Shown here one piece after another: positions 1 through 57,144 of a DNA stretch of 57,144 nt. Origin of the DNA: Microscillaceae bacterium (lineage in GTDB: Bacteria > Bacteroidota > Bacteroidia > Cytophagales > Microscillaceae); assembly GCA_025054775.1 (NCBI GenBank), contig JANWZA010000013.1, forward strand, positions 1-57,144. The letters run 5' to 3'. The position numbers were made by a program, and so were the translations under genes. The notes beneath the pieces were generated by a model. The model did not search any database and was not told the origin of the DNA. It saw nothing but the letters and a program-made list of their open reading frames with translations. Position 1 is the first letter of the stretch. Every line of letters begins with the position of its first letter.

Positions 1-1
1 A

Positions 2-877
2 GCAAATTGTATTCGTTACGTGGGAGCAAGAGCAGTTTTTGCAGAAGTCAATGCTGAATATAATTTGGATATTGAAGATGTAAAACGTAAAATCACCCCT
101 CAAACCAAAGCCATTCTGATAGTTCATCAAATTGGTATGCCTGCCGATATTGATGAATTTCAAGCACTTTGCAAAGAAAAAAACCTTGTGCTTATTGAAG
201 ATGCCGCTTGTGCCGCAGGAAGTAGTTACAAAGGCAAAAAAATTGGTTCACACAGCGATTTAGTGTGTTTTTCCTTTCACCCTCGTAAAGTTATCACCAC
301 AGGAGACGGAGGAATGATTACTACTTCCAGAGAGGATTATGCCCAAAGGCTGAAACTATTGCGTCAGCATGGTATGGCTATCAACGACCGAGTTCGCCAC
401 GAAAGTAATAAAGTTCTTATCACCGACCACTTGGAAGTAGGTTACAACTACCGAATGACTGATATTCAAGCGGCAGTGGGTATCAAGCAATTAGAAAAAT
501 TGGATTGGATTGTAGCCGAACGCCGAAAAATTGCTTTTCAATACCACAATGCTTTCAAAGATATAGATTGTCTTCGGTTGCCCTATGAAAGAGAGGGATA
601 TTTTTCAAATTATCAGTCTTACTCGGTGTATTTGAAGGAAAATAGCCCTATCAGCCGAGATGAACTTATGCAAAAACTGCTTGATGTGGGCATTGCTACA
701 CGCTCAGGTGTGATGACTGCCCACCGAGAAACTGCTTACAAAGGCTATTCTAATGAGAAATTACCTGTTTCCGAAGATTTATGTGATAGAAGCATTATTT
801 TGCCCTTATACGTACCCATGCCACAGGAAGAAATTGATTACGTTATTGAAAAATTTAGAAAATTTGTAAAAGGATAA
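2..877 (+). CDS. DegT/DnrJ/EryC1/StrS-family aminotransferase, 5' end cut off by the window
   Basis: The frame is open from the first bases (ANCIRYVGARAVF), so the start lies outside the window. The GTG at 20 is internal. The visible part is the C-terminal three quarters of a PLP-dependent sugar aminotransferase. It has the EDAACAAGS stretch, where the Asp contacts the PLP ring nitrogen, and SFHPRKVITTGDGG, whose Lys is the expected Schiff-base residue, followed by the family's GYNYRMTDIQAA stretch. Family members transfer an amino group from glutamate to a nucleotide-linked keto-sugar for LPS O-antigen, capsule or glycan synthesis. The specific substrate cannot be told from sequence. No sugar gene is adjacent on the right, so any surface-glycan cluster would lie to the left. 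Confidence 0.9.
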   Translation, partial: ANCIRYVGARAVFAEVNAEYNLDIEDVKRKITPQTKAILIVHQIGMPADIDEFQALCKEKNLVLIEDAACAAGSSYKGKKIGSHSDLVCFSFHPRKVITTGDGGMITTSREDYAQRLKLLRQHGMAINDRVRHESNKVLITDHLEVGYNYRMTDIQAAVGIKQLEKLDWIVAERRKIAFQYHNAFKDIDCLRLPYEREGYFSNYQSYSVYLKENSPISRDELMQKLLDVGIATRSGVMTAHRETAYKGYSNEKLPVSEDLCDRSIILPLYVPMPQEEIDYVIEKFRKFVKG

Positions 878-919
878 TCTATTTTTTACGATATTTCTGC
901 ATCAAAAAAATATTTTTTC

Positions 920-1348
920 ATGAAGCCTTATCTTTTACTATGTTGTTTCTATATAATTAGCCCATCCGTTTTAGCACAAAAGAAGGATAAAGATTTTTCA
1001 CAAATTCAAGCAATTCTAACTACCTAAGCTAGAGCATGAAATGAAGAGAATTTAGAAGCTCAAGGCTACTGGCAATCTGATAGCCCACCTTTGTAAGTAG
1101 TAATGGTATTACGCAGGGTTGGAAAAATATTTTAAGGCATTACAAAAAAAAGCTATGCCACACCTGAAAGAATGGGCAAATTGCAATTCGCCTTACTCAA
1201 AATAGAGAAGTTGAGCAAAAGGTACATTTATATAATTGGAAAATGGCAACTATTCCGCACACAGGACAGCCTTCAAAGGCATTTTACTTTGCTTTGGAAA
1301 AAAATCAATAAGCAGTGGGTAATCATTAGCAACCATTCCAGCGGATAA
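920..1348 (+). pseudogene. Decayed DUF4440 / SnoaL-like (NTF2-fold) exported protein
   Basis: A signal-peptide-like start (MKPYLLLCCFYIISPSVLAQ) opens at 920 and reads 35 codons to TAA at 1025. Read through, the frame continues ARA*NEENLEAQGYWQSDSP, where TAA fits a former CAA and TGA a former TGG. It then needs one frame change near 1090 to read FVSSNGITQGWKNILRHY, and a second in the A8 run near 1145 to read YATPERMGKLQFALLKIEK. The end, HFTLLWKKINKQWVIISNHS, is the classic C-terminal strand pair of DUF4440 proteins. At least two stops and two frameshifts make this a dead gene. Its function when alive is unknown; members are small cone-fold ketosteroid-isomerase-like proteins. Confidence 0.75.
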
Positions 1349-1608
1349 GTTAAAACTAACATCTATGTTACTTCTATGTTAAAAGCCTGTAAAGTTTGCT
1401 TTCTATCCACTTTACTCTGCGAAACTAATTATTGCAAAATAATACTGTAACTAAAAAAAATACAAAAAAAAAAAGAAATATTACTAATATACCCTCTTAA
1501 AGCACCATTCATTTAGCAATTATTTAACATTGATTCATCTTATAGTCTTATTTTAATGCTGTAATTTTGCAGCACAAACTTTTCATTTTATTGACCTTTC
1601 CAACTTTT
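1349..1608. other. AT-rich intergenic stretch before the TonB receptor
   Basis: Non-coding. It holds several A runs (the longest about 11 A near 1464-1474) and the putative -7 box of the downstream receptor. No RNA gene or repeat is visible. Confidence 0.6.
1562..1569 (+). promoter_or_regulatory. Putative -7 box (TAATTTTG) of the TonB-dependent receptor
   Basis: Matches the Bacteroidota TAnnTTTG element and lies 39 bp upstream of the ATG at 1609. I see no matching TTTG/TTG at the expected -33 distance. The box covers the TTG at 1567, which argues against that codon as the start. Confidence 0.45.
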
Positions 1609-4600
1609 ATGAACGAACGAGTTTTACAAAAAATCTATCTTTTGTGCTTTATGCTGTTTGCATCAGGTATGCAAATTGCATTCGGGCAAGGGGTAACAAC
1701 AGCCTTCATTTCAGGACGTGTACTTGATGAGAAGGGCGAAGGTTTACCCGGTGCAACGGTAATAGCTGTACATATTCCCTCTGGAACCCAATATGCCACT
1801 GCAGCAACAGCGGATGGCTCTTTCAACTTACCTGCGGTGCGGGTGGGCGGTCCTTATACCATTACTGCTACTTTTGTAGGTTACAAAGAGCAAAAGTTAG
1901 AAAATATTATGCTTAGCTTAGGGCAAAACTACAATACTCGCTTTGTAATGGTAAGCGAGACCCAAGCTATTCAAGATGTAGTAATTACAGCCAAAAAAGA
2001 TGCTGTAATGAATATTGATCGTACAGGTGCTGCTACTAATATCAGCAACGAGATAATTCGTGCCTTACCCACTTTGAACCGTAGTCTATCAGATTATACA
2101 CGCCTAACACCCCAAGCTAATACCACAGGACAAAATACAAGTAGCTTTGGGGGACGTAGCGATCGCTATAATAACTTCACAGTAGATGGTTCAGCCTTTA
2201 ACAACGCTTTTGGTCTCTCTGGTGCAGTAGGAGGGCAAACCAATGCCAACCCTATTAGCTTAGATGCGATTGAGGAAGTACAGATTAACCTTGCGCCCTA
2301 TGATGTACGCCAAGGAATGTTCACTGGAGCAGGTGTAAATGCTATTACAAGAGCAGGGACTAACGAGTTCAAAGGTTCAGTTTATACTTTTTTGCGTAAC
2401 CAAGAATTTGTAGGTAAAAAAGTAGGTGGTGTAGATGTAACGCAAAATGATTTTAACCAGCAACAATACGGCTTCCGTTTGGGTGGCCCTGTCATTAAAA
2501 ATAAATTGTTTTTCTTTGTAAATGCTGAAGCTAACCGTCGTAGCGATCCTGCTACTAATTTCATAGCACGTAGACCTGGTGTATCTGGGGATAACGTGGC
2601 CAATGTTGATGCTTTTGTTCTAGACGAGCTACGTAACTTTCTAATTACAAACTATAATTATAATCCTGGAAGCTACGAAAACTATCAACAAATTACCTAT
2701 GGTGATAACGCTACTGCACGAATTGATTGGAATATTAGTAACCAACATCGTTTGAATATCCGCTACAATTATCTACGTTCTTATCGTGATGTACCTCCCT
2801 CTGGAACAGGGGCACAAGGTGGTCGTGCTCCCTCACGCGACAGATTACCTTTCTCAGGTTCTTGGTACAGGATTAACAATAACATGCACTCTGTAATTGC
2901 TGAATTGAACAGTACATTTAGCAATAAATTAACTAATAACCTAATCGTAGGGCATACAGCTATGCGAGACTTCCGCGAGAGTACTAGCGGTCCCTTCCCT
3001 ACTGTAGATATTGAAAATGGTTCTAATCAAACCCTTACTACGTTTGGATTTGAGCCTTTTTCTGCTAATAACAAATTAGATACCGATGTAACCCAAATTT
3101 CTGACAATTTAACCTATTTTGCAGGAAAGCATACTATCACGGGTGGATTCGCTTTTGAATTTTACCGTACCTTAAATGGCTTTATGCAAGAGTTCTATGG
3201 GCGTTATCGCTTTAACACAGTTGCCGATTTCTATGCGAGTGCCTTGTCAGGAGTAAGTAATGCCACACAATACGCTTTACGCTCTTCTAACCTACCTGGC
3301 GTAGAAGTACCTTTGGTAAAATTACGTGCTGCTATTTTAGGTTTTTATGCCCAAGATGAGTTCAAGGTTAGTGATTATCTGAAACTTACAGCTGGCTTGC
3401 GTGTGGATGTACCTACCTACGATGACAAAGTATTGCCACCTAATCGTGAATTACTAGAACTTCGCTTTTTGGATAACCAAATAGCTGATGTGAGCAAATT
3501 TGCCAAAACCACTCCTCTGCTCTCTCCTCGTATTGGTTTCAATTGGGATCCTTTGAAAAATGGTAAATTACAAGTGCGTGGGGGTACAGGTTTATTCACA
3601 GGACGCGTGCCTTTTGTATGGATCTCTAACCAAGCCTCCAACAATGGAGTAATTTTCGCTACTGAATTGCAAAATAATCCTACTAATAGACCTTTTACAC
3701 CAAGTATCAACCCTCCTTGGCGACCAACCCCCACTGGACGAGCCGCTGCCGCCTACAATGTAGCTATTACAGATCGAAACTTCAAAATCCCACAAGTATT
3801 CCGTTCTAATATTGCCGCAGATTATCGTTTGCCTAATGACTGGATTGTAACTGCAGAGGTAATCTATACTAAAGATATTAACGCAGTTTATACCAAAAAT
3901 ATCAACCTTCCCGAACCTACTACCAACTTGGTAGGTGCTGATAATCGCCCTCGTTTTACCTTGAATAGAATAAATCCTAACATTTCTGATGCAATTCTAT
4001 TAGCAAATACTACGCAAGGTTATCAATTCAACTTTACGTTACAACTCCAAAAAGCCTTTTCTAATGGCTTCTTTGCAACCGCCGCATACAACTACGGTGA
4101 TGCTCGCGATATTAGCCCTATGACTGCCTCTATTGCATCATCTAACTTTGCAGCTACATTTGTTTCTGGCAACCCTAATGAGCCTATTCTCAGTTACTCT
4201 TCTTTCTTTATCCGCCACCGCTTTATTGCTTCTTTGGGTTATGAAAAAGAGTATTTGAAAAACTACAAAACCTCTATTGGTATATTCTTTGAGGGGCGAA
4301 CTGGGGATAGATATTCCTATACCGTAGGTGGAGACCCTAATAACGACGGATTTAATAATGATTTAATGTTTATTCCTGCACGTAGAGAAGATATAATTCT
4401 CGTACCTGTATCTGCTACTGCCACCGCTACTGCTCCTGCTGATACCCGTTCTCCTGAAACAATTTGGGCACAACTAGATGCTTACATCAATCAAGACCCT
4501 TACTTGAGTAAAAACCGAGGTAAGTATGCTAATCGTAATGGTTTAGTAGCTCCTTGGTTCAACAGAATGGACGTGAGAATTACCCAAGACTTCAAATTTG

Positions 4601-4872
4601 AAGTGGCAGGAAAACCGCAAACAATCCAACTAAGTCTGGACGTGTTTAATTTCTTGAATATGATAAACTCTAACTGGGGAGTAGAGCGTGTGCCTGTGCG
4701 TACTGCTTCATTACTCTCTTTCCAAGGGCTAGATCCTGACGGCAGACCACGTTATACGTTCCCATTCTTAAATGCAGCTACCCAGACGCCCGTAACTACC
4801 ACTTTCCAAAATAGCTTTGGCTTGTCCTCACGTTGGCAAGCTCAATTTGGTATTCGTTACATTTTCAACTAA
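1609..4872 (+). CDS. TonB-dependent receptor with N-terminal carboxypeptidase-regulatory-like domain (Oar-like)
   Basis: Outer-membrane active transporter or adhesin-like receptor of 1087 aa. The ATG at 1609 gives a clear signal peptide (MNERVLQKIYLLCFMLFASG, then MQIAFGQ); an in-frame TTG at 1567 lies inside the putative -7 box. A beta-sandwich carboxypeptidase-regulatory domain follows (about residues 30-105; SGRVLDEKGEGLPGATV). Next is a plug (about 115-255; RSDRYNNFTVDGSAFNNAFG and APYDVRQGMFTGAGVNAITR), then a long barrel ending in the aromatic strand RWQAQFGIRYIFN. The arrangement resembles the Oar family of Myxococcus and Bacteroidota rather than SusC: no SusD follows. The substrate is unknown. 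The next gene encodes a fasciclin lipoprotein on the same strand, 99 bp downstream, with a possible weak hairpin between them. Confidence 0.92.
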   Translation: MNERVLQKIYLLCFMLFASGMQIAFGQGVTTAFISGRVLDEKGEGLPGATVIAVHIPSGTQYATAATADGSFNLPAVRVGGPYTITATFVGYKEQKLENIMLSLGQNYNTRFVMVSETQAIQDVVITAKKDAVMNIDRTGAATNISNEIIRALPTLNRSLSDYTRLTPQANTTGQNTSSFGGRSDRYNNFTVDGSAFNNAFGLSGAVGGQTNANPISLDAIEEVQINLAPYDVRQGMFTGAGVNAITRAGTNEFKGSVYTFLRNQEFVGKKVGGVDVTQNDFNQQQYGFRLGGPVIKNKLFFFVNAEANRRSDPATNFIARRPGVSGDNVANVDAFVLDELRNFLITNYNYNPGSYENYQQITYGDNATARIDWNISNQHRLNIRYNYLRSYRDVPPSGTGAQGGRAPSRDRLPFSGSWYRINNNMHSVIAELNSTFSNKLTNNLIVGHTAMRDFRESTSGPFPTVDIENGSNQTLTTFGFEPFSANNKLDTDVTQISDNLTYFAGKHTITGGFAFEFYRTLNGFMQEFYGRYRFNTVADFYASALSGVSNATQYALRSSNLPGVEVPLVKLRAAILGFYAQDEFKVSDYLKLTAGLRVDVPTYDDKVLPPNRELLELRFLDNQIADVSKFAKTTPLLSPRIGFNWDPLKNGKLQVRGGTGLFTGRVPFVWISNQASNNGVIFATELQNNPTNRPFTPSINPPWRPTPTGRAAAAYNVAITDRNFKIPQVFRSNIAADYRLPNDWIVTAEVIYTKDINAVYTKNINLPEPTTNLVGADNRPRFTLNRINPNISDAILLANTTQGYQFNFTLQLQKAFSNGFFATAAYNYGDARDISPMTASIASSNFAATFVSGNPNEPILSYSSFFIRHRFIASLGYEKEYLKNYKTSIGIFFEGRTGDRYSYTVGGDPNNDGFNNDLMFIPARREDIILVPVSATATATAPADTRSPETIWAQLDAYINQDPYLSKNRGKYANRNGLVAPWFNRMDVRITQDFKFEVAGKPQTIQLSLDVFNFLNMINSNWGVERVPVRTASLLSFQGLDPDGRPRYTFPFLNAATQTPVTTTFQNSFGLSSRWQAQFGIRYIFN

Positions 4873-4884
4873 CTTTCTTAAAAT

Positions 4885-4922
4885 AAGCGATTTGCCCAAA
4901 GATAATTGAGGCAAACTCGCTT
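4885..4922 (+). terminator. Possible weak terminator or attenuator between the TonB receptor and fasciclin genes
   Basis: The arms aagcgatttgcc (4885-4896) and ggcaaactcgctt (4910-4922) pair with one bulged base around a 13-nt loop. Only a poor T tract follows, so partial read-through into the fasciclin gene is plausible. Confidence 0.35.
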
Positions 4923-4971
4923 TACTTAAAAATATTTTTGAAAATAGAAACCAAACAAAAAAATTCTTGAT

Positions 4972-6720
4972 ATGAAAAAGTTTGCATATTTTTTAACCAT
5001 CTTGGCAGTACTTACTCTTGGTATGTACGCCTGCCAAATTAAAGAACCTGTAGTGAATCATACTGTTTACAACAAAACAGTAATGGATGTGCTACGTTCT
5101 GATGCTCGTTTTAGTACTCTAGTGCGTGCTATTGAAAGAACTAATCTAACTCCTTTTTTTGATACACCACTAAATAGGGATGCAGGGGAGGGAGAACCAG
5201 GAGATAGTATTACGATTTTAGCTCCTAACAATGCTGCTTTCGCAAGAGCAAATATTGATGTAAATACCATCAACGAAAATACACTAAGGCAAATACTCTT
5301 GTATCATGTGCCTTTGGTAGGGCGTAGCTTGTTGCAAGGTGTAACTACTGCTCCCGCAATTCCTCCTTTACCCGAAACAAATGTATTGAGAAACGGACTA
5401 TTGCCAGGCTTTACCACTCCTAATACTGATAATTTTTTACGCATGCGTAATGCACGCTTACGTCAGGAGAATATTCCTACACCCTCTGTTCCCAACCCGC
5501 CTGCACCTAATCCAACTACGGTACTATCTAATACAGACCGTGCTTACATCCAAGGTACACGTATTAACGAAGCTAACATTCTCACACCAAATATTATTTG
5601 TTCTAATGGCGTTATTCATGAAATAGATAGAGTAATGAGCATACCTTCCCAAACCCTTTGGGATATTATCTCTACTAACTCTAATTATTCGCTCTTCGCT
5701 CGTGCTGTAGAACGTGTAGGGCTGAGACCAAGTCTTGAAAACCAAGATGCAATACGTACGATACTTGTACCCACGAATGCTGCCTTCAATGCAGCAGGAT
5801 TTCCCGATATTGCTTCTATTGATAATGCCAATTTAACCTCACTTTCAAATACGATTCGTTACCATGTAACTGCTCCAGGAGTGGGCAATAGAAGGTTTAC
5901 TATTAATAATGCTACGCTTGGTTTGCCAAATAACTTTACTTTATTTACAGATCTTGGCAGTGCTATCAATCAACAAGTTATTATTGTTTATTCAGGAAAT
6001 GACATGGTATTTAATCTAAATAATAATTGGCGTATGGTGGGGGGGGTAAGTCGTACAGGAAATGTGGATAGACATGCTATTAACGGAGTAGTCCATGAAA
6101 TCAATGCGGTACTTGCTCCCTACACTACTCAAGTACTCACGGCAGAGCAAATACTTCAAAATAATAGTAATACCACCCTCTTCCGCCAAGCAATAGATGC
6201 CTCAGGATTAAGTGCTTTGGGTAACTTGTCTAACTTAAATTTCCCTAATACTGCTCCTGCCAATTCACCTACTATTGGTGGTTCTTATACTATTTTTGCA
6301 CCTAATAATGCTGCTATGGAAGCCGCGGGTTATAGTGCTGCTCGTTTGAATACTATCCTTAACGCAGGCCCTAATTCTCCTGACAAAGTGGCTTTACGTG
6401 AGCTAGTACGTTATCACATTGTAACGACAAGTACTACGGGCAACTCCTCTGCAAGATTTTCTACCATGTTTACCAACGGTAATCAAAATACAATGCTTTG
6501 GAACGGTGTACCCTTCCTACCTGCCACGGGACCAATCAATACTTCAAACTCACCCACACGCCAAAACTTCCGTCAAGTAGTAATAAGTGTATCAGGTGGA
6601 GTATTTGCTATTCGTGGTACAGGTGATGCAGACTTCCGCCCTGTACTTCCTGCTCCCGATCGCGACATTTACGGAACAAACGGAGTAGTTCATGTAATAG
6701 ACCGCGTACTAAAACCATAA
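4972..6720 (+). CDS. Lipoprotein with three fasciclin (FAS1) domains
   Basis: 582 aa. The N terminus (MKKFAYFLTILAVLTLGMYAC) is a lipoprotein signal with the lipidated Cys at residue 21. Three FAS1 domains follow at about 35-205, 228-390 and 400-582. Each has the H1-like motif (TILAPNNAAFARA; TILVPTNAAFNAAG; TIFAPNNAAMEAAG) and a C-terminal NGVIHEIDRV / NGVVHEINAV / NGVVHVIDRV H2-like motif. FAS1 proteins mediate adhesion or cell-surface interactions. The coding sequence contains eight consecutive G at 6039-6046 (residues VGG), unusual in an AT-rich genome. It lies just downstream of the TonB receptor and may share its transcript. Its partner or ligand cannot be deduced. Confidence 0.9.
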   Translation: MKKFAYFLTILAVLTLGMYACQIKEPVVNHTVYNKTVMDVLRSDARFSTLVRAIERTNLTPFFDTPLNRDAGEGEPGDSITILAPNNAAFARANIDVNTINENTLRQILLYHVPLVGRSLLQGVTTAPAIPPLPETNVLRNGLLPGFTTPNTDNFLRMRNARLRQENIPTPSVPNPPAPNPTTVLSNTDRAYIQGTRINEANILTPNIICSNGVIHEIDRVMSIPSQTLWDIISTNSNYSLFARAVERVGLRPSLENQDAIRTILVPTNAAFNAAGFPDIASIDNANLTSLSNTIRYHVTAPGVGNRRFTINNATLGLPNNFTLFTDLGSAINQQVIIVYSGNDMVFNLNNNWRMVGGVSRTGNVDRHAINGVVHEINAVLAPYTTQVLTAEQILQNNSNTTLFRQAIDASGLSALGNLSNLNFPNTAPANSPTIGGSYTIFAPNNAAMEAAGYSAARLNTILNAGPNSPDKVALRELVRYHIVTTSTTGNSSARFSTMFTNGNQNTMLWNGVPFLPATGPINTSNSPTRQNFRQVVISVSGGVFAIRGTGDADFRPVLPAPDRDIYGTNGVVHVIDRVLKP

Positions 6721-6747
6721 TCCACTTTTAAGTTATCAAGCTATATT

Positions 6748-6786
6748 AACTTTCCAAGTTTTAATGCTTGGAAAGTTTTTATTTTT
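6748..6786 (+). terminator. Intrinsic terminator after the fasciclin gene
   Basis: Perfect 11-bp stem aactttccaag / cttggaaagtt (6748-6758 with 6767-6777), 8-nt loop, then a T-rich tail. Confidence 0.85.
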
Positions 6787-6817
6787 CCATCTCTGATTAA
6801 AATTAGCACGAAAAAAC

Positions 6818-6825
6818 TATCTTTG
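6818..6825 (+). promoter_or_regulatory. Putative -7 box (TATCTTTG) of fumC
   Basis: TAnnTTTG match 47 bp upstream of the fumC ATG and just after the preceding terminator. No convincing -33 box. Confidence 0.45.
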
Positions 6826-6872
6826 TAGTTAAAAATTTTATTCAACTTTCTTCCAACTTTTTCTCAAAAATT

Positions 6873-8267
6873 ATGGAATTTCGTATAGAACGCGATACAA
6901 TGGGCGAGGTGCAAGTACCTGCTCACGTATTTTGGGGTGCACAAACAGAGCGTAGCCGAAACAACTTCCGCATCGGAGAAGAGGCTTCCATGCCCATAGA
7001 GATTATCCATGCCTTTGCCTATCTCAAAAAAGCAGCAGCCTTAGCGAATTATGAACTTGGGGTATTGAGTCAAGAGAAAGCCCAACTCATAGCTCAAGTA
7101 TGTGATGAGATTTTGAACCACGAGCTAGATGATCAATTTCCTCTTGTCATTTGGCAAACAGGTTCAGGTACACAAAGTAATATGAATGTAAACGAGGTAA
7201 TTGCTTATAAGGCTCATGTAAATGCAGGAGGTAAACTTACTGACGAAAAAAAAATTATCCACCCTAATGATGACGTAAACAAATCACAATCTTCAAACGA
7301 TACTTTCCCCACAGCAATGCATATCGCTGCTTATAAGATGGTAGTAGAGGTTACTATACCTGGTTTGCAACTACTTCGCGATACGCTAGCCCAAAAAGCT
7401 TCTGATTTCAAGGATATTGTGAAAATAGGACGTACCCACTTTATGGATGCCACACCACTCACTCTAGGGCAAGAATTTTCGGGCTATGTGCAACAAATAG
7501 ATAATGGTATTCGAGCTTTGAAAAATGCTCTTGAAATGGTACGTGAATTAGCCCTCGGTGGTACGGCAGTAGGTACAGGATTGAATGCCCCCAAAGGCTA
7601 TGATGTGCTAGTAGCTAAAAAAATTGCCGAACTTACAGGCTATCCTTTCATTACCGCACCTAATAAATTTGAAGCCTTAGCCGCTCACGACGCAATGGTA
7701 GAACTTTCAGGAGCTTTGAAGCGTTGTGCTGTTTCGCTTATGAAAATTGCTAACGATATACGTATGCTTAGCTCAGGACCTCGTTGTGGTATTGGAGAAA
7801 TTATTATTCCTGACAATGAGCCAGGTTCGTCTATCATGCCAGGCAAAGTAAATCCAACGCAACCCGAAGCCCTTACGATGGTATGTTGTCAAGTAATTGG
7901 TAACGATGTAGCAATTACTGTAGGTGGTATGAATGGACATTTTGAGCTAAATGTATTTAAGCCACTTATCGCTGCTAACGTGTTACAGTCTGCTCGCTTG
8001 TTAGGTGATGCTTGCGTTTCATTCAATAATAAATGTGCCGTAGGAATAGAGCCCAACTATGAGGTAATACAAAAGCACTTGGAAAATTCGCTGATGTTGG
8101 TAACAGCCCTCAACCCACACATTGGCTATGAAAATGCAGCAAAAATTGCCAAAAAAGCTCACAAAGAAAATAAAACCCTTCGCGAAGCCGCTCTTGAATT
8201 AGGTTTACTTACTAACGAACAATTTGAAGCCTGGGTAGTACCTAAAAATATGGTAGGAAACTTGTAG
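6873..8267 (+). CDS. fumC: Fumarate hydratase class II
   Basis: 464 aa, full length for the iron-independent homotetrameric fumarase that interconverts fumarate and malate in the TCA cycle. It starts [25 protein letters not shown], typical of the family. The region [21 protein letters not shown] (about residues 184-204) carries the substrate-site His. The superfamily signature [15 protein letters not shown] sits near residue 318-332, and its first Ser is the catalytic base region. The SGAL stretch and the C-terminal small domain are present. A terminator lies upstream and a -7 box at 6818, so it probably starts its own transcript. The Na/Pi-type gene follows by 42 bp and may be co-transcribed. 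Confidence 0.97.
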
Positions 8268-8309
8268 AAAAATAAAAAACTTACTAGCTTATTTTCTGCT
8301 CTATTTCTT

Positions 8310-9254
8310 ATGAATACAGATATATTTCTGCTCATTTTGGCAGGTTTAGGGCTCTTCATATATGCTATTGCTGCTCTTTCTGAAAGTACACAATTAGTAG
8401 CGGGTGAGAACTTAGAACAATGGTTGAGAGTATGCACAAAAAATTTATTTTGGGGCATACTGACAGGTATACTAGTTACGGCAATTATTGGCTCGTCTTC
8501 TGCAGTTATCATTATTACGATTATACTAATCAACTCGCGTGTTTTCAACTTTCGGCAAGCTATTGGTGTGGTGCTTGGAGCAAATATCGGCACAACCATG
8601 AGTAGCCAAGTCATTGCATTTGATTTGGGTAAAATATCCCCTGTTTTTATTGCTATTGGGCTTATCATGCATATTGCTCTTGCTAACAAGTGGTGGAAAG
8701 ATATTGGAAAGGTAATTTTGTATTTTGGTATCCTATTTTTTGGATTACAAACTATGGAGCGAGCCGTAGAGCCTTTGCGAAATAGCCCTTGGTTTGTACA
8801 AACTTTATCCAACCTTGATAACCTATTAGCAGGAACTATGGCAGGAATGTTTACTACACTTATTATTCAATCCTCTTCGGCTACGGTAGGAATTGCCATT
8901 GTATTGGTTAAGAAAAGTTTGCTCTCGCTCAAAGCGGGTATTTCAGTCATGATGGGAGCCGAGTTAGGCACAGTGAGCGATACATTACTAGCTACTATCA
9001 ACGGTACACGGCAAGCATTAAAAACAGGAGTATTTCATTTCTTGTTTAACCTTATTTCTATTGTTGTTGGGTTGTTACTTTTCACTCCTTTCTATCATTT
9101 TGTAGAATGGGTGAGCAGAGATGCCACAGCGGAAAGGGCTTTAGCTAATGCCCATATGTGGTTTAACATTTTAGGAGTGGTGTTATTTGTGTGGTTTGTA
9201 CCACTTTTTGAACGATTACTTAATACAATTTTACCTGACAAAACAACTAATTAG
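8310..9254 (+). CDS. Na/Pi-cotransporter family membrane protein (PF02690 type), no PhoU domain
   Basis: 314 aa integral membrane protein with two inverted-repeat halves. The first has GSSSAVIII (about residue 59) with GANIGTT shortly after; the second has QSSSATVGI (about residue 187) with MMGAELGT. These QSSS/GANxGT repeats are the hallmark of NptA/SLC34-type sodium-phosphate symporters. The C terminus ends soon after the last helix, so the cytoplasmic PhoU-like domain found in many bacterial members is absent. Transport of phosphate is inferred from family only. It follows fumC by 42 bp and is followed by the THX gene with its own -7 box. A 217-codon open frame on the opposite strand here is a shadow. 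Confidence 0.88.
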   Translation: MNTDIFLLILAGLGLFIYAIAALSESTQLVAGENLEQWLRVCTKNLFWGILTGILVTAIIGSSSAVIIITIILINSRVFNFRQAIGVVLGANIGTTMSSQVIAFDLGKISPVFIAIGLIMHIALANKWWKDIGKVILYFGILFFGLQTMERAVEPLRNSPWFVQTLSNLDNLLAGTMAGMFTTLIIQSSSATVGIAIVLVKKSLLSLKAGISVMMGAELGTVSDTLLATINGTRQALKTGVFHFLFNLISIVVGLLLFTPFYHFVEWVSRDATAERALANAHMWFNILGVVLFVWFVPLFERLLNTILPDKTTN

Positions 9255-9273
9255 TCTTTTTTAGAAAAATTAC

Positions 9274-9281
9274 TATTTTTG
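9274..9281 (+). promoter_or_regulatory. Putative -7 box (TATTTTTG) of the THX gene
   Basis: TAnnTTTG match 52 bp upstream of the THX ATG. The tetramer at the expected -33 distance is TTAG (9251-9254), one base off TTTG. Confidence 0.5.
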
Positions 9282-9333
9282 CAACCTAATTTTGATTGAA
9301 TTGAATTGTAAATAAACCACACAAGCAAAAACT

Positions 9334-9459
9334 ATGGGAAAAGGAGATAGAAGAACTCGTAGAGGTAAAATCTGGCGTGGTACGTATGGCAATGCGCGCC
9401 CTAGAAAAAGACGCAAAGTAAAAAGCGTTCCTACTCAAAAAATTGATTCTGCTGAATAA
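9334..9459 (+). CDS. 30S ribosomal protein THX
   Basis: 41-residue, extremely basic protein starting [20 protein letters not shown] and continuing [10 protein letters not shown], ending in an acidic SAE tail. The [12 protein letters not shown]...GTYG pattern is that of THX, the small peptide first seen at the top of the Thermus 30S head and widespread in Bacteroidota. It probably stabilises the 30S head by filling a gap between rRNA helices. The ATG at 9334 is the only sensible start. A -7 box lies upstream and a long hairpin follows the stop, so it is probably monocistronic. Confidence 0.93.
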
Positions 9460-9464
9460 AACGA

Positions 9465-9526
9465 CGTATTTCATTTCACTTTCCTTGTTTTTAGAACTTG
9501 GATAGTGAAATGAAATGCGGTTTTTC
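9465..9526 (+). terminator. Long-stem terminator after THX, overlapping the 3' end of the convergent mutA gene
   Basis: 9465-9480 pairs with 9504-9519 (about 16 bp including one G-U; core atttcatttcact / agtgaaatgaaat), followed by ttttt on the plus strand. The right arm and part of the loop lie inside the last codons of the minus-strand gene that ends at 9491. Confidence 0.7.
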
Positions 9527-10795
9527 GCTGGGGGTAGGTTCTGTGGGATTAGGGTACTTGTTTAGCCCTATTAATATAAGTTTCTGATTTTCTAAGTCTT
9601 GTAAGCGTTGTTCACAAATGGTTTGTATTTGCATTTGGATAGAATTATTTTGTAAATTAGCTAAAAAGCCTCCCTTACTCTCTATTTCTTGTAACAAATG
9701 CCAAGCATTGTGAGCAAGTTCAGTCTGTAATTTTTCTAAAAAGTATGTGCCTGTAGTTGGGTTGAGAGTTTTATCAAGATGGCTCTCCTCTTTCAAAATG
9801 ATAGAAACATTACGGGCAATCCGTGAAGCAAAATCATCTTCTAGAGAAAGATTATAAGGCAACACGGTAAGGCTATGGCAACCACCCAAAACTGCTGCCA
9901 TGCTTTCGGTAGTAGCCCTGAGCATATTGTTATAGGCATCGGCTTGTAGTTTATTCCAAGTGTTATTTTGAGCGTGTACAAAGAGTTCATCTTCAGGCTG
10001 ATGGTTGTAAGCGTGGCAAATATTTGCCCAAAGTAAAGGCAAGACATTGAATTTAGCAATTTCCATAAAAAAGTGATTGCCCACACTCAACGAGAAACCT
10101 ATTTTAGCTAGTATTTTTGAAGCCTCGGCCCCCAACTCGGTAAGTTGGTGGGCATATTCAATTGCAGTACAAAGTGAAAAAGCTAATTCCTGCACTGCAT
10201 TTGCCCCTGCATTATTCCAATGTTGAGCATTGATAAGAAACTTATCTACTTGAAGGTCGGAATTTTGTAAAATTGCATAAAGATGTTGCCAAAAATTCTC
10301 TTGCATTTCGCCTTGGGTAGCGTAGTGGTGCAAGGCATCATAGCAAAGATATAAACCTTGAAATTTGAACGAACTCAATGCTTCTAGATGTTCTTGAGTA
10401 TTTTGATGGCATTGCATTGTAATAGTAAGCTGAGTAGTGTCTACTTCTTCAAAAATAGTGTTCCAGTGAAAAATAGGGATAGTTTTAAGGGTGCGGAGGT
10501 CAATCCAGAAGCTTTCTGCTCCTTTGTTTAGCAAGGAAGCTAAATACTTGGGTTCGTTGAGCATTTTTTCAGTAGATACTTTTACACAATTTTGCCAACC
10601 TGCTCTCTTTTTGTTGAGGGGGACTGCTTTTTGAAGCAAGCAATCGTTTTGGGTATAGAAGGGTTTGAGGATAATGCCTTCGTAAGTGGGTGTATAAAGT
10701 TGTTCAAATGAGATATTTTTAAGTTCTTTTTTTATTTTCTCAATCCAGTCTGTTTCGGTAGCAGGGCTGAATTCTGCAAAGAGTAAATCTTTCAT
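9491..10795 (-). CDS. mutA: Methylmalonyl-CoA mutase small (beta) subunit, short form
   Basis: 434 aa. The N terminus (MKDLLFAEFSPATETDWIEK, then IKKELKN) and the following TPTYEGIILKPFYTQND match the entry segment of the methylmalonyl-CoA mutase TIM-barrel domain. The interior RTLKTIPIFHW and NPTTGTYFLEKLQTELAHNAW (family motif near the barrel C terminus) agree. The sequence ends shortly after the barrel, so the C-terminal flavodoxin-like domain of longer small subunits is absent. The small subunit is non-catalytic and pairs with MutB, which carries cobalamin and converts succinyl-CoA to methylmalonyl-CoA and back. mutB is not in the window; the gene instead follows a Ser/Thr kinase gene by 24 bp on the same strand. 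Assignment is firm at family level, the subunit role slightly less so. Confidence 0.82.
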   Translation of the reverse strand: MKDLLFAEFSPATETDWIEKIKKELKNISFEQLYTPTYEGIILKPFYTQNDCLLQKAVPLNKKRAGWQNCVKVSTEKMLNEPKYLASLLNKGAESFWIDLRTLKTIPIFHWNTIFEEVDTTQLTITMQCHQNTQEHLEALSSFKFQGLYLCYDALHHYATQGEMQENFWQHLYAILQNSDLQVDKFLINAQHWNNAGANAVQELAFSLCTAIEYAHQLTELGAEASKILAKIGFSLSVGNHFFMEIAKFNVLPLLWANICHAYNHQPEDELFVHAQNNTWNKLQADAYNNMLRATTESMAAVLGGCHSLTVLPYNLSLEDDFASRIARNVSIILKEESHLDKTLNPTTGTYFLEKLQTELAHNAWHLLQEIESKGGFLANLQNNSIQMQIQTICEQRLQDLENQKLILIGLNKYPNPTEPTPSEKPHFISLSKF

Positions 10796-10819
10796 ATAAC
10801 TTTATGTACGTTAGAAAAA

Positions 10820-12331
10820 TTATTTTTGGTTTTTATTCAAATTTATGATGTAATATACTTGCCATTCTATATTCATTCTTATTTCTCGTTTGCCTGCAAT
10901 GGTTTGCCATTGTGAATTTTTAGTACGATACGAGTATTTCATATCAAAAGTGGCTATGTGGTTTCCTTGTTCATCTTGTGTATATTCCAAAGAATTCCAA
11001 TCTATATCGTGCTTTTCGGCAACGTATCTTTCCCAGTAAGTTTGGCTCGCTTTTTCTACATCTTCTATGCTAATGTTTTTGTTGCCGAAATAATTTTCTA
11101 AGACGGGAGCGTAGAGTGGTCTAATTTTCTCGAAGTCGTGGCTTTCCATGGTGGAGTAGAATTGTTGTATTTTTTGCTGAATTTCGGCTTTTTTTTGTTC
11201 GGGGGTTCTGAGTTTGTGGTCAAGGTAGGCATATCTTTGCAATTTAGGCAACCGCAATGGATTGAATAACACAAAAGCCGCAGAAGCTAAAAGTAAGACT
11301 ACGAATAGAAAAATAGTAGAGCTGTACTGTTGCTTGGGTTTAGCTTTTTGTACAGGTGGAACGGCTTGCTGTAGGGTAGGATTAGTTTTGGGTAGCCTCT
11401 GAGAGGCTTCTTCTAGCAAAGGGCTGTCTATATTAGCAAAAGTGGTTTGCGAAAGGGAAGGGTTGGTATTGTAGGTAGAAAAATGAGGGCTTTGGGGGGG
11501 TATATTAGAGCTTTGGAGTTGTAAAAGGGCTTGACGAAACTCTTGGCAGGTTTGGAAGCGATGCTCAGGCTTTTTGGCGGTAGCTTTATCAATGATTTGT
11601 TGCATTTTCTCGCTTACTTTGGGGTAAAAAGTCTTGGCACGTGGCAAAGGCTCGTTCAAAATACTATGATATACTTCGTATTCAGTAACTTTTTCTTCAT
11701 CATAAGGGCATTTGCCTGTAACTAACTGAAACAGCGTAACCCCTAAGGCATAAATATCGCTTCGGTTGTCTACGTCAGTACCTTTTACTTGCTCGGGACT
11801 CATGTACAATACTGTTCCCATTTTCATGCCTGCTTTGGTTTGGGTTTTGCTATTGCTTAGAAGTTTCGCGATACCGAAATCTAGGATTTTTACATCAAAC
11901 TCGGGAGTAATGATAAGGTTAGAGGGCTTAATATCACGGTGAACTACTCCCTGCCTGTGTGCATACTCAAAGCCGTCTAATACTTTGGAGAAGATGTGAA
12001 TGGCTTTTTCTTCGCTGAGGGGTCCTGAGATTTTGGCGATGTACTCGTCTAGGGGTTTACCTTCCACGTATTCCATAATCAGGTATAGGCCTGTGGGGGC
12101 TTCTAGGTAGTCATACAAATCTACGATGTTAGGGTGTTTGAGGCGAGCCATGGTAGCGGCTTCGTTCTTAAAGCGTTCGCGTATTATGGGGTTGTTTACG
12201 TAAGTAGGGTGCAATACTTTGATTGCTGCTTTGCGTTCTATTTGGGTGTGCATAGCTAGATAAACTGCCCCCATGCCGCCTTCTCCGATTTTAGAAGTGA
12301 TTTTGTAGTTAAGTATTTGTTCACCGATCAT
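10820..12331 (-). CDS. Transmembrane Ser/Thr protein kinase (PknB-like) with extracytoplasmic NTF2-like tail
   Basis: 503 aa from the ATG at 12331 (MIGEQILNYKITSKIGEGGM). A longer frame to 12457 would start upstream of the likely -7 box (12369-12376). Kinase domain at about 7-272: Gly loop GEGGMG (16-21), Lys38, HRD (131-133), DFG (151-153), SPE (178-180), all intact, so it should be active. A Pro/Ser-rich linker (275-335) precedes a single membrane helix (about 338-356). The C-terminal 145 residues lie outside the cytoplasm; their pattern (FYSTMESHDFEKIRPLYAPV, ATFDMKYSYRT) suggests a cone-fold NTF2-like domain, which is an inference. The coding strand has a C7 run in the linker (11494-11500). 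Confidence 0.9.
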   Translation of the reverse strand: MIGEQILNYKITSKIGEGGMGAVYLAMHTQIERKAAIKVLHPTYVNNPIIRERFKNEAATMARLKHPNIVDLYDYLEAPTGLYLIMEYVEGKPLDEYIAKISGPLSEEKAIHIFSKVLDGFEYAHRQGVVHRDIKPSNLIITPEFDVKILDFGIAKLLSNSKTQTKAGMKMGTVLYMSPEQVKGTDVDNRSDIYALGVTLFQLVTGKCPYDEEKVTEYEVYHSILNEPLPRAKTFYPKVSEKMQQIIDKATAKKPEHRFQTCQEFRQALLQLQSSNIPPQSPHFSTYNTNPSLSQTTFANIDSPLLEEASQRLPKTNPTLQQAVPPVQKAKPKQQYSSTIFLFVVLLLASAAFVLFNPLRLPKLQRYAYLDHKLRTPEQKKAEIQQKIQQFYSTMESHDFEKIRPLYAPVLENYFGNKNISIEDVEKASQTYWERYVAEKHDIDWNSLEYTQDEQGNHIATFDMKYSYRTKNSQWQTIAGKREIRMNIEWQVYYIINLNKNQK

Positions 12332-12368
12332 GAGTGTAAATTTGGGAGAGGTTGAAGAAATTAGTGAG

Positions 12369-12376
12369 CAAAAATA
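12369..12376 (-). promoter_or_regulatory. Putative -7 box (TATTTTTG) of the Ser/Thr kinase gene
   Basis: TAnnTTTG on the minus strand, 37 bp upstream of the ATG at 12331. It supports the shorter kinase start. No clear -33 box. Confidence 0.45.
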
Positions 12377-12492
12377 CAAAAAGTTTGGAGAAGTTGATAT
12401 TTGATAGTTGTTTGTAGGAGATACGATTTGAGTTCTTTTTTTTCTAAGTTTTTGCAAATTTTGAGCAAAATAACGGGAATGGGTAAGTATTT

Positions 12493-12627
12493 TGCGTTAG
12501 GGATTGAAAGGGCAAGCCCGAAGGGCTTGGTGCGGAGCACCGAAGCGCAAGCGGAGCCCTGCAAAGCCCGCCCTTTTGCCCTCTTTGCAAAGCAAAGAGG
12601 GCAAAAGGAACGCCCAAAAAAAAGAAA
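12493..12627. repeat. GC-rich multi-hairpin intergenic element
   Basis: A roughly 130-bp island much richer in GC than its surroundings, built almost entirely of hairpins. These are aagccc/gggctt (12514-12528), ggtgc/gcacc (12529-12541), cgc/gcg around 12545-12552, and a perfect 16-bp stem (12572-12587 with 12593-12608, 5-nt loop). gcgttagggattgaaa opens it and an A8 tract closes it. It sits between the divergent kinase and oxidoreductase genes, so it is not simply a terminator. It looks like a dispersed palindromic (REP/BIME-like) element or a structured RNA. An open frame through it (12401-12655) shows no protein character. Confidence 0.6.
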
Positions 12628-12707
12628 GGTTGAGAATCTCCTTATAGTAAGCTAACAAATAGATACTCTTTTTTTACAAAAGGGAGATAAGATATACAAA
12701 AAAGTTC

Positions 12708-12715
12708 TATCTTTG
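12708..12715 (+). promoter_or_regulatory. Putative -7 box (TATCTTTG) of the MDR oxidoreductase
   Basis: TAnnTTTG match 38 bp upstream of the ATG at 12754. No clear -33 box. Confidence 0.45.
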
Positions 12716-12753
12716 AGTCGTCTTGTAATGCATTTGGTTACAATTTCAAGCTT

Positions 12754-13728
12754 ATGTTTGTAGTTACTTTTGAGAAGTTAGGCAATCCTGCTGAGGTATT
12801 GAGGTTAAGAGAGGTAGAGGTGCCTGCTGTTCCTGCGGGTAGTGTGCTTATCCGTGTGAAAGCCAGTCCTGTTAATCCATCTGATGTGATGTTTGTGCGG
12901 GGGTTGTATGGCATTCGCCCGCAGTTGCCTTCGGGGGCGGGTTTTGAGGGGGCGGGCATAGTAGAGGCCCTAGGAGAGGGGGTAAGTGCTAGTTTGCTTG
13001 GCAAACGCGTGATGTTTACCACTATTGGGGCCTGGGCAGAGTACGTAGTGGTACCTGCTAAGACGGCTATTCTTATTCCTGAAACCCTATCAGATGAGAT
13101 TGCGTGCCAAGCCTTTGTCAATCCGTTTACAGCCTGGGCCATGCTCCATGAAGCCAACTTGCAAGCGGGTGATTGGTTATTGCTGACGGCTGGCGGTTCT
13201 ACTTTCGGGCAGTTAATAGTACAAATGGCAAGAAAACGGGGCATTCGCACCATTTGCACTGTAAGACGAAACGACCAAATAGAGCAGTTGAAAGCCCTCG
13301 GGGCCACGGAAGTTCTCAATACTGAAGAGGTGAAGTTAGCTAAAGCTGTTTACGAAATTACTCAAGGCAAAGGAGCTGACTGTTGCTTAGAGGCCGTAGG
13401 AGGTAAAACTGCTTCTGACGCCCTGAAAGCCCTTAAAATAGGCGGGGTGATGCTGGTGTATGGTTTATTGAGTTTGGAGGCGCCTGTCATAGACACAGGT
13501 TTAATGATTTTCAGAACGCTTACTATCAAAGGGTTTTGGCTTACCTCGTGGCTAGCACACGCCAGCAGGGAAGTGCATAACCAACTCAAAACCGAAGTGT
13601 TTGAACTCCTCTCCCAGGAAGTAAAAATTACCATCGAGGCAACCTATTCTCTGCACGAAATCCACAAAGCCGTACAACATGCAGAAACACCTGGCAGAAA
13701 AGGCAAAATCCTAATCGTAAATCCCTAA
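12754..13728 (+). CDS. MDR-superfamily NADPH:quinone / 2-enoyl reductase-like oxidoreductase
   Basis: 324 aa, the usual length for zinc-independent quinone oxidoreductases. The N-terminal GroES-like domain contains VKASPVNPSDVMFVRG and PSGAGFEGAGIV (the MDR substrate-domain signature). The Rossmann domain has LLLTAGGSTFGQLIVQMARK, in the place of the AAxSxVG dinucleotide loop, followed by GADCCLEAVGGK. The zinc-ligand pattern GHE is absent. The NPSD motif and overall pattern also resemble mitochondrial-type trans-2-enoyl-CoA reductase (MECR/ETR1), so the substrate could be an enoyl thioester or a quinone. GC content is locally higher than in neighbours, adjoining the GC-rich element. It is monocistronic by layout. 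Confidence 0.85.
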   Translation: MFVVTFEKLGNPAEVLRLREVEVPAVPAGSVLIRVKASPVNPSDVMFVRGLYGIRPQLPSGAGFEGAGIVEALGEGVSASLLGKRVMFTTIGAWAEYVVVPAKTAILIPETLSDEIACQAFVNPFTAWAMLHEANLQAGDWLLLTAGGSTFGQLIVQMARKRGIRTICTVRRNDQIEQLKALGATEVLNTEEVKLAKAVYEITQGKGADCCLEAVGGKTASDALKALKIGGVMLVYGLLSLEAPVIDTGLMIFRTLTIKGFWLTSWLAHASREVHNQLKTEVFELLSQEVKITIEATYSLHEIHKAVQHAETPGRKGKILIVNP

Positions 13729-13833
13729 ATGTACTCCCCTCTACCTCCCAAAGGTTAAATATTAGAATAATCAACCCATAAAGAAGCAAAATCGCTGAAA
13801 AAGATTTTAACTAAAATTCATAAAAACTATGAT

Positions 13834-14316
13834 TATTTTGTTTTAGGTTTTATGTTAAGTGTTATATATTAACTAAATAATGTTAAAAGTTATGTATTTA
13901 TAGTTTAATATTAAATTTTTAATGTTATTTGTTAATTGTTTAATGTTAAATGTTTAATTTTTAATGCTAAATGTTTAATTTTTAATGCTAAATGTTAAGT
14001 ATTTGGTGTTAAATATTAAATATTTAGTATTAAATGTTAAATACTTGGTATTAAATGTTAAGTATTTAGTGCTAAATATTAAATATTTATTGATAAATAG
14101 TAATTATTTAGTATTGAAAATTAAACATTTATTACTAAAAGCTAAGTATTTGGTGTTAAAGATTAAATGTTTAGTATTAAAGACTAAACATATAGCTTTA
14201 CTTAGTAAACTAATACTATTGAAGATTAAACTTTGTATAATATTTTCTAAATATTTACGAGCTAATACTATGTTATTAGTATTCTATGCTATGCTAATAA
14301 TGTTTAGTATCGAATT
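13834..14316. repeat. Degenerate AT-rich tandem array with 21-bp period (about 23 units)
   Basis: From about 13834 the sequence repeats every 21 bp, clearest at 13939-14190 in units such as tttagtattaaatgttaaat(a) (14023-14043) and tttggtgttaaatattaaat(a) (14002-14022). Successive units start at 13939, 13960, 13981, 14002, 14023, 14044, 14065, 14086, 14107, 14128, 14149 and 14170. Beyond 14191 the period persists but identity decays. A 111-codon frame (13985-14320) shows a seven-residue period (YLVLNIK, YLVLNVK) simply because 21 is divisible by three; upstream units carry stops in that frame. 21 bp is two helical turns, so phased A/T tracts may bend the DNA. Confidence 0.85.
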
Positions 14317-14598
14317 ATGAGTTTTAATATTATCCAAATGGGAGTTTGGAATTAGCTATTTTGTGAGAATAACTAATACTTTTTAAGCAAGCATCTTATT
14401 GTGAATAAGTTTATCAAGTACTTGCTGAATGTTTTTCTAACTTTAAGCGGTATTGCCTTAGAGAGAGAAAACAAAAAACTACCTTTAAGCAGTGAACTGT
14501 AAACCTTACATAAACTAAATAATGTTTCAGAAACGATATGTAGCTAATTAGCTGAACACTTCTAATAAGGAGATTATTTTGCTAAGTTGATTGCTCAT
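14317..14598. other. Intergenic stretch between the 21-bp array and the protease gene
   Basis: AT-rich, no gene visible. An AAGGAG occurs at 14567-14572, but it is too far (26 bp) from the ATG at 14599 to be a convincing ribosome-binding site. Confidence 0.5.
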
Positions 14599-15888
14599 AT
14601 GAAGTATTATTACAAAGGTTTTTGTTGCTTAATAAACCTTATATTAATGCTCAGCTTTTTAGAGCTATGCCAAGCCCAGCCCACAGGGAGTGGGTTGCCT
14701 CAACGAATAGGCTTTGTATTTAAGAAAGAGCAACAAACACGCTTTCGGCTCAAATTTAAGCAATATAACAACTTAATTATCCTCCCCCTTAAAATAAATC
14801 AATCAGATACTCTGAACTTTGTGTTGGATACAGGCGTGGGCTATACCTTAATAACTGACCCGCAGTTGGTAAAAAAACAAAAACTTCCGCTTTATAGGGA
14901 AATTCGCATCACAGGTAGTAACGGGCAGGAAGATTTGATAGCCTACATTTCTAGTGCTGAGCGAATTGTTTTAGGAGATATCATCGCCGAAAAACAAGGG
15001 ATTTTAGTCCTTAAAGAAGAAGTTTCAGGCTTATCTGAATATGCAGGATTACCCATCCATGGCTTAATAGGATATGACCTGATGAGCCGCTTTATCGTGC
15101 AACTTAATTACCAAACCCAAGAACTAATCTTTTTTGCTTCCCACAAATACAAATACCCTAAGTTAGAAAAAAGCCGTTACCAACTGCTTAAGTTAGATAT
15201 TCGTAACCTCAAGCCACACATAGAAGCCACCATAGAGTTAGAAAATGGCTGTACCCTTCCCGTTTCTTTGCTTGTGGACACGGGAGCAGGTCATTCGCTT
15301 GCCCTTGAACGCGATAACGAACCTCGAATTAGCCTGCCCAAAAAAACAATACACCTGCCCTTAGGCATGAGCCTCACAGGACGCATCGAGGGAGAAGTGG
15401 GGAGAATAAAGCGCCTGCAAATCGCTCAATTTTATTTTCAAGAGGTGATCACCTTCTTTCCTGACTCAGCCCAAACGGCTCAGATGCGAAACAAAACCCT
15501 CGCACAACGAAACGGCAGCATCGGATGCAACCTCTTGAGCCGTTTCTTGATCGTGTTTGATTATCCACGCCAACAGTTACTCCTTAAACCCAATAGCAAT
15601 TACAAACTTCCTTTCGAGTATAACCTCAGCGGCATGGAAATTATTGCTGAAAAACCTGACTACCATAGATACGCCATCGCCTACGTCTATCCCAACTCCG
15701 CTGCCCAGCAAGCAGGGCTAAAAGCAGGAGATAAAATCATCGCTATTGACAAGCAACTCGCCCAAAATCTTAAAATCAGTGAAATCTACAACCTATTGAA
15801 CAAAAAAGCAGGCAAAAAAGTAGTCCTTATTGTGCAACGTAACGAACTGCTACTCCTATTTGAACTCCGATTGAAAGCCCCTATCTAA
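14599..15888 (+). CDS. Exported retropepsin-like aspartyl protease with C-terminal PDZ domain
   Basis: 429 aa from ATG 14599, which gives a signal peptide (MKYYYKGFCCLINLILMLSF, cleavage near QAQP); a TTG 12 bp upstream is the alternative. Two aspartyl-protease half motifs are present: FVLDTGVGYTLI (about residue 76) and LLVDTGAGHSLAL (about residue 223). Each is followed by its hydrophobic-Gly partner (LIGYDLMSRFIV; SIGCNLLSRFLIVFDY). This fits a single-chain two-lobed retropepsin-like enzyme. A PDZ domain follows (about 345-425; SAAQQAGLKAGDKIIAID). Such periplasmic or surface proteases are common in Bacteroidota; substrates are unknown. Confidence 0.87.
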   Translation: MKYYYKGFCCLINLILMLSFLELCQAQPTGSGLPQRIGFVFKKEQQTRFRLKFKQYNNLIILPLKINQSDTLNFVLDTGVGYTLITDPQLVKKQKLPLYREIRITGSNGQEDLIAYISSAERIVLGDIIAEKQGILVLKEEVSGLSEYAGLPIHGLIGYDLMSRFIVQLNYQTQELIFFASHKYKYPKLEKSRYQLLKLDIRNLKPHIEATIELENGCTLPVSLLVDTGAGHSLALERDNEPRISLPKKTIHLPLGMSLTGRIEGEVGRIKRLQIAQFYFQEVITFFPDSAQTAQMRNKTLAQRNGSIGCNLLSRFLIVFDYPRQQLLLKPNSNYKLPFEYNLSGMEIIAEKPDYHRYAIAYVYPNSAAQQAGLKAGDKIIAIDKQLAQNLKISEIYNLLNKKAGKKVVLIVQRNELLLLFELRLKAPI

Positions 15889-16090
15889 CCTTGCAAGGCA
15901 AACGCAAACGTTGACTCAAAGTAAAACCTTTCACCTATAAGATTACTGTGCTTTGGCTTGTCAAATTCTCTCCCTTCTCCTGCTTTTCAAACTTTTTCAA
16001 GTTACAGGAGTTTTAAGATTAAAGCCTACACCTTTGAGAGTTATTTTGTAAAATTATATCTTGCCTTTTGTCTTTCTCATTTTTTCATTT

Positions 16091-17218
16091 ATGTATCCTG
16101 ATGCCTTGTTAGATAGCTTTCGCCAAATCACTGATGAGCCAGCCGATAGGGTAATAGCAAAATTATTTGCTCTTAAAAAAAACCAAATTTTGGCACAAAT
16201 TAGTCAATCAATTCAATACAATCAAGATATCTTTAATAACAATTTGCCCGATTTTGTGCAAGAGTATTTCCAACAACACGCGTCTTTGCCAGCATGGGCA
16301 GATGAAAGTAAACTTCAAAAAGGTTTTGATTTTTTTGCACAACATACCGAACCTATTTTGAGCATGCTTGGCTTTTTGTCTCTACCTTATTGCTATGCAG
16401 CAGAGTATGGGGTGCAAGTGCTTTATCTTTCGCAACGTATAGCCCAAGATACCCTTCGTAGGCTTACCGAGACTGCACAATTTGTGTTAGATGTAAACCA
16501 ACCTAATGCATTTTCGCCCCAAGGCAAGGGCATTGCCAGCAGTTTGAAAGTTCGCCTTATCCATGCTGCAATAAGGTATCATCTTGAAAAGTCCAAAAAA
16601 TGGAATACCCTATGGGGCAAACCAATTAACCAAGAAGACATGGCAGGTACAAACTTAGCTTTCTCGCTTATTACCTTGCGAGGTTTGCGAAAAATAGGCA
16701 TTGCTGTTAGCCCACAAGAAGCTGAAAACTATCAACACCTTTGGAACGTGATAGGTTTTTTCCTGGGAGTAAATCAAGAGCTATTACCTTCTGACAACCG
16801 AGCCGCCTTCTGGTTAGATAAACGAATAGCAGAACGACACTTTCGCCCCTCCCAAGCAGGAAGAGCCTTAACTAATAGTTTATTAGCAGTTTTTGAGAAT
16901 AATCCTGACTCGCCTTTTCCTAAAGGGTTTGCTACAAGTTACATGCGATTCTTGTTAGGAAAGGAGATAGCTCAAATTTTGGATTTGCCCTCCTCTAACT
17001 GGACAGCTACCTTGATACCTACCATTTTCCAAACTAACTGGAACCAAAGATTTTTTCCTTGGTTTCCTAATCCACTTAAAAATGGGCAAATTTTACGCAA
17101 CTTACAAAAGGAACTACAAGCCCAACCCGTAGATTTTGCTATACCTAAACAACTAAACAAAAAAGAACTCTCAAAAAATTTGCAAAATCAATCAAAATCG
17201 CTAACTTTGCAGGCCTAA
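16091..17218 (+). CDS. MpaB/latex-clearing-protein-like oxygenase (DUF2236 family)
   Basis: 375 aa from ATG 16091 (MYPDALLDSFRQITDEPADR); the frame extends upstream only to a TTG at 16061 with a hydrophobic, family-atypical sequence. Family-typical stretches are SLPYCYAAEYGVQVLYLSQR, RLIHAAIRYHLEK (His residues as possible metal or heme ligands) and EDMAGTNLAFSLITLRGLRK. The superfamily includes rubber oxygenase Lcp and MpaB. The real reaction here is unknown, and cofactor binding is inferred. The rpmH promoter lies inside the last codons of this gene (17179-17209), so the two genes are transcriptionally interlocked. Confidence 0.8.
   Translation: MYPDALLDSFRQITDEPADRVIAKLFALKKNQILAQISQSIQYNQDIFNNNLPDFVQEYFQQHASLPAWADESKLQKGFDFFAQHTEPILSMLGFLSLPYCYAAEYGVQVLYLSQRIAQDTLRRLTETAQFVLDVNQPNAFSPQGKGIASSLKVRLIHAAIRYHLEKSKKWNTLWGKPINQEDMAGTNLAFSLITLRGLRKIGIAVSPQEAENYQHLWNVIGFFLGVNQELLPSDNRAAFWLDKRIAERHFRPSQAGRALTNSLLAVFENNPDSPFPKGFATSYMRFLLGKEIAQILDLPSSNWTATLIPTIFQTNWNQRFFPWFPNPLKNGQILRNLQKELQAQPVDFAIPKQLNKKELSKNLQNQSKSLTLQA
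17179..17209 (+). promoter_or_regulatory. Consensus promoter (TTTG-N19-TAACTTTG) for rpmH
   Basis: TTTG at 17179-17182 and TAACTTTG at 17202-17209 are separated by exactly 19 bp, the Bacteroidota -33/-7 consensus. The promoter is embedded in the 3' end of the oxygenase gene (stop at 17216-17218) and gives a leader of roughly 60 nt before the rpmH ATG. Confidence 0.8.
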
Positions 17219-17271
17219 GTCTTGTAAAAAGCAAACAAATTACTTCGTTACTTTGACTACACTTTTTAAGT

Positions 17272-17427
17272 ATGAAACGCACTTATCAACCTTCAAACCG
17301 TAAGCGTAGAAATAAACACGGCTTTCGCGCTCGTATGGCTTCTGCTAATGGAAGGCGCGTATTAGCAGCTCGCCGAGCCAAAGGGCGTAAAAAATTAACC
17401 GTTTCTGACGAAAGGCGTTACCGCTAA
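17272..17427 (+). CDS. rpmH: 50S ribosomal protein L34
   Basis: 51 aa: [20 protein letters not shown], continuing [20 protein letters not shown] and ending ERRYR. This is unmistakable L34, including the KRTYQPS and HGFRxRM motifs. L34 sits near the base of the large subunit and is assembled early. It heads the conserved rpmH-rnpA pair, here with one extra small ORF between the two. Neither dnaA nor yidC is seen nearby, unlike the origin arrangement in many bacteria. Confidence 0.98.
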
Positions 17428-17476
17428 TTTGTTCATTTTTTTAAATAACTTCAATCTTGCTAACTTCCTTACACCT

Positions 17477-17632
17477 ATGAAATTGAGAATAGCTAAAAAA
17501 ATTCTTAAAAACAGCCAAAAAGAAGATACCAAGCTAAAGTATCACAAAGCACAAATAGAAAAAGCCCAAAGGAGAGTAAATCGTGCCGAGCGGTTATTGG
17601 CAAAGCAAAACGCACAGAAAGCGAATGCCTAA
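17477..17632 (+). CDS. Small basic hypothetical protein between rpmH and rnpA
   Basis: 51 aa from ATG 17477 (MKLRIAKKILKNSQKEDTKL, then KYHKAQIEKAQRRVNRAERL, ending LAKQNAQKANA). A TTG-started longer version (17429) adds a hydrophobic segment that looks like leader. It is Lys/Arg/Gln-rich, with a helix-forming C-terminal half. Its position 49 bp after rpmH and 15 bp before rnpA implies co-transcription with the translation and tRNA-processing genes. Small MKLR.AKK proteins of this sort seem to recur in Bacteroidota, but I know of no function. Confidence 0.7.
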   Translation: MKLRIAKKILKNSQKEDTKLKYHKAQIEKAQRRVNRAERLLAKQNAQKANA

Positions 17633-17647
17633 ATCTGATTTTCTTGA

Positions 17648-18025
17648 ATGCCTAAATTTGGTTTCTCTAAAAAAGAGAGGCTATGTAGCCAAAAACAGAT
17701 AGAGCAACTGTTCGCCCAAGGAGCAGTTGTTTTTTTATATCCGTTTCGGGTAAGTTATTTGCTCAAGCCTCAACCTGATGCAACCTTGCCTCAAATCATA
17801 ATTAGCATACCAAGAAAGAACTTCAAATTAGCTACACAACGAAATCAAATAAAGCGTCGCATACGTGAAGCCTATCGGTTGAATAAGTATTTACTTCAAA
17901 ATTCAGCCCATCAGTTTAGCGTACAGTATATCGCCTTTGTTTACGTAGCCAAAGAAATTTTAAAATATGCAGTTATAGAAAAGAAGATGCAAAAAATACT
18001 GAAAGATTTAGCAAAATTATCCTAA
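17648..18025 (+). CDS. rnpA: Ribonuclease P protein component
   Basis: 125 aa, normal length. It starts MPKFGFSKKERLCSQKQIEQ with LF(A)QG, and carries the RNR-type signature RNQIKRRIREAYR (residues 65-77) preceded by SIPRKNFKLAT. It binds the RNase P RNA and the 5' leader of pre-tRNA so that the ribozyme can mature tRNA 5' ends. It is the last gene of the rpmH transcript and converges on leucine dehydrogenase with 50 bp between stop codons. Confidence 0.96.
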   Translation: MPKFGFSKKERLCSQKQIEQLFAQGAVVFLYPFRVSYLLKPQPDATLPQIIISIPRKNFKLATQRNQIKRRIREAYRLNKYLLQNSAHQFSVQYIAFVYVAKEILKYAVIEKKMQKILKDLAKLS

Positions 18026-18075
18026 TAGTCTCTACTTTTAATAAAAAGCAAGAATTTAAGTGGTTTCTCTGCTTG

Positions 18076-19173
18076 TTAATTATTCATTTTCATTCTGCCA
18101 ATATCGTTAATACGTTTGAGAGCAATTTGTACGGCGGCCTCGTGGGTATTGATATTTTCTGCTTGGGCTTTTTTGAACAAATTGAGAGTGTAATCATAAA
18201 TACGCTCCGTATGCTCAAGTACTTTTTTGCGGTTGTAGTTTTGTATAATTTCGTAATACACGTTAATAATTCCCCCTGAGTTGATAAGAAAATCTGGAGC
18301 GTACAAAATGCCTTTCTCTCGGCACAGGTCAGCATGATACTTTTCTTCTTTGAGTTGATTGTTTGCTGCCCCTGCAATAATACTACATTTTAAGCGATTA
18401 AGTGTATTGTCATTTATGGTTGCTCCTAAGGCACAAGGAGCATAAATATCTACATCAAGGTCATAGATCTCGTCAGGACTTACCACTTTTACCTTGTATT
18501 TTTGGCTAATCTCTTTTAGTCTATCCTCATAGATATCGGTAACGAAAATAGTAGCTCCTTCCTCGTGCAGATGCTTTACGAGATGCTCTCCCACGTGTCC
18601 TACTCCCTGTACAGCTACTTTTTTGCCTGTCAGGCTGTCCTTTCCGAATACAGTTTTGACAGCGGCTTTCATTCCCATGAATACTCCGAAAGCAGTAAAA
18701 GGGGAAGGGTCGCCACCTCCTCCCATACTCTCGGGTTTTCCTGAGACGTATTGAGTTTCCATGGCTACATACTCAATATCTTTTGTATTGATGCCCACGT
18801 CTTCGGCAGTGATGTACTTACCATTCAAATTTTTTACAAATTTTCCAAAAGTTCTTAGGAGTACTTCTGACTTGTCTTTGCGGGCATCACCTATGATGAC
18901 GGCCTTTCCACCACCCAAATTTAGTCCTGCTATGGCATTTTTTAGGGTCATACCACGTGAAAGGCGGAGTACATCCTGAAGGGCTTGGGCTTCGGTGGCA
19001 TAGTTCCACATACGTAGTCCACCTGCAGCAGGTCCTAGCACTGTATTATGGATAGCAATAATTGCTTTTAGTCCTGTATGTTTATCATAGCAAAAAACTA
19101 CTTGTTCGTGTTCTTTTTCGGCTAATTGTTCAAAAATTGAAACTTCGTTAAGTATATCCAAGGTATTTTCCAT
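18076..19173 (-). CDS. ldh: Leucine dehydrogenase (Glu/Leu/Phe/Val dehydrogenase family)
   Basis: 365 aa, the length of leucine dehydrogenases rather than the 420-450 aa of glutamate dehydrogenases. Substrate-binding GPAAGGLRMW (about residue 47) precedes the family signature with its catalytic Lys, GMTLKNAIAGLNLGGGKAVI (about 73-92). The NAD-binding loop is VQGVGHVGEHLVKHL (about 188-202). It oxidatively deaminates branched-chain amino acids to 2-oxoacids with NAD, feeding branched-chain fatty acid synthesis or catabolism. It is transcribed alone, with a 326-bp AT-rich upstream gap. Confidence 0.93.
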   Translation of the reverse strand: MENTLDILNEVSIFEQLAEKEHEQVVFCYDKHTGLKAIIAIHNTVLGPAAGGLRMWNYATEAQALQDVLRLSRGMTLKNAIAGLNLGGGKAVIIGDARKDKSEVLLRTFGKFVKNLNGKYITAEDVGINTKDIEYVAMETQYVSGKPESMGGGGDPSPFTAFGVFMGMKAAVKTVFGKDSLTGKKVAVQGVGHVGEHLVKHLHEEGATIFVTDIYEDRLKEISQKYKVKVVSPDEIYDLDVDIYAPCALGATINDNTLNRLKCSIIAGAANNQLKEEKYHADLCREKGILYAPDFLINSGGIINVYYEIIQNYNRKKVLEHTERIYDYTLNLFKKAQAENINTHEAAVQIALKRINDIGRMKMNN

Positions 19174-19499
19174 GTTTGAATGGGCGCGGCAAATAGTCGA
19201 TCAAATAGAGCCGAAAGATAGACATTTTTTTTGGAATATCAAAAAATTTTATTTGCTTTTTATTGTATTTTTTTTATATTGATTATTGCTTTTCCTATAA
19301 ATCAGGAAAATAAATAAAATTTTATTTTGATTTTTTGATTTCTTTCTAAAAAATATTTGGCAAAAGAAAGTAATACTAAAATTTTTATCTTTTCAAAAAA
19401 AAACATTATGAGCGAAAAACGCGCAATTATTAAGTTGAGATAACAAGCATTAAACAAATAGTAAGCAATGCTATATTGCGGGTACAAGAAGTGAAATAC
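19174..19499. other. AT-rich intergenic region between leucine dehydrogenase and lipB
   Basis: Contains long A and T runs and a short hairpin around 19293-19310 (ttttcct / aggaaaa). On the minus strand TATCTTTC, one base off the -7 consensus, may serve leucine dehydrogenase. No coding or RNA gene is apparent; a 61-codon minus-strand frame is compositional. Confidence 0.5.
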
Positions 19500-20198
19500 T
19501 TATTTGGTACGAAGGTATTCTTTTGCATCATTAGAAAGTTTGCAAAATACTTCTATAAATTGCTTTTTTAATAAGTTCTTTATTGTATCCATTTCCCAAA
19601 TTTTAGTTGTTTCTTGGGCAATGGAGGTAGTTTGCTTGTCTGTAAAGCCACAGGGGTTGATGTAACTAAAATATTGTAAATCAGTATTGACATTTAGAGC
19701 AAAGCCGTGCATAACTACTGAGCGGCTGGCTTTGATGCCTAAGGCGGCAATTTTTTTTTCTTGCCCAATCCAAACACCAGGTGCACCTGCTAAGCGATTT
19801 GCTAAAATACCTATTTTTTGCAAAGTTTGGATAATAACCTCCTCTAAAAGCCAAACATATTGCCGAACACCTATGCCAAAATCCTCTAAATCTAAGATAG
19901 GATAGCCTACAATTTGTCCAAAACCGTGGTAAGTAATTTCTCCCCCGCGAGTAGTACGATAAAGGGCAATGTTTTTTTGTGCTAAATTCTCCTTTGAAAG
20001 TAGTAAATGCTTTTCAGAACCGTTTTTGCCTATGGTGAACACGTGTGGGTGTTCACAAAAAAGCACATAATGCGTTTGGTTAGGAGTAGCTTCTTTTGCT
20101 TTTTTTTGAAGCATTTGCTCAAAAATTATTTCTTGTTTTCGTAAGGCTTGGGCATAGTCTATTACCTCCCAGTCTTGAAAAATAATATGTTTAGACAT
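19500..20198 (-). CDS. lipB: Lipoyl(octanoyl) transferase
   Basis: 232 aa. It moves octanoyl groups from acyl carrier protein to lipoyl domains, the first step of protein lipoylation. Motif RGGEITYHGFGQ (84-95) has the usual Pro replaced by Phe. The catalytic Lys lies in KKIAALGIKAS (Lys156) and the acyl-accepting Cys in NPCGF (Cys183). The start MSKHIIFQDWEVIDYAQA is typical. Its first codons overlap the end of the DUF5916 gene by 8 bp, so the two are translationally coupled in one transcript. lipA is not in the window. Confidence 0.95.
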   Translation of the reverse strand: MSKHIIFQDWEVIDYAQALRKQEIIFEQMLQKKAKEATPNQTHYVLFCEHPHVFTIGKNGSEKHLLLSKENLAQKNIALYRTTRGGEITYHGFGQIVGYPILDLEDFGIGVRQYVWLLEEVIIQTLQKIGILANRLAGAPGVWIGQEKKIAALGIKASRSVVMHGFALNVNTDLQYFSYINPCGFTDKQTTSIAQETTKIWEMDTIKNLLKKQFIEVFCKLSNDAKEYLRTK

Positions 20199-22425
20199 TG
20201 AACCAATAAGTAAGTTTGAGTACTAAAGTACGATTTTTTGCTTTCCAATTCGTAGGGAAATAATTGTCAGTATAAACTATAAATAAGTCTGATACAGGCT
20301 TAAATCGCCATTGTAACCTTGCATTTATGTTAAAATTATCTATTTGCTGGTTGTATTGTGTGAAGATGGTTAGAAAGAGGTCTTTTGTAAATGTAAGGTC
20401 TAGACGCGAACCCAAAAGCCACAAATTAGCGCTGTTGTAAGGTAGTGGAAGGGTAATGCCATTGTAAGTAAGATTCAAGGAAATACTGCCAAAAGGCTGA
20501 AAGCGATAGCTTATTCGCTGTTCCCAGTTTCGTAGTTTGCCACTGAAATAGGTTTGTTTGCCTAATTGCACAGAGTAATTAAATCGTTTACGTATATCTG
20601 ACTGAAAATAAGCATAGAAGGAACGATTATTATACGCTGTATTACTTGGCAATTCAACCCCTCCTGTATTAGTTGGGTCAAAAGGGCTAAAAAGATATAC
20701 GTACTCCTGCCCTAAATAAAAGCCTAAAAATTGAGTATTGTTAAATTCAAATTCATAATTCAACTCTGTACTCCTGTCAGTGAGTTTGCCATTGGTTTGC
20801 CAATAGAGATTATTGTAAAACCGCAAACTTTGGTTATTGAGTTTGGAATTAGGTTTTTTGCTGAAAAAGCGAAAGCCTATGATTGGCTCTAGTCGCCAAA
20901 GATTTCTACGTGGTACAAACCCCACATCTGCTCGATAATTTTGCCCTACATATTCGTGATTCCAAAGCAAGTAAAAGCTTTGCGTGTTGTAACCTATGTA
21001 AGAGGCATGAGCATAAGCCTCTTTGGGTTGGTTAGGGCTAAACGATTGATGATAAAATAATTTTCCACTCCATTTGTTATCTTTGGAGGCTAAATTGTAG
21101 TCAATTCCTGCAATGCGGTTGTAATTTTGACTATCCCAAATAAAATCGTTCGTAGCATTAGAAGTAGCTTGCCTATTAACAAAAATTCCTGCAATATTAG
21201 AACGTGTAAAAACCTGCCTTTGGAATACAGCTGCCGTATAATTTTGCCCTAAAATGCCCGACTCGCGTTTGGGAGAGGTCTGCATATTCAAAAAACCCAC
21301 GCGCCAATCTTTGTTAGCTTTTCCGCTCAATCGCGCACCATAGAGAATAGGCGTAGCTATGGTTTGTTTCAATACAGTATCATACGCTAAACCAATTCTC
21401 CGTGAAAAGAAGGGACGAATACGGCTAAAACCGAATCTACCAAAAAGGTCGCTATTTTCTAAAAAGAATTGCCTTCGCTCAGGAAAAAAGAGTTCAAAAC
21501 GGCTCAAATTAGTTACTTGATTATCCACCTCTACCTGCGAAAAGTCAGGATTTACTGTTAAATCTAAATTAAGAGAAGAGGTAAGGGCAATTTTAGCATC
21601 TAATCCTGTACTTATGTTACTTTTTTGTCCTGTATTAGCTAAAAAGTTATTAGAAATATTGCCCGCTGCGAAAGGAATAAGTGAAATGTTTGTGCCTGTA
21701 TGTTTGAGTGGGGTTTCAAAGAATAAATCCCCTGTAAAAGCAAGGGTGGAAGTACTAAATACACGTGGTACAGGTACCCACGAGGAGACTTCGTTGAGTT
21801 GCATACTTCGCCTGCCAAAGTTTACTTTCCATTGTTGGCTTCCACCCTTAAAGCGTAAAGTTTTGAATGGAATTGCCATCTCTACTAACCACCTATCGGC
21901 ATAGATTTTGGTTTGCGAATACCACTTATTGTCCCAATCCGTATCTACGCGCCCACCGTCAGTAATTAGTCCCTCTCGCTGTACGTTAAACGGAGAAACA
22001 CCAAAAGCAAAACCATTGAGTTGGTCTTGAAAGGTATCAAAATAGACAATAAAAAAATCGTTTGCACTTGGGTCAAAATCGCGTCGAAGGGATTGAATAG
22101 TAAAGTTTTTGGTATCTTTTTCATAGCAAATAGCTCCTACGTAAATAAAATGTTCATCATAGGTGATATATGCTTCGGTTTTAGCGACTGCATAAGAGGT
22201 ATCAAAAGGAAAATTTTGGTAAAAGTCTTGGGCTTTGAGGGCTTTTTTCCAAATTTCTTCCGAAAGTTCACCATCTAATTCAATTTTCTCTTCACTTCTG
22301 GGGGCTTCTATTTGGTAAAATTTAGCTTGTTGAGCCATAGAGATAGCTTGAAAATTAAAAAAAATTGTAACAAATAGCCCTATCACCTCTTTTGTGAGGC
22401 TTTTTCGTTTGCAATATTGTAGCAT
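20191..22425 (-). CDS. DUF5916 protein with N-terminal CBM9-like domain, outer-membrane type
   Basis: 744 aa. A signal peptide is followed by a CBM9-like sugar-binding-fold domain (about residues 40-225: IELDGELSEEIWKKALKAQD, YITYDEHFIYVGAICYEKD, VEMAIPFKTLRF). The remaining 500 residues are DUF5916 (SQVEVDNQVTNLSRFELFFP, ERRQFFLENSDLF), rich in alternating aromatic strands and ending KNRTLVLKLTYWFNV with a terminal aromatic, as in beta-barrels. The family is widespread in Bacteroidota with no defined role; it is often annotated as a membrane-associated hydrolase or carbohydrate-binding protein. It overlaps lipB by 8 bp, an arrangement that looks incidental to function. Confidence 0.85.
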   Translation of the reverse strand: MLQYCKRKSLTKEVIGLFVTIFFNFQAISMAQQAKFYQIEAPRSEEKIELDGELSEEIWKKALKAQDFYQNFPFDTSYAVAKTEAYITYDEHFIYVGAICYEKDTKNFTIQSLRRDFDPSANDFFIVYFDTFQDQLNGFAFGVSPFNVQREGLITDGGRVDTDWDNKWYSQTKIYADRWLVEMAIPFKTLRFKGGSQQWKVNFGRRSMQLNEVSSWVPVPRVFSTSTLAFTGDLFFETPLKHTGTNISLIPFAAGNISNNFLANTGQKSNISTGLDAKIALTSSLNLDLTVNPDFSQVEVDNQVTNLSRFELFFPERRQFFLENSDLFGRFGFSRIRPFFSRRIGLAYDTVLKQTIATPILYGARLSGKANKDWRVGFLNMQTSPKRESGILGQNYTAAVFQRQVFTRSNIAGIFVNRQATSNATNDFIWDSQNYNRIAGIDYNLASKDNKWSGKLFYHQSFSPNQPKEAYAHASYIGYNTQSFYLLWNHEYVGQNYRADVGFVPRRNLWRLEPIIGFRFFSKKPNSKLNNQSLRFYNNLYWQTNGKLTDRSTELNYEFEFNNTQFLGFYLGQEYVYLFSPFDPTNTGGVELPSNTAYNNRSFYAYFQSDIRKRFNYSVQLGKQTYFSGKLRNWEQRISYRFQPFGSISLNLTYNGITLPLPYNSANLWLLGSRLDLTFTKDLFLTIFTQYNQQIDNFNINARLQWRFKPVSDLFIVYTDNYFPTNWKAKNRTLVLKLTYWFNV

Positions 22426-22505
22426 AAAACTAAGTTAAAAGTTTTAGGTTATATGGTTCGTTGGTAAATAAAAAGCGAGCAATTAAAATTGAAAGCAATT
22501 AGCTA

Positions 22506-22513
22506 CAAAATTA
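22506..22513 (-). promoter_or_regulatory. Putative -7 box (TAATTTTG) for the DUF5916-lipB transcript
   Basis: TAnnTTTG on the minus strand 80 bp upstream of the DUF5916 start. No clear -33 element. Confidence 0.4.
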
Positions 22514-22712
22514 GTAGTTTTGGTACAGTTTTTATTACTAATTAGAGAAAACGGTTAGCAGGCAAATAAAAAATTCTGATCTTAGCTAAAAGAAAATTGA
22601 AAGCAAGAATTTATTAACAAACTGATTTCTTTAAGAAAGACAATTGCTACAAAATTATGACCTACTTGATATTTGGATTAAAAAATGCTACATAGTTTGT
22701 CAAGTATTATCA

Positions 22713-23166
22713 AATAGAGTTTATGAACAGAAGGGTTGCTGTGTTGTGTGGTATTATTGGCTTGTAAGCGTCCAAGTATTCTGAAATTGTGCAAAGCACG
22801 AGCGAGCTAGCAGCAAGGGCTTTTTAGGGCGGATGATTTTTGGAGTAGTAGAGAATAAAATAACTTCTCTGCTGTAGTCGGTAACCTCTCTTCTTTGCGA
22901 GGGAGGTGGCGTCTTTGACGGGTTTGCCAGAGAAGGTGTATTTTTCAATATAGCAGAGCCATTTATCGGTAAAAAATTCTACGAGTTAGTCAAGGTCTTC
23001 AGTACTAAGCGAAGTCAGGGCTTTAAATTGTTTGGGGTTTGATGCGTATTTTATTGTAGTTTATATATCTCTAAGCACCTGTAAATCAATTTATTAGATA
23101 GCCTAACTCAAACCTACTAAATAAAAAAACCTCAAGTATAATAACTTTATGTTCATAAACTCTATT
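22713..23166. mobile_element. Internally deleted insertion sequence with 17-bp perfect terminal inverted repeats
   Basis: aatagagtttatgaaca (22713-22729) and its exact reverse complement (23150-23166) bound a 454-bp segment that holds the remains of a minus-strand transposase (see the overlapping pseudogene). The size is well below a complete IS, so the C-terminal catalytic part is gone. Ends that are still perfect around dead coding sequence suggest it could be mobilised in trans like a MITE. Confidence 0.65.
22740..23045 (-). pseudogene. Remnant of an IS5-like (DDE superfamily) transposase N terminus
   Basis: Read on the minus strand with frame changes, the segment gives PKQFKALTSLSTEDLD, a stop, LVEFFTDKWLCYIEKYTFSG, then in another frame RRHLPRKEERLPTTAEKL, then FILYYSKNHPP, a stop, KALAAS. 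The pattern LPT.EEKL.FIL.Y.K..P....LA is the helix-turn-helix N-terminal region that precedes the DDE domain in a common IS5-family transposase. There are at least two frameshifts and two stops, and no DDE residues survive. A 64-codon open frame here is one fragment of it. Confidence 0.55.
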
Positions 23167-23232
23167 ATGTTAAGACCACACCCAAAAACATTAAGTTGTA
23201 AATCCCAATCTAATTAAATCGTATTTTTTTCG

Positions 23233-23240
23233 TACATTTG
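23233..23240 (+). promoter_or_regulatory. Putative -7 box (TACATTTG) for the HAMP-GAF-PAS receptor operon
   Basis: TAnnTTTG match 111 bp upstream of the ATG at 23352. No clear -33 box. Confidence 0.4.
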
Positions 23241-23351
23241 CTTAAAACTAGTTAATTAAGGCAAAATCTTTGTTTTTATTTTTTAGGGCAGGTAATCTCG
23301 GTTAGCATATCTATTTGACTCATAATTCTTAATAATAGCACAATAGCAAAC

Positions 23352-25802
23352 ATGCAAAGGCAGAATATTTTTCAGCGTTTTGTTTATTCTATTCAAGGTA
23401 GAATCGTTATTAACTTCTTGATAGTAGGCATTTTATCTGCTGTTGCCGCGCTTATTATTTTAGGGCAAAGAGATGACCTTGACCAAAGGTATTACTATTT
23501 GACTAATGTATTACAACCTTCTAAGGCGGCAATCTATGCACTGAGCAATGCAGTAAACCGAAGCAATATTTTACTCCAAAAATACATTGCTGCAAGCGAT
23601 AATGCTGAGAATTATGAAAAACAAATTGACGATCTTTGGGAAGGTGATATAAAAAAATACATGCATCAGTTGAGCGAACAGCAAAAGGCTTTGTTAGATA
23701 TGGAAATTAAAGTAAAGCTAGCAACTATGCAAAGCACTTTGCTCAAGCTCAAAAAGTTACAGCAAGAAGCCGAAGAGCACATCAGCCGTGAAGCCTCCAT
23801 TAGTGTAATCTACAACGAAGTACAAGGAATAGACGAGAAAATTACTGCCGAGCAATTCTTCAACTCCAAAGTGTATCCTGCTATCGTAGAGTTTGGAAAG
23901 GAAATAGAGGCTCTTGCAGAAATGCAAGACGCTTATACCAATAATTACACTAAAGAAATTCAAATTACTAAAAGTTACTACCAATATACTTGGATGTTCA
24001 TTGCAGGATTTCTATTTTTAGTGGTAGTAATCATAACATATTACTTAAGTCTTTCAATTTTGGGTAATATTCACAGGGTACGGCAGTACGCCCAACAATT
24101 TGCCAAAGGAAACTTACCTGAGGAGATGCCTCCGCAAAAAGATGAAACGCAGTACATTATCCAAGAGTATGAAAAACTAAAAGCTAACCTTTTGCAATTA
24201 AAGCAATTTGCCTCTGAAGTAGGGAATGGTAAATTTGAAATTGAAGTATCTATCTTTGATAAAGAGAGTGAAATCGGCTCTGCTTTGGAAAATATGCGTT
24301 TAGGGCTTATTCAAGTAGCAGTAGAGGATAAACGCAGAAACTGGCTTAACGAAGGGCTAGCTCTCTTTAACAATATCCTTCGCGAAAATAGTCAAAACTC
24401 GCAGCAATTATACGAAAGTATCATCGCTAATCTAGTACAATATACACACAGCAACCAAGGCGGATTGTTTATCTTGAATGATGACTCCCCGAATGAGATT
24501 TTCATGGAACTCAAAGCAGTTTATGCCTACGAACGCAAGCGCTTCATGCAAAAGAAGGTATACTTAGGACAAGGGCTTATCGGACAGAGCTGGATTGAAA
24601 AAGATACCATCTACCTGCAAAACATTAACACTGACTTCATACAAGTAAGTTCAGGATTAGGTACAGCAAAACCGAATAATCTGCTTATTGTACCTATGGT
24701 AACAAACGAAGGAAAGGTTTTAGGTATTTTTGAAATCGCCTCCTTCCACAAATTCGAGGAGTTTGAGATAAACTTCATTAAAGCGGTAGGCAATATTGTA
24801 GTCTCAGCTATTGCCTCTACCAAAAATAATGAAAAGAACCAACGCTTACTATTAGAAGCTCAAGAATTTGCACAAAAAATGAAAGCCCAAGAGGAGATGT
24901 ATAAAATCATACAAATAGAGTTTGAAAATCTAAAAGTCAATCATATCAATACCGAAAATCTTGTCAAGGCCTACAAGCAAGCCACCGATACCATGTTAGC
25001 CATTTTAGAGATGGATATTGAAGGCAAAATTTTAGATGCTAATGCTACTTTCCTTGAAATTACAGGCTATCAAATAGAGAGCTTGCGAGGTAAAAACCAT
25101 ACCTTCTTACTCAAAGAAGAAGAGGCTAACTCCACTCATTATCGTCGCCTCTGGAACGAACTAAAAGAAGGAATTAGCAGTACAATTGACATGTATTTTC
25201 TCACCAAAGAAGGCAGAGAGGTTATTTTCCAAACAAACTTTATCCCCTTCCAAGATCATACAGGATTTTACTCCAAAGTACTACAAAGCAGTTATGATAT
25301 GACCAAAGAACGTAGAATTAAAGCCGAACTCCAAGCCCAAACTGATGCTATTAGCAAATATATGCCTATTATTGAGTTTGACCTGAAAGGTAATATTATC
25401 TATGCTAACAATCTTTTCTTAGAGCTGATGCAATACCAGCTAGGTGAAATCAAGGGCAAGCACCATAGCATCTTTGTAACTAATATTGAGCGTGAGTCCG
25501 CACAATACCAAGAACTTTGGGCACGTTTGGCAAAAGGTGAAAATGTAGTGGGTAAGTTTAAGCGAATAACCAAATCCGGTACTGACGTCTGGATTAAAGC
25601 TAGCTACTATCCCATAGCTGACATTAACGGCAAACCTTTCAAAATTGTGAAATATATTCAAGATATTACTGACTTACAAAAATTAGAAATTAAGGTACGT
25701 GAAAGCAATGAAATTATTAAGATACAAAATGAAAAGATAAAAGCTATGGAAGAGCAACTTCGCCAAATTTTACTTAATTTCGCCACCCAACAAAGTATCT
25801 AA
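23352..25802 (+). CDS. Membrane receptor with HAMP, GAF and two PAS domains, no visible output domain
   Basis: 816 aa. TM1 (about 17-37), a mostly helical periplasmic domain (about 38-212; four-helix-bundle type by pattern), TM2 (about 213-236), HAMP (237-290), GAF (about 335-495), and two PAS domains (about 540-655, ILEMDIEGKILDANATFLEI; about 668-785, IIEFDLKGNIIYANNLFLEL), each with a PAC-like end. It closes with a short coiled coil (785-816, ending LRQILLNFATQQSI). No histidine kinase, GGDEF, MCP signalling or phosphatase domain follows. It must pass its signal by protein contact, or it is a regulator of another kinase. The UbiA-family gene begins 6 bp after the stop, so they are co-transcribed. 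Confidence 0.88.
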   Translation: MQRQNIFQRFVYSIQGRIVINFLIVGILSAVAALIILGQRDDLDQRYYYLTNVLQPSKAAIYALSNAVNRSNILLQKYIAASDNAENYEKQIDDLWEGDIKKYMHQLSEQQKALLDMEIKVKLATMQSTLLKLKKLQQEAEEHISREASISVIYNEVQGIDEKITAEQFFNSKVYPAIVEFGKEIEALAEMQDAYTNNYTKEIQITKSYYQYTWMFIAGFLFLVVVIITYYLSLSILGNIHRVRQYAQQFAKGNLPEEMPPQKDETQYIIQEYEKLKANLLQLKQFASEVGNGKFEIEVSIFDKESEIGSALENMRLGLIQVAVEDKRRNWLNEGLALFNNILRENSQNSQQLYESIIANLVQYTHSNQGGLFILNDDSPNEIFMELKAVYAYERKRFMQKKVYLGQGLIGQSWIEKDTIYLQNINTDFIQVSSGLGTAKPNNLLIVPMVTNEGKVLGIFEIASFHKFEEFEINFIKAVGNIVVSAIASTKNNEKNQRLLLEAQEFAQKMKAQEEMYKIIQIEFENLKVNHINTENLVKAYKQATDTMLAILEMDIEGKILDANATFLEITGYQIESLRGKNHTFLLKEEEANSTHYRRLWNELKEGISSTIDMYFLTKEGREVIFQTNFIPFQDHTGFYSKVLQSSYDMTKERRIKAELQAQTDAISKYMPIIEFDLKGNIIYANNLFLELMQYQLGEIKGKHHSIFVTNIERESAQYQELWARLAKGENVVGKFKRITKSGTDVWIKASYYPIADINGKPFKIVKYIQDITDLQKLEIKVRESNEIIKIQNEKIKAMEEQLRQILLNFATQQSI

Positions 25803-25808
25803 CTTCTT

Positions 25809-26678
25809 ATGCAATTATCAAAAGCTACCTTACTGCACTTACGCATACCTTTTTCTTTTTTCTTAATGCCCATTTTTTGCTTTGCCCTTAGCCTTACTCA
25901 TTATAAAGTAGCCACTTGGAAAATAGGTCTATGTTTTTTTATCTGGCACCTGTTAGTTTATCCTGCTAGTAACGGCTTCAATTCTTTTTATGATAAAGAC
26001 AAACAGAGTATTGGCGGCTTGGAAAAGCCACCTCCTACTGAACCACAACTTCTCTATGTCTCACTCTTACTGGACTTGTTTGCTTTAATATTAGCTTTTT
26101 TGCTCACATGGCAATTTGCTCTTGCAGTGCTAATCTATGGATTAGTTTCCAAAGCGTATAGTCATACTGCTATTCGGCTTAAAAAGTTTCCTTATCTTAG
26201 TTGGCTTGCTGTTGGATTTTTCCAAGGTGCTTGGGTCATTTTTTTTAGCTATCAAGCTCTTACTAATACTCCCATCCTTTTGTTATTCTACAATCCCAAG
26301 ATTATGTATGCTTGCCTTTTAAGTGCTTGCTTTTTATTAGCTTCTTACCCCATGACGCAAGTTTATCAGCACGAAGAGGATGCACAACGTGGTGATTTGA
26401 CAATTAGCCGAGTACTTGGTATTAAAGGGACTTTTGTTCTTACTGCCTTTCTATTTTTAGGAGTAGGAATTGGCTTCTGCGTCTATTTTTTAGCTTTTTT
26501 TCAGCAGTGGCATATTTTTTTATTTCAACTTGCTATGTTACCTGTTATCTTATTCTTTTTTCAATGGGCTTATCGTGTATGGCAAGATGAAGCGCAAGCT
26601 AACTTCCGTAATACCATGCGGTTAAACTTATACTCTGCTATCGCTATGAATATTTTTTTCCTGATTCTAGGATTTTGA
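25809..26678 (+). CDS. UbiA-family prenyltransferase
   Basis: 289 aa with about eight membrane helices. The first Asp-rich motif is NGFNSFYDKDKQSIGG (about residues 55-70, NxxxDxxxD type), which binds prenyl diphosphate through magnesium. The second, VYQHEEDAQRGDLTISR (about 183-199), is the expected Dxx(R/G)GDxT-like cytoplasmic loop. Family members attach prenyl chains to aromatic acceptors (menaquinone, heme O, chlorophyll precursors). Sequence does not settle the acceptor, and no menaquinone or heme gene adjoins. It is translated almost back to back with the upstream receptor gene (6 bp gap). Confidence 0.8.
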   Translation: MQLSKATLLHLRIPFSFFLMPIFCFALSLTHYKVATWKIGLCFFIWHLLVYPASNGFNSFYDKDKQSIGGLEKPPPTEPQLLYVSLLLDLFALILAFLLTWQFALAVLIYGLVSKAYSHTAIRLKKFPYLSWLAVGFFQGAWVIFFSYQALTNTPILLLFYNPKIMYACLLSACFLLASYPMTQVYQHEEDAQRGDLTISRVLGIKGTFVLTAFLFLGVGIGFCVYFLAFFQQWHIFLFQLAMLPVILFFFQWAYRVWQDEAQANFRNTMRLNLYSAIAMNIFFLILGF

Positions 26679-26765
26679 ATCTTTTTGCATTGAAAATGTT
26701 ATATTTACGGCTATTTACACTTAATCTTTACTAATCTTTGAACTAACCTTAATAAGAAATCGCTT

Positions 26766-27368
26766 ATGAAAGTTATATTAGCTTCGCAATCACCACGCAG
26801 GCAGGAAATTTTGAGAAAAATAGGTATTGAGTTTGTTGTAAAAACTAAAAATATCCCCGAGGACTATCCAGCGGAAATGCCTGTGGAATACGTACCTATC
26901 TATTTAGCTCAAAAAAAAGCCGCCGCTTTGAGTAATGAAATTTCTGCCGAAGAGCTCGTTATTGCCGCTGACACTGTAGTTATTCTTGAAAATTCGGTAT
27001 TTGGTAAAGACCCTACTATCTTAGGTAAACCACAAGATTTGACCGAAGCCAAACAAATGCTACGTGCCTTATCTGGTAGAAGCCATACTGTTATAACAGG
27101 GGTATGTATCAATCACCAAGGACATTTACACACTTTCTCAGAAAAAACAATCGTGTTTTTCAAAGAATTAACCGAACAAGATATACATTATTACGTACGA
27201 AAGTATAAACCCTTAGATAAAGCAGGAGCCTATGGTGCGCAGGAATTTATTGGAATGATAGGCATTGAACGCATTAAAGGCTGTTTTTACAATGTCATGG
27301 GGTTACCTGCTGCTAAACTATACGAAGAGTTGAAAAAATATCAACTTTTAGAAAATTGCGTACAGTGA
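26766..27368 (+). CDS. maf: Maf-family nucleoside triphosphate pyrophosphatase
   Basis: 200 aa. N-terminal LASQSPRRQEILRKIGIEF, the mid-motif VIAADTVVILEN with the catalytic Asp, KPQDLTEAKQML, and KPLDKAGAYGAQEF(IG) are all Maf signatures. The enzyme hydrolyses non-canonical or modified nucleoside triphosphates (dTTP/UTP/m5U types) to monophosphates and pyrophosphate as a house-cleaning activity; it was first named a septum-formation inhibitor. An 87-bp gap separates it from the prenyltransferase gene. It converges with the acyltransferase, with only 12 bp between stop codons. Confidence 0.95.
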   Translation: MKVILASQSPRRQEILRKIGIEFVVKTKNIPEDYPAEMPVEYVPIYLAQKKAAALSNEISAEELVIAADTVVILENSVFGKDPTILGKPQDLTEAKQMLRALSGRSHTVITGVCINHQGHLHTFSEKTIVFFKELTEQDIHYYVRKYKPLDKAGAYGAQEFIGMIGIERIKGCFYNVMGLPAAKLYEELKKYQLLENCVQ

Positions 27369-27380
27369 AAGAATTAGGCT

Positions 27381-28364
27381 TTACCAACTTTTGTACCAAG
27401 TTAATTTGAGTGAGACTTCTGCCCCTAAATTCTGCTTAAAACGCATTAATCCAAAATTTTCTTTACCATTCTCAGTGGATATTCCTAAATCTAATATCCG
27501 AAAGTGTTGCTCTTTTGCCCAGTCATAAATGTACCTAAGTAGTAATATCGAAGGGCTAAATCTTTGATAATCAAAATTATCAGCAGGCATGAAGTAATAA
27601 ATAATCTTAGAGTTGATTTTCACAAGCACTGCCGTAGAGACCACAGTAAAGGCTTTATCACAATCCAACAGACAAGCCAAAAGAAAATGATGAGGGAACT
27701 GCACAAATAAATTTTGTAACTGCTCCAAAGAAAGGCTTATAGGTTTTTGTTTTCGCTCTCGGTTTTGATAAATAATTCTATACGCTTGCTCAAGCCATTC
27801 GGTCTTTGCTAACCTAAACTCAAAATGCTGCTTATAGCATTGGGCTAATTTTCGCTTTTCGGAGTGGTGTAGTTTCTGGTCAAAATTGCCGTTAGCCTGA
27901 ATATCAAAGTGATAATTGAGTTCAGTAGTATCTAGTGAATATCCTTTTTTGAGCAAATAATGCGTTAGCAAACTACTTTGTGTAGGGGCATAGCACTGCG
28001 GGTATAGCTTTATGTAAATCCGTTTTGCCTCTAAAATTTGCGTGCAATAATTTTCTATATTTTCCAAGAAAAGATACAAAATTTCAACCTGCAGCGTTGG
28101 TTCAAAAATAGCACCACCAAAAGGAGCCTGAAAAGGACTAAATAAACTATTTTTCTGCTGAAAAATAGGAAAATGAGCTACATATCTTCGCTTGTTAGCA
28201 AAATATAAGGAAAATAACCATTTCTTTTCGCAAAGTTGTGTTTGCAAATGAGCTATTTGGTGAAATAAAAATGTATCTTCTGCCAAGCAGGGATGCTGAT
28301 TATCAACTTGGTGCAATGCAAAAATATGCATTTCCCAACTTCCTTGCAAAGGCAAAATAAGCAT
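27381..28364 (-). CDS. GNAT/FemAB-like N-acyltransferase
   Basis: 327 aa. The C-terminal half (about 190-320) has the GNAT/FemAB pattern: QAYRIIYQNRERKQKPISLS, then ACLLDCDKAFTVVSTAVLVK, IIYYFMPADNFDYQRFSPS, LDLGISTENGKENFGLMRFK. The last element is the helix-strand region where FemAB-type enzymes close the acceptor site. The N-terminal half holds FSPFQAPFGGAIF, resembling the first lobe of a two-domain FemAB protein. Such proteins in Bacteroidota are usually peptidoglycan or surface-glycan modifying, but no substrate can be assigned. It follows the LRR gene by 9 bp on the minus strand and shares its transcript. Confidence 0.65.
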   Translation of the reverse strand: MLILPLQGSWEMHIFALHQVDNQHPCLAEDTFLFHQIAHLQTQLCEKKWLFSLYFANKRRYVAHFPIFQQKNSLFSPFQAPFGGAIFEPTLQVEILYLFLENIENYCTQILEAKRIYIKLYPQCYAPTQSSLLTHYLLKKGYSLDTTELNYHFDIQANGNFDQKLHHSEKRKLAQCYKQHFEFRLAKTEWLEQAYRIIYQNRERKQKPISLSLEQLQNLFVQFPHHFLLACLLDCDKAFTVVSTAVLVKINSKIIYYFMPADNFDYQRFSPSILLLRYIYDWAKEQHFRILDLGISTENGKENFGLMRFKQNLGAEVSLKLTWYKSW

Positions 28365-28373
28365 ATAATCAGG

Positions 28374-29237
28374 TTAAAATTTAATCGTAGCACGAGGAAA
28401 TAGTTTCTTTATACGTTCCTTTTCTTTATCATCTATGGGATTGAAACTCAAATCTAAATACACCAAGTCGCTGAGATTAGCTATTTCATCAGGCAAAGTA
28501 GTGATTTGGTTTCCCCCCAAGGCCAAAATTTGTAATTTTTTAAGCTTTCCAATCTCAGAAGGGAGTTGCGTAAGCTGATTATACCCTAAGTCTAACTTTC
28601 GGAGAGTTTGCATTTGAGCAATTTTAGGCTCTATTTTACTAATTTGGTTAGCATGCATATCTAACTCTTCCAAAAAGGTGAGAGCATAAATTTCATCAGG
28701 AATCCGCTCCAATTCATTAGAATAGCATGAAAGTATATTGAGCGTGGGCATTTGAGTAAGTGCTTGAAAAACTTGGTTGAAGTTGAGTTCAGTATTTCGG
28801 CTAATATTCAACACCTCTAATTTTTGCAACTTTACGATTTCAGGCGAAAGTTGTGAAAGTTTATTTACATTCAAATTAAGGGTTACCAAGTTAGTTAATA
28901 AGCTAATCTCGCTACCTACTCGTGTAATTTTATTATTAGAAATATCTAAACTTTTCAAATTTTTGAGTGAGGTTACTATTTTGGGGAATTCGGTAAATAA
29001 GTTATCACTCAAATCCAAGTGCCATAGCTCTGTCAAGTTCGTCAATTCTTTGGGTAGGTTGGTTAATTTCTGCCCTGAAAGATTAAGTTTTTTTACTTTG
29101 TTGGGATTATTTAGAGCATCTTGTAATGATATAATTTCAGCACCCTCCTCTTCTTCAGAGCTTTGTGCAACAGAAATACAAGAGGAGAAAAGAAAAATTG
29201 CCAGAAAAAAGTAATATATCTTGACCTGCAAATACAT
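28374..29237 (-). CDS. Exported leucine-rich-repeat protein
   Basis: 287 aa. N-terminal MYLQVKIYYFFLAIFLFSSC is a signal peptide; Cys20 may be lipidated (FSSC) or cleavage may follow VAQ. An acidic stretch precedes about nine leucine-rich repeats of the bacterial 23-residue LPxxI type (for example LRKLDLGYNQLTQLPSEIGK, LQILALGGNQITTLPDEIAN) covering about residues 45-285. The fold presents a curved binding surface; the partner is unknown. A clean -33/-7 promoter precedes it and the acyltransferase gene follows by 9 bp. Confidence 0.9.
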   Translation of the reverse strand: MYLQVKIYYFFLAIFLFSSCISVAQSSEEEEGAEIISLQDALNNPNKVKKLNLSGQKLTNLPKELTNLTELWHLDLSDNLFTEFPKIVTSLKNLKSLDISNNKITRVGSEISLLTNLVTLNLNVNKLSQLSPEIVKLQKLEVLNISRNTELNFNQVFQALTQMPTLNILSCYSNELERIPDEIYALTFLEELDMHANQISKIEPKIAQMQTLRKLDLGYNQLTQLPSEIGKLKKLQILALGGNQITTLPDEIANLSDLVYLDLSFNPIDDKEKERIKKLFPRATIKF

Positions 29238-29316
29238 AATTGGTATAGGAAAAATTCATTAATTTAGTTACATATAGACATCCATTTATATTACTCAATA
29301 CCATAACAATTTGTTA

Positions 29317-29347
29317 CAAAAATAGTAAAATATTGACCGAAAACCAA
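29317..29347 (-). promoter_or_regulatory. Consensus promoter (TTTG-N19-TATTTTTG) of the LRR-acyltransferase operon
   Basis: On the minus strand TTTG at 29347-29344 and TATTTTTG at 29324-29317, exactly 19 bp apart. The leader before the ATG at 29237 is about 75 nt. Confidence 0.75.
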
Positions 29348-29437
29348 ATCTTGATGTTTTCAACAAACTTTTTTACAAAAAAAACGACCAAAAAGCAAAA
29401 ACATGCGTATTAGTTAGTAATAAAACCAACTTTTGCT

Positions 29438-29974
29438 ATGTTTACTTGTATTTATTCTGTTTTAGTTTCAACTGCTAACTCTTGTTTAGAAAAAATGGCA
29501 AATTATTTACCTAAAAGCCCTACCCTTAAAAGCTATTTGTTTCATCTAATGGCTTTATTATTTATTCTTTTGACAGGTTTTGAAATACCTTCACAAAAAA
29601 GCGACAAGGCTACTTTGATACTAGAAATTACAGATATTCGTAGTAATATGGGCAAAATTTTATTGAGTGTGTTTAATACCCCTGATGGTTTTCCTGCCCA
29701 AGCAGAGAAAGCCCATCGTACCTTACAATATAAGGTTACAGGTAACACGGCTATCATTACTATCCCTGACCTACCCATGGGGGAATACGCTATTGCTATT
29801 CTACACGACGAGGATAACAATGGCAAAATGAATCGCAATTTTTTAGGCGTTCCCAAAGAAGGTTATGGAGCTTCCAACGATGCTCGTAATATGTTTAGCC
29901 CTCCTGACTACGAGAAGGCAAAATTTTTACTCAATACACCTCAAAAAAAGATGAAAATTAAAATGATGTATTGA
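29438..29974 (+). CDS. DUF2141 exported protein
   Basis: 178 aa from the ATG at 29438, or 159 aa from an in-frame ATG at 29495. The later start gives the more ordinary signal sequence (MANYLPKSPTLKSYLFHLMA, LLFILLTGF). The mature domain (about 60 residues on) reads LILEITDIRSNMGKILLSVF, then LPMGEYAIAILHDEDNNGKM, NRNFLGVPKEGYGASNDA, the DUF2141 pattern with the conserved HDxNxNGK(M/L) and PxExxGxS(N/D) motifs. The fold is predicted beta-sandwich and the function unknown. It is monocistronic by layout. Confidence 0.88.
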   Translation: MFTCIYSVLVSTANSCLEKMANYLPKSPTLKSYLFHLMALLFILLTGFEIPSQKSDKATLILEITDIRSNMGKILLSVFNTPDGFPAQAEKAHRTLQYKVTGNTAIITIPDLPMGEYAIAILHDEDNNGKMNRNFLGVPKEGYGASNDARNMFSPPDYEKAKFLLNTPQKKMKIKMMY

Positions 29975-30148
29975 AATTGAGTAAGCAATATAAGCCCAAA
30001 TTATTCGTTTGCAGTTACTTGAGTGAAATAATTTTTTCAATTCAGCTAAGTTAAAATCTCTATATTTGATTTTTATTCCCTCTTACCTGAGCTGATACGA
30101 AAAAAGCATTTATTAAGAAAAAGGAAAAAGAGAAAACGAATTACAAAA

Positions 30149-30179
30149 TTTGTAATATAAAAATAATACACTAAATTTG
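30149..30179 (+). promoter_or_regulatory. Consensus promoter (TTTG-N19-TAAATTTG) of rpsF-rpsR-rplI
   Basis: TTTG at 30149-30152 and TAAATTTG at 30172-30179, exactly 19 bp apart, as for rpmH. It leaves a leader of about 65-70 nt before the rpsF ATG. Confidence 0.8.
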
Positions 30180-30189
30180 CAGGCATTTT

Positions 30190-30214
30190 ATCCGTAGGTT
30201 ATCTAAAAAGATAA
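30190..30214 (+). promoter_or_regulatory. Possible S6:S18-binding leader motif (CCG beside a hairpin)
   Basis: CCG at 30192-30194 lies just 5' of a hairpin ttatct/agataa (30199-30204 with 30209-30214, AAAA loop) in the leader of the operon that encodes both S6 and S18. A CCG next to a hairpin is the core of the known autoregulatory S6:S18 RNA motif. I cannot see a convincing outer stem, so this is tentative. Confidence 0.3.
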
Positions 30215-30250
30215 TTTTTGTTCAATTAGCTCAAAATTTAGTTAAAAAGT

Positions 30251-30709
30251 ATGCAAAAATATTATGAAACAGTGTTCATGCTAAATCCCGTTTTATCTGC
30301 AGAGCAGGTAAAGGACACTGTGCAAAAATTCAAAAATATAATCACCAGCCAAGGAGGTGAAATTACTCACGAAGAGGATTGGGGGCTACGCCAGTTAGCA
30401 TATCCTATCAAGAAAAAAAGTAGTGCTTTCTATTATTTGATTGAGTTCAAATCAGAAGGAAAACTTATCAAAACATTAGAAACTGAGTACCATCGCGACG
30501 AACAAGTGATACGTTATCTTACAGTAGCTTTAGACAAATACGCCTTAGAATGGGCAAACAAACGCAAAACCAAACCCCACCTCATCCCTCCTCCTGTTAT
30601 TTCGTATGAAATCAAAGATAAAGAGGAGAAGCAAATTCGTGAACGCGTGAGAGAAGCCCCTAGCAAAGTAGAAAAAACTACTAATACAGAAGCTGAAGAA
30701 AAAGAGTAA
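30251..30709 (+). CDS. rpsF: 30S ribosomal protein S6
   Basis: 152 aa. The conserved start YYETVFMLNPVLSAEQVKDT, then TSQGGEITHEEDWGLRQLAY(PI) and YYLIEFKSEGKLIKTLETEY, is S6. Beyond about residue 115 is a charged C-terminal extension rich in Lys and Glu, ending in a Glu run. S6 pairs with S18 on the 30S platform. It is the first gene of an S6-S18-L9 operon with a consensus promoter and possibly a feedback leader. Confidence 0.97.
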   Translation: MQKYYETVFMLNPVLSAEQVKDTVQKFKNIITSQGGEITHEEDWGLRQLAYPIKKKSSAFYYLIEFKSEGKLIKTLETEYHRDEQVIRYLTVALDKYALEWANKRKTKPHLIPPPVISYEIKDKEEKQIRERVREAPSKVEKTTNTEAEEKE

Positions 30710-30756
30710 AAAGAGTAAAAAAATAACAAGAATAAACTAAAAAAAGTAAAAAAATT

Positions 30757-31014
30757 ATGAATAGCATATTAAGCGAAACCTTACATAGCAAGAACGAAGC
30801 ACGCAAGAAGTACTGCCGCTTCAAAAAAAACGGAATAAAATATATTGATTACAAAGATCCCGAATTTTTGCTTAAATTCGTTAATGAACAAGGTAGAATC
30901 CTACCTCGTCGTATCACAGGGACGAGCTTAAAGTATCAACGTAGGCTAGCGAAAGCCATCAAAAGAGCCAGACATTTAGCTCTGCTCCCTTTCATGACTG
31001 ACGGCTTAAAATGA
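30757..31014 (+). CDS. rpsR: 30S ribosomal protein S18
   Basis: 85 aa with [20 protein letters not shown], then the S18 signature [20 protein letters not shown](IKRAR). The CRF Cys of zinc-type S18 is present once only. It forms the platform heterodimer with S6. It lies 47 bp after rpsF and 32 bp before rplI. Confidence 0.97.
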
Positions 31015-31046
31015 CTTAATATTCACTTTTTGACTCTTACACGAAT

Positions 31047-31493
31047 ATGGAAGTTATACTCAAAGAAGATGTAAAAGGACTAGGATATAAGAACGACATT
31101 GTAAAAGTACGCCCAGGGTATGGTCGTAATTATCTTATTCCCAGAGGATTAGCCATCTTAGCTACTGAGTCTGCCAAGAAAATGTTAGCAGAGAACCTTA
31201 AACAAGCCGCTCATAAAGCAGCTAGAATTAAACAAGAGGCTTTGGATTTAGCTGAAAGATTAACCGCTACTACCTTGGAAGTACCTGCCAAAGTAAGCGA
31301 AACAGGTAAAATTTTTGGGGCAGTTACTACCATTCAATTAGCCGATGCTCTAGCAAGCAAAGGTTTTGAAATAGACCGCCGCAAAATTACGATTTTAGAT
31401 GCAGAAATAAAAACCATAGGTGAATACTCCATGCAAATAGATTTGCATAAAGAAGTAAAACCAGTGGTAAAGTTTAAGGTGGTAAGTGCTTAA
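31047..31493 (+). CDS. rplI: 50S ribosomal protein L9
   Basis: 148 aa. The N-terminal domain MEVILKEDVKGLGYKNDIVK, then VRPGYGRNYLIPRGLA, is the L9 signature. The long connecting helix (about residues 42-75) and the C-terminal RNA-binding domain (GKIFGAVTTIQLADALASKG) are complete. L9 reaches out from the L1 stalk base and helps reading-frame fidelity. It is the last gene of the S6 operon, followed by a strong terminator. Confidence 0.97.
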   Translation: MEVILKEDVKGLGYKNDIVKVRPGYGRNYLIPRGLAILATESAKKMLAENLKQAAHKAARIKQEALDLAERLTATTLEVPAKVSETGKIFGAVTTIQLADALASKGFEIDRRKITILDAEIKTIGEYSMQIDLHKEVKPVVKFKVVSA

Positions 31494-31575
31494 AATCCAC
31501 AAATTTTGATAACTTATTGCTACATTTCAATCCGAATAAAGTGATACTCTTGCCGTGTTTAGCTTAACTAATCTT

Positions 31576-31616
31576 AACAAGGCTAATGCAATAGAATGAA
31601 ATTAGCCTTGTTTTTA
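31576..31616 (+). terminator. Terminator between rplI and the convergent ferredoxin gene
   Basis: 12-bp perfect stem aacaaggctaat / attagccttgtt (31576-31587 with 31601-31612), 13-nt loop, then T-rich. The ferredoxin stop codon is at its right edge, so it may end both transcripts, although the minus strand lacks a good T tract. Confidence 0.8.
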
Positions 31617-31943
31617 TTCTTCTGTGTAAGTCAGATGTGGTAGCTGATATTGTTTGGGAACTACTACTTTTACCTCTCCTTCTTGAATAATTTTACATTG
31701 GCAGGCTAGCCGCTCTTGTTCTTTTAATTTACCTTGGGCTATAAACCGCAATTCGGCTTCAGTAAGCGGCGCTAAAAGTGTCTGTCCCTCCAAAATGACC
31801 ATCTTGCAAGTAGTACACCTTCCCTTACCACCACAGGCTTGCATCCAATCTATAGAATGTTGTTGCAAACAAGCTAAAATCGTCTGATTTTCAACTACTT
31901 GTATAGAGATGTTAGCTAAATTTTGTATCTTAATAGTTGGCAT
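31614..31943 (-). CDS. Plant-type 2Fe-2S ferredoxin
   Basis: 109 aa. Cluster ligands are Cys37, Cys43, Cys46 (ACGGKGRCTTC) and Cys81 (LACQC), i.e. CX5CX2CX34C, the pattern of adrenodoxin/vertebrate-type or xylene-monooxygenase-type 2Fe-2S domains. The LTEAELRF segment before the last Cys is typical. It is a one-electron carrier; its reductase and acceptor are not in the window. It is a single gene converging with rplI. Confidence 0.9.
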   Translation of the reverse strand: MPTIKIQNLANISIQVVENQTILACLQQHSIDWMQACGGKGRCTTCKMVILEGQTLLAPLTEAELRFIAQGKLKEQERLACQCKIIQEGEVKVVVPKQYQLPHLTYTEE

Positions 31944-32063
31944 ACTTTCACATCATAATTAGAAACCCAAAACTAACATAGCAGAAAATATTTTAATTAT
32001 CTTTCTTTGAATAAGGAATTTATGCATTTTTTATATAGATTAGATTAAAAATAAAAAAAAACT

Positions 32064-32071
32064 TACTTTTG
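32064..32071 (+). promoter_or_regulatory. Putative -7 box (TACTTTTG) for the binding protein-phosphatase pair
   Basis: TAnnTTTG match 72 bp upstream of the ATG at 32144. No clear -33 box. Confidence 0.4.
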
Positions 32072-32143
32072 CTTGATTTTTGCAAACATCATTAGAAAAC
32101 TATCATTCAAAACTACAAAATACCTAACTTAGGTTATTCTAAC

Positions 32144-33388
32144 ATGAAACGAAAAGTAAAATACATTTTATTATTGTTAGCTCTTTTTTACCTTTTTGCT
32201 ACCTGCCGAACCGACAAAGGAATAATCAAAGTTGGTGTATTACACTCGCTTTCAGGCACGATGGCTATTAGCGAAAGAGCTGTAGCTAATGCCACACTTA
32301 TGGCAATAGACGAAATTAACCAAGCAGGAGGAATTTTAGGTAAAAAAATAGAAGCCATTTTAGTGGATGGCAAATCCGACTGGGGGCATTTTGCTCGCGA
32401 AGCAGAAAGGCTAATTACTCAAGAAAAAGTAAGTGTAATTTTTGGATGCTGGACTTCAGCAAGCAGGAAAACCGTAAAACCCATTTTTGAGAGCTATAAT
32501 CACTTGCTTTTCTACCCTGTCCAATACGAAGGTTTGGAAACCTCGCCAAATATTGTCTATACAGGGGCTGCACCTAACCAACAAGTTATCCCTGCTACTA
32601 AGTGGGCTTTCGATAATATCGGGAAACGCTTTTTTATCGTAGGTTCTGATTATGTTTACCCGCGTGTGGCTTCACAAATTATACAAGATATCATAAAGTC
32701 TCTTGGTGGTGAAGTAGTGGGCGATGAATACATCCTGCTAGGAAGCAAAGACGTGAAGCCTGTCATTGACAAAATTCTCAAAACCAAGCCCGATGTTATT
32801 ATGAATAATATCAATGGAGACTCCAACGTGGAATTTTTTAAGCAACTCCGTGCTGCAGGCATTACTAATAAGCAAATCCCCACTTTTTCGTTTAGCATAG
32901 CAGAAGACGAGCTACGAAGTCTAGACCGCACCCTCATGGCAGGTGATTATACTGCCTGGAACTACTTTCAAAGTATTGATACTGAAAGAAATAAAACCTT
33001 TGTAGAGAATTACAAAAAAAAATATGGAAAAGATGCGGTAACTGACGATCCGATTGAAGCAGGCTACATCTCAGTTTACCTTTGGAAAGCAGCCGTAGAA
33101 AAGGCAGGAACCGAAGCTACCAACGAAGTACGCAAAAACCTTGCAGACAGAAGTTTTATCGCACCCGAAGGATTAGTGTATATTGATGGTGAAACCCAAC
33201 ATACCTGGAAAACAGTACGAATAGGGAAATTTAGACTAGACGGACAGGTGGATATCATCTGGAGTTCAGACAAGCCCATACGACCTATTCCTTATCCCAC
33301 CTCCCGTAGTCAATCAGAATGGAATTTATTTTTAGCCCAACTTTTTGACGGATGGGGAGGCAATTGGGCAAATCTAAGCAAAAAATAA
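32144..33388 (+). CDS. UrtA-like periplasmic substrate-binding lipoprotein, without transporter genes
   Basis: 414 aa. The N terminus (MKRKVKYILLLLALFYLFAT then Cys21) looks like a lipoprotein signal. The body is a type I periplasmic binding protein of the urea/short-chain amide group (UrtA/AmiC/FmdD): KVGVLHSLSGTMAISERAV, NLLFYPVQYEG-type strand, TGAAPNQQVIPATKW, TAWNYFQSID, and the C-terminal SDKPIRPIPYP near GWGGNW. UrtA normally feeds UrtBCDE, but no permease or ATPase follows. Instead, 42 bp downstream on the same strand is a Cache-SpoIIE receptor, so this protein may act as its ligand-sensing partner. Ligand identity (urea, amide, amino acid) is inferred only. Confidence 0.87.
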   Translation: MKRKVKYILLLLALFYLFATCRTDKGIIKVGVLHSLSGTMAISERAVANATLMAIDEINQAGGILGKKIEAILVDGKSDWGHFAREAERLITQEKVSVIFGCWTSASRKTVKPIFESYNHLLFYPVQYEGLETSPNIVYTGAAPNQQVIPATKWAFDNIGKRFFIVGSDYVYPRVASQIIQDIIKSLGGEVVGDEYILLGSKDVKPVIDKILKTKPDVIMNNINGDSNVEFFKQLRAAGITNKQIPTFSFSIAEDELRSLDRTLMAGDYTAWNYFQSIDTERNKTFVENYKKKYGKDAVTDDPIEAGYISVYLWKAAVEKAGTEATNEVRKNLADRSFIAPEGLVYIDGETQHTWKTVRIGKFRLDGQVDIIWSSDKPIRPIPYPTSRSQSEWNLFLAQLFDGWGGNWANLSKK

Positions 33389-33430
33389 TTCTCATCATTC
33401 ATTTGAAATACTGTAAAGCAAAATAAAATT

Positions 33431-36400
33431 ATGTTTAGTATTTGGGGCTATCTTCAAAAACGAATTTCTTTACAACTACTCTTTTGGTTTCTATTGATAG
33501 AATTCCCTGCTGAGTTTGCCTTAGTGTATGCCAGCTATTACCAAGCAAAATCTACCTTACAAGCTGAAATTATAGACAAGCTAAACAGTATAGCTGAAAG
33601 GCAAATTTTAGAAATTAATAATTACATCAAGCAAGAGGAAATAGACCTCACTATTCTTTCTAATACCAGCGATATTATCAATGCAGTAAAAGAATTAAAT
33701 GAAAGCTACGAAAAATACGGAAACGATGACAAACATGCTACTTTGATTGAGAACTATACCAAAGAATTACTAAGATACCAAAAAAATTTTGAATTTGAAC
33801 ACATTCTAGTGCTTAATCTCCAAGGAGAAGTTACTTTTTCAAACTCTATCTCTATTAATGTAGGCAAAAAAATTAGCCAGAGCAATTTTCCCGAACTTAC
33901 TAAATTGTATGAACGTGTTTTCACACTTTTGCAAGTAGAGTTTTCTGATTTTATTAGCTTGGACAACTTTGATAAGTTTGTTATCTTCGGAGGAGTACCC
34001 ATTCGTAATAGGGAAGGGCGTTTCCTAGGAGTGGTACTGGCAGAGATAAATAGTGAAACAATTGAAAAAGCCATCAATAATTACACAGGTTTAGGCAGAA
34101 CAGGCGAGAGCTTGCTTTTTTTTCAAAAAAATGAAACGGTTTACTTTGCTACCAACTCCCGATTCCAAAAAGCTACCCATGAGGCAGCTATTCCTTACAA
34201 TCCTCAAGAGATGCCCAAAGAGTTTTTTTTGGCCTTGCAAGGACAAAAAGGACAAATGATAGCTCATGATTACAAAGGTATTTCTTCGGTAATCAAATAT
34301 GCTTATGTTCCCTCGTTAAGAGCGGGCATTATTGTAAAGATAGCCACCGAGGAAGCATTCAAACCCATAGAAACATTACAAAGAGTATTATTTGTAATTG
34401 TCGTTCTCACTTTAGCAGTAGTCATATTTGTAGCTTTTAAGGTAGCGAGTACTTTCACAAAACCTATTCGCAGGTTATCCTATGTGGTACAAGCTATTGC
34501 CCAAGGTAACCTTGAAAAACGGTCTGATACCCAAGAGCAAAATGAAATAGGACAACTCGCACAAAGCATTAACCAAATGGCAGAGACCCTGCAAAAAAAT
34601 AAAGAAGAACTAGAGGCTTATAATCAAGAATTAGAGGAAAAAGTTGCCCAACGTACTGCAGAATTAGAAATAACACTTAAACAAGTACAAAAACAAAAAG
34701 AAGAATTGCTTGTCTCAGAAGAGGAGTTGAGGCAAACCGCCGAGGAAATGCAAGTAATCAACGAAGCCTTATCCCAAAAAGAAAAACGTTTCAGAAAAAT
34801 TATTGAAGATAATGTAATTGGCATGGCTATTTTAAGCAATGAAATGATAGTATTTGCTAATCAATCTTTTGTAAATACTTTAGAGTATCACCTTGAAGAA
34901 ATCTTTGGCAAAAGCCTAGAGGAAATGGTTACCCCTTTATATCGGCAAAGTTTCAAAAAGTTTTTGGCTAATTTTGAACAAGCCACAGAAACAGACAAGA
35001 ATGTTCCTAACCGCATGGAAGTAAAAATCTACACTAAAAAACGAAAAACCATTTGGGCAGATTTATCCTTAGTTCACGTCAATTTTGAAGGAGCAGACAG
35101 CGTACTAGTCAATTTAGTTGATATCACTGAAAAGAAAAATGCTGAAATCAAAATCAAAGAAAGTGAGCGAAAATTCAAAGCAATTTTTGAGAATATACAA
35201 GAGGGTTTCTTGCAGGTTTCAGAGTATGGGGAAATACTTATGGCAAATGACCAAGCCGCAAAAATACTCGGCTACCAAACCGCCGCAGACCTGAAGGGGA
35301 AAATTATTCAAGATGATATTTACCTCAACCCTGAAGATAGAGAGAAAATGCATCAAGCAATGAACAACAATAATGGAAAGGTAGATAACTATGAGGTATC
35401 TCTGAAAAAAGCAGATGGCACTCCTATCGTAGTAGAATTTGACAAACATTATGTAAAAGATGAAAATGGGCAACTTATTTTTATAGAAGGGCTGTTCAGA
35501 GATATTACCCAACGTAAAATGCAAGAACTTGCTCTCAAAGAAGCTAACGATAGGTTAATTGCCTCCCAAGAAGAACTACAACAAAATGCTGAAGAACTTG
35601 CTACCGTTAACGAAAATTTGAATAAAATCCTAGCCGAAGTCAAAGAAACTAATATTCAACTGGAAATTTCGCGGGAAATGCTCGCCAGACAAAAAGCAAA
35701 TATAGAACGCGACAATAAGATATTAGTACAATTAGCTCAAAACCAAGCTATACAAGCAGGCGATTGGCAAGAAGCCTTACAAATCATTACCCGAATTACT
35801 GCTAAACGACTCTATGCCGAGCGCGTAGGTATCTGGAATATTGAGAATGAATCTACCCTTCACCTAAATTGTATCTGTATGTATGACGCCGAAAACAAAG
35901 AGTACATCTCTCAACCTAAAATGTTTCAGTCTGCTTATCCTACATATTTTGAAAATATTTTAACAGGTAATGTTATCAATGCCATAGATGCTATACATCA
36001 CCCTCATACTCAGGAATTTGCCAAGAATTACTTTTTAGAAAACAATATCAAATCCACCTTAGATGTTCCCTTCTTTGGTAGAAACGGAGTAGCAGGCGTA
36101 CTTCGCATAGAAGGTAAATATACTTACCGAGACTGGGAAGCCGAAGATATTACCTTTGCCAAATCTATTGCAGATATGATAACTATTGCTTATAAGTCTT
36201 ACCAAAGAAAATTAGCTGAAGACCAATTAGCCAAGCAAAATGCTATTATTCAGAAAAAAAATGACGATATTATTGATAGTATTAACTATGCCAGCCGTAT
36301 CCAAAATGCTATCCTTCCTACTGATACCTTTATTGAGAGCCTATTTGAGGAGTATTTTGTGCTATTCAAACCAAGAGATATAGTTTCAGGTGATTTCTAC

Positions 36401-37021
36401 TGGTTTAGTAAGGTAGAAAATAAAATCATCGCTACTGCCGTAGATTGCACAGGGCACGGAGTACCTGGTGCTTTTATGAGTATGATTGGTACCCAAATGC
36501 TTAATGAAATCGTAAATCGTAGAAAAGTAATAAAACCACATGTGATTTTAACAGAGTTACACAAAAGCATAAGGAGAGCCTTAAAACAAGATGATATGTA
36601 TAACCGTGATGGCATGGATATGGCTATCATAGCCATTGACAAAGAAACCCAAACTATGGAATTTGCAGGTGCTAAAAATCCAATAGTTTACATTCAAAAT
36701 AAGCAGCTATTCTATATAAAAGGAACTAAATTCCCCATCGGTGGGGAACAGCGCGAAGAAGAAAGACTTTATGAACTTCATACCATAGATATCTCTCAGC
36801 CTACCTCTGTTTACCTCTTTACTGATGGCTACCAAGACCAGTTCGGTGGAAAAGAAGTGAAAAAATTTATGATTGCCAATCTACGAAATTTATTTTTAGA
36901 AATTCACGAAGAGCCAATGATTATCCAAAGAGAGATACTAAACAATACGATTGAACAATGGAAAGAAGATGGTAAGCAAAACCAAGTTGATGATATCTTG
37001 ATAATTGGACTTAGGGTCTAA
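33431..37021 (+). CDS. Cache-HAMP-PAS-PAS-GAF receptor with SpoIIE-type PP2C phosphatase output
   Basis: 1196 aa. TM1 (about 12-33), periplasmic dCache-like sensor (about 36-315; FGGVPIRNREGRFLGVVLAE typical), TM2 (about 318-338), HAMP (340-395), coiled coil, PAS (about 454-570), PAS (about 580-695), coiled coil, GAF (about 760-925), then a SpoIIE/PP2C domain (about 955-1196). Phosphatase metal motifs are intact: SGDFYWFSK, DCTGHGVPGAFMSM, NRDGMDMA and FTDGYQDQFGG. Such enzymes dephosphorylate anti-anti-sigma-like or other phosphoproteins. No anti-sigma factor lies nearby. It lies 42 bp after the orphan UrtA-like protein. The phosphatase domain closely resembles the one at 47782. Confidence 0.9.
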   Translation: MFSIWGYLQKRISLQLLFWFLLIEFPAEFALVYASYYQAKSTLQAEIIDKLNSIAERQILEINNYIKQEEIDLTILSNTSDIINAVKELNESYEKYGNDDKHATLIENYTKELLRYQKNFEFEHILVLNLQGEVTFSNSISINVGKKISQSNFPELTKLYERVFTLLQVEFSDFISLDNFDKFVIFGGVPIRNREGRFLGVVLAEINSETIEKAINNYTGLGRTGESLLFFQKNETVYFATNSRFQKATHEAAIPYNPQEMPKEFFLALQGQKGQMIAHDYKGISSVIKYAYVPSLRAGIIVKIATEEAFKPIETLQRVLFVIVVLTLAVVIFVAFKVASTFTKPIRRLSYVVQAIAQGNLEKRSDTQEQNEIGQLAQSINQMAETLQKNKEELEAYNQELEEKVAQRTAELEITLKQVQKQKEELLVSEEELRQTAEEMQVINEALSQKEKRFRKIIEDNVIGMAILSNEMIVFANQSFVNTLEYHLEEIFGKSLEEMVTPLYRQSFKKFLANFEQATETDKNVPNRMEVKIYTKKRKTIWADLSLVHVNFEGADSVLVNLVDITEKKNAEIKIKESERKFKAIFENIQEGFLQVSEYGEILMANDQAAKILGYQTAADLKGKIIQDDIYLNPEDREKMHQAMNNNNGKVDNYEVSLKKADGTPIVVEFDKHYVKDENGQLIFIEGLFRDITQRKMQELALKEANDRLIASQEELQQNAEELATVNENLNKILAEVKETNIQLEISREMLARQKANIERDNKILVQLAQNQAIQAGDWQEALQIITRITAKRLYAERVGIWNIENESTLHLNCICMYDAENKEYISQPKMFQSAYPTYFENILTGNVINAIDAIHHPHTQEFAKNYFLENNIKSTLDVPFFGRNGVAGVLRIEGKYTYRDWEAEDITFAKSIADMITIAYKSYQRKLAEDQLAKQNAIIQKKNDDIIDSINYASRIQNAILPTDTFIESLFEEYFVLFKPRDIVSGDFYWFSKVENKIIATAVDCTGHGVPGAFMSMIGTQMLNEIVNRRKVIKPHVILTELHKSIRRALKQDDMYNRDGMDMAIIAIDKETQTMEFAGAKNPIVYIQNKQLFYIKGTKFPIGGEQREEERLYELHTIDISQPTSVYLFTDGYQDQFGGKEVKKFMIANLRNLFLEIHEEPMIIQREILNNTIEQWKEDGKQNQVDDILIIGLRV

Positions 37022-37070
37022 ACCTACCACATACGTAATTTCATTTTATAGAGCTTTTGAAATATTTTGC

Positions 37071-38552
37071 ATGAAAGTTCAAGAGATTATTAAACAGACT
37101 AATTTCCCTGCTTTGCAAACATTTCTGCAACAACAACAGATTACTTGCAGGCAAATTGTGGAATATTATTTAAAGAACATCGATTTGAAAAACAAACAAC
37201 TTAACGCATTTATTGAAATATACGCCCACGAAGCCCTCACACGTGCCAGTGAGATTGATAATAAAATTACCACAAAACAACCTCTAGGCAAATTAGCAGG
37301 TATGGTTATTGGGCTAAAAGATGTAATTGCTTACCAAAACCACCCCTTACAAGCTAGTAGTAAAATTTTGCAAGGCTTTCAATCACAATTCTCTGCCACA
37401 GTAGTAGAAAGATTGCTCGCCGAAGATGCAATTATTATCGGCAGACAGAATTGCGACGAGTTTGGTATGGGCTCTTCTAATGAAAATTCAATATTCGGGG
37501 CAGTATGTAATGCTCTCAACCCTGAAAGAGTAGCAGGTGGCTCTTCAGGAGGGTCTGCTGTAGCCGTGCAAGCAGACATGTGTCGGGCCTCTATTGGTTC
37601 GGATACGGGTGGTTCGGTACGTCAGCCTGCCGCTTTTTGTGGAGTGATTGGGTTAAAACCAACCTATTCACGCATTTCGCGCTGGGGCTTGGTAGCTTAC
37701 GCCTCTTCTTTCGATTGCATCGGTCTGATTACTAAAGATATTTTTGACACTGCCCTCCTTTTAGAGGTAATAGCAGGAAAAGATGAGTATGATAGTACTG
37801 TATCGCAAAAACCTGTACCTGCGTATTCACAGTGCATAAATCAATCTATTAAAAAAGCATGGAGAATTGCTTATTTGCAAGAAGCCTTGCAAAGTACTGC
37901 TGTTAGTCCTGCAGTAAAGCATCGTACTTGGCAAAAAATTCAACAATTGCAAGCCGAAGGGCATATTGTAGAGCCTGTTAGCTTTCCCTTTTTGGATTAT
38001 ATTCTGCCTACTTATTACATTCTCACTACCGCCGAAGCAAGTAGTAATTTAGCCCGCTATGATGGCATAAAATTTGGCTGGCGTGCCGAAAACTGCTCTA
38101 CCATAGAACAACTTTACAAACAAACACGCACTCAAGGTTTTGGCAGAGAAGTGCGTAAACGTATTATGCTTGGTACTTATGTACTCTCTGCTGACTATTA
38201 CGATGCCTACTATCTTAAAGCTCAAAAAGTCAGACAACTTATTAAGCAAGCTACCGACAAACTTTGGCAAAATTATGATTTCTTGATATTACCTACTACC
38301 CCACGTACTGCTTTTTGTTTGAATGAAATACAACAAGAACCTATGCAAATGTATTTGGAAGACATTTTTACCGTTCAAGCTAATCTTACAGGTATACCTG
38401 CTATTTCTATTCCCAATGGCATCGACGAGGAAGGCATGCCTATCGGATTACAAATTATGGCTAATTATTTTCAAGAAACTCAACTTTTAGCTTTTGCAAA
38501 TGCAATTTTACAACGTAAAGTTTGTAATTTTGAAAACTCGGAAAACCAATGA
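37071..38552 (+). CDS. gatA: Asp-tRNA(Asn)/Glu-tRNA(Gln) amidotransferase subunit A
   Basis: 493 aa from ATG 37071 (MKVQEIIKQTNFPALQTFLQ); an upstream TTG at 37005 would overlap the phosphatase gene. The amidase-signature catalytic triad is visible: Lys83 (GLKDVI), cis-Ser158 (AGGSSGGS) and nucleophile Ser182 (TGGSVRQPA), with the 75- and 24-residue spacing expected. It releases ammonia from glutamine for transfer to mischarged tRNA by GatB. gatB and gatC are elsewhere. It sits 49 bp after the phosphatase gene and 12 bp before the guanylyltransferase gene. Confidence 0.94.
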   Translation: MKVQEIIKQTNFPALQTFLQQQQITCRQIVEYYLKNIDLKNKQLNAFIEIYAHEALTRASEIDNKITTKQPLGKLAGMVIGLKDVIAYQNHPLQASSKILQGFQSQFSATVVERLLAEDAIIIGRQNCDEFGMGSSNENSIFGAVCNALNPERVAGGSSGGSAVAVQADMCRASIGSDTGGSVRQPAAFCGVIGLKPTYSRISRWGLVAYASSFDCIGLITKDIFDTALLLEVIAGKDEYDSTVSQKPVPAYSQCINQSIKKAWRIAYLQEALQSTAVSPAVKHRTWQKIQQLQAEGHIVEPVSFPFLDYILPTYYILTTAEASSNLARYDGIKFGWRAENCSTIEQLYKQTRTQGFGREVRKRIMLGTYVLSADYYDAYYLKAQKVRQLIKQATDKLWQNYDFLILPTTPRTAFCLNEIQQEPMQMYLEDIFTVQANLTGIPAISIPNGIDEEGMPIGLQIMANYFQETQLLAFANAILQRKVCNFENSENQ

Positions 38553-38564
38553 AAACAAAATCAT

Positions 38565-39644
38565 ATGACAAATAAACATCAGTATGTAGTAATTATGGCA
38601 GGTGGAGGAGGGACGCGTCTCTGGCCTCATAGCCGTAACCATAAACCTAAACAATTTCAAGATATTTTAGGAAAAGGTAAAACTTTATTACAGGAAACCA
38701 TAGCGCGGTTTCTCCCTATTTGCCCTTCCAAAAACATCTATATTGTAACTCACCAAGATTACGTAGAAATTGTAAAAGCACAATTGCCTTTTTTACAAGA
38801 TGAACAAATACTCGCCGAACCTATAAAACGAAATACCGCTCCTTGTATCGCTTATGCCAGCTATAAAATCAAACTTAAAGACCCCAAAGCGTGTATCGTA
38901 GTTACACCTGCAGACCAAATAATTGACAATCAAGATATTTTTACAGACACCATACAAAAAGCTCTTAAAAAAGTAGCTAATAATGACTATTTACTTACAA
39001 TCGGTATCACACCTACCCGCCCTGATACAGGCTATGGCTACATTCAATACGAGGAGGAGTTTGCTCGTAAAACCGTAAAAAAAGTGAAAACTTTTATTGA
39101 AAAACCTGACCTTGCTACGGCAATCAAATTTTTAGAAAGTGGGGAGTTTTTTTGGAATTCGGGTATTTTTATTTGGAATGTACAAAGTATTACGCGTGCT
39201 TTAGAAAGATACCTCACCGAAACTGCCGAACTCTTTCATGAAGCGCAAATTGATTTTTTTACCGAACGCGAAAAAAAAGCGATTGAAAAAGTATATGCAG
39301 CTTGTGCAAGCGACTCCATTGATAAAGGTGTGATGGAAAAAGCAGACAATGTATATATGATAAATGCCCGCTTTCAATGGTCTGATGTGGGCACTTGGAA
39401 ATCACTTTATGATATCTCTGCCAAAGATAGCAATAACAATGTATTAGTAGGTAATCAACTTATTTACCAAACAAAGAATTGTATTATCAACACACCCAAA
39501 GAGCGTCTCGTGGTGGTGCAAGGACTTGACAATTACATTATTGTAGAACATGATAACGTATTGATGATTTGCAGAAAAGAAGATGAGCAATTAGTCCGAG
39601 ACTTTGTAATTGATGCTAAAAGTAAAGGAAGTGAATTTGTTTGA
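38565..39644 (+). CDS. manC: Mannose-1-phosphate guanylyltransferase
   Basis: 359 aa. Nucleotidyltransferase start VVIMAGGGGTRLWPHSRNHK with KPKQF, then VTPADQII with the metal Asp, TRPDTGYGYIQYE, VKTFIEKPD, and FFWNSGIFIWNV, all ManC-type. It makes GDP-mannose from mannose-1-phosphate and GTP for glycan synthesis. Its length fits the single-domain form; the C-terminal phosphomannose-isomerase cupin of bifunctional ManC/AlgA is absent. It follows gatA by 12 bp and may share the transcript. Confidence 0.92.
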   Translation: MTNKHQYVVIMAGGGGTRLWPHSRNHKPKQFQDILGKGKTLLQETIARFLPICPSKNIYIVTHQDYVEIVKAQLPFLQDEQILAEPIKRNTAPCIAYASYKIKLKDPKACIVVTPADQIIDNQDIFTDTIQKALKKVANNDYLLTIGITPTRPDTGYGYIQYEEEFARKTVKKVKTFIEKPDLATAIKFLESGEFFWNSGIFIWNVQSITRALERYLTETAELFHEAQIDFFTEREKKAIEKVYAACASDSIDKGVMEKADNVYMINARFQWSDVGTWKSLYDISAKDSNNNVLVGNQLIYQTKNCIINTPKERLVVVQGLDNYIIVEHDNVLMICRKEDEQLVRDFVIDAKSKGSEFV

Positions 39645-39795
39645 GTCTTACTTTCAACATTAAATTACACTCAACTAAAATACTTTTGCCTCTCGTAAAT
39701 TGCAAAGTCTTGTAAATCAAGTGCTCATTATAGAAAGTTACCAACTGAGTTTATTTGCCGTCTTAAATCTTATTGCTCAAGATGGTGAACATAGC

Positions 39796-41538
39796 TCACT
39801 TCCATACTTTATCTAATTCAGTTTTTACAAATTGCATCAAAGAAGCAATGTAGGGAGCCGAAAAATCAAACTGAATACCTGCCGTTTGATAAATTTCAGG
39901 AATAGTTGCCATGCTACCCAAACCTAAGGCTTGAAAATATTTCTCTAAGGTTTCTTGTGGGTTTTCACGATAATTTTTCCAAATAGCAATTGCACCGAGT
40001 TGTGCCATGGCGTATTCAATATAGTAAAAGGGGAGTTCAAAGATATGGAGTTGCTTTTGCCAGAGGTTTTGCTTAAAGTGTTCTAATCCTGTCCAATTTG
40101 TAATTTTGTCGCTAAAACGGTCAAAAAGTTGTACCCACGTTTGCGTTCTTTGCTCGGTAGTATGGGTAGGATTTTCATAAATCCAGTGTTGAAATTTATC
40201 TATGGTAGCTACCCAAGGCAGGGTTGTGAGCAAATCGCATAGATGCTCGGCTTTGGCACGCTGGAGGTCTTGTGGGTTCTCAAAGAATTCATCCCAAAAA
40301 TCCATCGTAATAAGTTCCATAGTCATAGAAGCTAATTCAGCAACCTCGGCAGGGGGGCTTTTGAAGGCAATGAGAGGTATGTCCCTGGTCAGAAAGTTAT
40401 GCAAGGCGTGTCCACTTTCATGTAAGAGTGTAACTACATCGCGCATCAAAGAGGCAGCATTCATAAAAATAAATGGTACGCCTGTTTCTAGTAGTGGATA
40501 GTTGTAGCCTCCTGCGGCTTTACTTTTGCGAGATTCAAGGTCAAGATGCCCCATGGCTTGCATAATTTGCAGTTTTTTACCTACTTCAGGATGCAGACGG
40601 CTAAGGCAACGAATGGTTTTGTCTAAAAGTTCTTGGGCATTTTCAAAAGGGCGTAAGGGTTGTTCTCCTTCGGCAGTAGCTTGACTATCCCAAGGGAAAA
40701 AAGTTTCTACTCCTAATTTTTTGCGTTTTTTTTCGATAATTTTATCTAAAAGAGGCACAGCGGTCTGTTCAATGCTATCATGGAAGGCAAAACAGTCTTC
40801 TTTGGTATAGTCAAAGCGACTCTTTGCTTTGAACATATAATCGCGGTAATTGTCAAATCCTGTATTTTGAGCTATCTTGTGCCGTAGAGCTACTAACTGG
40901 TTCATTATCTCGTCAATTCTTGCTTTGTCTTGTAGGCGTCTTTGTTGGATTTTGAAATAAACTTCTTTTCTGACATGGCGATTGCTATCTTGCAATTTTT
41001 GCGAAGCCTGTTGTAAGGTTTGTTCTCTGCCTTCAATTTCTACGGTCATAGCCCCCACGATTTCGGTATATTTTTGAGCAATAATTTGCATTTCTGCTAA
41101 AAGTGGGACGTTCTCTTCTCTGTAAATTTCAATTTCTTTTTGCAGTTCACGTTTAAGTAGGAAATAGGGTTTTTGCTCTCGGGCTAGGGTTTGTAAATAA
41201 GGGCTTTGATATAATTTTTTATTCAATTTATCGCGTAGTGGGGCAATTTTAGGCTCAATCTCTGCTACGAAGTATTGAAAGGCTTGGGCATATTCAGCAT
41301 TATCCGTATGGCAGGTCATGCGGATATATCTCCAGGCTAACTCTTCTGAAACAACTGCCTCTAATTCATTCAGATTGGTTAAAAATTGCTTCAAATCTGC
41401 CTCATTTTCAATATCTTGGCTAATTAATTTTTCGTAATAAGGGGCTAAATTCTCCCACTTGCTTATACTAAAATCCTGAGGTAAATATTGACGAGTAGGT
41501 TTTTGCGGAATTTCTAACACAGAATTTTGAGTAGTCAT
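39796..41538 (-). CDS. pepF: M3-family oligoendopeptidase (PepF-like)
   Basis: 580 aa zinc metallopeptidase. The zinc motif HESGHALHNFL (HExxH, about residue 372) has a downstream ligand Glu in the SPPAEVAELASMTMELI region. N-terminal segments (AVVSEELAWRYIRMTCHTDN) match oligoendopeptidase F. There is no signal peptide, so it is cytosolic and trims short peptides. It is a single minus-strand gene. The 150-bp gap to the convergent manC has no obvious terminator. Confidence 0.92.
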   Translation of the reverse strand: MTTQNSVLEIPQKPTRQYLPQDFSISKWENLAPYYEKLISQDIENEADLKQFLTNLNELEAVVSEELAWRYIRMTCHTDNAEYAQAFQYFVAEIEPKIAPLRDKLNKKLYQSPYLQTLAREQKPYFLLKRELQKEIEIYREENVPLLAEMQIIAQKYTEIVGAMTVEIEGREQTLQQASQKLQDSNRHVRKEVYFKIQQRRLQDKARIDEIMNQLVALRHKIAQNTGFDNYRDYMFKAKSRFDYTKEDCFAFHDSIEQTAVPLLDKIIEKKRKKLGVETFFPWDSQATAEGEQPLRPFENAQELLDKTIRCLSRLHPEVGKKLQIMQAMGHLDLESRKSKAAGGYNYPLLETGVPFIFMNAASLMRDVVTLLHESGHALHNFLTRDIPLIAFKSPPAEVAELASMTMELITMDFWDEFFENPQDLQRAKAEHLCDLLTTLPWVATIDKFQHWIYENPTHTTEQRTQTWVQLFDRFSDKITNWTGLEHFKQNLWQKQLHIFELPFYYIEYAMAQLGAIAIWKNYRENPQETLEKYFQALGLGSMATIPEIYQTAGIQFDFSAPYIASLMQFVKTELDKVWK

Positions 41539-41627
41539 GTTTGAAGCTAATATAAATTAGAATTAAAGTTTTTTTTGAGAAGCAAAGATATGGAAAAGTA
41601 GAATCTTTTATGCAATTATTTGTAAAG

Positions 41628-41675
41628 AAGATAAAAAACACTTTACAAGTTTTAGGAAAAACTTGTAAAGTGTTT
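41628..41675 (-). terminator. Strong terminator after the DUF4178 gene
   Basis: 17-bp perfect stem (aaacactttacaagttt, 41636-41652, with 41659-41675), 6-nt loop. On the minus strand it is followed by a T-rich tract, so it ends the kdtA-ftsE-DUF4178 transcript. On the plus strand nothing is being transcribed here. Confidence 0.9.
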
Positions 41676-41702
41676 GAAAATAAGTTTGAAATAGCTTACA
41701 AG

Positions 41703-43325
41703 TTATTTCCCTGAACGTCCACCGCGAGAGCGATAAGAAGACGAGCTTGATGAGCTACTGCTGGATGAGTAACTAGAACTACCTGAAGAGTAACGCGAAG
41801 TGCGGGAAGGGGGAGAGGAGTAATTACCAGTACCTGAACTAAAACTTCTACCTGAGGAGGGGCTTGTACTATAACTAGAACTTGTACTTGGCGAACTTCT
41901 GTCTATTGATTTGCGGGTGGATGTACTTCCAGCAGGGCGCGTATTAGGATTAGTAGGGGTACGTGGAGCACTTTGCTCTACACGGCTACGAACTTTTTCT
42001 CTAAAACTTTCCATAGCAGCTCTGCGTTGCTCAAATACGGTAGGAGGAAGTGTTTTTTGAGCAATCGCCCCTGTGGTTCCATATTGATAAGCACCAGTAG
42101 GAGTTCGCACTCCATAGTAAGGTTGCTGTCCATAGTAGTTATTACGATAATCGTAGTAATGGGTACGATATACAGGTGCAGCCATGAGGTTGAACATATT
42201 GCTCATAAACGCATACTTGCCGTAGAATTCCCAAAATGAATCACCCGTAACAGGGTCTTGTCGCCATTGTCCGTATTTTTCATTTCCTACATAGTTAGCA
42301 TATCCAGGAGGAGCAGGGACTTTGTTGATTTTTCCATCTTCTCCTTTGGAGGCTAATTCCATGTATTGGTTATCCAAATTACGTTGAAAGAATTCTGGGC
42401 TAACGGTCATCCATGGGGTAATCGTTTCTTTGCGTAAGTTAGGGTCAGTTACATTAGTAATAACTTTGTATTTATGTTCAAAGTTGCCGTTGTTTTCGCG
42501 CATGTCTTCTAAAATAATAGAAAAAGTTGGGTAGTTTTTATGTTGTTCGATTAAATTATCCACAGGGCTGTTAGCATAACTTGCGCGTGTAGTTTGACTA
42601 CTTGGGGAACTTGAACCCGAAGAGTAACTATTGTACGTAGTAGGGCGGTTATCATAGGTTTTCGTTTTGCTTGGAGAAAAGAGCCAAACTAATAACCAGA
42701 TGCCTACAATAGCTAACACTGCATAAAAGACGTATTTGCCAATACTTTTTGTACTGCTACTACTTTCACCATTGCTTAAAGCATACATATTACTACCTTT
42801 GTTATCGATTTCTTCAGTACTAGCTAAAATATTGGAGAAGCTGTATTCATCTACCACAATGCCGATATGTGCCTCAAAATCCTCAGGTCCCCATTGTTCT
42901 ATGTTAAGGAGTTCTTTTTTTGAATCGTCGTAGTAAGTCCAAGAGATAAGTTCTTCCCACTTATCTGTATCGGTATTTCTGAAATAGCCTACTCCTTCCC
43001 CGTGTTTGTAATAGGTTTTGCCTTTGAAGGTGAGGCGGGTAGGGGGAGTTTCATTAAGTTTTATATAATCTACCACGTTTTCCTCAATTTGGTGAATATT
43101 GATGGGTTGTGTGATAGTACATTCCAAGCCTGTATCTTTCTCTTCTACGTGTAAGAAGATAGATTCGCGTTCACCAATAGCAGTAAGTTTGTACTCGTCG
43201 GTGAAATAGTCATTGCCCCAATCATATTCGTACCAGGCTTCCACTCGCCATGTTTTGAAGTTATAATCCACGAAGTAGCCTTTCCGCATCTGATTGAGCT
43301 TTATATTGGTTGGGTCGAAAGCCAT
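41703..43325 (-). CDS. DUF4178 membrane protein with Ser-rich C-terminal tail
   Basis: 540 aa from ATG 43325 (MAFDPTNIKLNQMRKGYFVD). A longer frame to 43466 would begin inside the ftsE gene and cross the likely -7 box. N-terminal DUF4178 (about 5-150; RKGYFVDYNFKTWRVEAWYE, LTFKGKTYYKHGEGVGYF). There is one membrane helix around residue 200 (YVFYAVLAIVGIWLLVWLF), then a region with YYGQQPYYGVRTPTGAYQYG, and a low-complexity Ser/Tyr/Arg-rich end, finishing in a Ser run and RSRGGRSGK. DUF4178 function is unknown. It follows the FtsE-like gene on the same strand, past a 24-bp tandem duplication. Confidence 0.75.
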   Translation of the reverse strand: MAFDPTNIKLNQMRKGYFVDYNFKTWRVEAWYEYDWGNDYFTDEYKLTAIGERESIFLHVEEKDTGLECTITQPINIHQIEENVVDYIKLNETPPTRLTFKGKTYYKHGEGVGYFRNTDTDKWEELISWTYYDDSKKELLNIEQWGPEDFEAHIGIVVDEYSFSNILASTEEIDNKGSNMYALSNGESSSSTKSIGKYVFYAVLAIVGIWLLVWLFSPSKTKTYDNRPTTYNSYSSGSSSPSSQTTRASYANSPVDNLIEQHKNYPTFSIILEDMRENNGNFEHKYKVITNVTDPNLRKETITPWMTVSPEFFQRNLDNQYMELASKGEDGKINKVPAPPGYANYVGNEKYGQWRQDPVTGDSFWEFYGKYAFMSNMFNLMAAPVYRTHYYDYRNNYYGQQPYYGVRTPTGAYQYGTTGAIAQKTLPPTVFEQRRAAMESFREKVRSRVEQSAPRTPTNPNTRPAGSTSTRKSIDRSSPSTSSSYSTSPSSGRSFSSGTGNYSSPPSRTSRYSSGSSSYSSSSSSSSSSSYRSRGGRSGK

Positions 43326-43358
43326 AATATTTACGAGTTTAGGGTTAAACAATTTTTT

Positions 43359-43366
43359 CAAAGATA
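43359..43366 (-). promoter_or_regulatory. Putative -7 box (TATCTTTG) of the DUF4178 gene
   Basis: TAnnTTTG on the minus strand, 33 bp upstream of the ATG at 43325. It supports that start over the longer frame. Confidence 0.45.
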
Positions 43367-43400
43367 ATACTTTTTTTAAGAAAAAGCGTAAAAATTGAAT

Positions 43401-43448
43401 ATTTTTTCTTAAATTTGTCTTAAAATTTTTTCTTAAATTTGTCTTAAA
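43401..43448. repeat. Perfect 24-bp tandem duplication at the 3' end of ftsE
   Basis: 43401-43424 is repeated exactly at 43425-43448 (each copy contains cttaaatttgtcttaaa). The ftsE stop (43433-43435) lies in the copy nearer the gene; the other copy is intergenic. Read in the unused long frame of the next gene, it would encode FKTNLRKN twice. Confidence 0.85.
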
Positions 43449-44128
43449 ACTTTGCCCTCTTGGCAAATGAGTGTATGTGAAGGATAATTTTCCAAAAAAA
43501 GGTGTTGGTGCGTAGCCATGAGAATAGCTGTGCCGCTACGGTTAATTTTTTGGAAAAGCAATAAAATATCATTAGCGACCTCGGGGTCAAGGTTACCTGT
43601 AGGCTCGTCAGCTAGGAGAATGAGTGGTTCATTAAGTAAAGCGCGTGCAATTGCTATGCGTTGCTGTTCGCCTCCTGAGAGCTGGTAAGGCATTTTTTTC
43701 ACCTTTTCTTGCAAACCTACCAAAGTTAATACCTCTTCTATGCGTTGTTGCATTTTGGTTTTATCTTTCCATCCTGTGGCTTGCAACACAAATTTTAGGT
43801 TTTCAAATACGTTTCTATCTGTAAGTAGTTGAAAATCTTGAAAAATGATACCGATTTTTCGTCTAAGGAAAGGAATATCTCTGCGTTTGAGAACGTGTAG
43901 GTCAAAACCTGCTACTTGGGCTTGTCCTTGAGCAATGGGTAAATCCGCATAGAGTGTTCTAAGTAAAGAAGTTTTACCTGAACCTGTTTTACCAATAAGA
44001 TAATAGAAATCTCCTTTTTCAATCTCAAAGTTTACTTTTTCTAGTATTATTTGAGAACCTTGTTGCACGGTTAGATCTTTAACCTGAACAATGTGCGTTA
44101 GGTGCAAAAGGTCTTTAGATGTTTTCAT
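43433..44128 (-). CDS. ftsE: FtsE-like ABC transporter ATP-binding protein
   Basis: 231 aa. Walker A GKTGSGKTSL (about 44-53), Q-loop FQDFQLLTDRNVFENL, signature LSGGEQQRIAIARALL, Walker B LILLADEPTGNLD and switch His (ATHQH) are all intact. VQQGSQIILEKVNFEIEKGD and the short length match FtsE/LolD-class ATPases that work with an FtsX-type permease. In this phylum the FtsE gene is commonly separate from ftsX, and none is visible here. FtsEX controls peptidoglycan hydrolases at division. It lies 45 bp after kdtA on the same strand. The LolD alternative cannot be excluded. Confidence 0.85.
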   Translation of the reverse strand: MKTSKDLLHLTHIVQVKDLTVQQGSQIILEKVNFEIEKGDFYYLIGKTGSGKTSLLRTLYADLPIAQGQAQVAGFDLHVLKRRDIPFLRRKIGIIFQDFQLLTDRNVFENLKFVLQATGWKDKTKMQQRIEEVLTLVGLQEKVKKMPYQLSGGEQQRIAIARALLNEPLILLADEPTGNLDPEVANDILLLFQKINRSGTAILMATHQHLFLENYPSHTLICQEGKVLRQI

Positions 44129-44173
44129 AAAAATTGATAATAAACCACACCAAGCATAGCTACTCTGTTTAGG

Positions 44174-45430
44174 TTAGCACTTCATGACATTAAGTAGTCG
44201 AATGATATAACTAACTAATACTTCTGTTCCTCCTGAATTTTCTTTGATGTATTTTTCGCAAGCTGCTTTTATTTCGGATCGTTTATCTGCATCATAATAG
44301 ATACGAGTAAAAATGAGGTCTAGTTCTTTGGTATTTTCTACTGAAAATGCCACGTCAAGTTCAATTAAATCAATGGCCTCGGGGAAGTTTTGATATTCTT
44401 TGCCAAAAAAGATAGGAATTCCATGCACGGCAGGCTCTAAGATATTGTGTAATCCTTCCCCAAAGGCACCTCCGATATAGGCAAAATCAGCATATTGGTA
44501 TAGTTGGGCAAGCATTCCGACATTATCAAGAATTAAGGCATCATACTGATTTACGTTCTCTTCGGTAGCTTCTGAGTAGCGGAGAGCAGGAGTAGTGAGT
44601 TCAGTTTGAATATATTTTATTTCATTTTCTTTAATTTCGTGAGGGGCGATAATCACTTTGAGTGGTTGGTCAAATTCATTCAAGAAGGGAATGATGACTT
44701 CCAAATCTCTACGCCAACTACTACCTACTATCAAAAGTTTTTGGTTGTTTTTGAATTTCTCTATCAATGGGAATTGCTCTTTATTTTCCAAAATAGTTCT
44801 CACTCGGTCTAGTCGTGTATCACTAGTAATGGTTGCACTGTTAATATCAATACTATACAATAAATCCAACGATGCTTGGTTCTGGACAAAGATATGTGTA
44901 AATTCGTTTAGAATATTTCTAAAAAAGCCTCCATACCACTGAAAAAAAATCTGTTCTTTTCTAAAAACTGCCGAAAAAAGTATCAAGGGGATTTTTTTCT
45001 TAGCGATTATACTCAAAAAATTAAACCAAAATTCGTATTTTATGAAAAGAATTACCTGTGGGCGAACTATCTCAATGAAGCGTTTGGCATTAGCTTGGGT
45101 ATCTAAAGGGAGGTAGGAAATGAAATCAACCACCGTGTTTTGTTTAGCTACCACTTCGTAGCCTGAGGGAGAGAAGAAAGTTACCAAAATTTTGATGTAA
45201 GGTTTTCGTTGTTTGAGGGCTTCCATAACGGGTCTACCCTGCTCAAATTCCCCTAAGGAGGCACAGTGAAACCAAACTACGGGTGCATTATTTTGGGCAA
45301 AATCTCGGCTTAATTTAGCAAAGAGTTTAGTTCGCCCTTGTATCCACTTTTTAGCTTTGGAGTCAAAAAAAGAAGCTATGTAAATAGCAAAATAATACAA
45401 GTGAACTAAAATACTATATATGATTTGCAT
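44174..45430 (-). CDS. waaA: 3-deoxy-D-manno-octulosonic acid (KDO) transferase
   Basis: 418 aa from ATG 45430 (MQIIYSILVHLYYFAIYIAS), the usual membrane-anchored start of KdtA; the TTG two codons upstream falls in the likely -7 box. Conserved HCASLGEFEQGRPV (about 60-73, with the catalytic Glu), YEFWFNFL, TSDTRLDRV, VGSSWRRDLEVI, APHEI, and AYIGGAFGEGLHNILEPAVH (GT-B donor site) are present. It adds KDO to lipid A precursors at the cytoplasmic face of the inner membrane. It is the first gene of kdtA-ftsE-DUF4178, divergent from terC. Confidence 0.93.
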   Translation of the reverse strand: MQIIYSILVHLYYFAIYIASFFDSKAKKWIQGRTKLFAKLSRDFAQNNAPVVWFHCASLGEFEQGRPVMEALKQRKPYIKILVTFFSPSGYEVVAKQNTVVDFISYLPLDTQANAKRFIEIVRPQVILFIKYEFWFNFLSIIAKKKIPLILFSAVFRKEQIFFQWYGGFFRNILNEFTHIFVQNQASLDLLYSIDINSATITSDTRLDRVRTILENKEQFPLIEKFKNNQKLLIVGSSWRRDLEVIIPFLNEFDQPLKVIIAPHEIKENEIKYIQTELTTPALRYSEATEENVNQYDALILDNVGMLAQLYQYADFAYIGGAFGEGLHNILEPAVHGIPIFFGKEYQNFPEAIDLIELDVAFSVENTKELDLIFTRIYYDADKRSEIKAACEKYIKENSGGTEVLVSYIIRLLNVMKC

Positions 45431-45433
45431 ACG

Positions 45434-45441
45434 CAAAAATA
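45434..45441 (-). promoter_or_regulatory. Putative -7 box (TATTTTTG) directly abutting the kdtA ATG
   Basis: TAnnTTTG on the minus strand ends three bases before the ATG at 45430. If used, the mRNA would start at or within a base or two of the ATG, i.e. be leaderless. No -33 box seen. Confidence 0.4.
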
Positions 45442-45678
45442 ACCACCTCTAAATGAAGATGCTAATTTCAGTTTTTTTATTTGTTCTACCAAAAAAAAAT
45501 GCTAAATAGAGAGGTCCTGAATACAGGAAGTTATTGTTTTTCAAGTGTTTGCAATTCGAATTCTAAACTTCGTTTAAGCTATTTTTTTCTTTACCAAAAA
45601 GTAGCTATTTTGCAGGCAAATTTTGTGAGGCAATACACTCGCCGAAGCTCTAATTATTTTTATTTTTTTTATTCATTT

Positions 45679-45686
45679 TAACTTTG
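45679..45686 (+). promoter_or_regulatory. Putative -7 box (TAACTTTG) eight bases before the terC ATG
   Basis: TAnnTTTG ends 8 bases before the terC start, implying a leader of only a few nucleotides. No clear -33 box. Confidence 0.4.
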
Positions 45687-45694
45687 TATTCTCA

Positions 45695-46462
45695 ATGGAA
45701 CACCTTTTCACCTCAGAGGGTCTAATTAGCCTGCTTACACTCACTTTATTAGAAATAGTTCTAGGAGTTGATAATGTTGTATTTGTTGCTATTATTTCAA
45801 GCAAATTACCCACCTCACAACAAAATAAAGCCCGGAACTATGGCCTAATTTTAGCTATTATTCCAAGACTAATTTTGTTGTTTTTTCTAACTTGGCTCAT
45901 GGGCTTAAAAGATGAACTATTAAGCCTAACACTCTTTGGGCATAATATTCACCTTACAGAAAAAGGCATAATCTTAGCTCTTGGAGGTATCTTTCTTATC
46001 TATAAGGCTACCTCTGAAATTCACCAAAAATTAGAAGGAACTGATGCGAACTCTGATACCCCTAAAAGTACTTTTTCGTTTAGCTCAGCAATTCTACAAA
46101 CCATGCTTGTTAATATCGTTTTTTCACTTGACTCGGTGCTCACTGCCGTAGGACTAGCCAAACACGTAGAGGTTATGATTGTGGCAGTGATTCTCTCTTC
46201 TTTAATTATGATGTTGTTCGCAGCTAAAATCAGCCACTTTGTAGAAACCTACCCTACTGTGAAAATGCTGGCTCTATCGTTTCTGCTCATGATAGGGTTC
46301 TTGTTGGTAACGGAATCTATAGTGGTAGATAATCAGGAAATTCACGTTCCCAAGGGTTATGTGTATTTCGCTATGGGCTTTTCTCTTTTTGTAGAGATGC
46401 TCAATTTGCGTATGCAAAAGAAACGAAAAACCGTGAAATTACATAAACCATTTGAAGAATAA
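45695..46462 (+). CDS. TerC-family integral membrane protein
   Basis: 255 aa with about seven membrane helices. The start MEHLFTSEGLISLLTLTLLE, then IVLGVDNVVF, carries the TerC acidic membrane motif; a second copy, IVFSLDSVLTAVG (about residue 147), completes the internal pseudo-repeat. Conserved FxxEMLNLR is at the C terminus. TerC/Alx proteins are implicated in metal (manganese, tellurite) homeostasis and in metalation of exoenzymes. Substrate here is inferred. It is a single gene, divergent from kdtA, and probably near-leaderless. Confidence 0.92.
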   Translation: MEHLFTSEGLISLLTLTLLEIVLGVDNVVFVAIISSKLPTSQQNKARNYGLILAIIPRLILLFFLTWLMGLKDELLSLTLFGHNIHLTEKGIILALGGIFLIYKATSEIHQKLEGTDANSDTPKSTFSFSSAILQTMLVNIVFSLDSVLTAVGLAKHVEVMIVAVILSSLIMMLFAAKISHFVETYPTVKMLALSFLLMIGFLLVTESIVVDNQEIHVPKGYVYFAMGFSLFVEMLNLRMQKKRKTVKLHKPFEE

Positions 46463-46549
46463 GCTCAAAGTAAAAAAGAGCATAACTGCTTATTTGGTAG
46501 GTTGAACGCTTGTGCTTATTAAGTACAGAGAAGTATCTTGACAAAAGAG

Positions 46550-47689
46550 ATGCTTTTTTATGTCATTTTCACCTTTTTTTGTGTGGTTTCGTTTGTACAA
46601 ATATGTATTTGGGGTGTTTGGTTTAGCAAATTAGCTTTTTACAAACTACCAGCCCCTACACCTTTTCGTGAAATGTTACCTGTTTCAGTAGTTATTGCCG
46701 CTCATAATGAATATGCTAATTTGAGCCAGTTTTTAGAGCATATTCTTGCACAAAACTACCCTATCTTTGAGGTAATAATTGCTAATGACCGCTCTACAGA
46801 TAAAACCTCAGAGTGGATTGAAACATGGCAAAGAAAAGCATCATACCTCCGAGAGATACGCATAGAGCAAACACCCCAAGGTTTTCAGCCCAAAAAATAT
46901 GCTCTTACGCAAGCTATTCAGCAAGCCCAGTATCCTATTGTTTTACTTACTGATGCTGACTGCCTTCCTGCCTCATCGGAGTGGATAAAACACATGGTTC
47001 AACACTTTGACTCAACTACTGAAATCGTGTTAGGTTTTTCACCTTACCAAATAAAAGCAGGATGGCTCAACAAGATTATTCAATTTGAAACACTCTATAC
47101 AGCCATTCAGTATCTCTCTTTTGCCCTATGGGGCCTGCCTTACATGGGTGTGGGCAGAAATGTAGCTTACCGCAAATACCTTTTTGACCAAGCCAAAGCT
47201 TTCGAAAAACATAAACACATCGTAGGTGGGGACGATGACCTTTTTATTAACCAAAAAGCCCATGCCCAAAACACAAAAATTTGCCTCTCTCCCCAAAGTT
47301 TTGTATATTCATTACCTAAAACCACATGGAAAACTTGGATCATACAAAAAAAACGACACCTCTCCGTAGGAAAATATTATAAACCTCTCCACCTGTGGCT
47401 ATTAGGTATTATACAAAGTTCATATTTGCTATTTTGGCTACTCTTTTTTCCAATCTTATTTTTTGCACTTACAACCTACTCTGCCAAAAAACCACTACTT
47501 TTGTGCACAATTTTAGGCTTGTTTTTACTAAGAAATAGCATCTTTCTACTCATATGCCGTAAAATTACACGTTTGCTACATTCACAATTACGATATTTAG
47601 ACTTAATTATTTTAGATACAATTTTTGTTTTCGTATGGTTTTACTTAGCTATCTGGGCAAATATCTCAAAAAAAACAAATTGGGCATAA
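46550..47689 (+). CDS. Membrane-bound family 2 glycosyltransferase
   Basis: 379 aa from ATG 46550 (MLFYVIFTFFCVVSFVQICI); a TTG at 46538 is the alternative. One N-terminal helix is followed by a GT-A domain: VSVVIAAHNEYANLSQFLEH, VIIANDRSTDKT, LLTDADCLPAS (DxD) and GGDDDLFIN, then the QxxRW-like region KKRHLSVGKYYKP. Two or three C-terminal helices follow. This is the polymerising or polyprenyl-linked GT2 layout used for surface polysaccharide or lipid glycosylation. Donor and acceptor are unknown. It is probably independent of terC (87 bp gap). Confidence 0.87.
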   Translation: MLFYVIFTFFCVVSFVQICIWGVWFSKLAFYKLPAPTPFREMLPVSVVIAAHNEYANLSQFLEHILAQNYPIFEVIIANDRSTDKTSEWIETWQRKASYLREIRIEQTPQGFQPKKYALTQAIQQAQYPIVLLTDADCLPASSEWIKHMVQHFDSTTEIVLGFSPYQIKAGWLNKIIQFETLYTAIQYLSFALWGLPYMGVGRNVAYRKYLFDQAKAFEKHKHIVGGDDDLFINQKAHAQNTKICLSPQSFVYSLPKTTWKTWIIQKKRHLSVGKYYKPLHLWLLGIIQSSYLLFWLLFFPILFFALTTYSAKKPLLLCTILGLFLLRNSIFLLICRKITRLLHSQLRYLDLIILDTIFVFVWFYLAIWANISKKTNWA

Positions 47690-47781
47690 AAAAAAATCTT
47701 AAAATAGAAAACAAAGTGGCATAAAAAATGTCCTTTTAATAAGGATGTGGATATAGGAATTTTTGTACGGAGTAATACCAA

Positions 47782-49929
47782 ATGCTAGACTTTTGTGCAT
47801 TTAAGCAAATACAAAATGATATATTTTTTAAGCTGATTGTATGTATTTTCTACATCATAAGTAGCTTACAGTTAATTGTTGCCCAAGCCGATGAGACTGC
47901 GGCACTCCGTATGATTATAGAACGTAACACCCAAGATGCCACTCACGTGAATGCTTTGGTTAGGTTAGCCCAAATCTATTACCCTAACAACTCCAAAGAA
48001 GCCGAAAAATTAGCCGATAAAGCATTAGAAATTGCCATACGCATCAATTATGATGAAGGCCTAGCAAATGCACTTACCATTTTAGGAGATATAGATGCTT
48101 ACCACCACAACAGCCCCGAACGCGCCCTTGAGCACCATGAGCGAGCCTACCAGGTCTATAAAAAACTATATCAAGAAGGAAAATTAGATAAATGGAAAAT
48201 TTACCAATTTCTAAAAGAACATGCGATACCAGCTTATAGAGTGATATATGCTAAAAATCATAACAAAAAACGTTACCAAAAATTGTTAATCAGATACCAA
48301 CAACTTAATACCGAGTATGTAGACTACCTTGCCACTCTAGCCTCTGAAACTCGCTCCGTTTTAGATAAAACAGAATCTGAATTAAAAGATAAAGAGAAGA
48401 TTTTGGCTGACAAGGAAGAGATTATCCAAAGTAAAGATGATGAAATCCGGCGAAGAGAACGTGAAATTCAAGAACGAGAGAAAGAAATTAAAGCCAAAGA
48501 ACGCGAACTACGCAAAAGCCGAGCCGCATTGAGCGAGAAGAGTACCTCAGAAGAACTTTTACAACAAATCAACGAAGAACTTTTGACCAACCTCGGTATG
48601 AGTGACAGCGCTAAACGCGCACTTAATGATAAAATTCTAGCACAAGAATACATTTTAGAAAAAAGTAAAAGAAAAATCGCCGAGCAGAAACTTAAACTAG
48701 AACACGAGCAACAAGCAAGGGAACGTAGAAATATCCTCATTGGGGTAATTATTTTTGTACTTGTAGCTGTGTTGGTAGTAGTAATTATCATTTACAGAAG
48801 CTACCAAAAGCAAAAAAAGGCTTATGCTCTAGTCAAAAAGCAAAAAGAACGACTAGAGGAGCAACAACGTATCTTAAAAGCACAAAAAGAAGAGTTAGAA
48901 CAAAAAAATCAAGAAATTTTGCAAAAATCTATTGAATTAGTACAAAGAAATGAGGAGATTATGCGACAAGCAATTGAAATACAAGAGCAAAAAGAAGAAT
49001 TAGAACGGCAGAACGCCCAAATTTCTGAGCAATATGTAGAAATAGAGCAAATCAATGTAGAAATTCTAGCCCAACGCGATGCCTTAGAGCAAGCTAATAG
49101 AAAGTTAGAAACGTTGAACCGCCAACTACAAGAAGCTAACAACGATGTAAAGGCAAGCATTACCTATGCCCAACGTATTCAGAACGCCCTTTTACCACAA
49201 ATAGAAGAAATAAAATCTATTCTGCCTGAATTTTTTATTCTATTTCAGCCACGTGATATCGTGTCAGGAGATTTTTATTGGATACACAAAAAAGAGAATG
49301 CAATTTTTATTGCTGCCATAGATTGTACAGGACACGGTGTACCAGGTGCCTTTATGAGCATGTTAGCAGACGCCTTGCTCACGCAAATTATTATTGATAA
49401 GCATATCCACTCTCCTGAGCAGGTCCTTGGTGCTATGCATGAAGGGGTGCGCCAATTGCTTCGGCAAGCAGAAACAGGCAACCGTGATGGCATGGACGCC
49501 GCACTCGTAGTTTGGTATAGAGAACAACATAGAATAGAATTTGCAGGAGCTAAGAATCCACTTTTTTTAGTTAAAACCACACAAACTCCACAAGGAAATA
49601 TCCAGGAGTTGGTAGAAATTAAGGGAGATATTTCTCCTATCGGAGGGCAACAAAAAGAAAAAAAACCTACAAGATTCCAAAAACATGTCATTGACACTCA
49701 CCCCTATCACACTTTTTACATATTTTCTGACGGCTACCAAGATCAATTTGGTGGTGAGAAAGGACGCAAATTTATGGTAGGTAACTTTAAGAAATTAATC
49801 ACAGAAATCGCTCCTAAAAAAATGAATGTGCAGAAAGCTATGCTTATTCAACGCCACGAGGAGTGGAAAGGGGATCTTGGACAAGTAGATGATATTCTTA
49901 TCATTGGCGTACGAATTGGAAAAGTATAA
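47782..49929 (+). CDS. TPR - transmembrane - SpoIIE-type PP2C phosphatase
   Basis: 715 aa. N-terminal signal/anchor (about 16-34, ending VAQADETA), a TPR-like helical domain (about 45-150; LAQIYYPNNSKEAEKLADKA), a coiled coil rich in charged residues (about 185-310), one membrane helix (about 320-341; IGVIIFVLVAVLVVVIIIY), a second coiled coil (about 345-470), then SpoIIE phosphatase (about 465-715) with SGDFYWIHK, DCTGHGVPGAFMSM, NRDGMDAAL and FSDGYQDQFGG. Metal sites are intact. The periplasmic TPR part presumably senses, the coiled coils relay. The catalytic domain and its coiled-coil approach closely match the phosphatase at 33431. Confidence 0.9.
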   Translation: MLDFCAFKQIQNDIFFKLIVCIFYIISSLQLIVAQADETAALRMIIERNTQDATHVNALVRLAQIYYPNNSKEAEKLADKALEIAIRINYDEGLANALTILGDIDAYHHNSPERALEHHERAYQVYKKLYQEGKLDKWKIYQFLKEHAIPAYRVIYAKNHNKKRYQKLLIRYQQLNTEYVDYLATLASETRSVLDKTESELKDKEKILADKEEIIQSKDDEIRRREREIQEREKEIKAKERELRKSRAALSEKSTSEELLQQINEELLTNLGMSDSAKRALNDKILAQEYILEKSKRKIAEQKLKLEHEQQARERRNILIGVIIFVLVAVLVVVIIIYRSYQKQKKAYALVKKQKERLEEQQRILKAQKEELEQKNQEILQKSIELVQRNEEIMRQAIEIQEQKEELERQNAQISEQYVEIEQINVEILAQRDALEQANRKLETLNRQLQEANNDVKASITYAQRIQNALLPQIEEIKSILPEFFILFQPRDIVSGDFYWIHKKENAIFIAAIDCTGHGVPGAFMSMLADALLTQIIIDKHIHSPEQVLGAMHEGVRQLLRQAETGNRDGMDAALVVWYREQHRIEFAGAKNPLFLVKTTQTPQGNIQELVEIKGDISPIGGQQKEKKPTRFQKHVIDTHPYHTFYIFSDGYQDQFGGEKGRKFMVGNFKKLITEIAPKKMNVQKAMLIQRHEEWKGDLGQVDDILIIGVRIGKV

Positions 49930-49987
49930 AATTATTCTTTTGAAAATCAATAGCTTACGAATATTTATTAAAAAAAATAAAGAAATA

Positions 49988-50019
49988 TTTGTATGTAAAA
50001 TGAAAAGCCTCTAAATTTG
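49988..50019 (+). promoter_or_regulatory. Promoter (TTTG-N20-TAAATTTG) of tRNA-Gln
   Basis: TTTG at 49988-49991 and TAAATTTG at 50012-50019, 20 bp apart; the tRNA begins 22 bp further on. Confidence 0.7.
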
Positions 50020-50041
50020 CGGTAAAAATTAAATCAGGGAT

Positions 50042-50114
50042 TGATCACTGGTGCAATTGGCAGCACAACTGATTTTGGTTCAGTAAGTTCCTGGTTCGAG
50101 TCCAGGGTGATCAA
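50042..50114 (+). tRNA. tRNA-Gln (anticodon TTG)
   Basis: 73 nt with a full cloverleaf. Acceptor tgatcac/gtgatca; D stem gtgc/gcac with GG in the loop; anticodon stem actga/tcagt around loop ttttggt (anticodon TTG, reads CAA); T stem cctgg/ccagg with ttcgagt loop; discriminator A. CCA is not encoded. It has its own promoter and terminator. Confidence 0.97.
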
Positions 50115-50160
50115 CTATCCATAGGTTTATAGTCACTAAAACTTCGGTTTTAGGCATCCT

Positions 50161-50199
50161 ATTAACAATGTTCTTGGTAAGAGCATTGTTAATTTTTTT
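50161..50199 (+). terminator. Terminator after tRNA-Gln
   Basis: 14-bp stem attaacaatgttct / agagcattgttaat (50161-50174 with 50180-50193, one G-U), 5-nt loop, followed by a T run. Confidence 0.85.
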
Positions 50200-50271
50200 C
50201 TTAATAAACTTTAATTTAACCTATTCTGATTTTTTACTGATTACATCACATACCCATTCAAATTCAAAGCC

Positions 50272-51210
50272 ATGCCCGCTTCACCTGTAAAAATCTTTTC
50301 AGGCACCAGTTCGCGCTATCTAGCTGAAAAAATTGCCCAAGCGTATGGTGGGGAGTTAGGTTCTCTTACAGTAAGCCGTTTTAGTGACGGGGAAATCTCA
50401 CCCTCCTTTAACGAGTCTGTACGCGGATGTGATGTATTTCTTATCCAATCTACCTACCCCCCTGCTGATAATTTGCTGGAACTCTTGCTTATGTGTGATG
50501 CAGCCCGTAGGGCTTCAGCTAAATACGTAACTTTGGTATTGCCTTACTTTGGATATGCCCGCCAAGATCGTAAAGATAAGCCTCGTGTAGCCATAGCTGC
50601 TAAATTAGTAGCTAACCTGCTCTCCGCAGCAGGAGCAAGCCGCATTATGACCTGCGACCTTCATGCAGGGCAAATTCAAGGTTTCTTTGATGTTCCTGTT
50701 GACCATCTTGACGGTTCAGCTATTTTTATCCCTTACATTCAATCCCTGAACATAGATAACTTGGTTTTCGCCGCCCCTGATGTAGGAGGTGTAGGAAGAG
50801 CGAGAAGCTTTGCCAAATATTTTCAAGTAGATATGGTAGTGTGTGATAAACATCGCAAGCGGGCTAATGAAGTAGCCTCTATGCAAATTATAGGAGACGT
50901 TACAGGGGCCAACGTGATTTTAATAGACGATATTGTTGATACGGGAAGCACAATCTGCAAGGCTGCAGCCGTAATCATGGAAAAAGGAGCAAAAAGCGTA
51001 CGGGCTATTTGCACGCATCCTGTTTTATCTGGCAAAGCATATGAAAACATTGAAAATTCGGTATTAGAGGAGATAGTGGTTGCTGATACTATTCCCCTTA
51101 AACGCGAGAGTAATAAAATAAAAGTTTTGAGTGTGGCAGGTTTGTTTGCCACAGCTATCAGGCGCGTCCATGAACACGAATCTATTAGTTCACTATTCAT
51201 TAACGAATAG
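50272..51210 (+). CDS. prs: Ribose-phosphate pyrophosphokinase
   Basis: 312 aa, full length. It makes PRPP from ribose-5-phosphate and ATP for purine, pyrimidine, His, Trp and NAD synthesis. KIFSGTSSRYLAEKIAQAYG is the start; LVLPYFGYARQDRKDKPRVA binds ATP; the metal-site MTCDLHAGQIQGFFDVPVDH is present; and the PRPP loop is ILIDDIVDTGSTICKAA (about residue 218-234). It is followed by L25 40 bp downstream, a common pairing in Bacteroidota, so both are probably co-transcribed. Confidence 0.97.
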   Translation: MPASPVKIFSGTSSRYLAEKIAQAYGGELGSLTVSRFSDGEISPSFNESVRGCDVFLIQSTYPPADNLLELLLMCDAARRASAKYVTLVLPYFGYARQDRKDKPRVAIAAKLVANLLSAAGASRIMTCDLHAGQIQGFFDVPVDHLDGSAIFIPYIQSLNIDNLVFAAPDVGGVGRARSFAKYFQVDMVVCDKHRKRANEVASMQIIGDVTGANVILIDDIVDTGSTICKAAAVIMEKGAKSVRAICTHPVLSGKAYENIENSVLEEIVVADTIPLKRESNKIKVLSVAGLFATAIRRVHEHESISSLFINE

Positions 51211-51250
51211 CGATTGTTATATTCATCTTCAATTTTTTCCAAATAATTTT

Positions 51251-51817
51251 ATGAAAAGTATAGAGATTATAGGGTATAAAAGAGCAAATCTCGGTAAAAA
51301 ATTTTCCAAAGCACTTAGAGCAGAGGCTAATGTTCCTTGCGTTTTATATGGTGGAGGCGTCCACGTGCATTTCTATTCACCTATGTTTTTGTTCAGAGAT
51401 TTAGTTTATACCCCTGAAACACACACAGTTCTATTAAATATTGAAGGCCAGGAATATCGTTGTATTTTACAAGATATTCAATTCCATCCTGTAAGTGAGG
51501 TCATTCTTCACGCTGATTTCTTATTGCTACAAGAGCATAAACCTGTAAAAATACATGTTCCTTTGCGTGTGGTAGGTACTTCGCCTGGTGTGCAAGCAGG
51601 GGGAAAATTAGTCATTAAACAAAAGAAAGTAAAAATTAAAGCCTTACCAAAAAATTTACCTGACTATGTTGAGGTAGATATTACAGGCTTAGAATTAGGA
51701 AAATCTATCAAAATGAAAGATATCGTTACCAAAGACTATGAAATTTTAGAAAATCCTGCTAACCCTGTACTCACTATTGAAGTTCCAAGAGCTTTGAAGA
51801 GCAAGGCAGGAGCATAA
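51251..51817 (+). CDS. rplY: 50S ribosomal protein L25, long CTC-type
   Basis: 188 aa from ATG 51251 (MKSIEIIGYKRANLGKKFSK); the frame extends upstream but overlaps prs. The N-terminal L25 domain (about 1-93) binds 5S rRNA; the C-terminal TL5/CTC beta domain (about 95-188; VKIHVPLRVVGTSPGVQAGG, LPDYVEVDITGLELGKSIKM) makes this the long, general-stress-protein-CTC form. It is followed by a strong hairpin terminator. Confidence 0.95.
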   Translation: MKSIEIIGYKRANLGKKFSKALRAEANVPCVLYGGGVHVHFYSPMFLFRDLVYTPETHTVLLNIEGQEYRCILQDIQFHPVSEVILHADFLLLQEHKPVKIHVPLRVVGTSPGVQAGGKLVIKQKKVKIKALPKNLPDYVEVDITGLELGKSIKMKDIVTKDYEILENPANPVLTIEVPRALKSKAGA

Positions 51818-51865
51818 AAGAGGCTCAAAATGACGGTTTTATAGCAATTCTTTAACATTAAAAGA

Positions 51866-51903
51866 AAAATCCGCTTTATTTTTAACTAAATAAAGCGGAT
51901 TTT
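51866..51903. terminator. Bidirectional terminator between L25 and the enoyl-CoA hydratase gene
   Basis: 15-bp perfect stem (aaaatccgctttatt with aataaagcggatttt, 51866-51880 and 51889-51903), 8-nt loop, with A-rich and T-rich outer ends, so it can serve both converging genes. Confidence 0.85.
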
Positions 51904-51954
51904 CAGCAAATCAGATATAGAAAATGGTATAGACTTATGTTTTTATTTAATTTT

Positions 51955-52752
51955 TTACCTGCCTTTGAAGTTAGGCTTTCTCTTTTCTAAAAAAGCGTTC
52001 ATACCTTCCTTAAAATCAGCAGTCTTAGCAGTTGCTCCAAAAAGGGCGGCTTCTTTTTGGTAGCCTCGCTCTTGGCTACTATACACAGCATTTACTGAAC
52101 TTATGACCATAGAAACCGCTAAGGGACCAGAAGTAGCAATTTTCATTAAAATTTCGCGACATTTGCGGTAAAGTTCGTCATGGGTAGGTACTACATGGTT
52201 CACTAACCCTAGCTCTTTCGCCTCTTGGGCTGTAATCATATCTCCTGTCATAATTAGTTCTAAGGTTTTGGCTTTGCCGATGCTTTGTGTAAGCCGTTGC
52301 GTACCCCCAAAACCAGGAATTGTACCTAATTTTACTTCAGGTAACCCAAATTTAGCACTTTCTACGGCAACTCTCATGTGGCAGGCAAGAGCTAATTCAC
52401 AACCCCCACCAAGAGCATACCCATTTACTGCTGCAATAACAGGCTTAGGGCAGTTCTCAATAGATGCAAATACATCTTGCCCATGCTGTGAATACCTTTT
52501 GGCTTTTATCTCATCAAGATTAGCTAATTCGGCAATATCGGCGCCTGCAGCAAAAGCCTTAGAACCTTCCCCTGTAATGATAACGCTACTCGCACTCGGA
52601 TTCTCTTGGATTTCTTGAATGGCTAATTGTATCTCTTCTAATGTAGCATAGTTGAGTGCGTTGAGCTTAGAAGCTCTACAAATGGTAATGGTAGCTATAC
52701 CCTCTTCTATGTCTATGGATAGGTTTTTGTATTTGTTTAGAGTGGAAGTCAT
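51955..52752 (-). CDS. Enoyl-CoA hydratase (crotonase family)
   Basis: 265 aa. The crotonase fold with the oxyanion-hole segments KAFAAGADIAEL (about 66-77) and NGYALGGGCELALACH (110-125). Both catalytic glutamates are present: Glu119 (GGGCE) and Glu139 (GLPEVKLGTIPGFGG), 20 residues apart as in rat crotonase, so true hydratase activity is likely. It hydrates trans-2-enoyl-CoA in fatty acid or branched-chain amino acid breakdown. It is a single minus-strand gene. Confidence 0.92.
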   Translation of the reverse strand: MTSTLNKYKNLSIDIEEGIATITICRASKLNALNYATLEEIQLAIQEIQENPSASSVIITGEGSKAFAAGADIAELANLDEIKAKRYSQHGQDVFASIENCPKPVIAAVNGYALGGGCELALACHMRVAVESAKFGLPEVKLGTIPGFGGTQRLTQSIGKAKTLELIMTGDMITAQEAKELGLVNHVVPTHDELYRKCREILMKIATSGPLAVSMVISSVNAVYSSQERGYQKEAALFGATAKTADFKEGMNAFLEKRKPNFKGR

Positions 52753-53048
52753 ATTAACTTAAAGGTTTGAATTTGAAAATTTAGACTGAAAAAGTTGTTT
52801 CTATTTATATTCAGATTACAAGTACTTTACAAGTACTGAAATGCATGTATACATAAACATTGATAAAGTGTTTTTTGTTTGCCTATAAACTAAAAGGTTC
52901 AAATTTAGTACTTTATTCGTTAATTTGGTATAATTTCATTCTTTTAGAAAAGAGCTTTGAAAATCAACAAGTTATAAATCAAAAGTTTTTATATTTAATA
53001 TACTTGATTATTCTTATCTAGAACTTTTCGTTGTGTTTTATCAAAAAT

Positions 53049-54221
53049 ATGAGTCAAGCTATGAAGTTTCTCTGGGTAGTTTTACTAATAACTATTCATA
53101 TTTTCACTCTAAAGAATACATACTTACTTGCCCAAGTTCAGGTAGGAGCAGAACAAATGCACCTTTACCTACCTCTGCTCAAAGGTAGGAGGGTAGCTAT
53201 GTTAGTAAACCATACCTCTATGGTAGGTAAACGGCACTTAGTAGATACGCTTCGAAGCCTTAAAATAGATATTCAAAAAATTTTCGTACCTGAGCACGGC
53301 TTTCGAGGTAAAGCTGATGCAGGTGAAGTAATAAAAGATACAATAGACTTTCAAACGAGCATTCCGCTAATTTCGTTGTATGATAAACATAAAAAACCCA
53401 CTGCTAAGCATTTAGAGAATGTTGATGTAGTACTTTATGATATTCAAGATGTGGGAGTAAGATTTTACACCTACATTAGCAGTATGCACTATCTTATGGA
53501 AGCTTGTGCGGAGCATAACAAAAAATTGATTATTTTAGACCGTCCCAACCCTAATGCGAGCTATATTGATGGCTGCGTACTGGATATGAAATTTCAATCT
53601 TTTGTGGGTATGCACCCTATCCCTATTGTCTATGGGCTAACCTATGGTGAATTAGCCCTTATGATTAAAGGTGAGAAATGGTTATCTACTTCTCATACAA
53701 TTGATCTTATAGTAATACCTGTAAGAAATTACACTCACCGTACACGTTATGAATTACCTGTCAAACCTTCTCCTAACTTGCCTAACGCTTTGGCTATTGC
53801 CCTGTATCCGTCTTTATGCTTATTTGAGGGAACTGCTATTAGCGTAGGACGTGGCACCCAAACTCCTTTTCAAATAGCAGGGGCTCCTCAAAAGCAATTA
53901 GGAAAATTTACCTTTACCCCTCAAAGTATAGCAGGTATGAGCAAAAAACCTATGTATGAAAACGAAGTTTGCTATGGTATAGATCTACGTAAAAAACCTA
54001 TTAAGTATGAATTTTCACTGCAATATTTAATAGATTTTTACAAAAAATACCAGCCCAAAGAAAAATTTTTTAATAAATATTTTGATACATTAGCAGGTAC
54101 AGACCAACTACGTAAGCAGATAGAAGCAGCCATGAGTGAAAAGCAAATCCGCAAGTCTTGGGAAGGTGCATTGAAAAATTACAAGCTAATAAGACAAAAA
54201 TATTTGCTCTATCCTGATTAG
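53049..54221 (+). CDS. namZ: DUF1343 protein, exo-beta-N-acetylmuramidase NamZ-like
   Basis: 390 aa from ATG 53049 (MSQAMKFLWVVLLITIHIFT); a TTG at 53031 and an ATG at 53061 are alternatives, and all give a signal peptide. Family motifs: GRRVAMLVNHTSMVGKRHLV, IFVPEHGFRGKADAGE with the candidate catalytic Glu, DVVLYDIQDVGVRFYTYISS, LDRPNPN, and SPNLPNALAIALYPSLCLFE with GT. NamZ releases terminal N-acetylmuramic acid from peptidoglycan fragments, so a role in wall recycling or scavenging is likely. No other murein-recycling gene is adjacent. Confidence 0.88.
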   Translation: MSQAMKFLWVVLLITIHIFTLKNTYLLAQVQVGAEQMHLYLPLLKGRRVAMLVNHTSMVGKRHLVDTLRSLKIDIQKIFVPEHGFRGKADAGEVIKDTIDFQTSIPLISLYDKHKKPTAKHLENVDVVLYDIQDVGVRFYTYISSMHYLMEACAEHNKKLIILDRPNPNASYIDGCVLDMKFQSFVGMHPIPIVYGLTYGELALMIKGEKWLSTSHTIDLIVIPVRNYTHRTRYELPVKPSPNLPNALAIALYPSLCLFEGTAISVGRGTQTPFQIAGAPQKQLGKFTFTPQSIAGMSKKPMYENEVCYGIDLRKKPIKYEFSLQYLIDFYKKYQPKEKFFNKYFDTLAGTDQLRKQIEAAMSEKQIRKSWEGALKNYKLIRQKYLLYPD

Positions 54222-54279
54222 AAATTTCAATAATTATTCTAAAAGTTCTTAACTTTTGAAAGTTTAACCAAATCTCTTT

Positions 54280-54348
54280 TTATTAGGCATTAGAATTGTC
54301 AGATGCTTCAATTTTTTAGTATCTAATCCTAATAAGATTTTTTTTACA
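54280..54348 (+). terminator. Probable terminator after the NamZ-like gene
   Basis: Arms ttattaggcattaga (54280-54294) and tctaatcctaataa (54322-54335) pair with one bulge around a long loop, followed by a run of about eight T. It lies in the 322-bp gap before the M61 gene. Confidence 0.6.
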
Positions 54349-54498
54349 GCTACCTCTAACTTCCCCTTGCTCTTTTTCACCTTTATTTAGCTAAATTAAA
54401 TCCAAGAAATTACCATAAGACTTTTTCTATTTTTTGTTTATTTTTGTGGCTTATGAGTTTAATTCTGTTATATTCTAACATTAATGCTCTTTTTTTCG

Positions 54499-54512
54499 TT
54501 TTTTTTTTTTTT
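54499..54512 (+). repeat. T14 homopolymer upstream of the M61 peptidase gene
   Basis: Fourteen consecutive T about 31 bp before the ATG at 54544, in the leader or promoter region, preceded by a T7 run. Confidence 0.85.
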
Positions 54513-54543
54513 ATTATGTCGGAAATTATTAAACAATTTTATT

Positions 54544-56373
54544 ATGCAACATAATAAGCATTTCTTTCTATTCCTTTTCTACATAAATATCTTTCATTCA
54601 CCCATTATTTTTGCTCAAAATATCTCCATGTCCACTGAACTTGCTTATCGCATTACATTCAAAGAGCCACATACGCATTATGCAGAAATTGAAATTCAAG
54701 TAAAAAATTGGAAACAACCTTACCTTGATTTCAAAATGGCTACCTGGACACCTGGCTCCTACCTAATTAGAGAATATGCCCGCAATGTAGAGGCTTTTAA
54801 GGCATACAATGCGAATAACCAACCCATCAAGGCAGAGAAAATTAACAAAAACACCTGGCGCGTGTATAACGATAAGAATACGGAAATTAGATTTACTTAT
54901 CGTTTGTATGCCCGCGAACTAACGGTAAGAACCTCATTTATTGATATTAGCCATGCCTACCTCAACCCTGCCTCGGTGTTTATGTATATTGACAAGCAAC
55001 TTAACTTACCCAGCACCTTGACAATCGAGCCATACAGTGAATGGAAAAAAATCACTACCGCTCTCAAACCTGTGCAAAAAGATAATATTTGGAAGTTGGC
55101 TGTTCCTGATTTTGATACCCTTGTAGACTCACCCATTGAAATCGGTAATCACGATGTATTTGAATTTACGGCACAAGGTATTCCCCATACTGTAGCTATG
55201 TATGGTGGAGGCAATTATCAAAAAGAAAAAATTTGTAAAGACTTTACTGCTATTATAGATGCTGCTACATCTATTTTCGGTGAAAATCCCTGTAAAGATT
55301 ACGTATTTATCGTACACAACCTACGCAGTGGGGGAGGCGGTTTGGAACATCTAAACTCTACTACTGTACAAACTTCTAGAAATGTTTATGACAATGCAGA
55401 GGCTTATACAAACTTTTTGGCACTAGTTGCCCATGAGTACTTTCACCTCTGGAACGTGAAACGACTACGCCCCCAAGCCCTCGGACCTTTTGATTACGAA
55501 AATGAAAACTACACTACCATGCTTTGGCAAGCTGAAGGGTTTACCAGTTACTATGAAGATTTGATTTTATTAAAGGCTAATCTAATTACTGTTGAAAAAT
55601 TTTTGAAAGAACTAGTAGGTAAGATCAATACCGTAGAAAATACACCGGGCAATAAGATACAATCAGTAGCTGAATCAAGTATAGATGCTTGGATAAAGTT
55701 CTACCGCCCAAACGAAAATTCTAATAATTCTACTGTTTCATACTATACCAAAGGTTCACTTTTGGCTTTCCTGTTAGATTTAGAAATTATACAAGCTACT
55801 CAAGGAGAAAAATCCTTAGATGATGCTTTGAAGTTAGCTTATCAGGAATTTTACAAAAAACAAAATCGCGGTTTTACGGATAGCGAATTTCAGCGGGTAC
55901 TAGAGAAAGTAGCGGGAAAAAGCTTGCAAGAGTTTTATGATAAATACATCTACGGTACAGAAACTCCTGATTATGAACGAATTTTAGGCTATGCAGGTAT
56001 CGTAATAGAAAACCACAATATCTTATATCCTTCTAATAAGCCCTTTTTGGGTGCCAGTTTTCAAACTAGTTTGCTTACTACTCCTTCGGTAAGCCAAGTA
56101 ATTCGCGGAACTGCCGCCTATAAAGCAGGGCTGAATGTAGGAGACGAGGTGGTAAGTATCAATGATAAACAAGTTACAGACATACAACGCGAATTAGAAA
56201 ACTATAAAATTGGTGATACTATCAAATTAAAAGTACGGAGGGATGGTATTATGTATGAATTGCAAGTTGTTTTAGAAGCAGACAAGAGACTAAATTACCG
56301 CTTGCGGAGTTTTGGGCAAAATTTGACACCCGAACAAAATAAAGTATATCAGAAGTTGATACGTAGTAAATAA
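54544..56373 (+). CDS. M61-family (glycyl aminopeptidase-like) metallopeptidase with PDZ domain
   Basis: 609 aa from ATG 54544 (MQHNKHFFLFLFYINIFHSP then IIFAQ, a signal peptide). A start at 54484 would translate the T14 run as poly-Phe. N-terminal beta domain (about 30-200; PYLDFKMATWTPGSYLIREY is an M61 hallmark). Catalytic domain: zinc site LVAHEYFHLWNVKRLRPQAL (HExxH at about 297) and downstream Glu in WQAEGFTSYYEDL. A PDZ domain near the C terminus (about 505-590; TAAYKAGLNVGDEVVSINDK) completes the usual order. It is a periplasmic or surface peptidase; natural substrates are unknown. Confidence 0.92.
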   Translation: MQHNKHFFLFLFYINIFHSPIIFAQNISMSTELAYRITFKEPHTHYAEIEIQVKNWKQPYLDFKMATWTPGSYLIREYARNVEAFKAYNANNQPIKAEKINKNTWRVYNDKNTEIRFTYRLYARELTVRTSFIDISHAYLNPASVFMYIDKQLNLPSTLTIEPYSEWKKITTALKPVQKDNIWKLAVPDFDTLVDSPIEIGNHDVFEFTAQGIPHTVAMYGGGNYQKEKICKDFTAIIDAATSIFGENPCKDYVFIVHNLRSGGGGLEHLNSTTVQTSRNVYDNAEAYTNFLALVAHEYFHLWNVKRLRPQALGPFDYENENYTTMLWQAEGFTSYYEDLILLKANLITVEKFLKELVGKINTVENTPGNKIQSVAESSIDAWIKFYRPNENSNNSTVSYYTKGSLLAFLLDLEIIQATQGEKSLDDALKLAYQEFYKKQNRGFTDSEFQRVLEKVAGKSLQEFYDKYIYGTETPDYERILGYAGIVIENHNILYPSNKPFLGASFQTSLLTTPSVSQVIRGTAAYKAGLNVGDEVVSINDKQVTDIQRELENYKIGDTIKLKVRRDGIMYELQVVLEADKRLNYRLRSFGQNLTPEQNKVYQKLIRSK

Positions 56374-56436
56374 CAAATATTTATCTAAATAGCTCTCAAT
56401 CTTTTCTAACGAATAGAAAATAATTTCGGGTATTGT

Positions 56437-56444
56437 TAATTTTG
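56437..56444 (+). promoter_or_regulatory. Putative -7 box (TAATTTTG) upstream of the IS1-type transposase
   Basis: TAnnTTTG match 43 bp upstream of the ATG at 56488. It may be part of the IS end. Confidence 0.3.
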
Positions 56445-56487
56445 TATAGATTTTTTTTTGCAAAAAAATTACTACAACCTTAAAACT

Positions 56488-57144
56488 ATGGAACGATGTC
56501 CAAAATGCAAATCAACAAAATTTTGTAAAGATGGTATAGTTATAGGGCAAACAATGATTTAAATGTAAAGACTGCAGTTTTCGTTTTACCACATAGGAAA
56601 ACCTGAAAAACTAAAACGTGATGCATTAATACTATATCTTGAAGGGCTGGGATTTCGCTCCATTGCTCGCTTCTTAAAAGTTAGCCATGTTACAGTCTTT
56701 AATTGGATTAAGGCATACGGAAAAAAACTTGATGAAATTCGGAGCAATGATGTTATTGAAGTTGTTGAAATAGATGAAATGCACACATATATTGGTTCAA
56801 AAAAAACTATTGTTGGAGATGGATTGCTGTTGATAGAGATGGGCGTAAATTCATCCATTGCGGAGTTGGTACCAGGGGAACTGAAACTGGTGAAAAACTT
56901 TGGAAGAAGATTGAACCGAAGATAAAGGGAAAGGTTTGTACAGATCATTGGAAGGCATATGAAGCATTTGTGCCAGAGTATACATATACAATCCAAAGCG
57001 GAACGTTTATGGTTGAAGGATAGAATAGTCTTTTTCGTCGTTTTTTAGCACGATTAAGAAGGAAAACTAAATGTTACTCTAAAGCTTTTTATATGCTAGT
57101 CTATTCAGTTAAACTTTTAATGTTTAAATGGAATAATGATTTAT
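56488..57144 (+). pseudogene. Broken IS1-family transposase, cut by the right edge
   Basis: The start MERCPKCKSTKFCKDGIVIG, with a second CxxC (KCKDCSFRF) in another frame, is the zinc-ribbon InsA part. The middle reads IGKPEKLKRDALILYLEGLG, FRSIARFLKVSHVTVFNWIK (helix-turn-helix), then VVEIDEMHTYIGSKK with a catalytic Asp. After a further frame change it reads YCWRWIAVDRDGRKFIHCGV, CTDHWKAYEAFVP (second Asp), VEG*NSLFRRFLARLRRKTK (Glu). At least three frameshifts (near 56545, near 56593, and the A run near 56807) and stops at 56555 (TGA) and 57021 (TAG) show it is dead. The end lies beyond the window. Confidence 0.85.

What the first reader, a model, noticed from the sequence alone, without database searches (positions are those of the whole stretch)
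32144..37021. Orphan UrtA-like binding lipoprotein paired with a Cache/SpoIIE phosphatase receptor
A substrate-binding protein of the urea/amide type is followed 42 bp later by a receptor with periplasmic Cache, HAMP, two PAS, GAF and a SpoIIE phosphatase, and no permease or ATPase genes are present. The simplest reading is that the binding protein has been recruited as a ligand-presenting subunit for a phosphatase-based signalling pathway, not for transport. Binding protein-receptor pairs are known for histidine kinases and chemoreceptors; with SpoIIE-type output I am not aware of a described case.
Basis: partly seen in the sequence, partly recalled or inferred. Interest (0 to 1): 0.6.

Follow-up and report, generated by a model that had tools for sequence, protein, structure and literature searches.

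The report
Urea-type binding protein paired with receptor
In some Cytophagales bacteria and a few distant relatives, a protein of the kind that normally feeds urea to a transporter has no transporter and instead travels with a membrane receptor, which suggests that these cells sense urea, or a small molecule like it, rather than take it up as food.

Summary
Confirmed, and broader than stated. The binding protein (SBP, 32144-33388) has all eight key urea residues of UrtA, but its genome has no PF02653 permease, UrtB or urease. The next gene (33431-37021) is a Cache-HAMP-PAS-PAS-GAF-SpoIIE receptor. SBPs of this kind form one clade (19 sequences, support 100/100). In 16, the next same-strand gene is a receptor with a related sensor half; in the other 3, a SpoIIE receptor with such a sensor lies elsewhere in the genome. 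In 390 genomes of the order, both occur in 12, the receptor alone in 1 (at a contig end), an SBP of this kind alone in 0. All 19 carry a C-terminal tail, predicted helical in the window protein, that none of 61 other proteins compared has: a candidate docking element. Of 17 genomes with the receptor, 0 have urease or UrtB above cut-off; 4 of 4 urt-operon genomes tested have both. SpoIIE is one output among several (7 of 16 linked receptors; the rest are histidine kinases). Best reading: a LuxP/LuxQ-like, SBP-dependent receptor for urea or a small amide, with phosphatase output in this order. Contact, ligand and target are inferred.

The parts
32144..33388 (+). UrtA-like solute-binding protein, 414 aa, probable lipoprotein
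   Evidence: model mean pLDDT 87.6; best PDB matches are urea-binding proteins 8tg1, 8hic, 7s6e, 7s6f
32144..32206 (+). signal sequence ending in Cys21 (probable lipid anchor)
   Evidence: sequence and hydropathy; read by eye, no signal-peptide predictor was available
32450..32896 (+). stretch that holds the urea pocket residues W103 S105 Y124 Q127 E129 Y170 (Y172) N224 S251
   Evidence: residues from PMC10392092
33296..33370 (+). clade-specific C-terminal tail, SBP residues 385-409, helix predicted at 390-403; candidate receptor-docking element
   Evidence: 19 of 80 proteins compared, exactly the receptor clade; helix, block pLDDT 94 and 92 for SBP residues 392-411
33431..37021 (+). dCache-HAMP-PAS-PAS-GAF-SpoIIE receptor, 1196 aa
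33464..33535 (+). transmembrane helix 1 (residues about 12-35)
   Evidence: hydropathy
33536..34363 (+). periplasmic dCache domain (residues about 36-311), proposed docking platform for the SBP
   Evidence: AlphaFold2 model of residues 30-315, mean pLDDT 90.2; PDB matches are mostly tandem Cache/PDC sensor domains
34364..34441 (+). transmembrane helix 2 (residues about 312-337)
   Evidence: hydropathy
34442..34594 (+). HAMP domain (residues 338-388)
34793..35146 (+). first PAS domain (residues about 455-572, borders estimated)
   Evidence: two PAS stretches are counted; the borders of this one are my estimate
35171..35536 (+). second PAS domain (residues about 581-702)
35762..36190 (+). GAF domain (residues 778-920)
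36389..37018 (+). SpoIIE/PP2C phosphatase domain; motifs GDFYWF 987, DCTGHG 1005, TDGYQDQ 1131, DDILII 1187
   Evidence: the catalytic role of these motifs is recalled

Best explanation
The two genes encode an SBP-dependent receptor. Shown by sequence: a binding protein with the complete UrtA urea pocket, no transporter of its kind in the genome, and co-inheritance with one family of dCache-type receptors. Inferred: urea, or a very similar small amide, closes the SBP; the closed SBP, tethered to the membrane and carrying a clade-specific C-terminal helix, docks on the periplasmic dCache domain; the signal passes through the membrane and HAMP to the PAS-PAS-GAF relay and changes the activity of the SpoIIE phosphatase. 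More weakly inferred: the phosphatase acts on a SiaC-type phosphoprotein, since a SiaB-family kinase and a SiaC protein are encoded beside a second dCache-SpoIIE receptor of the same genome. The sensor pair looks older than this output: in Planctomycetota, Acidobacteriota and other orders of Bacteroidota it is joined to histidine kinases.
For: Linkage: 16 of 19 clade members are followed, same strand, by a receptor whose N-terminal half matches the window receptor (59 to 299 bits for the 15 others), with gaps from short overlaps to +245 bp depending on the start codon. Co-occurrence: of 390 genomes of the order, 12 have both, 1 the receptor only (match starts at base 71 of a 3,764-bp contig), 0 an SBP of this kind only, 377 neither (Fisher 6e-22, not corrected for relatedness). 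It holds where linkage is lost: in genus g9 (G010-G012) SBP and SpoIIE receptor lie at separate places. No transport: UrtB over cut-off in 0 of 17 genomes with the receptor and 4 of 4 urt-operon genomes tested; urease alpha 0 of 17 and 4 of 4. Ligand: 8 of 8 key urea residues. Tail: 19 of 19 in the clade, 0 of 61 other proteins. Clade support 100/100. SBP and sensor distances correlate over 16 pairs, r = 0.72, 0 of 9,999 permutations as high. SiaB and SiaC genes in the genome.
Against: No complex was modelled and no binding measured. Pfam dCache_1 passes its curated cut-off in only 8 of 16 linked receptors, is below it in 7 and absent in 1 (L127). For L068 and L130-L132 the sensor match is modest (59-91 bits, residues 1-400, HAMP included). 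No urea-degrading route was found in the 17 genomes with the receptor, so a use for urea is not evident and the ligand may be a relative of it. dCache domains often bind small ligands themselves. Two of the 17 genomes have permease matches below the UrtB cut-off of 250 bits (G411 134 and 54, G522 21.5). The Fisher value and the distance correlation are inflated by shared ancestry. For some clade members little flanking DNA was seen (about 2.8-3.5 kb downstream in L122, L012, L011). The link to SiaC rests on the gene context of another receptor.
Confidence: 0.7

Rival explanations
1. The SBP is a relict UrtA that still feeds some other ABC transporter, or scavenges urea, and sits beside the receptor because both belong to one nitrogen response.
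For: It scores over the UrtA model cut-off; the urea pocket is intact; G411 has a permease pair below the UrtB cut-off.
Against: The window's genome has no PF02653 match, no urease and no urea carboxylase over cut-off; no permease match lies near any of the 19 clade members in the DNA seen; an SBP of this kind was not found without the receptor in 390 genomes.
Confidence: 0.08
2. The dCache domain senses its own small ligand; the SBP is a co-expressed modulator or second input, not the obligatory ligand presenter.
For: PDB matches of the sensor model include dCache domains with directly bound amino acids, carboxylates and other ligands.
Against: Co-occurrence also when unlinked and the clade-specific tail suggest that the SBP is part of the sensor.
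Confidence: 0.15
3. Chance adjacency or operon drift in one lineage.
For: 29 SpoIIE matches in this genome.
Against: Same order and strand in 16 of 19 clade members across Bacteroidota, Planctomycetota and Acidobacteriota.
Confidence: 0.02

Closest known systems
LuxP/LuxQ (Vibrio), SBP with double-PDC histidine kinase
   Same: LuxQ does not bind AI-2 itself; it reads it through the periplasmic protein LuxP on a double-PDC sensor (PMC8534201, passages).
   Different: Ligand AI-2, not urea; histidine kinase output; LuxP is not of the UrtA family (recalled).
SBP-activated receptors in general
   Same: SBP gene next to receptor gene; PMC11113362 (introduction read) says this holds for 10 of 11 characterised SBP-kinase couples.
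   Different: That introduction names chemoreceptors, histidine kinases, protein kinases and diguanylate cyclases/phosphodiesterases as shown to be SBP-activated; it names no phosphatase among them.
UrtA of UrtABCDE urea transporters
   Same: Fold, 48-57% identity to solved urea-binding proteins, all eight key urea residues.
   Different: No UrtB or PF02653 permease, no urease, extra C-terminal tail, receptor partner.
AmiC (amidase operon regulator)
   Same: A relative of UrtA used for sensing instead of transport (role recalled; entry titles).
   Different: 30-31% identity; pocket differs (W to Y, Q to P, N to V, S to T at the urea positions); works with AmiR, not a membrane receptor (recalled; 1qo0 title).
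SiaA (dCache-HAMP-PP2C phosphatase; layout recalled)
   Same: C-terminal part matches NF038263 with 237.7 bits.
   Different: Cut-off is 700 bits; PAS-PAS-GAF inserted; SBP partner; no SiaB or SiaC gene seen beside it.
Cyanobacterial UrtA-SpoIIE fusions seen here (L054, L059, L060)
   Same: UrtA-type domain with SpoIIE output.
   Different: One polypeptide, no hydrophobic segment found, so apparently cytosolic; two pocket residues differ in L059 and L060.

Membership tests
UrtA, substrate-binding protein of a urea ABC transporter | sequence over the TIGR03407 cut-off | tested here: met
   518.5 bits against 492.75
UrtA, substrate-binding protein of a urea ABC transporter | urea-contact residues | tested here: met
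   8 of 8 key residues; the Phe192 position is Tyr, a position whose mutation had little effect on binding
UrtA, substrate-binding protein of a urea ABC transporter | UrtBCDE partners | tested here: not met
   no PF02653 and no UrtB match in the genome; UrtD and UrtE were not searched
SBP-dependent receptor of LuxP/LuxQ type | SBP gene next to receptor gene, conserved | tested here: met
   16 of 19 clade members
SBP-dependent receptor of LuxP/LuxQ type | periplasmic tandem PDC/dCache sensor | tested here: met
   window receptor over the dCache_1 cut-off, model matches dCache structures
SBP-dependent receptor of LuxP/LuxQ type | physical SBP-sensor complex that controls output | not testable with these tools
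   no complex prediction or binding assay available
SiaA biofilm phosphatase | NF038263 cut-off | tested here: not met
   237.7 bits of 700
SpoIIE/PP2C phosphatase domain | PF07228 over cut-off, PP2C-type motifs | tested here: met
   61.6 bits of 25; motifs located, their role recalled

The most novel reading that the evidence does not exclude
An undescribed class of bacterial urea receptors: UrtA-derived SBPs marked by a C-terminal docking helix, coupled to dCache receptors with exchangeable outputs (kinase or SpoIIE phosphatase), in organisms that do not degrade urea with urease, so that urea is read as a signal and not as food; cyanobacteria and some other bacteria evolved cytosolic one-piece versions.
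Probability: 0.45. Interest if true: 0.75.

Novelty: new variant of a known kind. Interest (0 to 1): 0.6.

Why it matters
It would extend SBP-mediated sensing to a SpoIIE phosphatase output and to the UrtA family. It would give orphan 'urea transporter' annotations a different meaning: the UrtA model names this protein as part of a transporter whose permeases the genome lacks. It provides a sequence mark (the tail) that separated sensing from transporting UrtA proteins in the set compared. Urea as an extracellular signal for bacteria without urease would be unexpected and can be tested directly.

Tried and rejected
Chance adjacency: rejected by the survey. A transport role with unlinked urtBCDE: rejected for this genome (UrtD and UrtE not searched). 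SpoIIE as the defining partner: rejected, 9 of 16 linked receptors are histidine kinases. An AmiC-like amide pocket: rejected, the pocket is of the urea type. LuxQ is not among the 50 entries listed; this is no evidence either way. The A1 sensor profile finds no PDB sequence relative at E 0.01. Promoter and terminator scans (27 promoter-like sites against 16.6 +/- 4.2 in shuffles; 6 terminator-like against 4.1 +/- 2.2) and inverted repeats (two A/T-rich pairs upstream, none in the gap) gave nothing I could use. A search of Planctomycetota genomes could not be run. A first sensor tree and distance test (r = 0.49) had one row (L118) in a wrong frame; one search repeats them with the row corrected and the outgroup row dropped (r = 0.72).

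Of 95 loci given to, 15 had no SBP ORF at its threshold. L069, L070 and L071 (under 150 bits) were left out of the residue, tail and tree sets; L063 (cut by the contig end) and L134 (distant) also out of the tree; the Paenibacillaceae/Bacillaceae urt rows L015-L057 were thinned to 8 at random for the tree, and fused proteins cut to 420 residues.
Full report
WHAT IS THERE. Two genes lie at 32144-33388 and 33431-37021 on the + strand with a 42-bp gap. The first encodes a 414-aa UrtA-type binding protein: Peripla_BP_5 549.5 bits, TIGR03407 UrtA 518.5 bits against a cut-off of 492.75, with an N-terminal hydrophobic segment ending in Cys21. The second is a 1196-aa receptor with two membrane helices and the domains dCache_1, HAMP, two PAS, GAF and SpoIIE. 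The window lies in contig C7 of a 3.01-Mb genome that is 99% complete.

NO TRANSPORTER. The genome has one PF13433 match, this protein, no PF02653 match (the same search rings in 12 of 14 control genomes) and no UrtB match (rings in 11 of 14 controls). It has no urease alpha match and no urea carboxylase over cut-off (matches there are partial and reach 568 bits at most against a cut-off of 1304, mostly over the first 445 positions, which I read as other biotin-dependent carboxylases). UrtC, UrtD and UrtE were not searched on their own.

CONSERVED PAIR. Relatives came from a scan of genome contigs (77 loci) and from whole genomes: family 8 of 15 genomes with an SBP match at E 1e-40, order 24 of 390, phylum 6 of 395, own genome included each time. 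One search was given 95 loci (77, 17 of the 20 fetched, and the window) and found an SBP ORF in 80. In 19 of these, no permease match lies nearby and the tree below puts them together: identities to the window SBP are about 50-75%. Identity alone does not separate the kinds, because some true UrtAs with permeases (L014 from Nitrospirota at 60%, Paenibacillus at 52-59%) are as close. Of the 19, 16 are followed on the same strand by a receptor whose N-terminal half matches the window receptor's: the window, L010, L011, L037, L118, L119, L120, L127, L128, L129, L130, L131 and L132 (Bacteroidota), L012 and L013 (Planctomycetota), L068 (Acidobacteriota). The other three (L122-L124, one genus) have no such gene next door. 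Pfam dCache_1 is over its cut-off of 45 bits in 8 of the 16 (window, L010, L011, L012, L013, L128, L129, L132), below it in 7 (L037, L068, L118, L119, L120, L130, L131) and not reported in L127, which nevertheless matches the window receptor's N-terminal half with 186 bits. Four Paenibacillus urt loci (L040, L044, L046, L053) also show a weak sensor match on a gene of the other strand (18-22 bits); they have permeases and belong to the urt set.

TREE. In a maximum-likelihood tree of 46 proteins the 16 receptor-linked and 3 unlinked SBPs form one group with 100/100 support. The urt-operon proteins lie outside it; two of them (L014, L133) are its nearest neighbours (92/92). Seven fused proteins form a further group (99/93).

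CO-OCCURRENCE. The sensor half of the receptor (residues 1-340) was searched in 20 genomes and in 390 genomes of the order (E 1e-20; at most five candidates per genome were scored). In the order, 12 genomes hold an SBP with 60-100% identity to the window's and all 12 hold the receptor. One further genome, G014, holds the receptor without an SBP; there the match begins at base 71 of a 3,764-bp contig (L141), so an SBP gene upstream would be cut off. The other 377 have no receptor at this threshold; they include 12 genomes whose SBP is 47-49% identical, of which I checked the operon in 3 (G191, G124, G295: permeases present). The Fisher value for 12/1/0/377 is 6e-22 but ignores relatedness; the 12 genomes fall into 9 genera, and within genus g8 one genome has both and one (82% complete) neither. 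In genus g9 (G010-G012) SBP and receptor lie at separate places, yet both are present; their receptors (L138-L140) end in SpoIIE.

UREASE AND URTB CONTRAST. In 17 genomes with the receptor (16 with the SBP as well, plus G014), urease alpha is found in 0 and UrtB over its cut-off in 0; in the 4 urt-operon genomes that I tested both are found in 4. Two of the 17 have matches below the UrtB cut-off (G411 134 and 54 bits, G522 21.5 bits).

LIGAND. The UrtA-urea structure of Prochlorococcus names nine residues near urea, of which eight matter for binding (PMC10392092; passages and section 7 read). One numbering offset places all nine letters correctly on the 8hic sequence, and the window SBP has W103, S105, Y124, Q127, E129, Y170, Y172 (for Phe192, whose mutation had little effect), N224 and S251. 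The pocket letters are the same, apart from F or Y at that one place, in all 19 receptor-clade rows (15 with F, 4 with Y). AmiC, four urt-type rows (L062, L065, L066, L067), L134 and four of the fused rows differ. The predicted structure (mean pLDDT 87.6) is closest to solved urea-binding proteins: 8tg1 (Z 54.1, 57% identity), 8hic, 7s6e, 7s6f. I therefore take urea as the most likely ligand, and a small amide as the alternative.

A TAIL THAT MARKS THE SENSING KIND. After residue 384 the receptor-clade SBPs carry a conserved tail, P-[YF]-P-x2-R-x4-W-x2-F-L-x2-[LM]-x3-W-x3-W. The pattern occurs in 19 of 80 proteins compared (77 SBPs or SBP-type domains and three solved structures), exactly the 16 linked and the 3 unlinked members. 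The pattern was read from these same sequences, so the count describes the set and is not an independent test. It is predicted as a helix (SBP residues 390-403) with block pLDDT 94 and 92 and lies at or beyond the end of the part matched by solved structures (most rows end by model residue 369, the closest at 375). I propose it as the docking element; this is inference. Its presence in the three unlinked SBPs fits the idea that they still serve their receptors.

RECEPTOR. The sensor model (mean pLDDT 90.2) matches tandem Cache/PDC sensor domains of kinases and chemoreceptors. Outputs of the 16 linked receptors: SpoIIE in 7 (window, L011, L037, L118, L119, L127, L128), histidine kinase in 3 (L010, L120, L129), hybrid histidine kinase in 6 (L012, L013, L068, L130, L131, L132). 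In the sensor tree the outputs need 3 changes, with several forks unresolved, and SpoIIE occurs in this set only within the window's order, so the sensor pair looks older than the phosphatase output. In L010 the kinase gene is followed, after a short receiver-like ORF (by eye), by a receiver-SpoIIE protein (8069-9436 in the same contig, L121), which would reach a similar output by another route. SBP and sensor distances correlate over 16 pairs (r = 0.72, 0 of 9,999 permutations); shared descent contributes to this.

DOWNSTREAM. The C-terminal part resembles SiaA (237.7 bits, cut-off 700), so it is not filed as SiaA. The same genome encodes another dCache-HAMP-GAF-PAS-PAS-SpoIIE receptor (dCache_1 39.2 bits, below cut-off) with a SiaB-family kinase and a SiaC protein behind it (L143). 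A SiaC-type switch is therefore my best guess for the target of the window's phosphatase; there is no direct evidence.

URTA DOMAINS IN OTHER SIGNALLING PROTEINS. In cyanobacteria UrtA-type domains are fused to SpoIIE (L054, L059, L060), to a histidine kinase (L061) or to a nucleotide cyclase (L064); hybrid-kinase fusions occur in a Nitrosomonas and a Syntrophobacteraceae MAG (L056, L058). None of these seven shows a hydrophobic segment in a simple scan, so they appear cytosolic. L054 and L056 keep all urea letters; L058, L059, L060, L061 and L064 differ at one or more. A UrtA-type sensor with SpoIIE output thus occurs in two layouts.

KNOWN OR NEW. The introduction of PMC11113362 (section read) names the receptor families shown to be activated by SBPs: chemoreceptors, histidine kinases, protein kinases and diguanylate cyclases/phosphodiesterases. 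LuxQ is the closest analogue, a double-PDC sensor that reads its ligand through LuxP (PMC8534201, passages). My searches for a described UrtA-type or other SBP with a SpoIIE receptor gave no paper that by title, abstract start or passages describes one (no papers; four papers in all, listings only except passages of PMC8547431). The library lacks most subscription journals, and the review on SBPs in signal transduction was not held. I rate it a new variant of a known kind.

CERTAINTY. Shown here: genes, domains, absence of permease, UrtB and urease matches, pocket, tail, conservation, co-occurrence. Inferred: SBP-dCache contact, urea as signal, direction of the effect on the phosphatase, SiaC as target.

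Noticed in passing
L054:1764-3749, L059:2992-5094, L060:7974-10103: Cyanobacterial proteins that fuse a UrtA-type domain directly to SpoIIE, with no hydrophobic segment in a hydropathy scan.
   Followed up: partly
L064:6232-9240, L061:3546-6443, L056:182-3268, L058:5566-10908: UrtA-type domains fused to a nucleotide cyclase or to (hybrid) histidine kinases, apparently cytosolic.
   Followed up: partly
L143:4463-9204 (own genome, contig C44): A second dCache-type SpoIIE receptor followed by a SiaB-family kinase and a SiaC protein.
   Followed up: partly
L010:5026-9436: Histidine kinase version of the receptor followed by a short receiver-like ORF (by eye) and a receiver-SpoIIE protein.
   Followed up: partly
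L076:4500-5753: Spirochaete MAG: a dCache receptor start, but the SBP before it is reduced to fragments with a frame change and missing parts; decay or assembly error.
   Followed up: partly
L071:4489-8423: Desulfobacterales: a distant SBP (26% identity) next to a dCache chemoreceptor with an MCP signalling domain.
   Followed up: no
PDB 5ere: One solved chain of Desulfohalobium matches both the sensor model (Z 17.5, rmsd 5.3) and the SBP model (Z 32.2, rmsd 2.5), with overlapping chain ranges; it may be a natural SBP-Cache fusion.
   Followed up: no
L142:5886-7307: G101 has a second, shorter receptor copy (473 aa) with the same sensor type and no SpoIIE match, without an SBP beside it.
   Followed up: no
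L138:3155-4366, L139:6877-8064, L140:7335-8546: In the genus with unlinked receptors, each receptor is followed by a protein of about 400 aa that looks like a lipoprotein by eye; the one from L138 had no NCBIfam match.
   Followed up: no
window 47782-49929: Another SpoIIE protein in the window, with a TPR match near its N-terminus.
   Followed up: no
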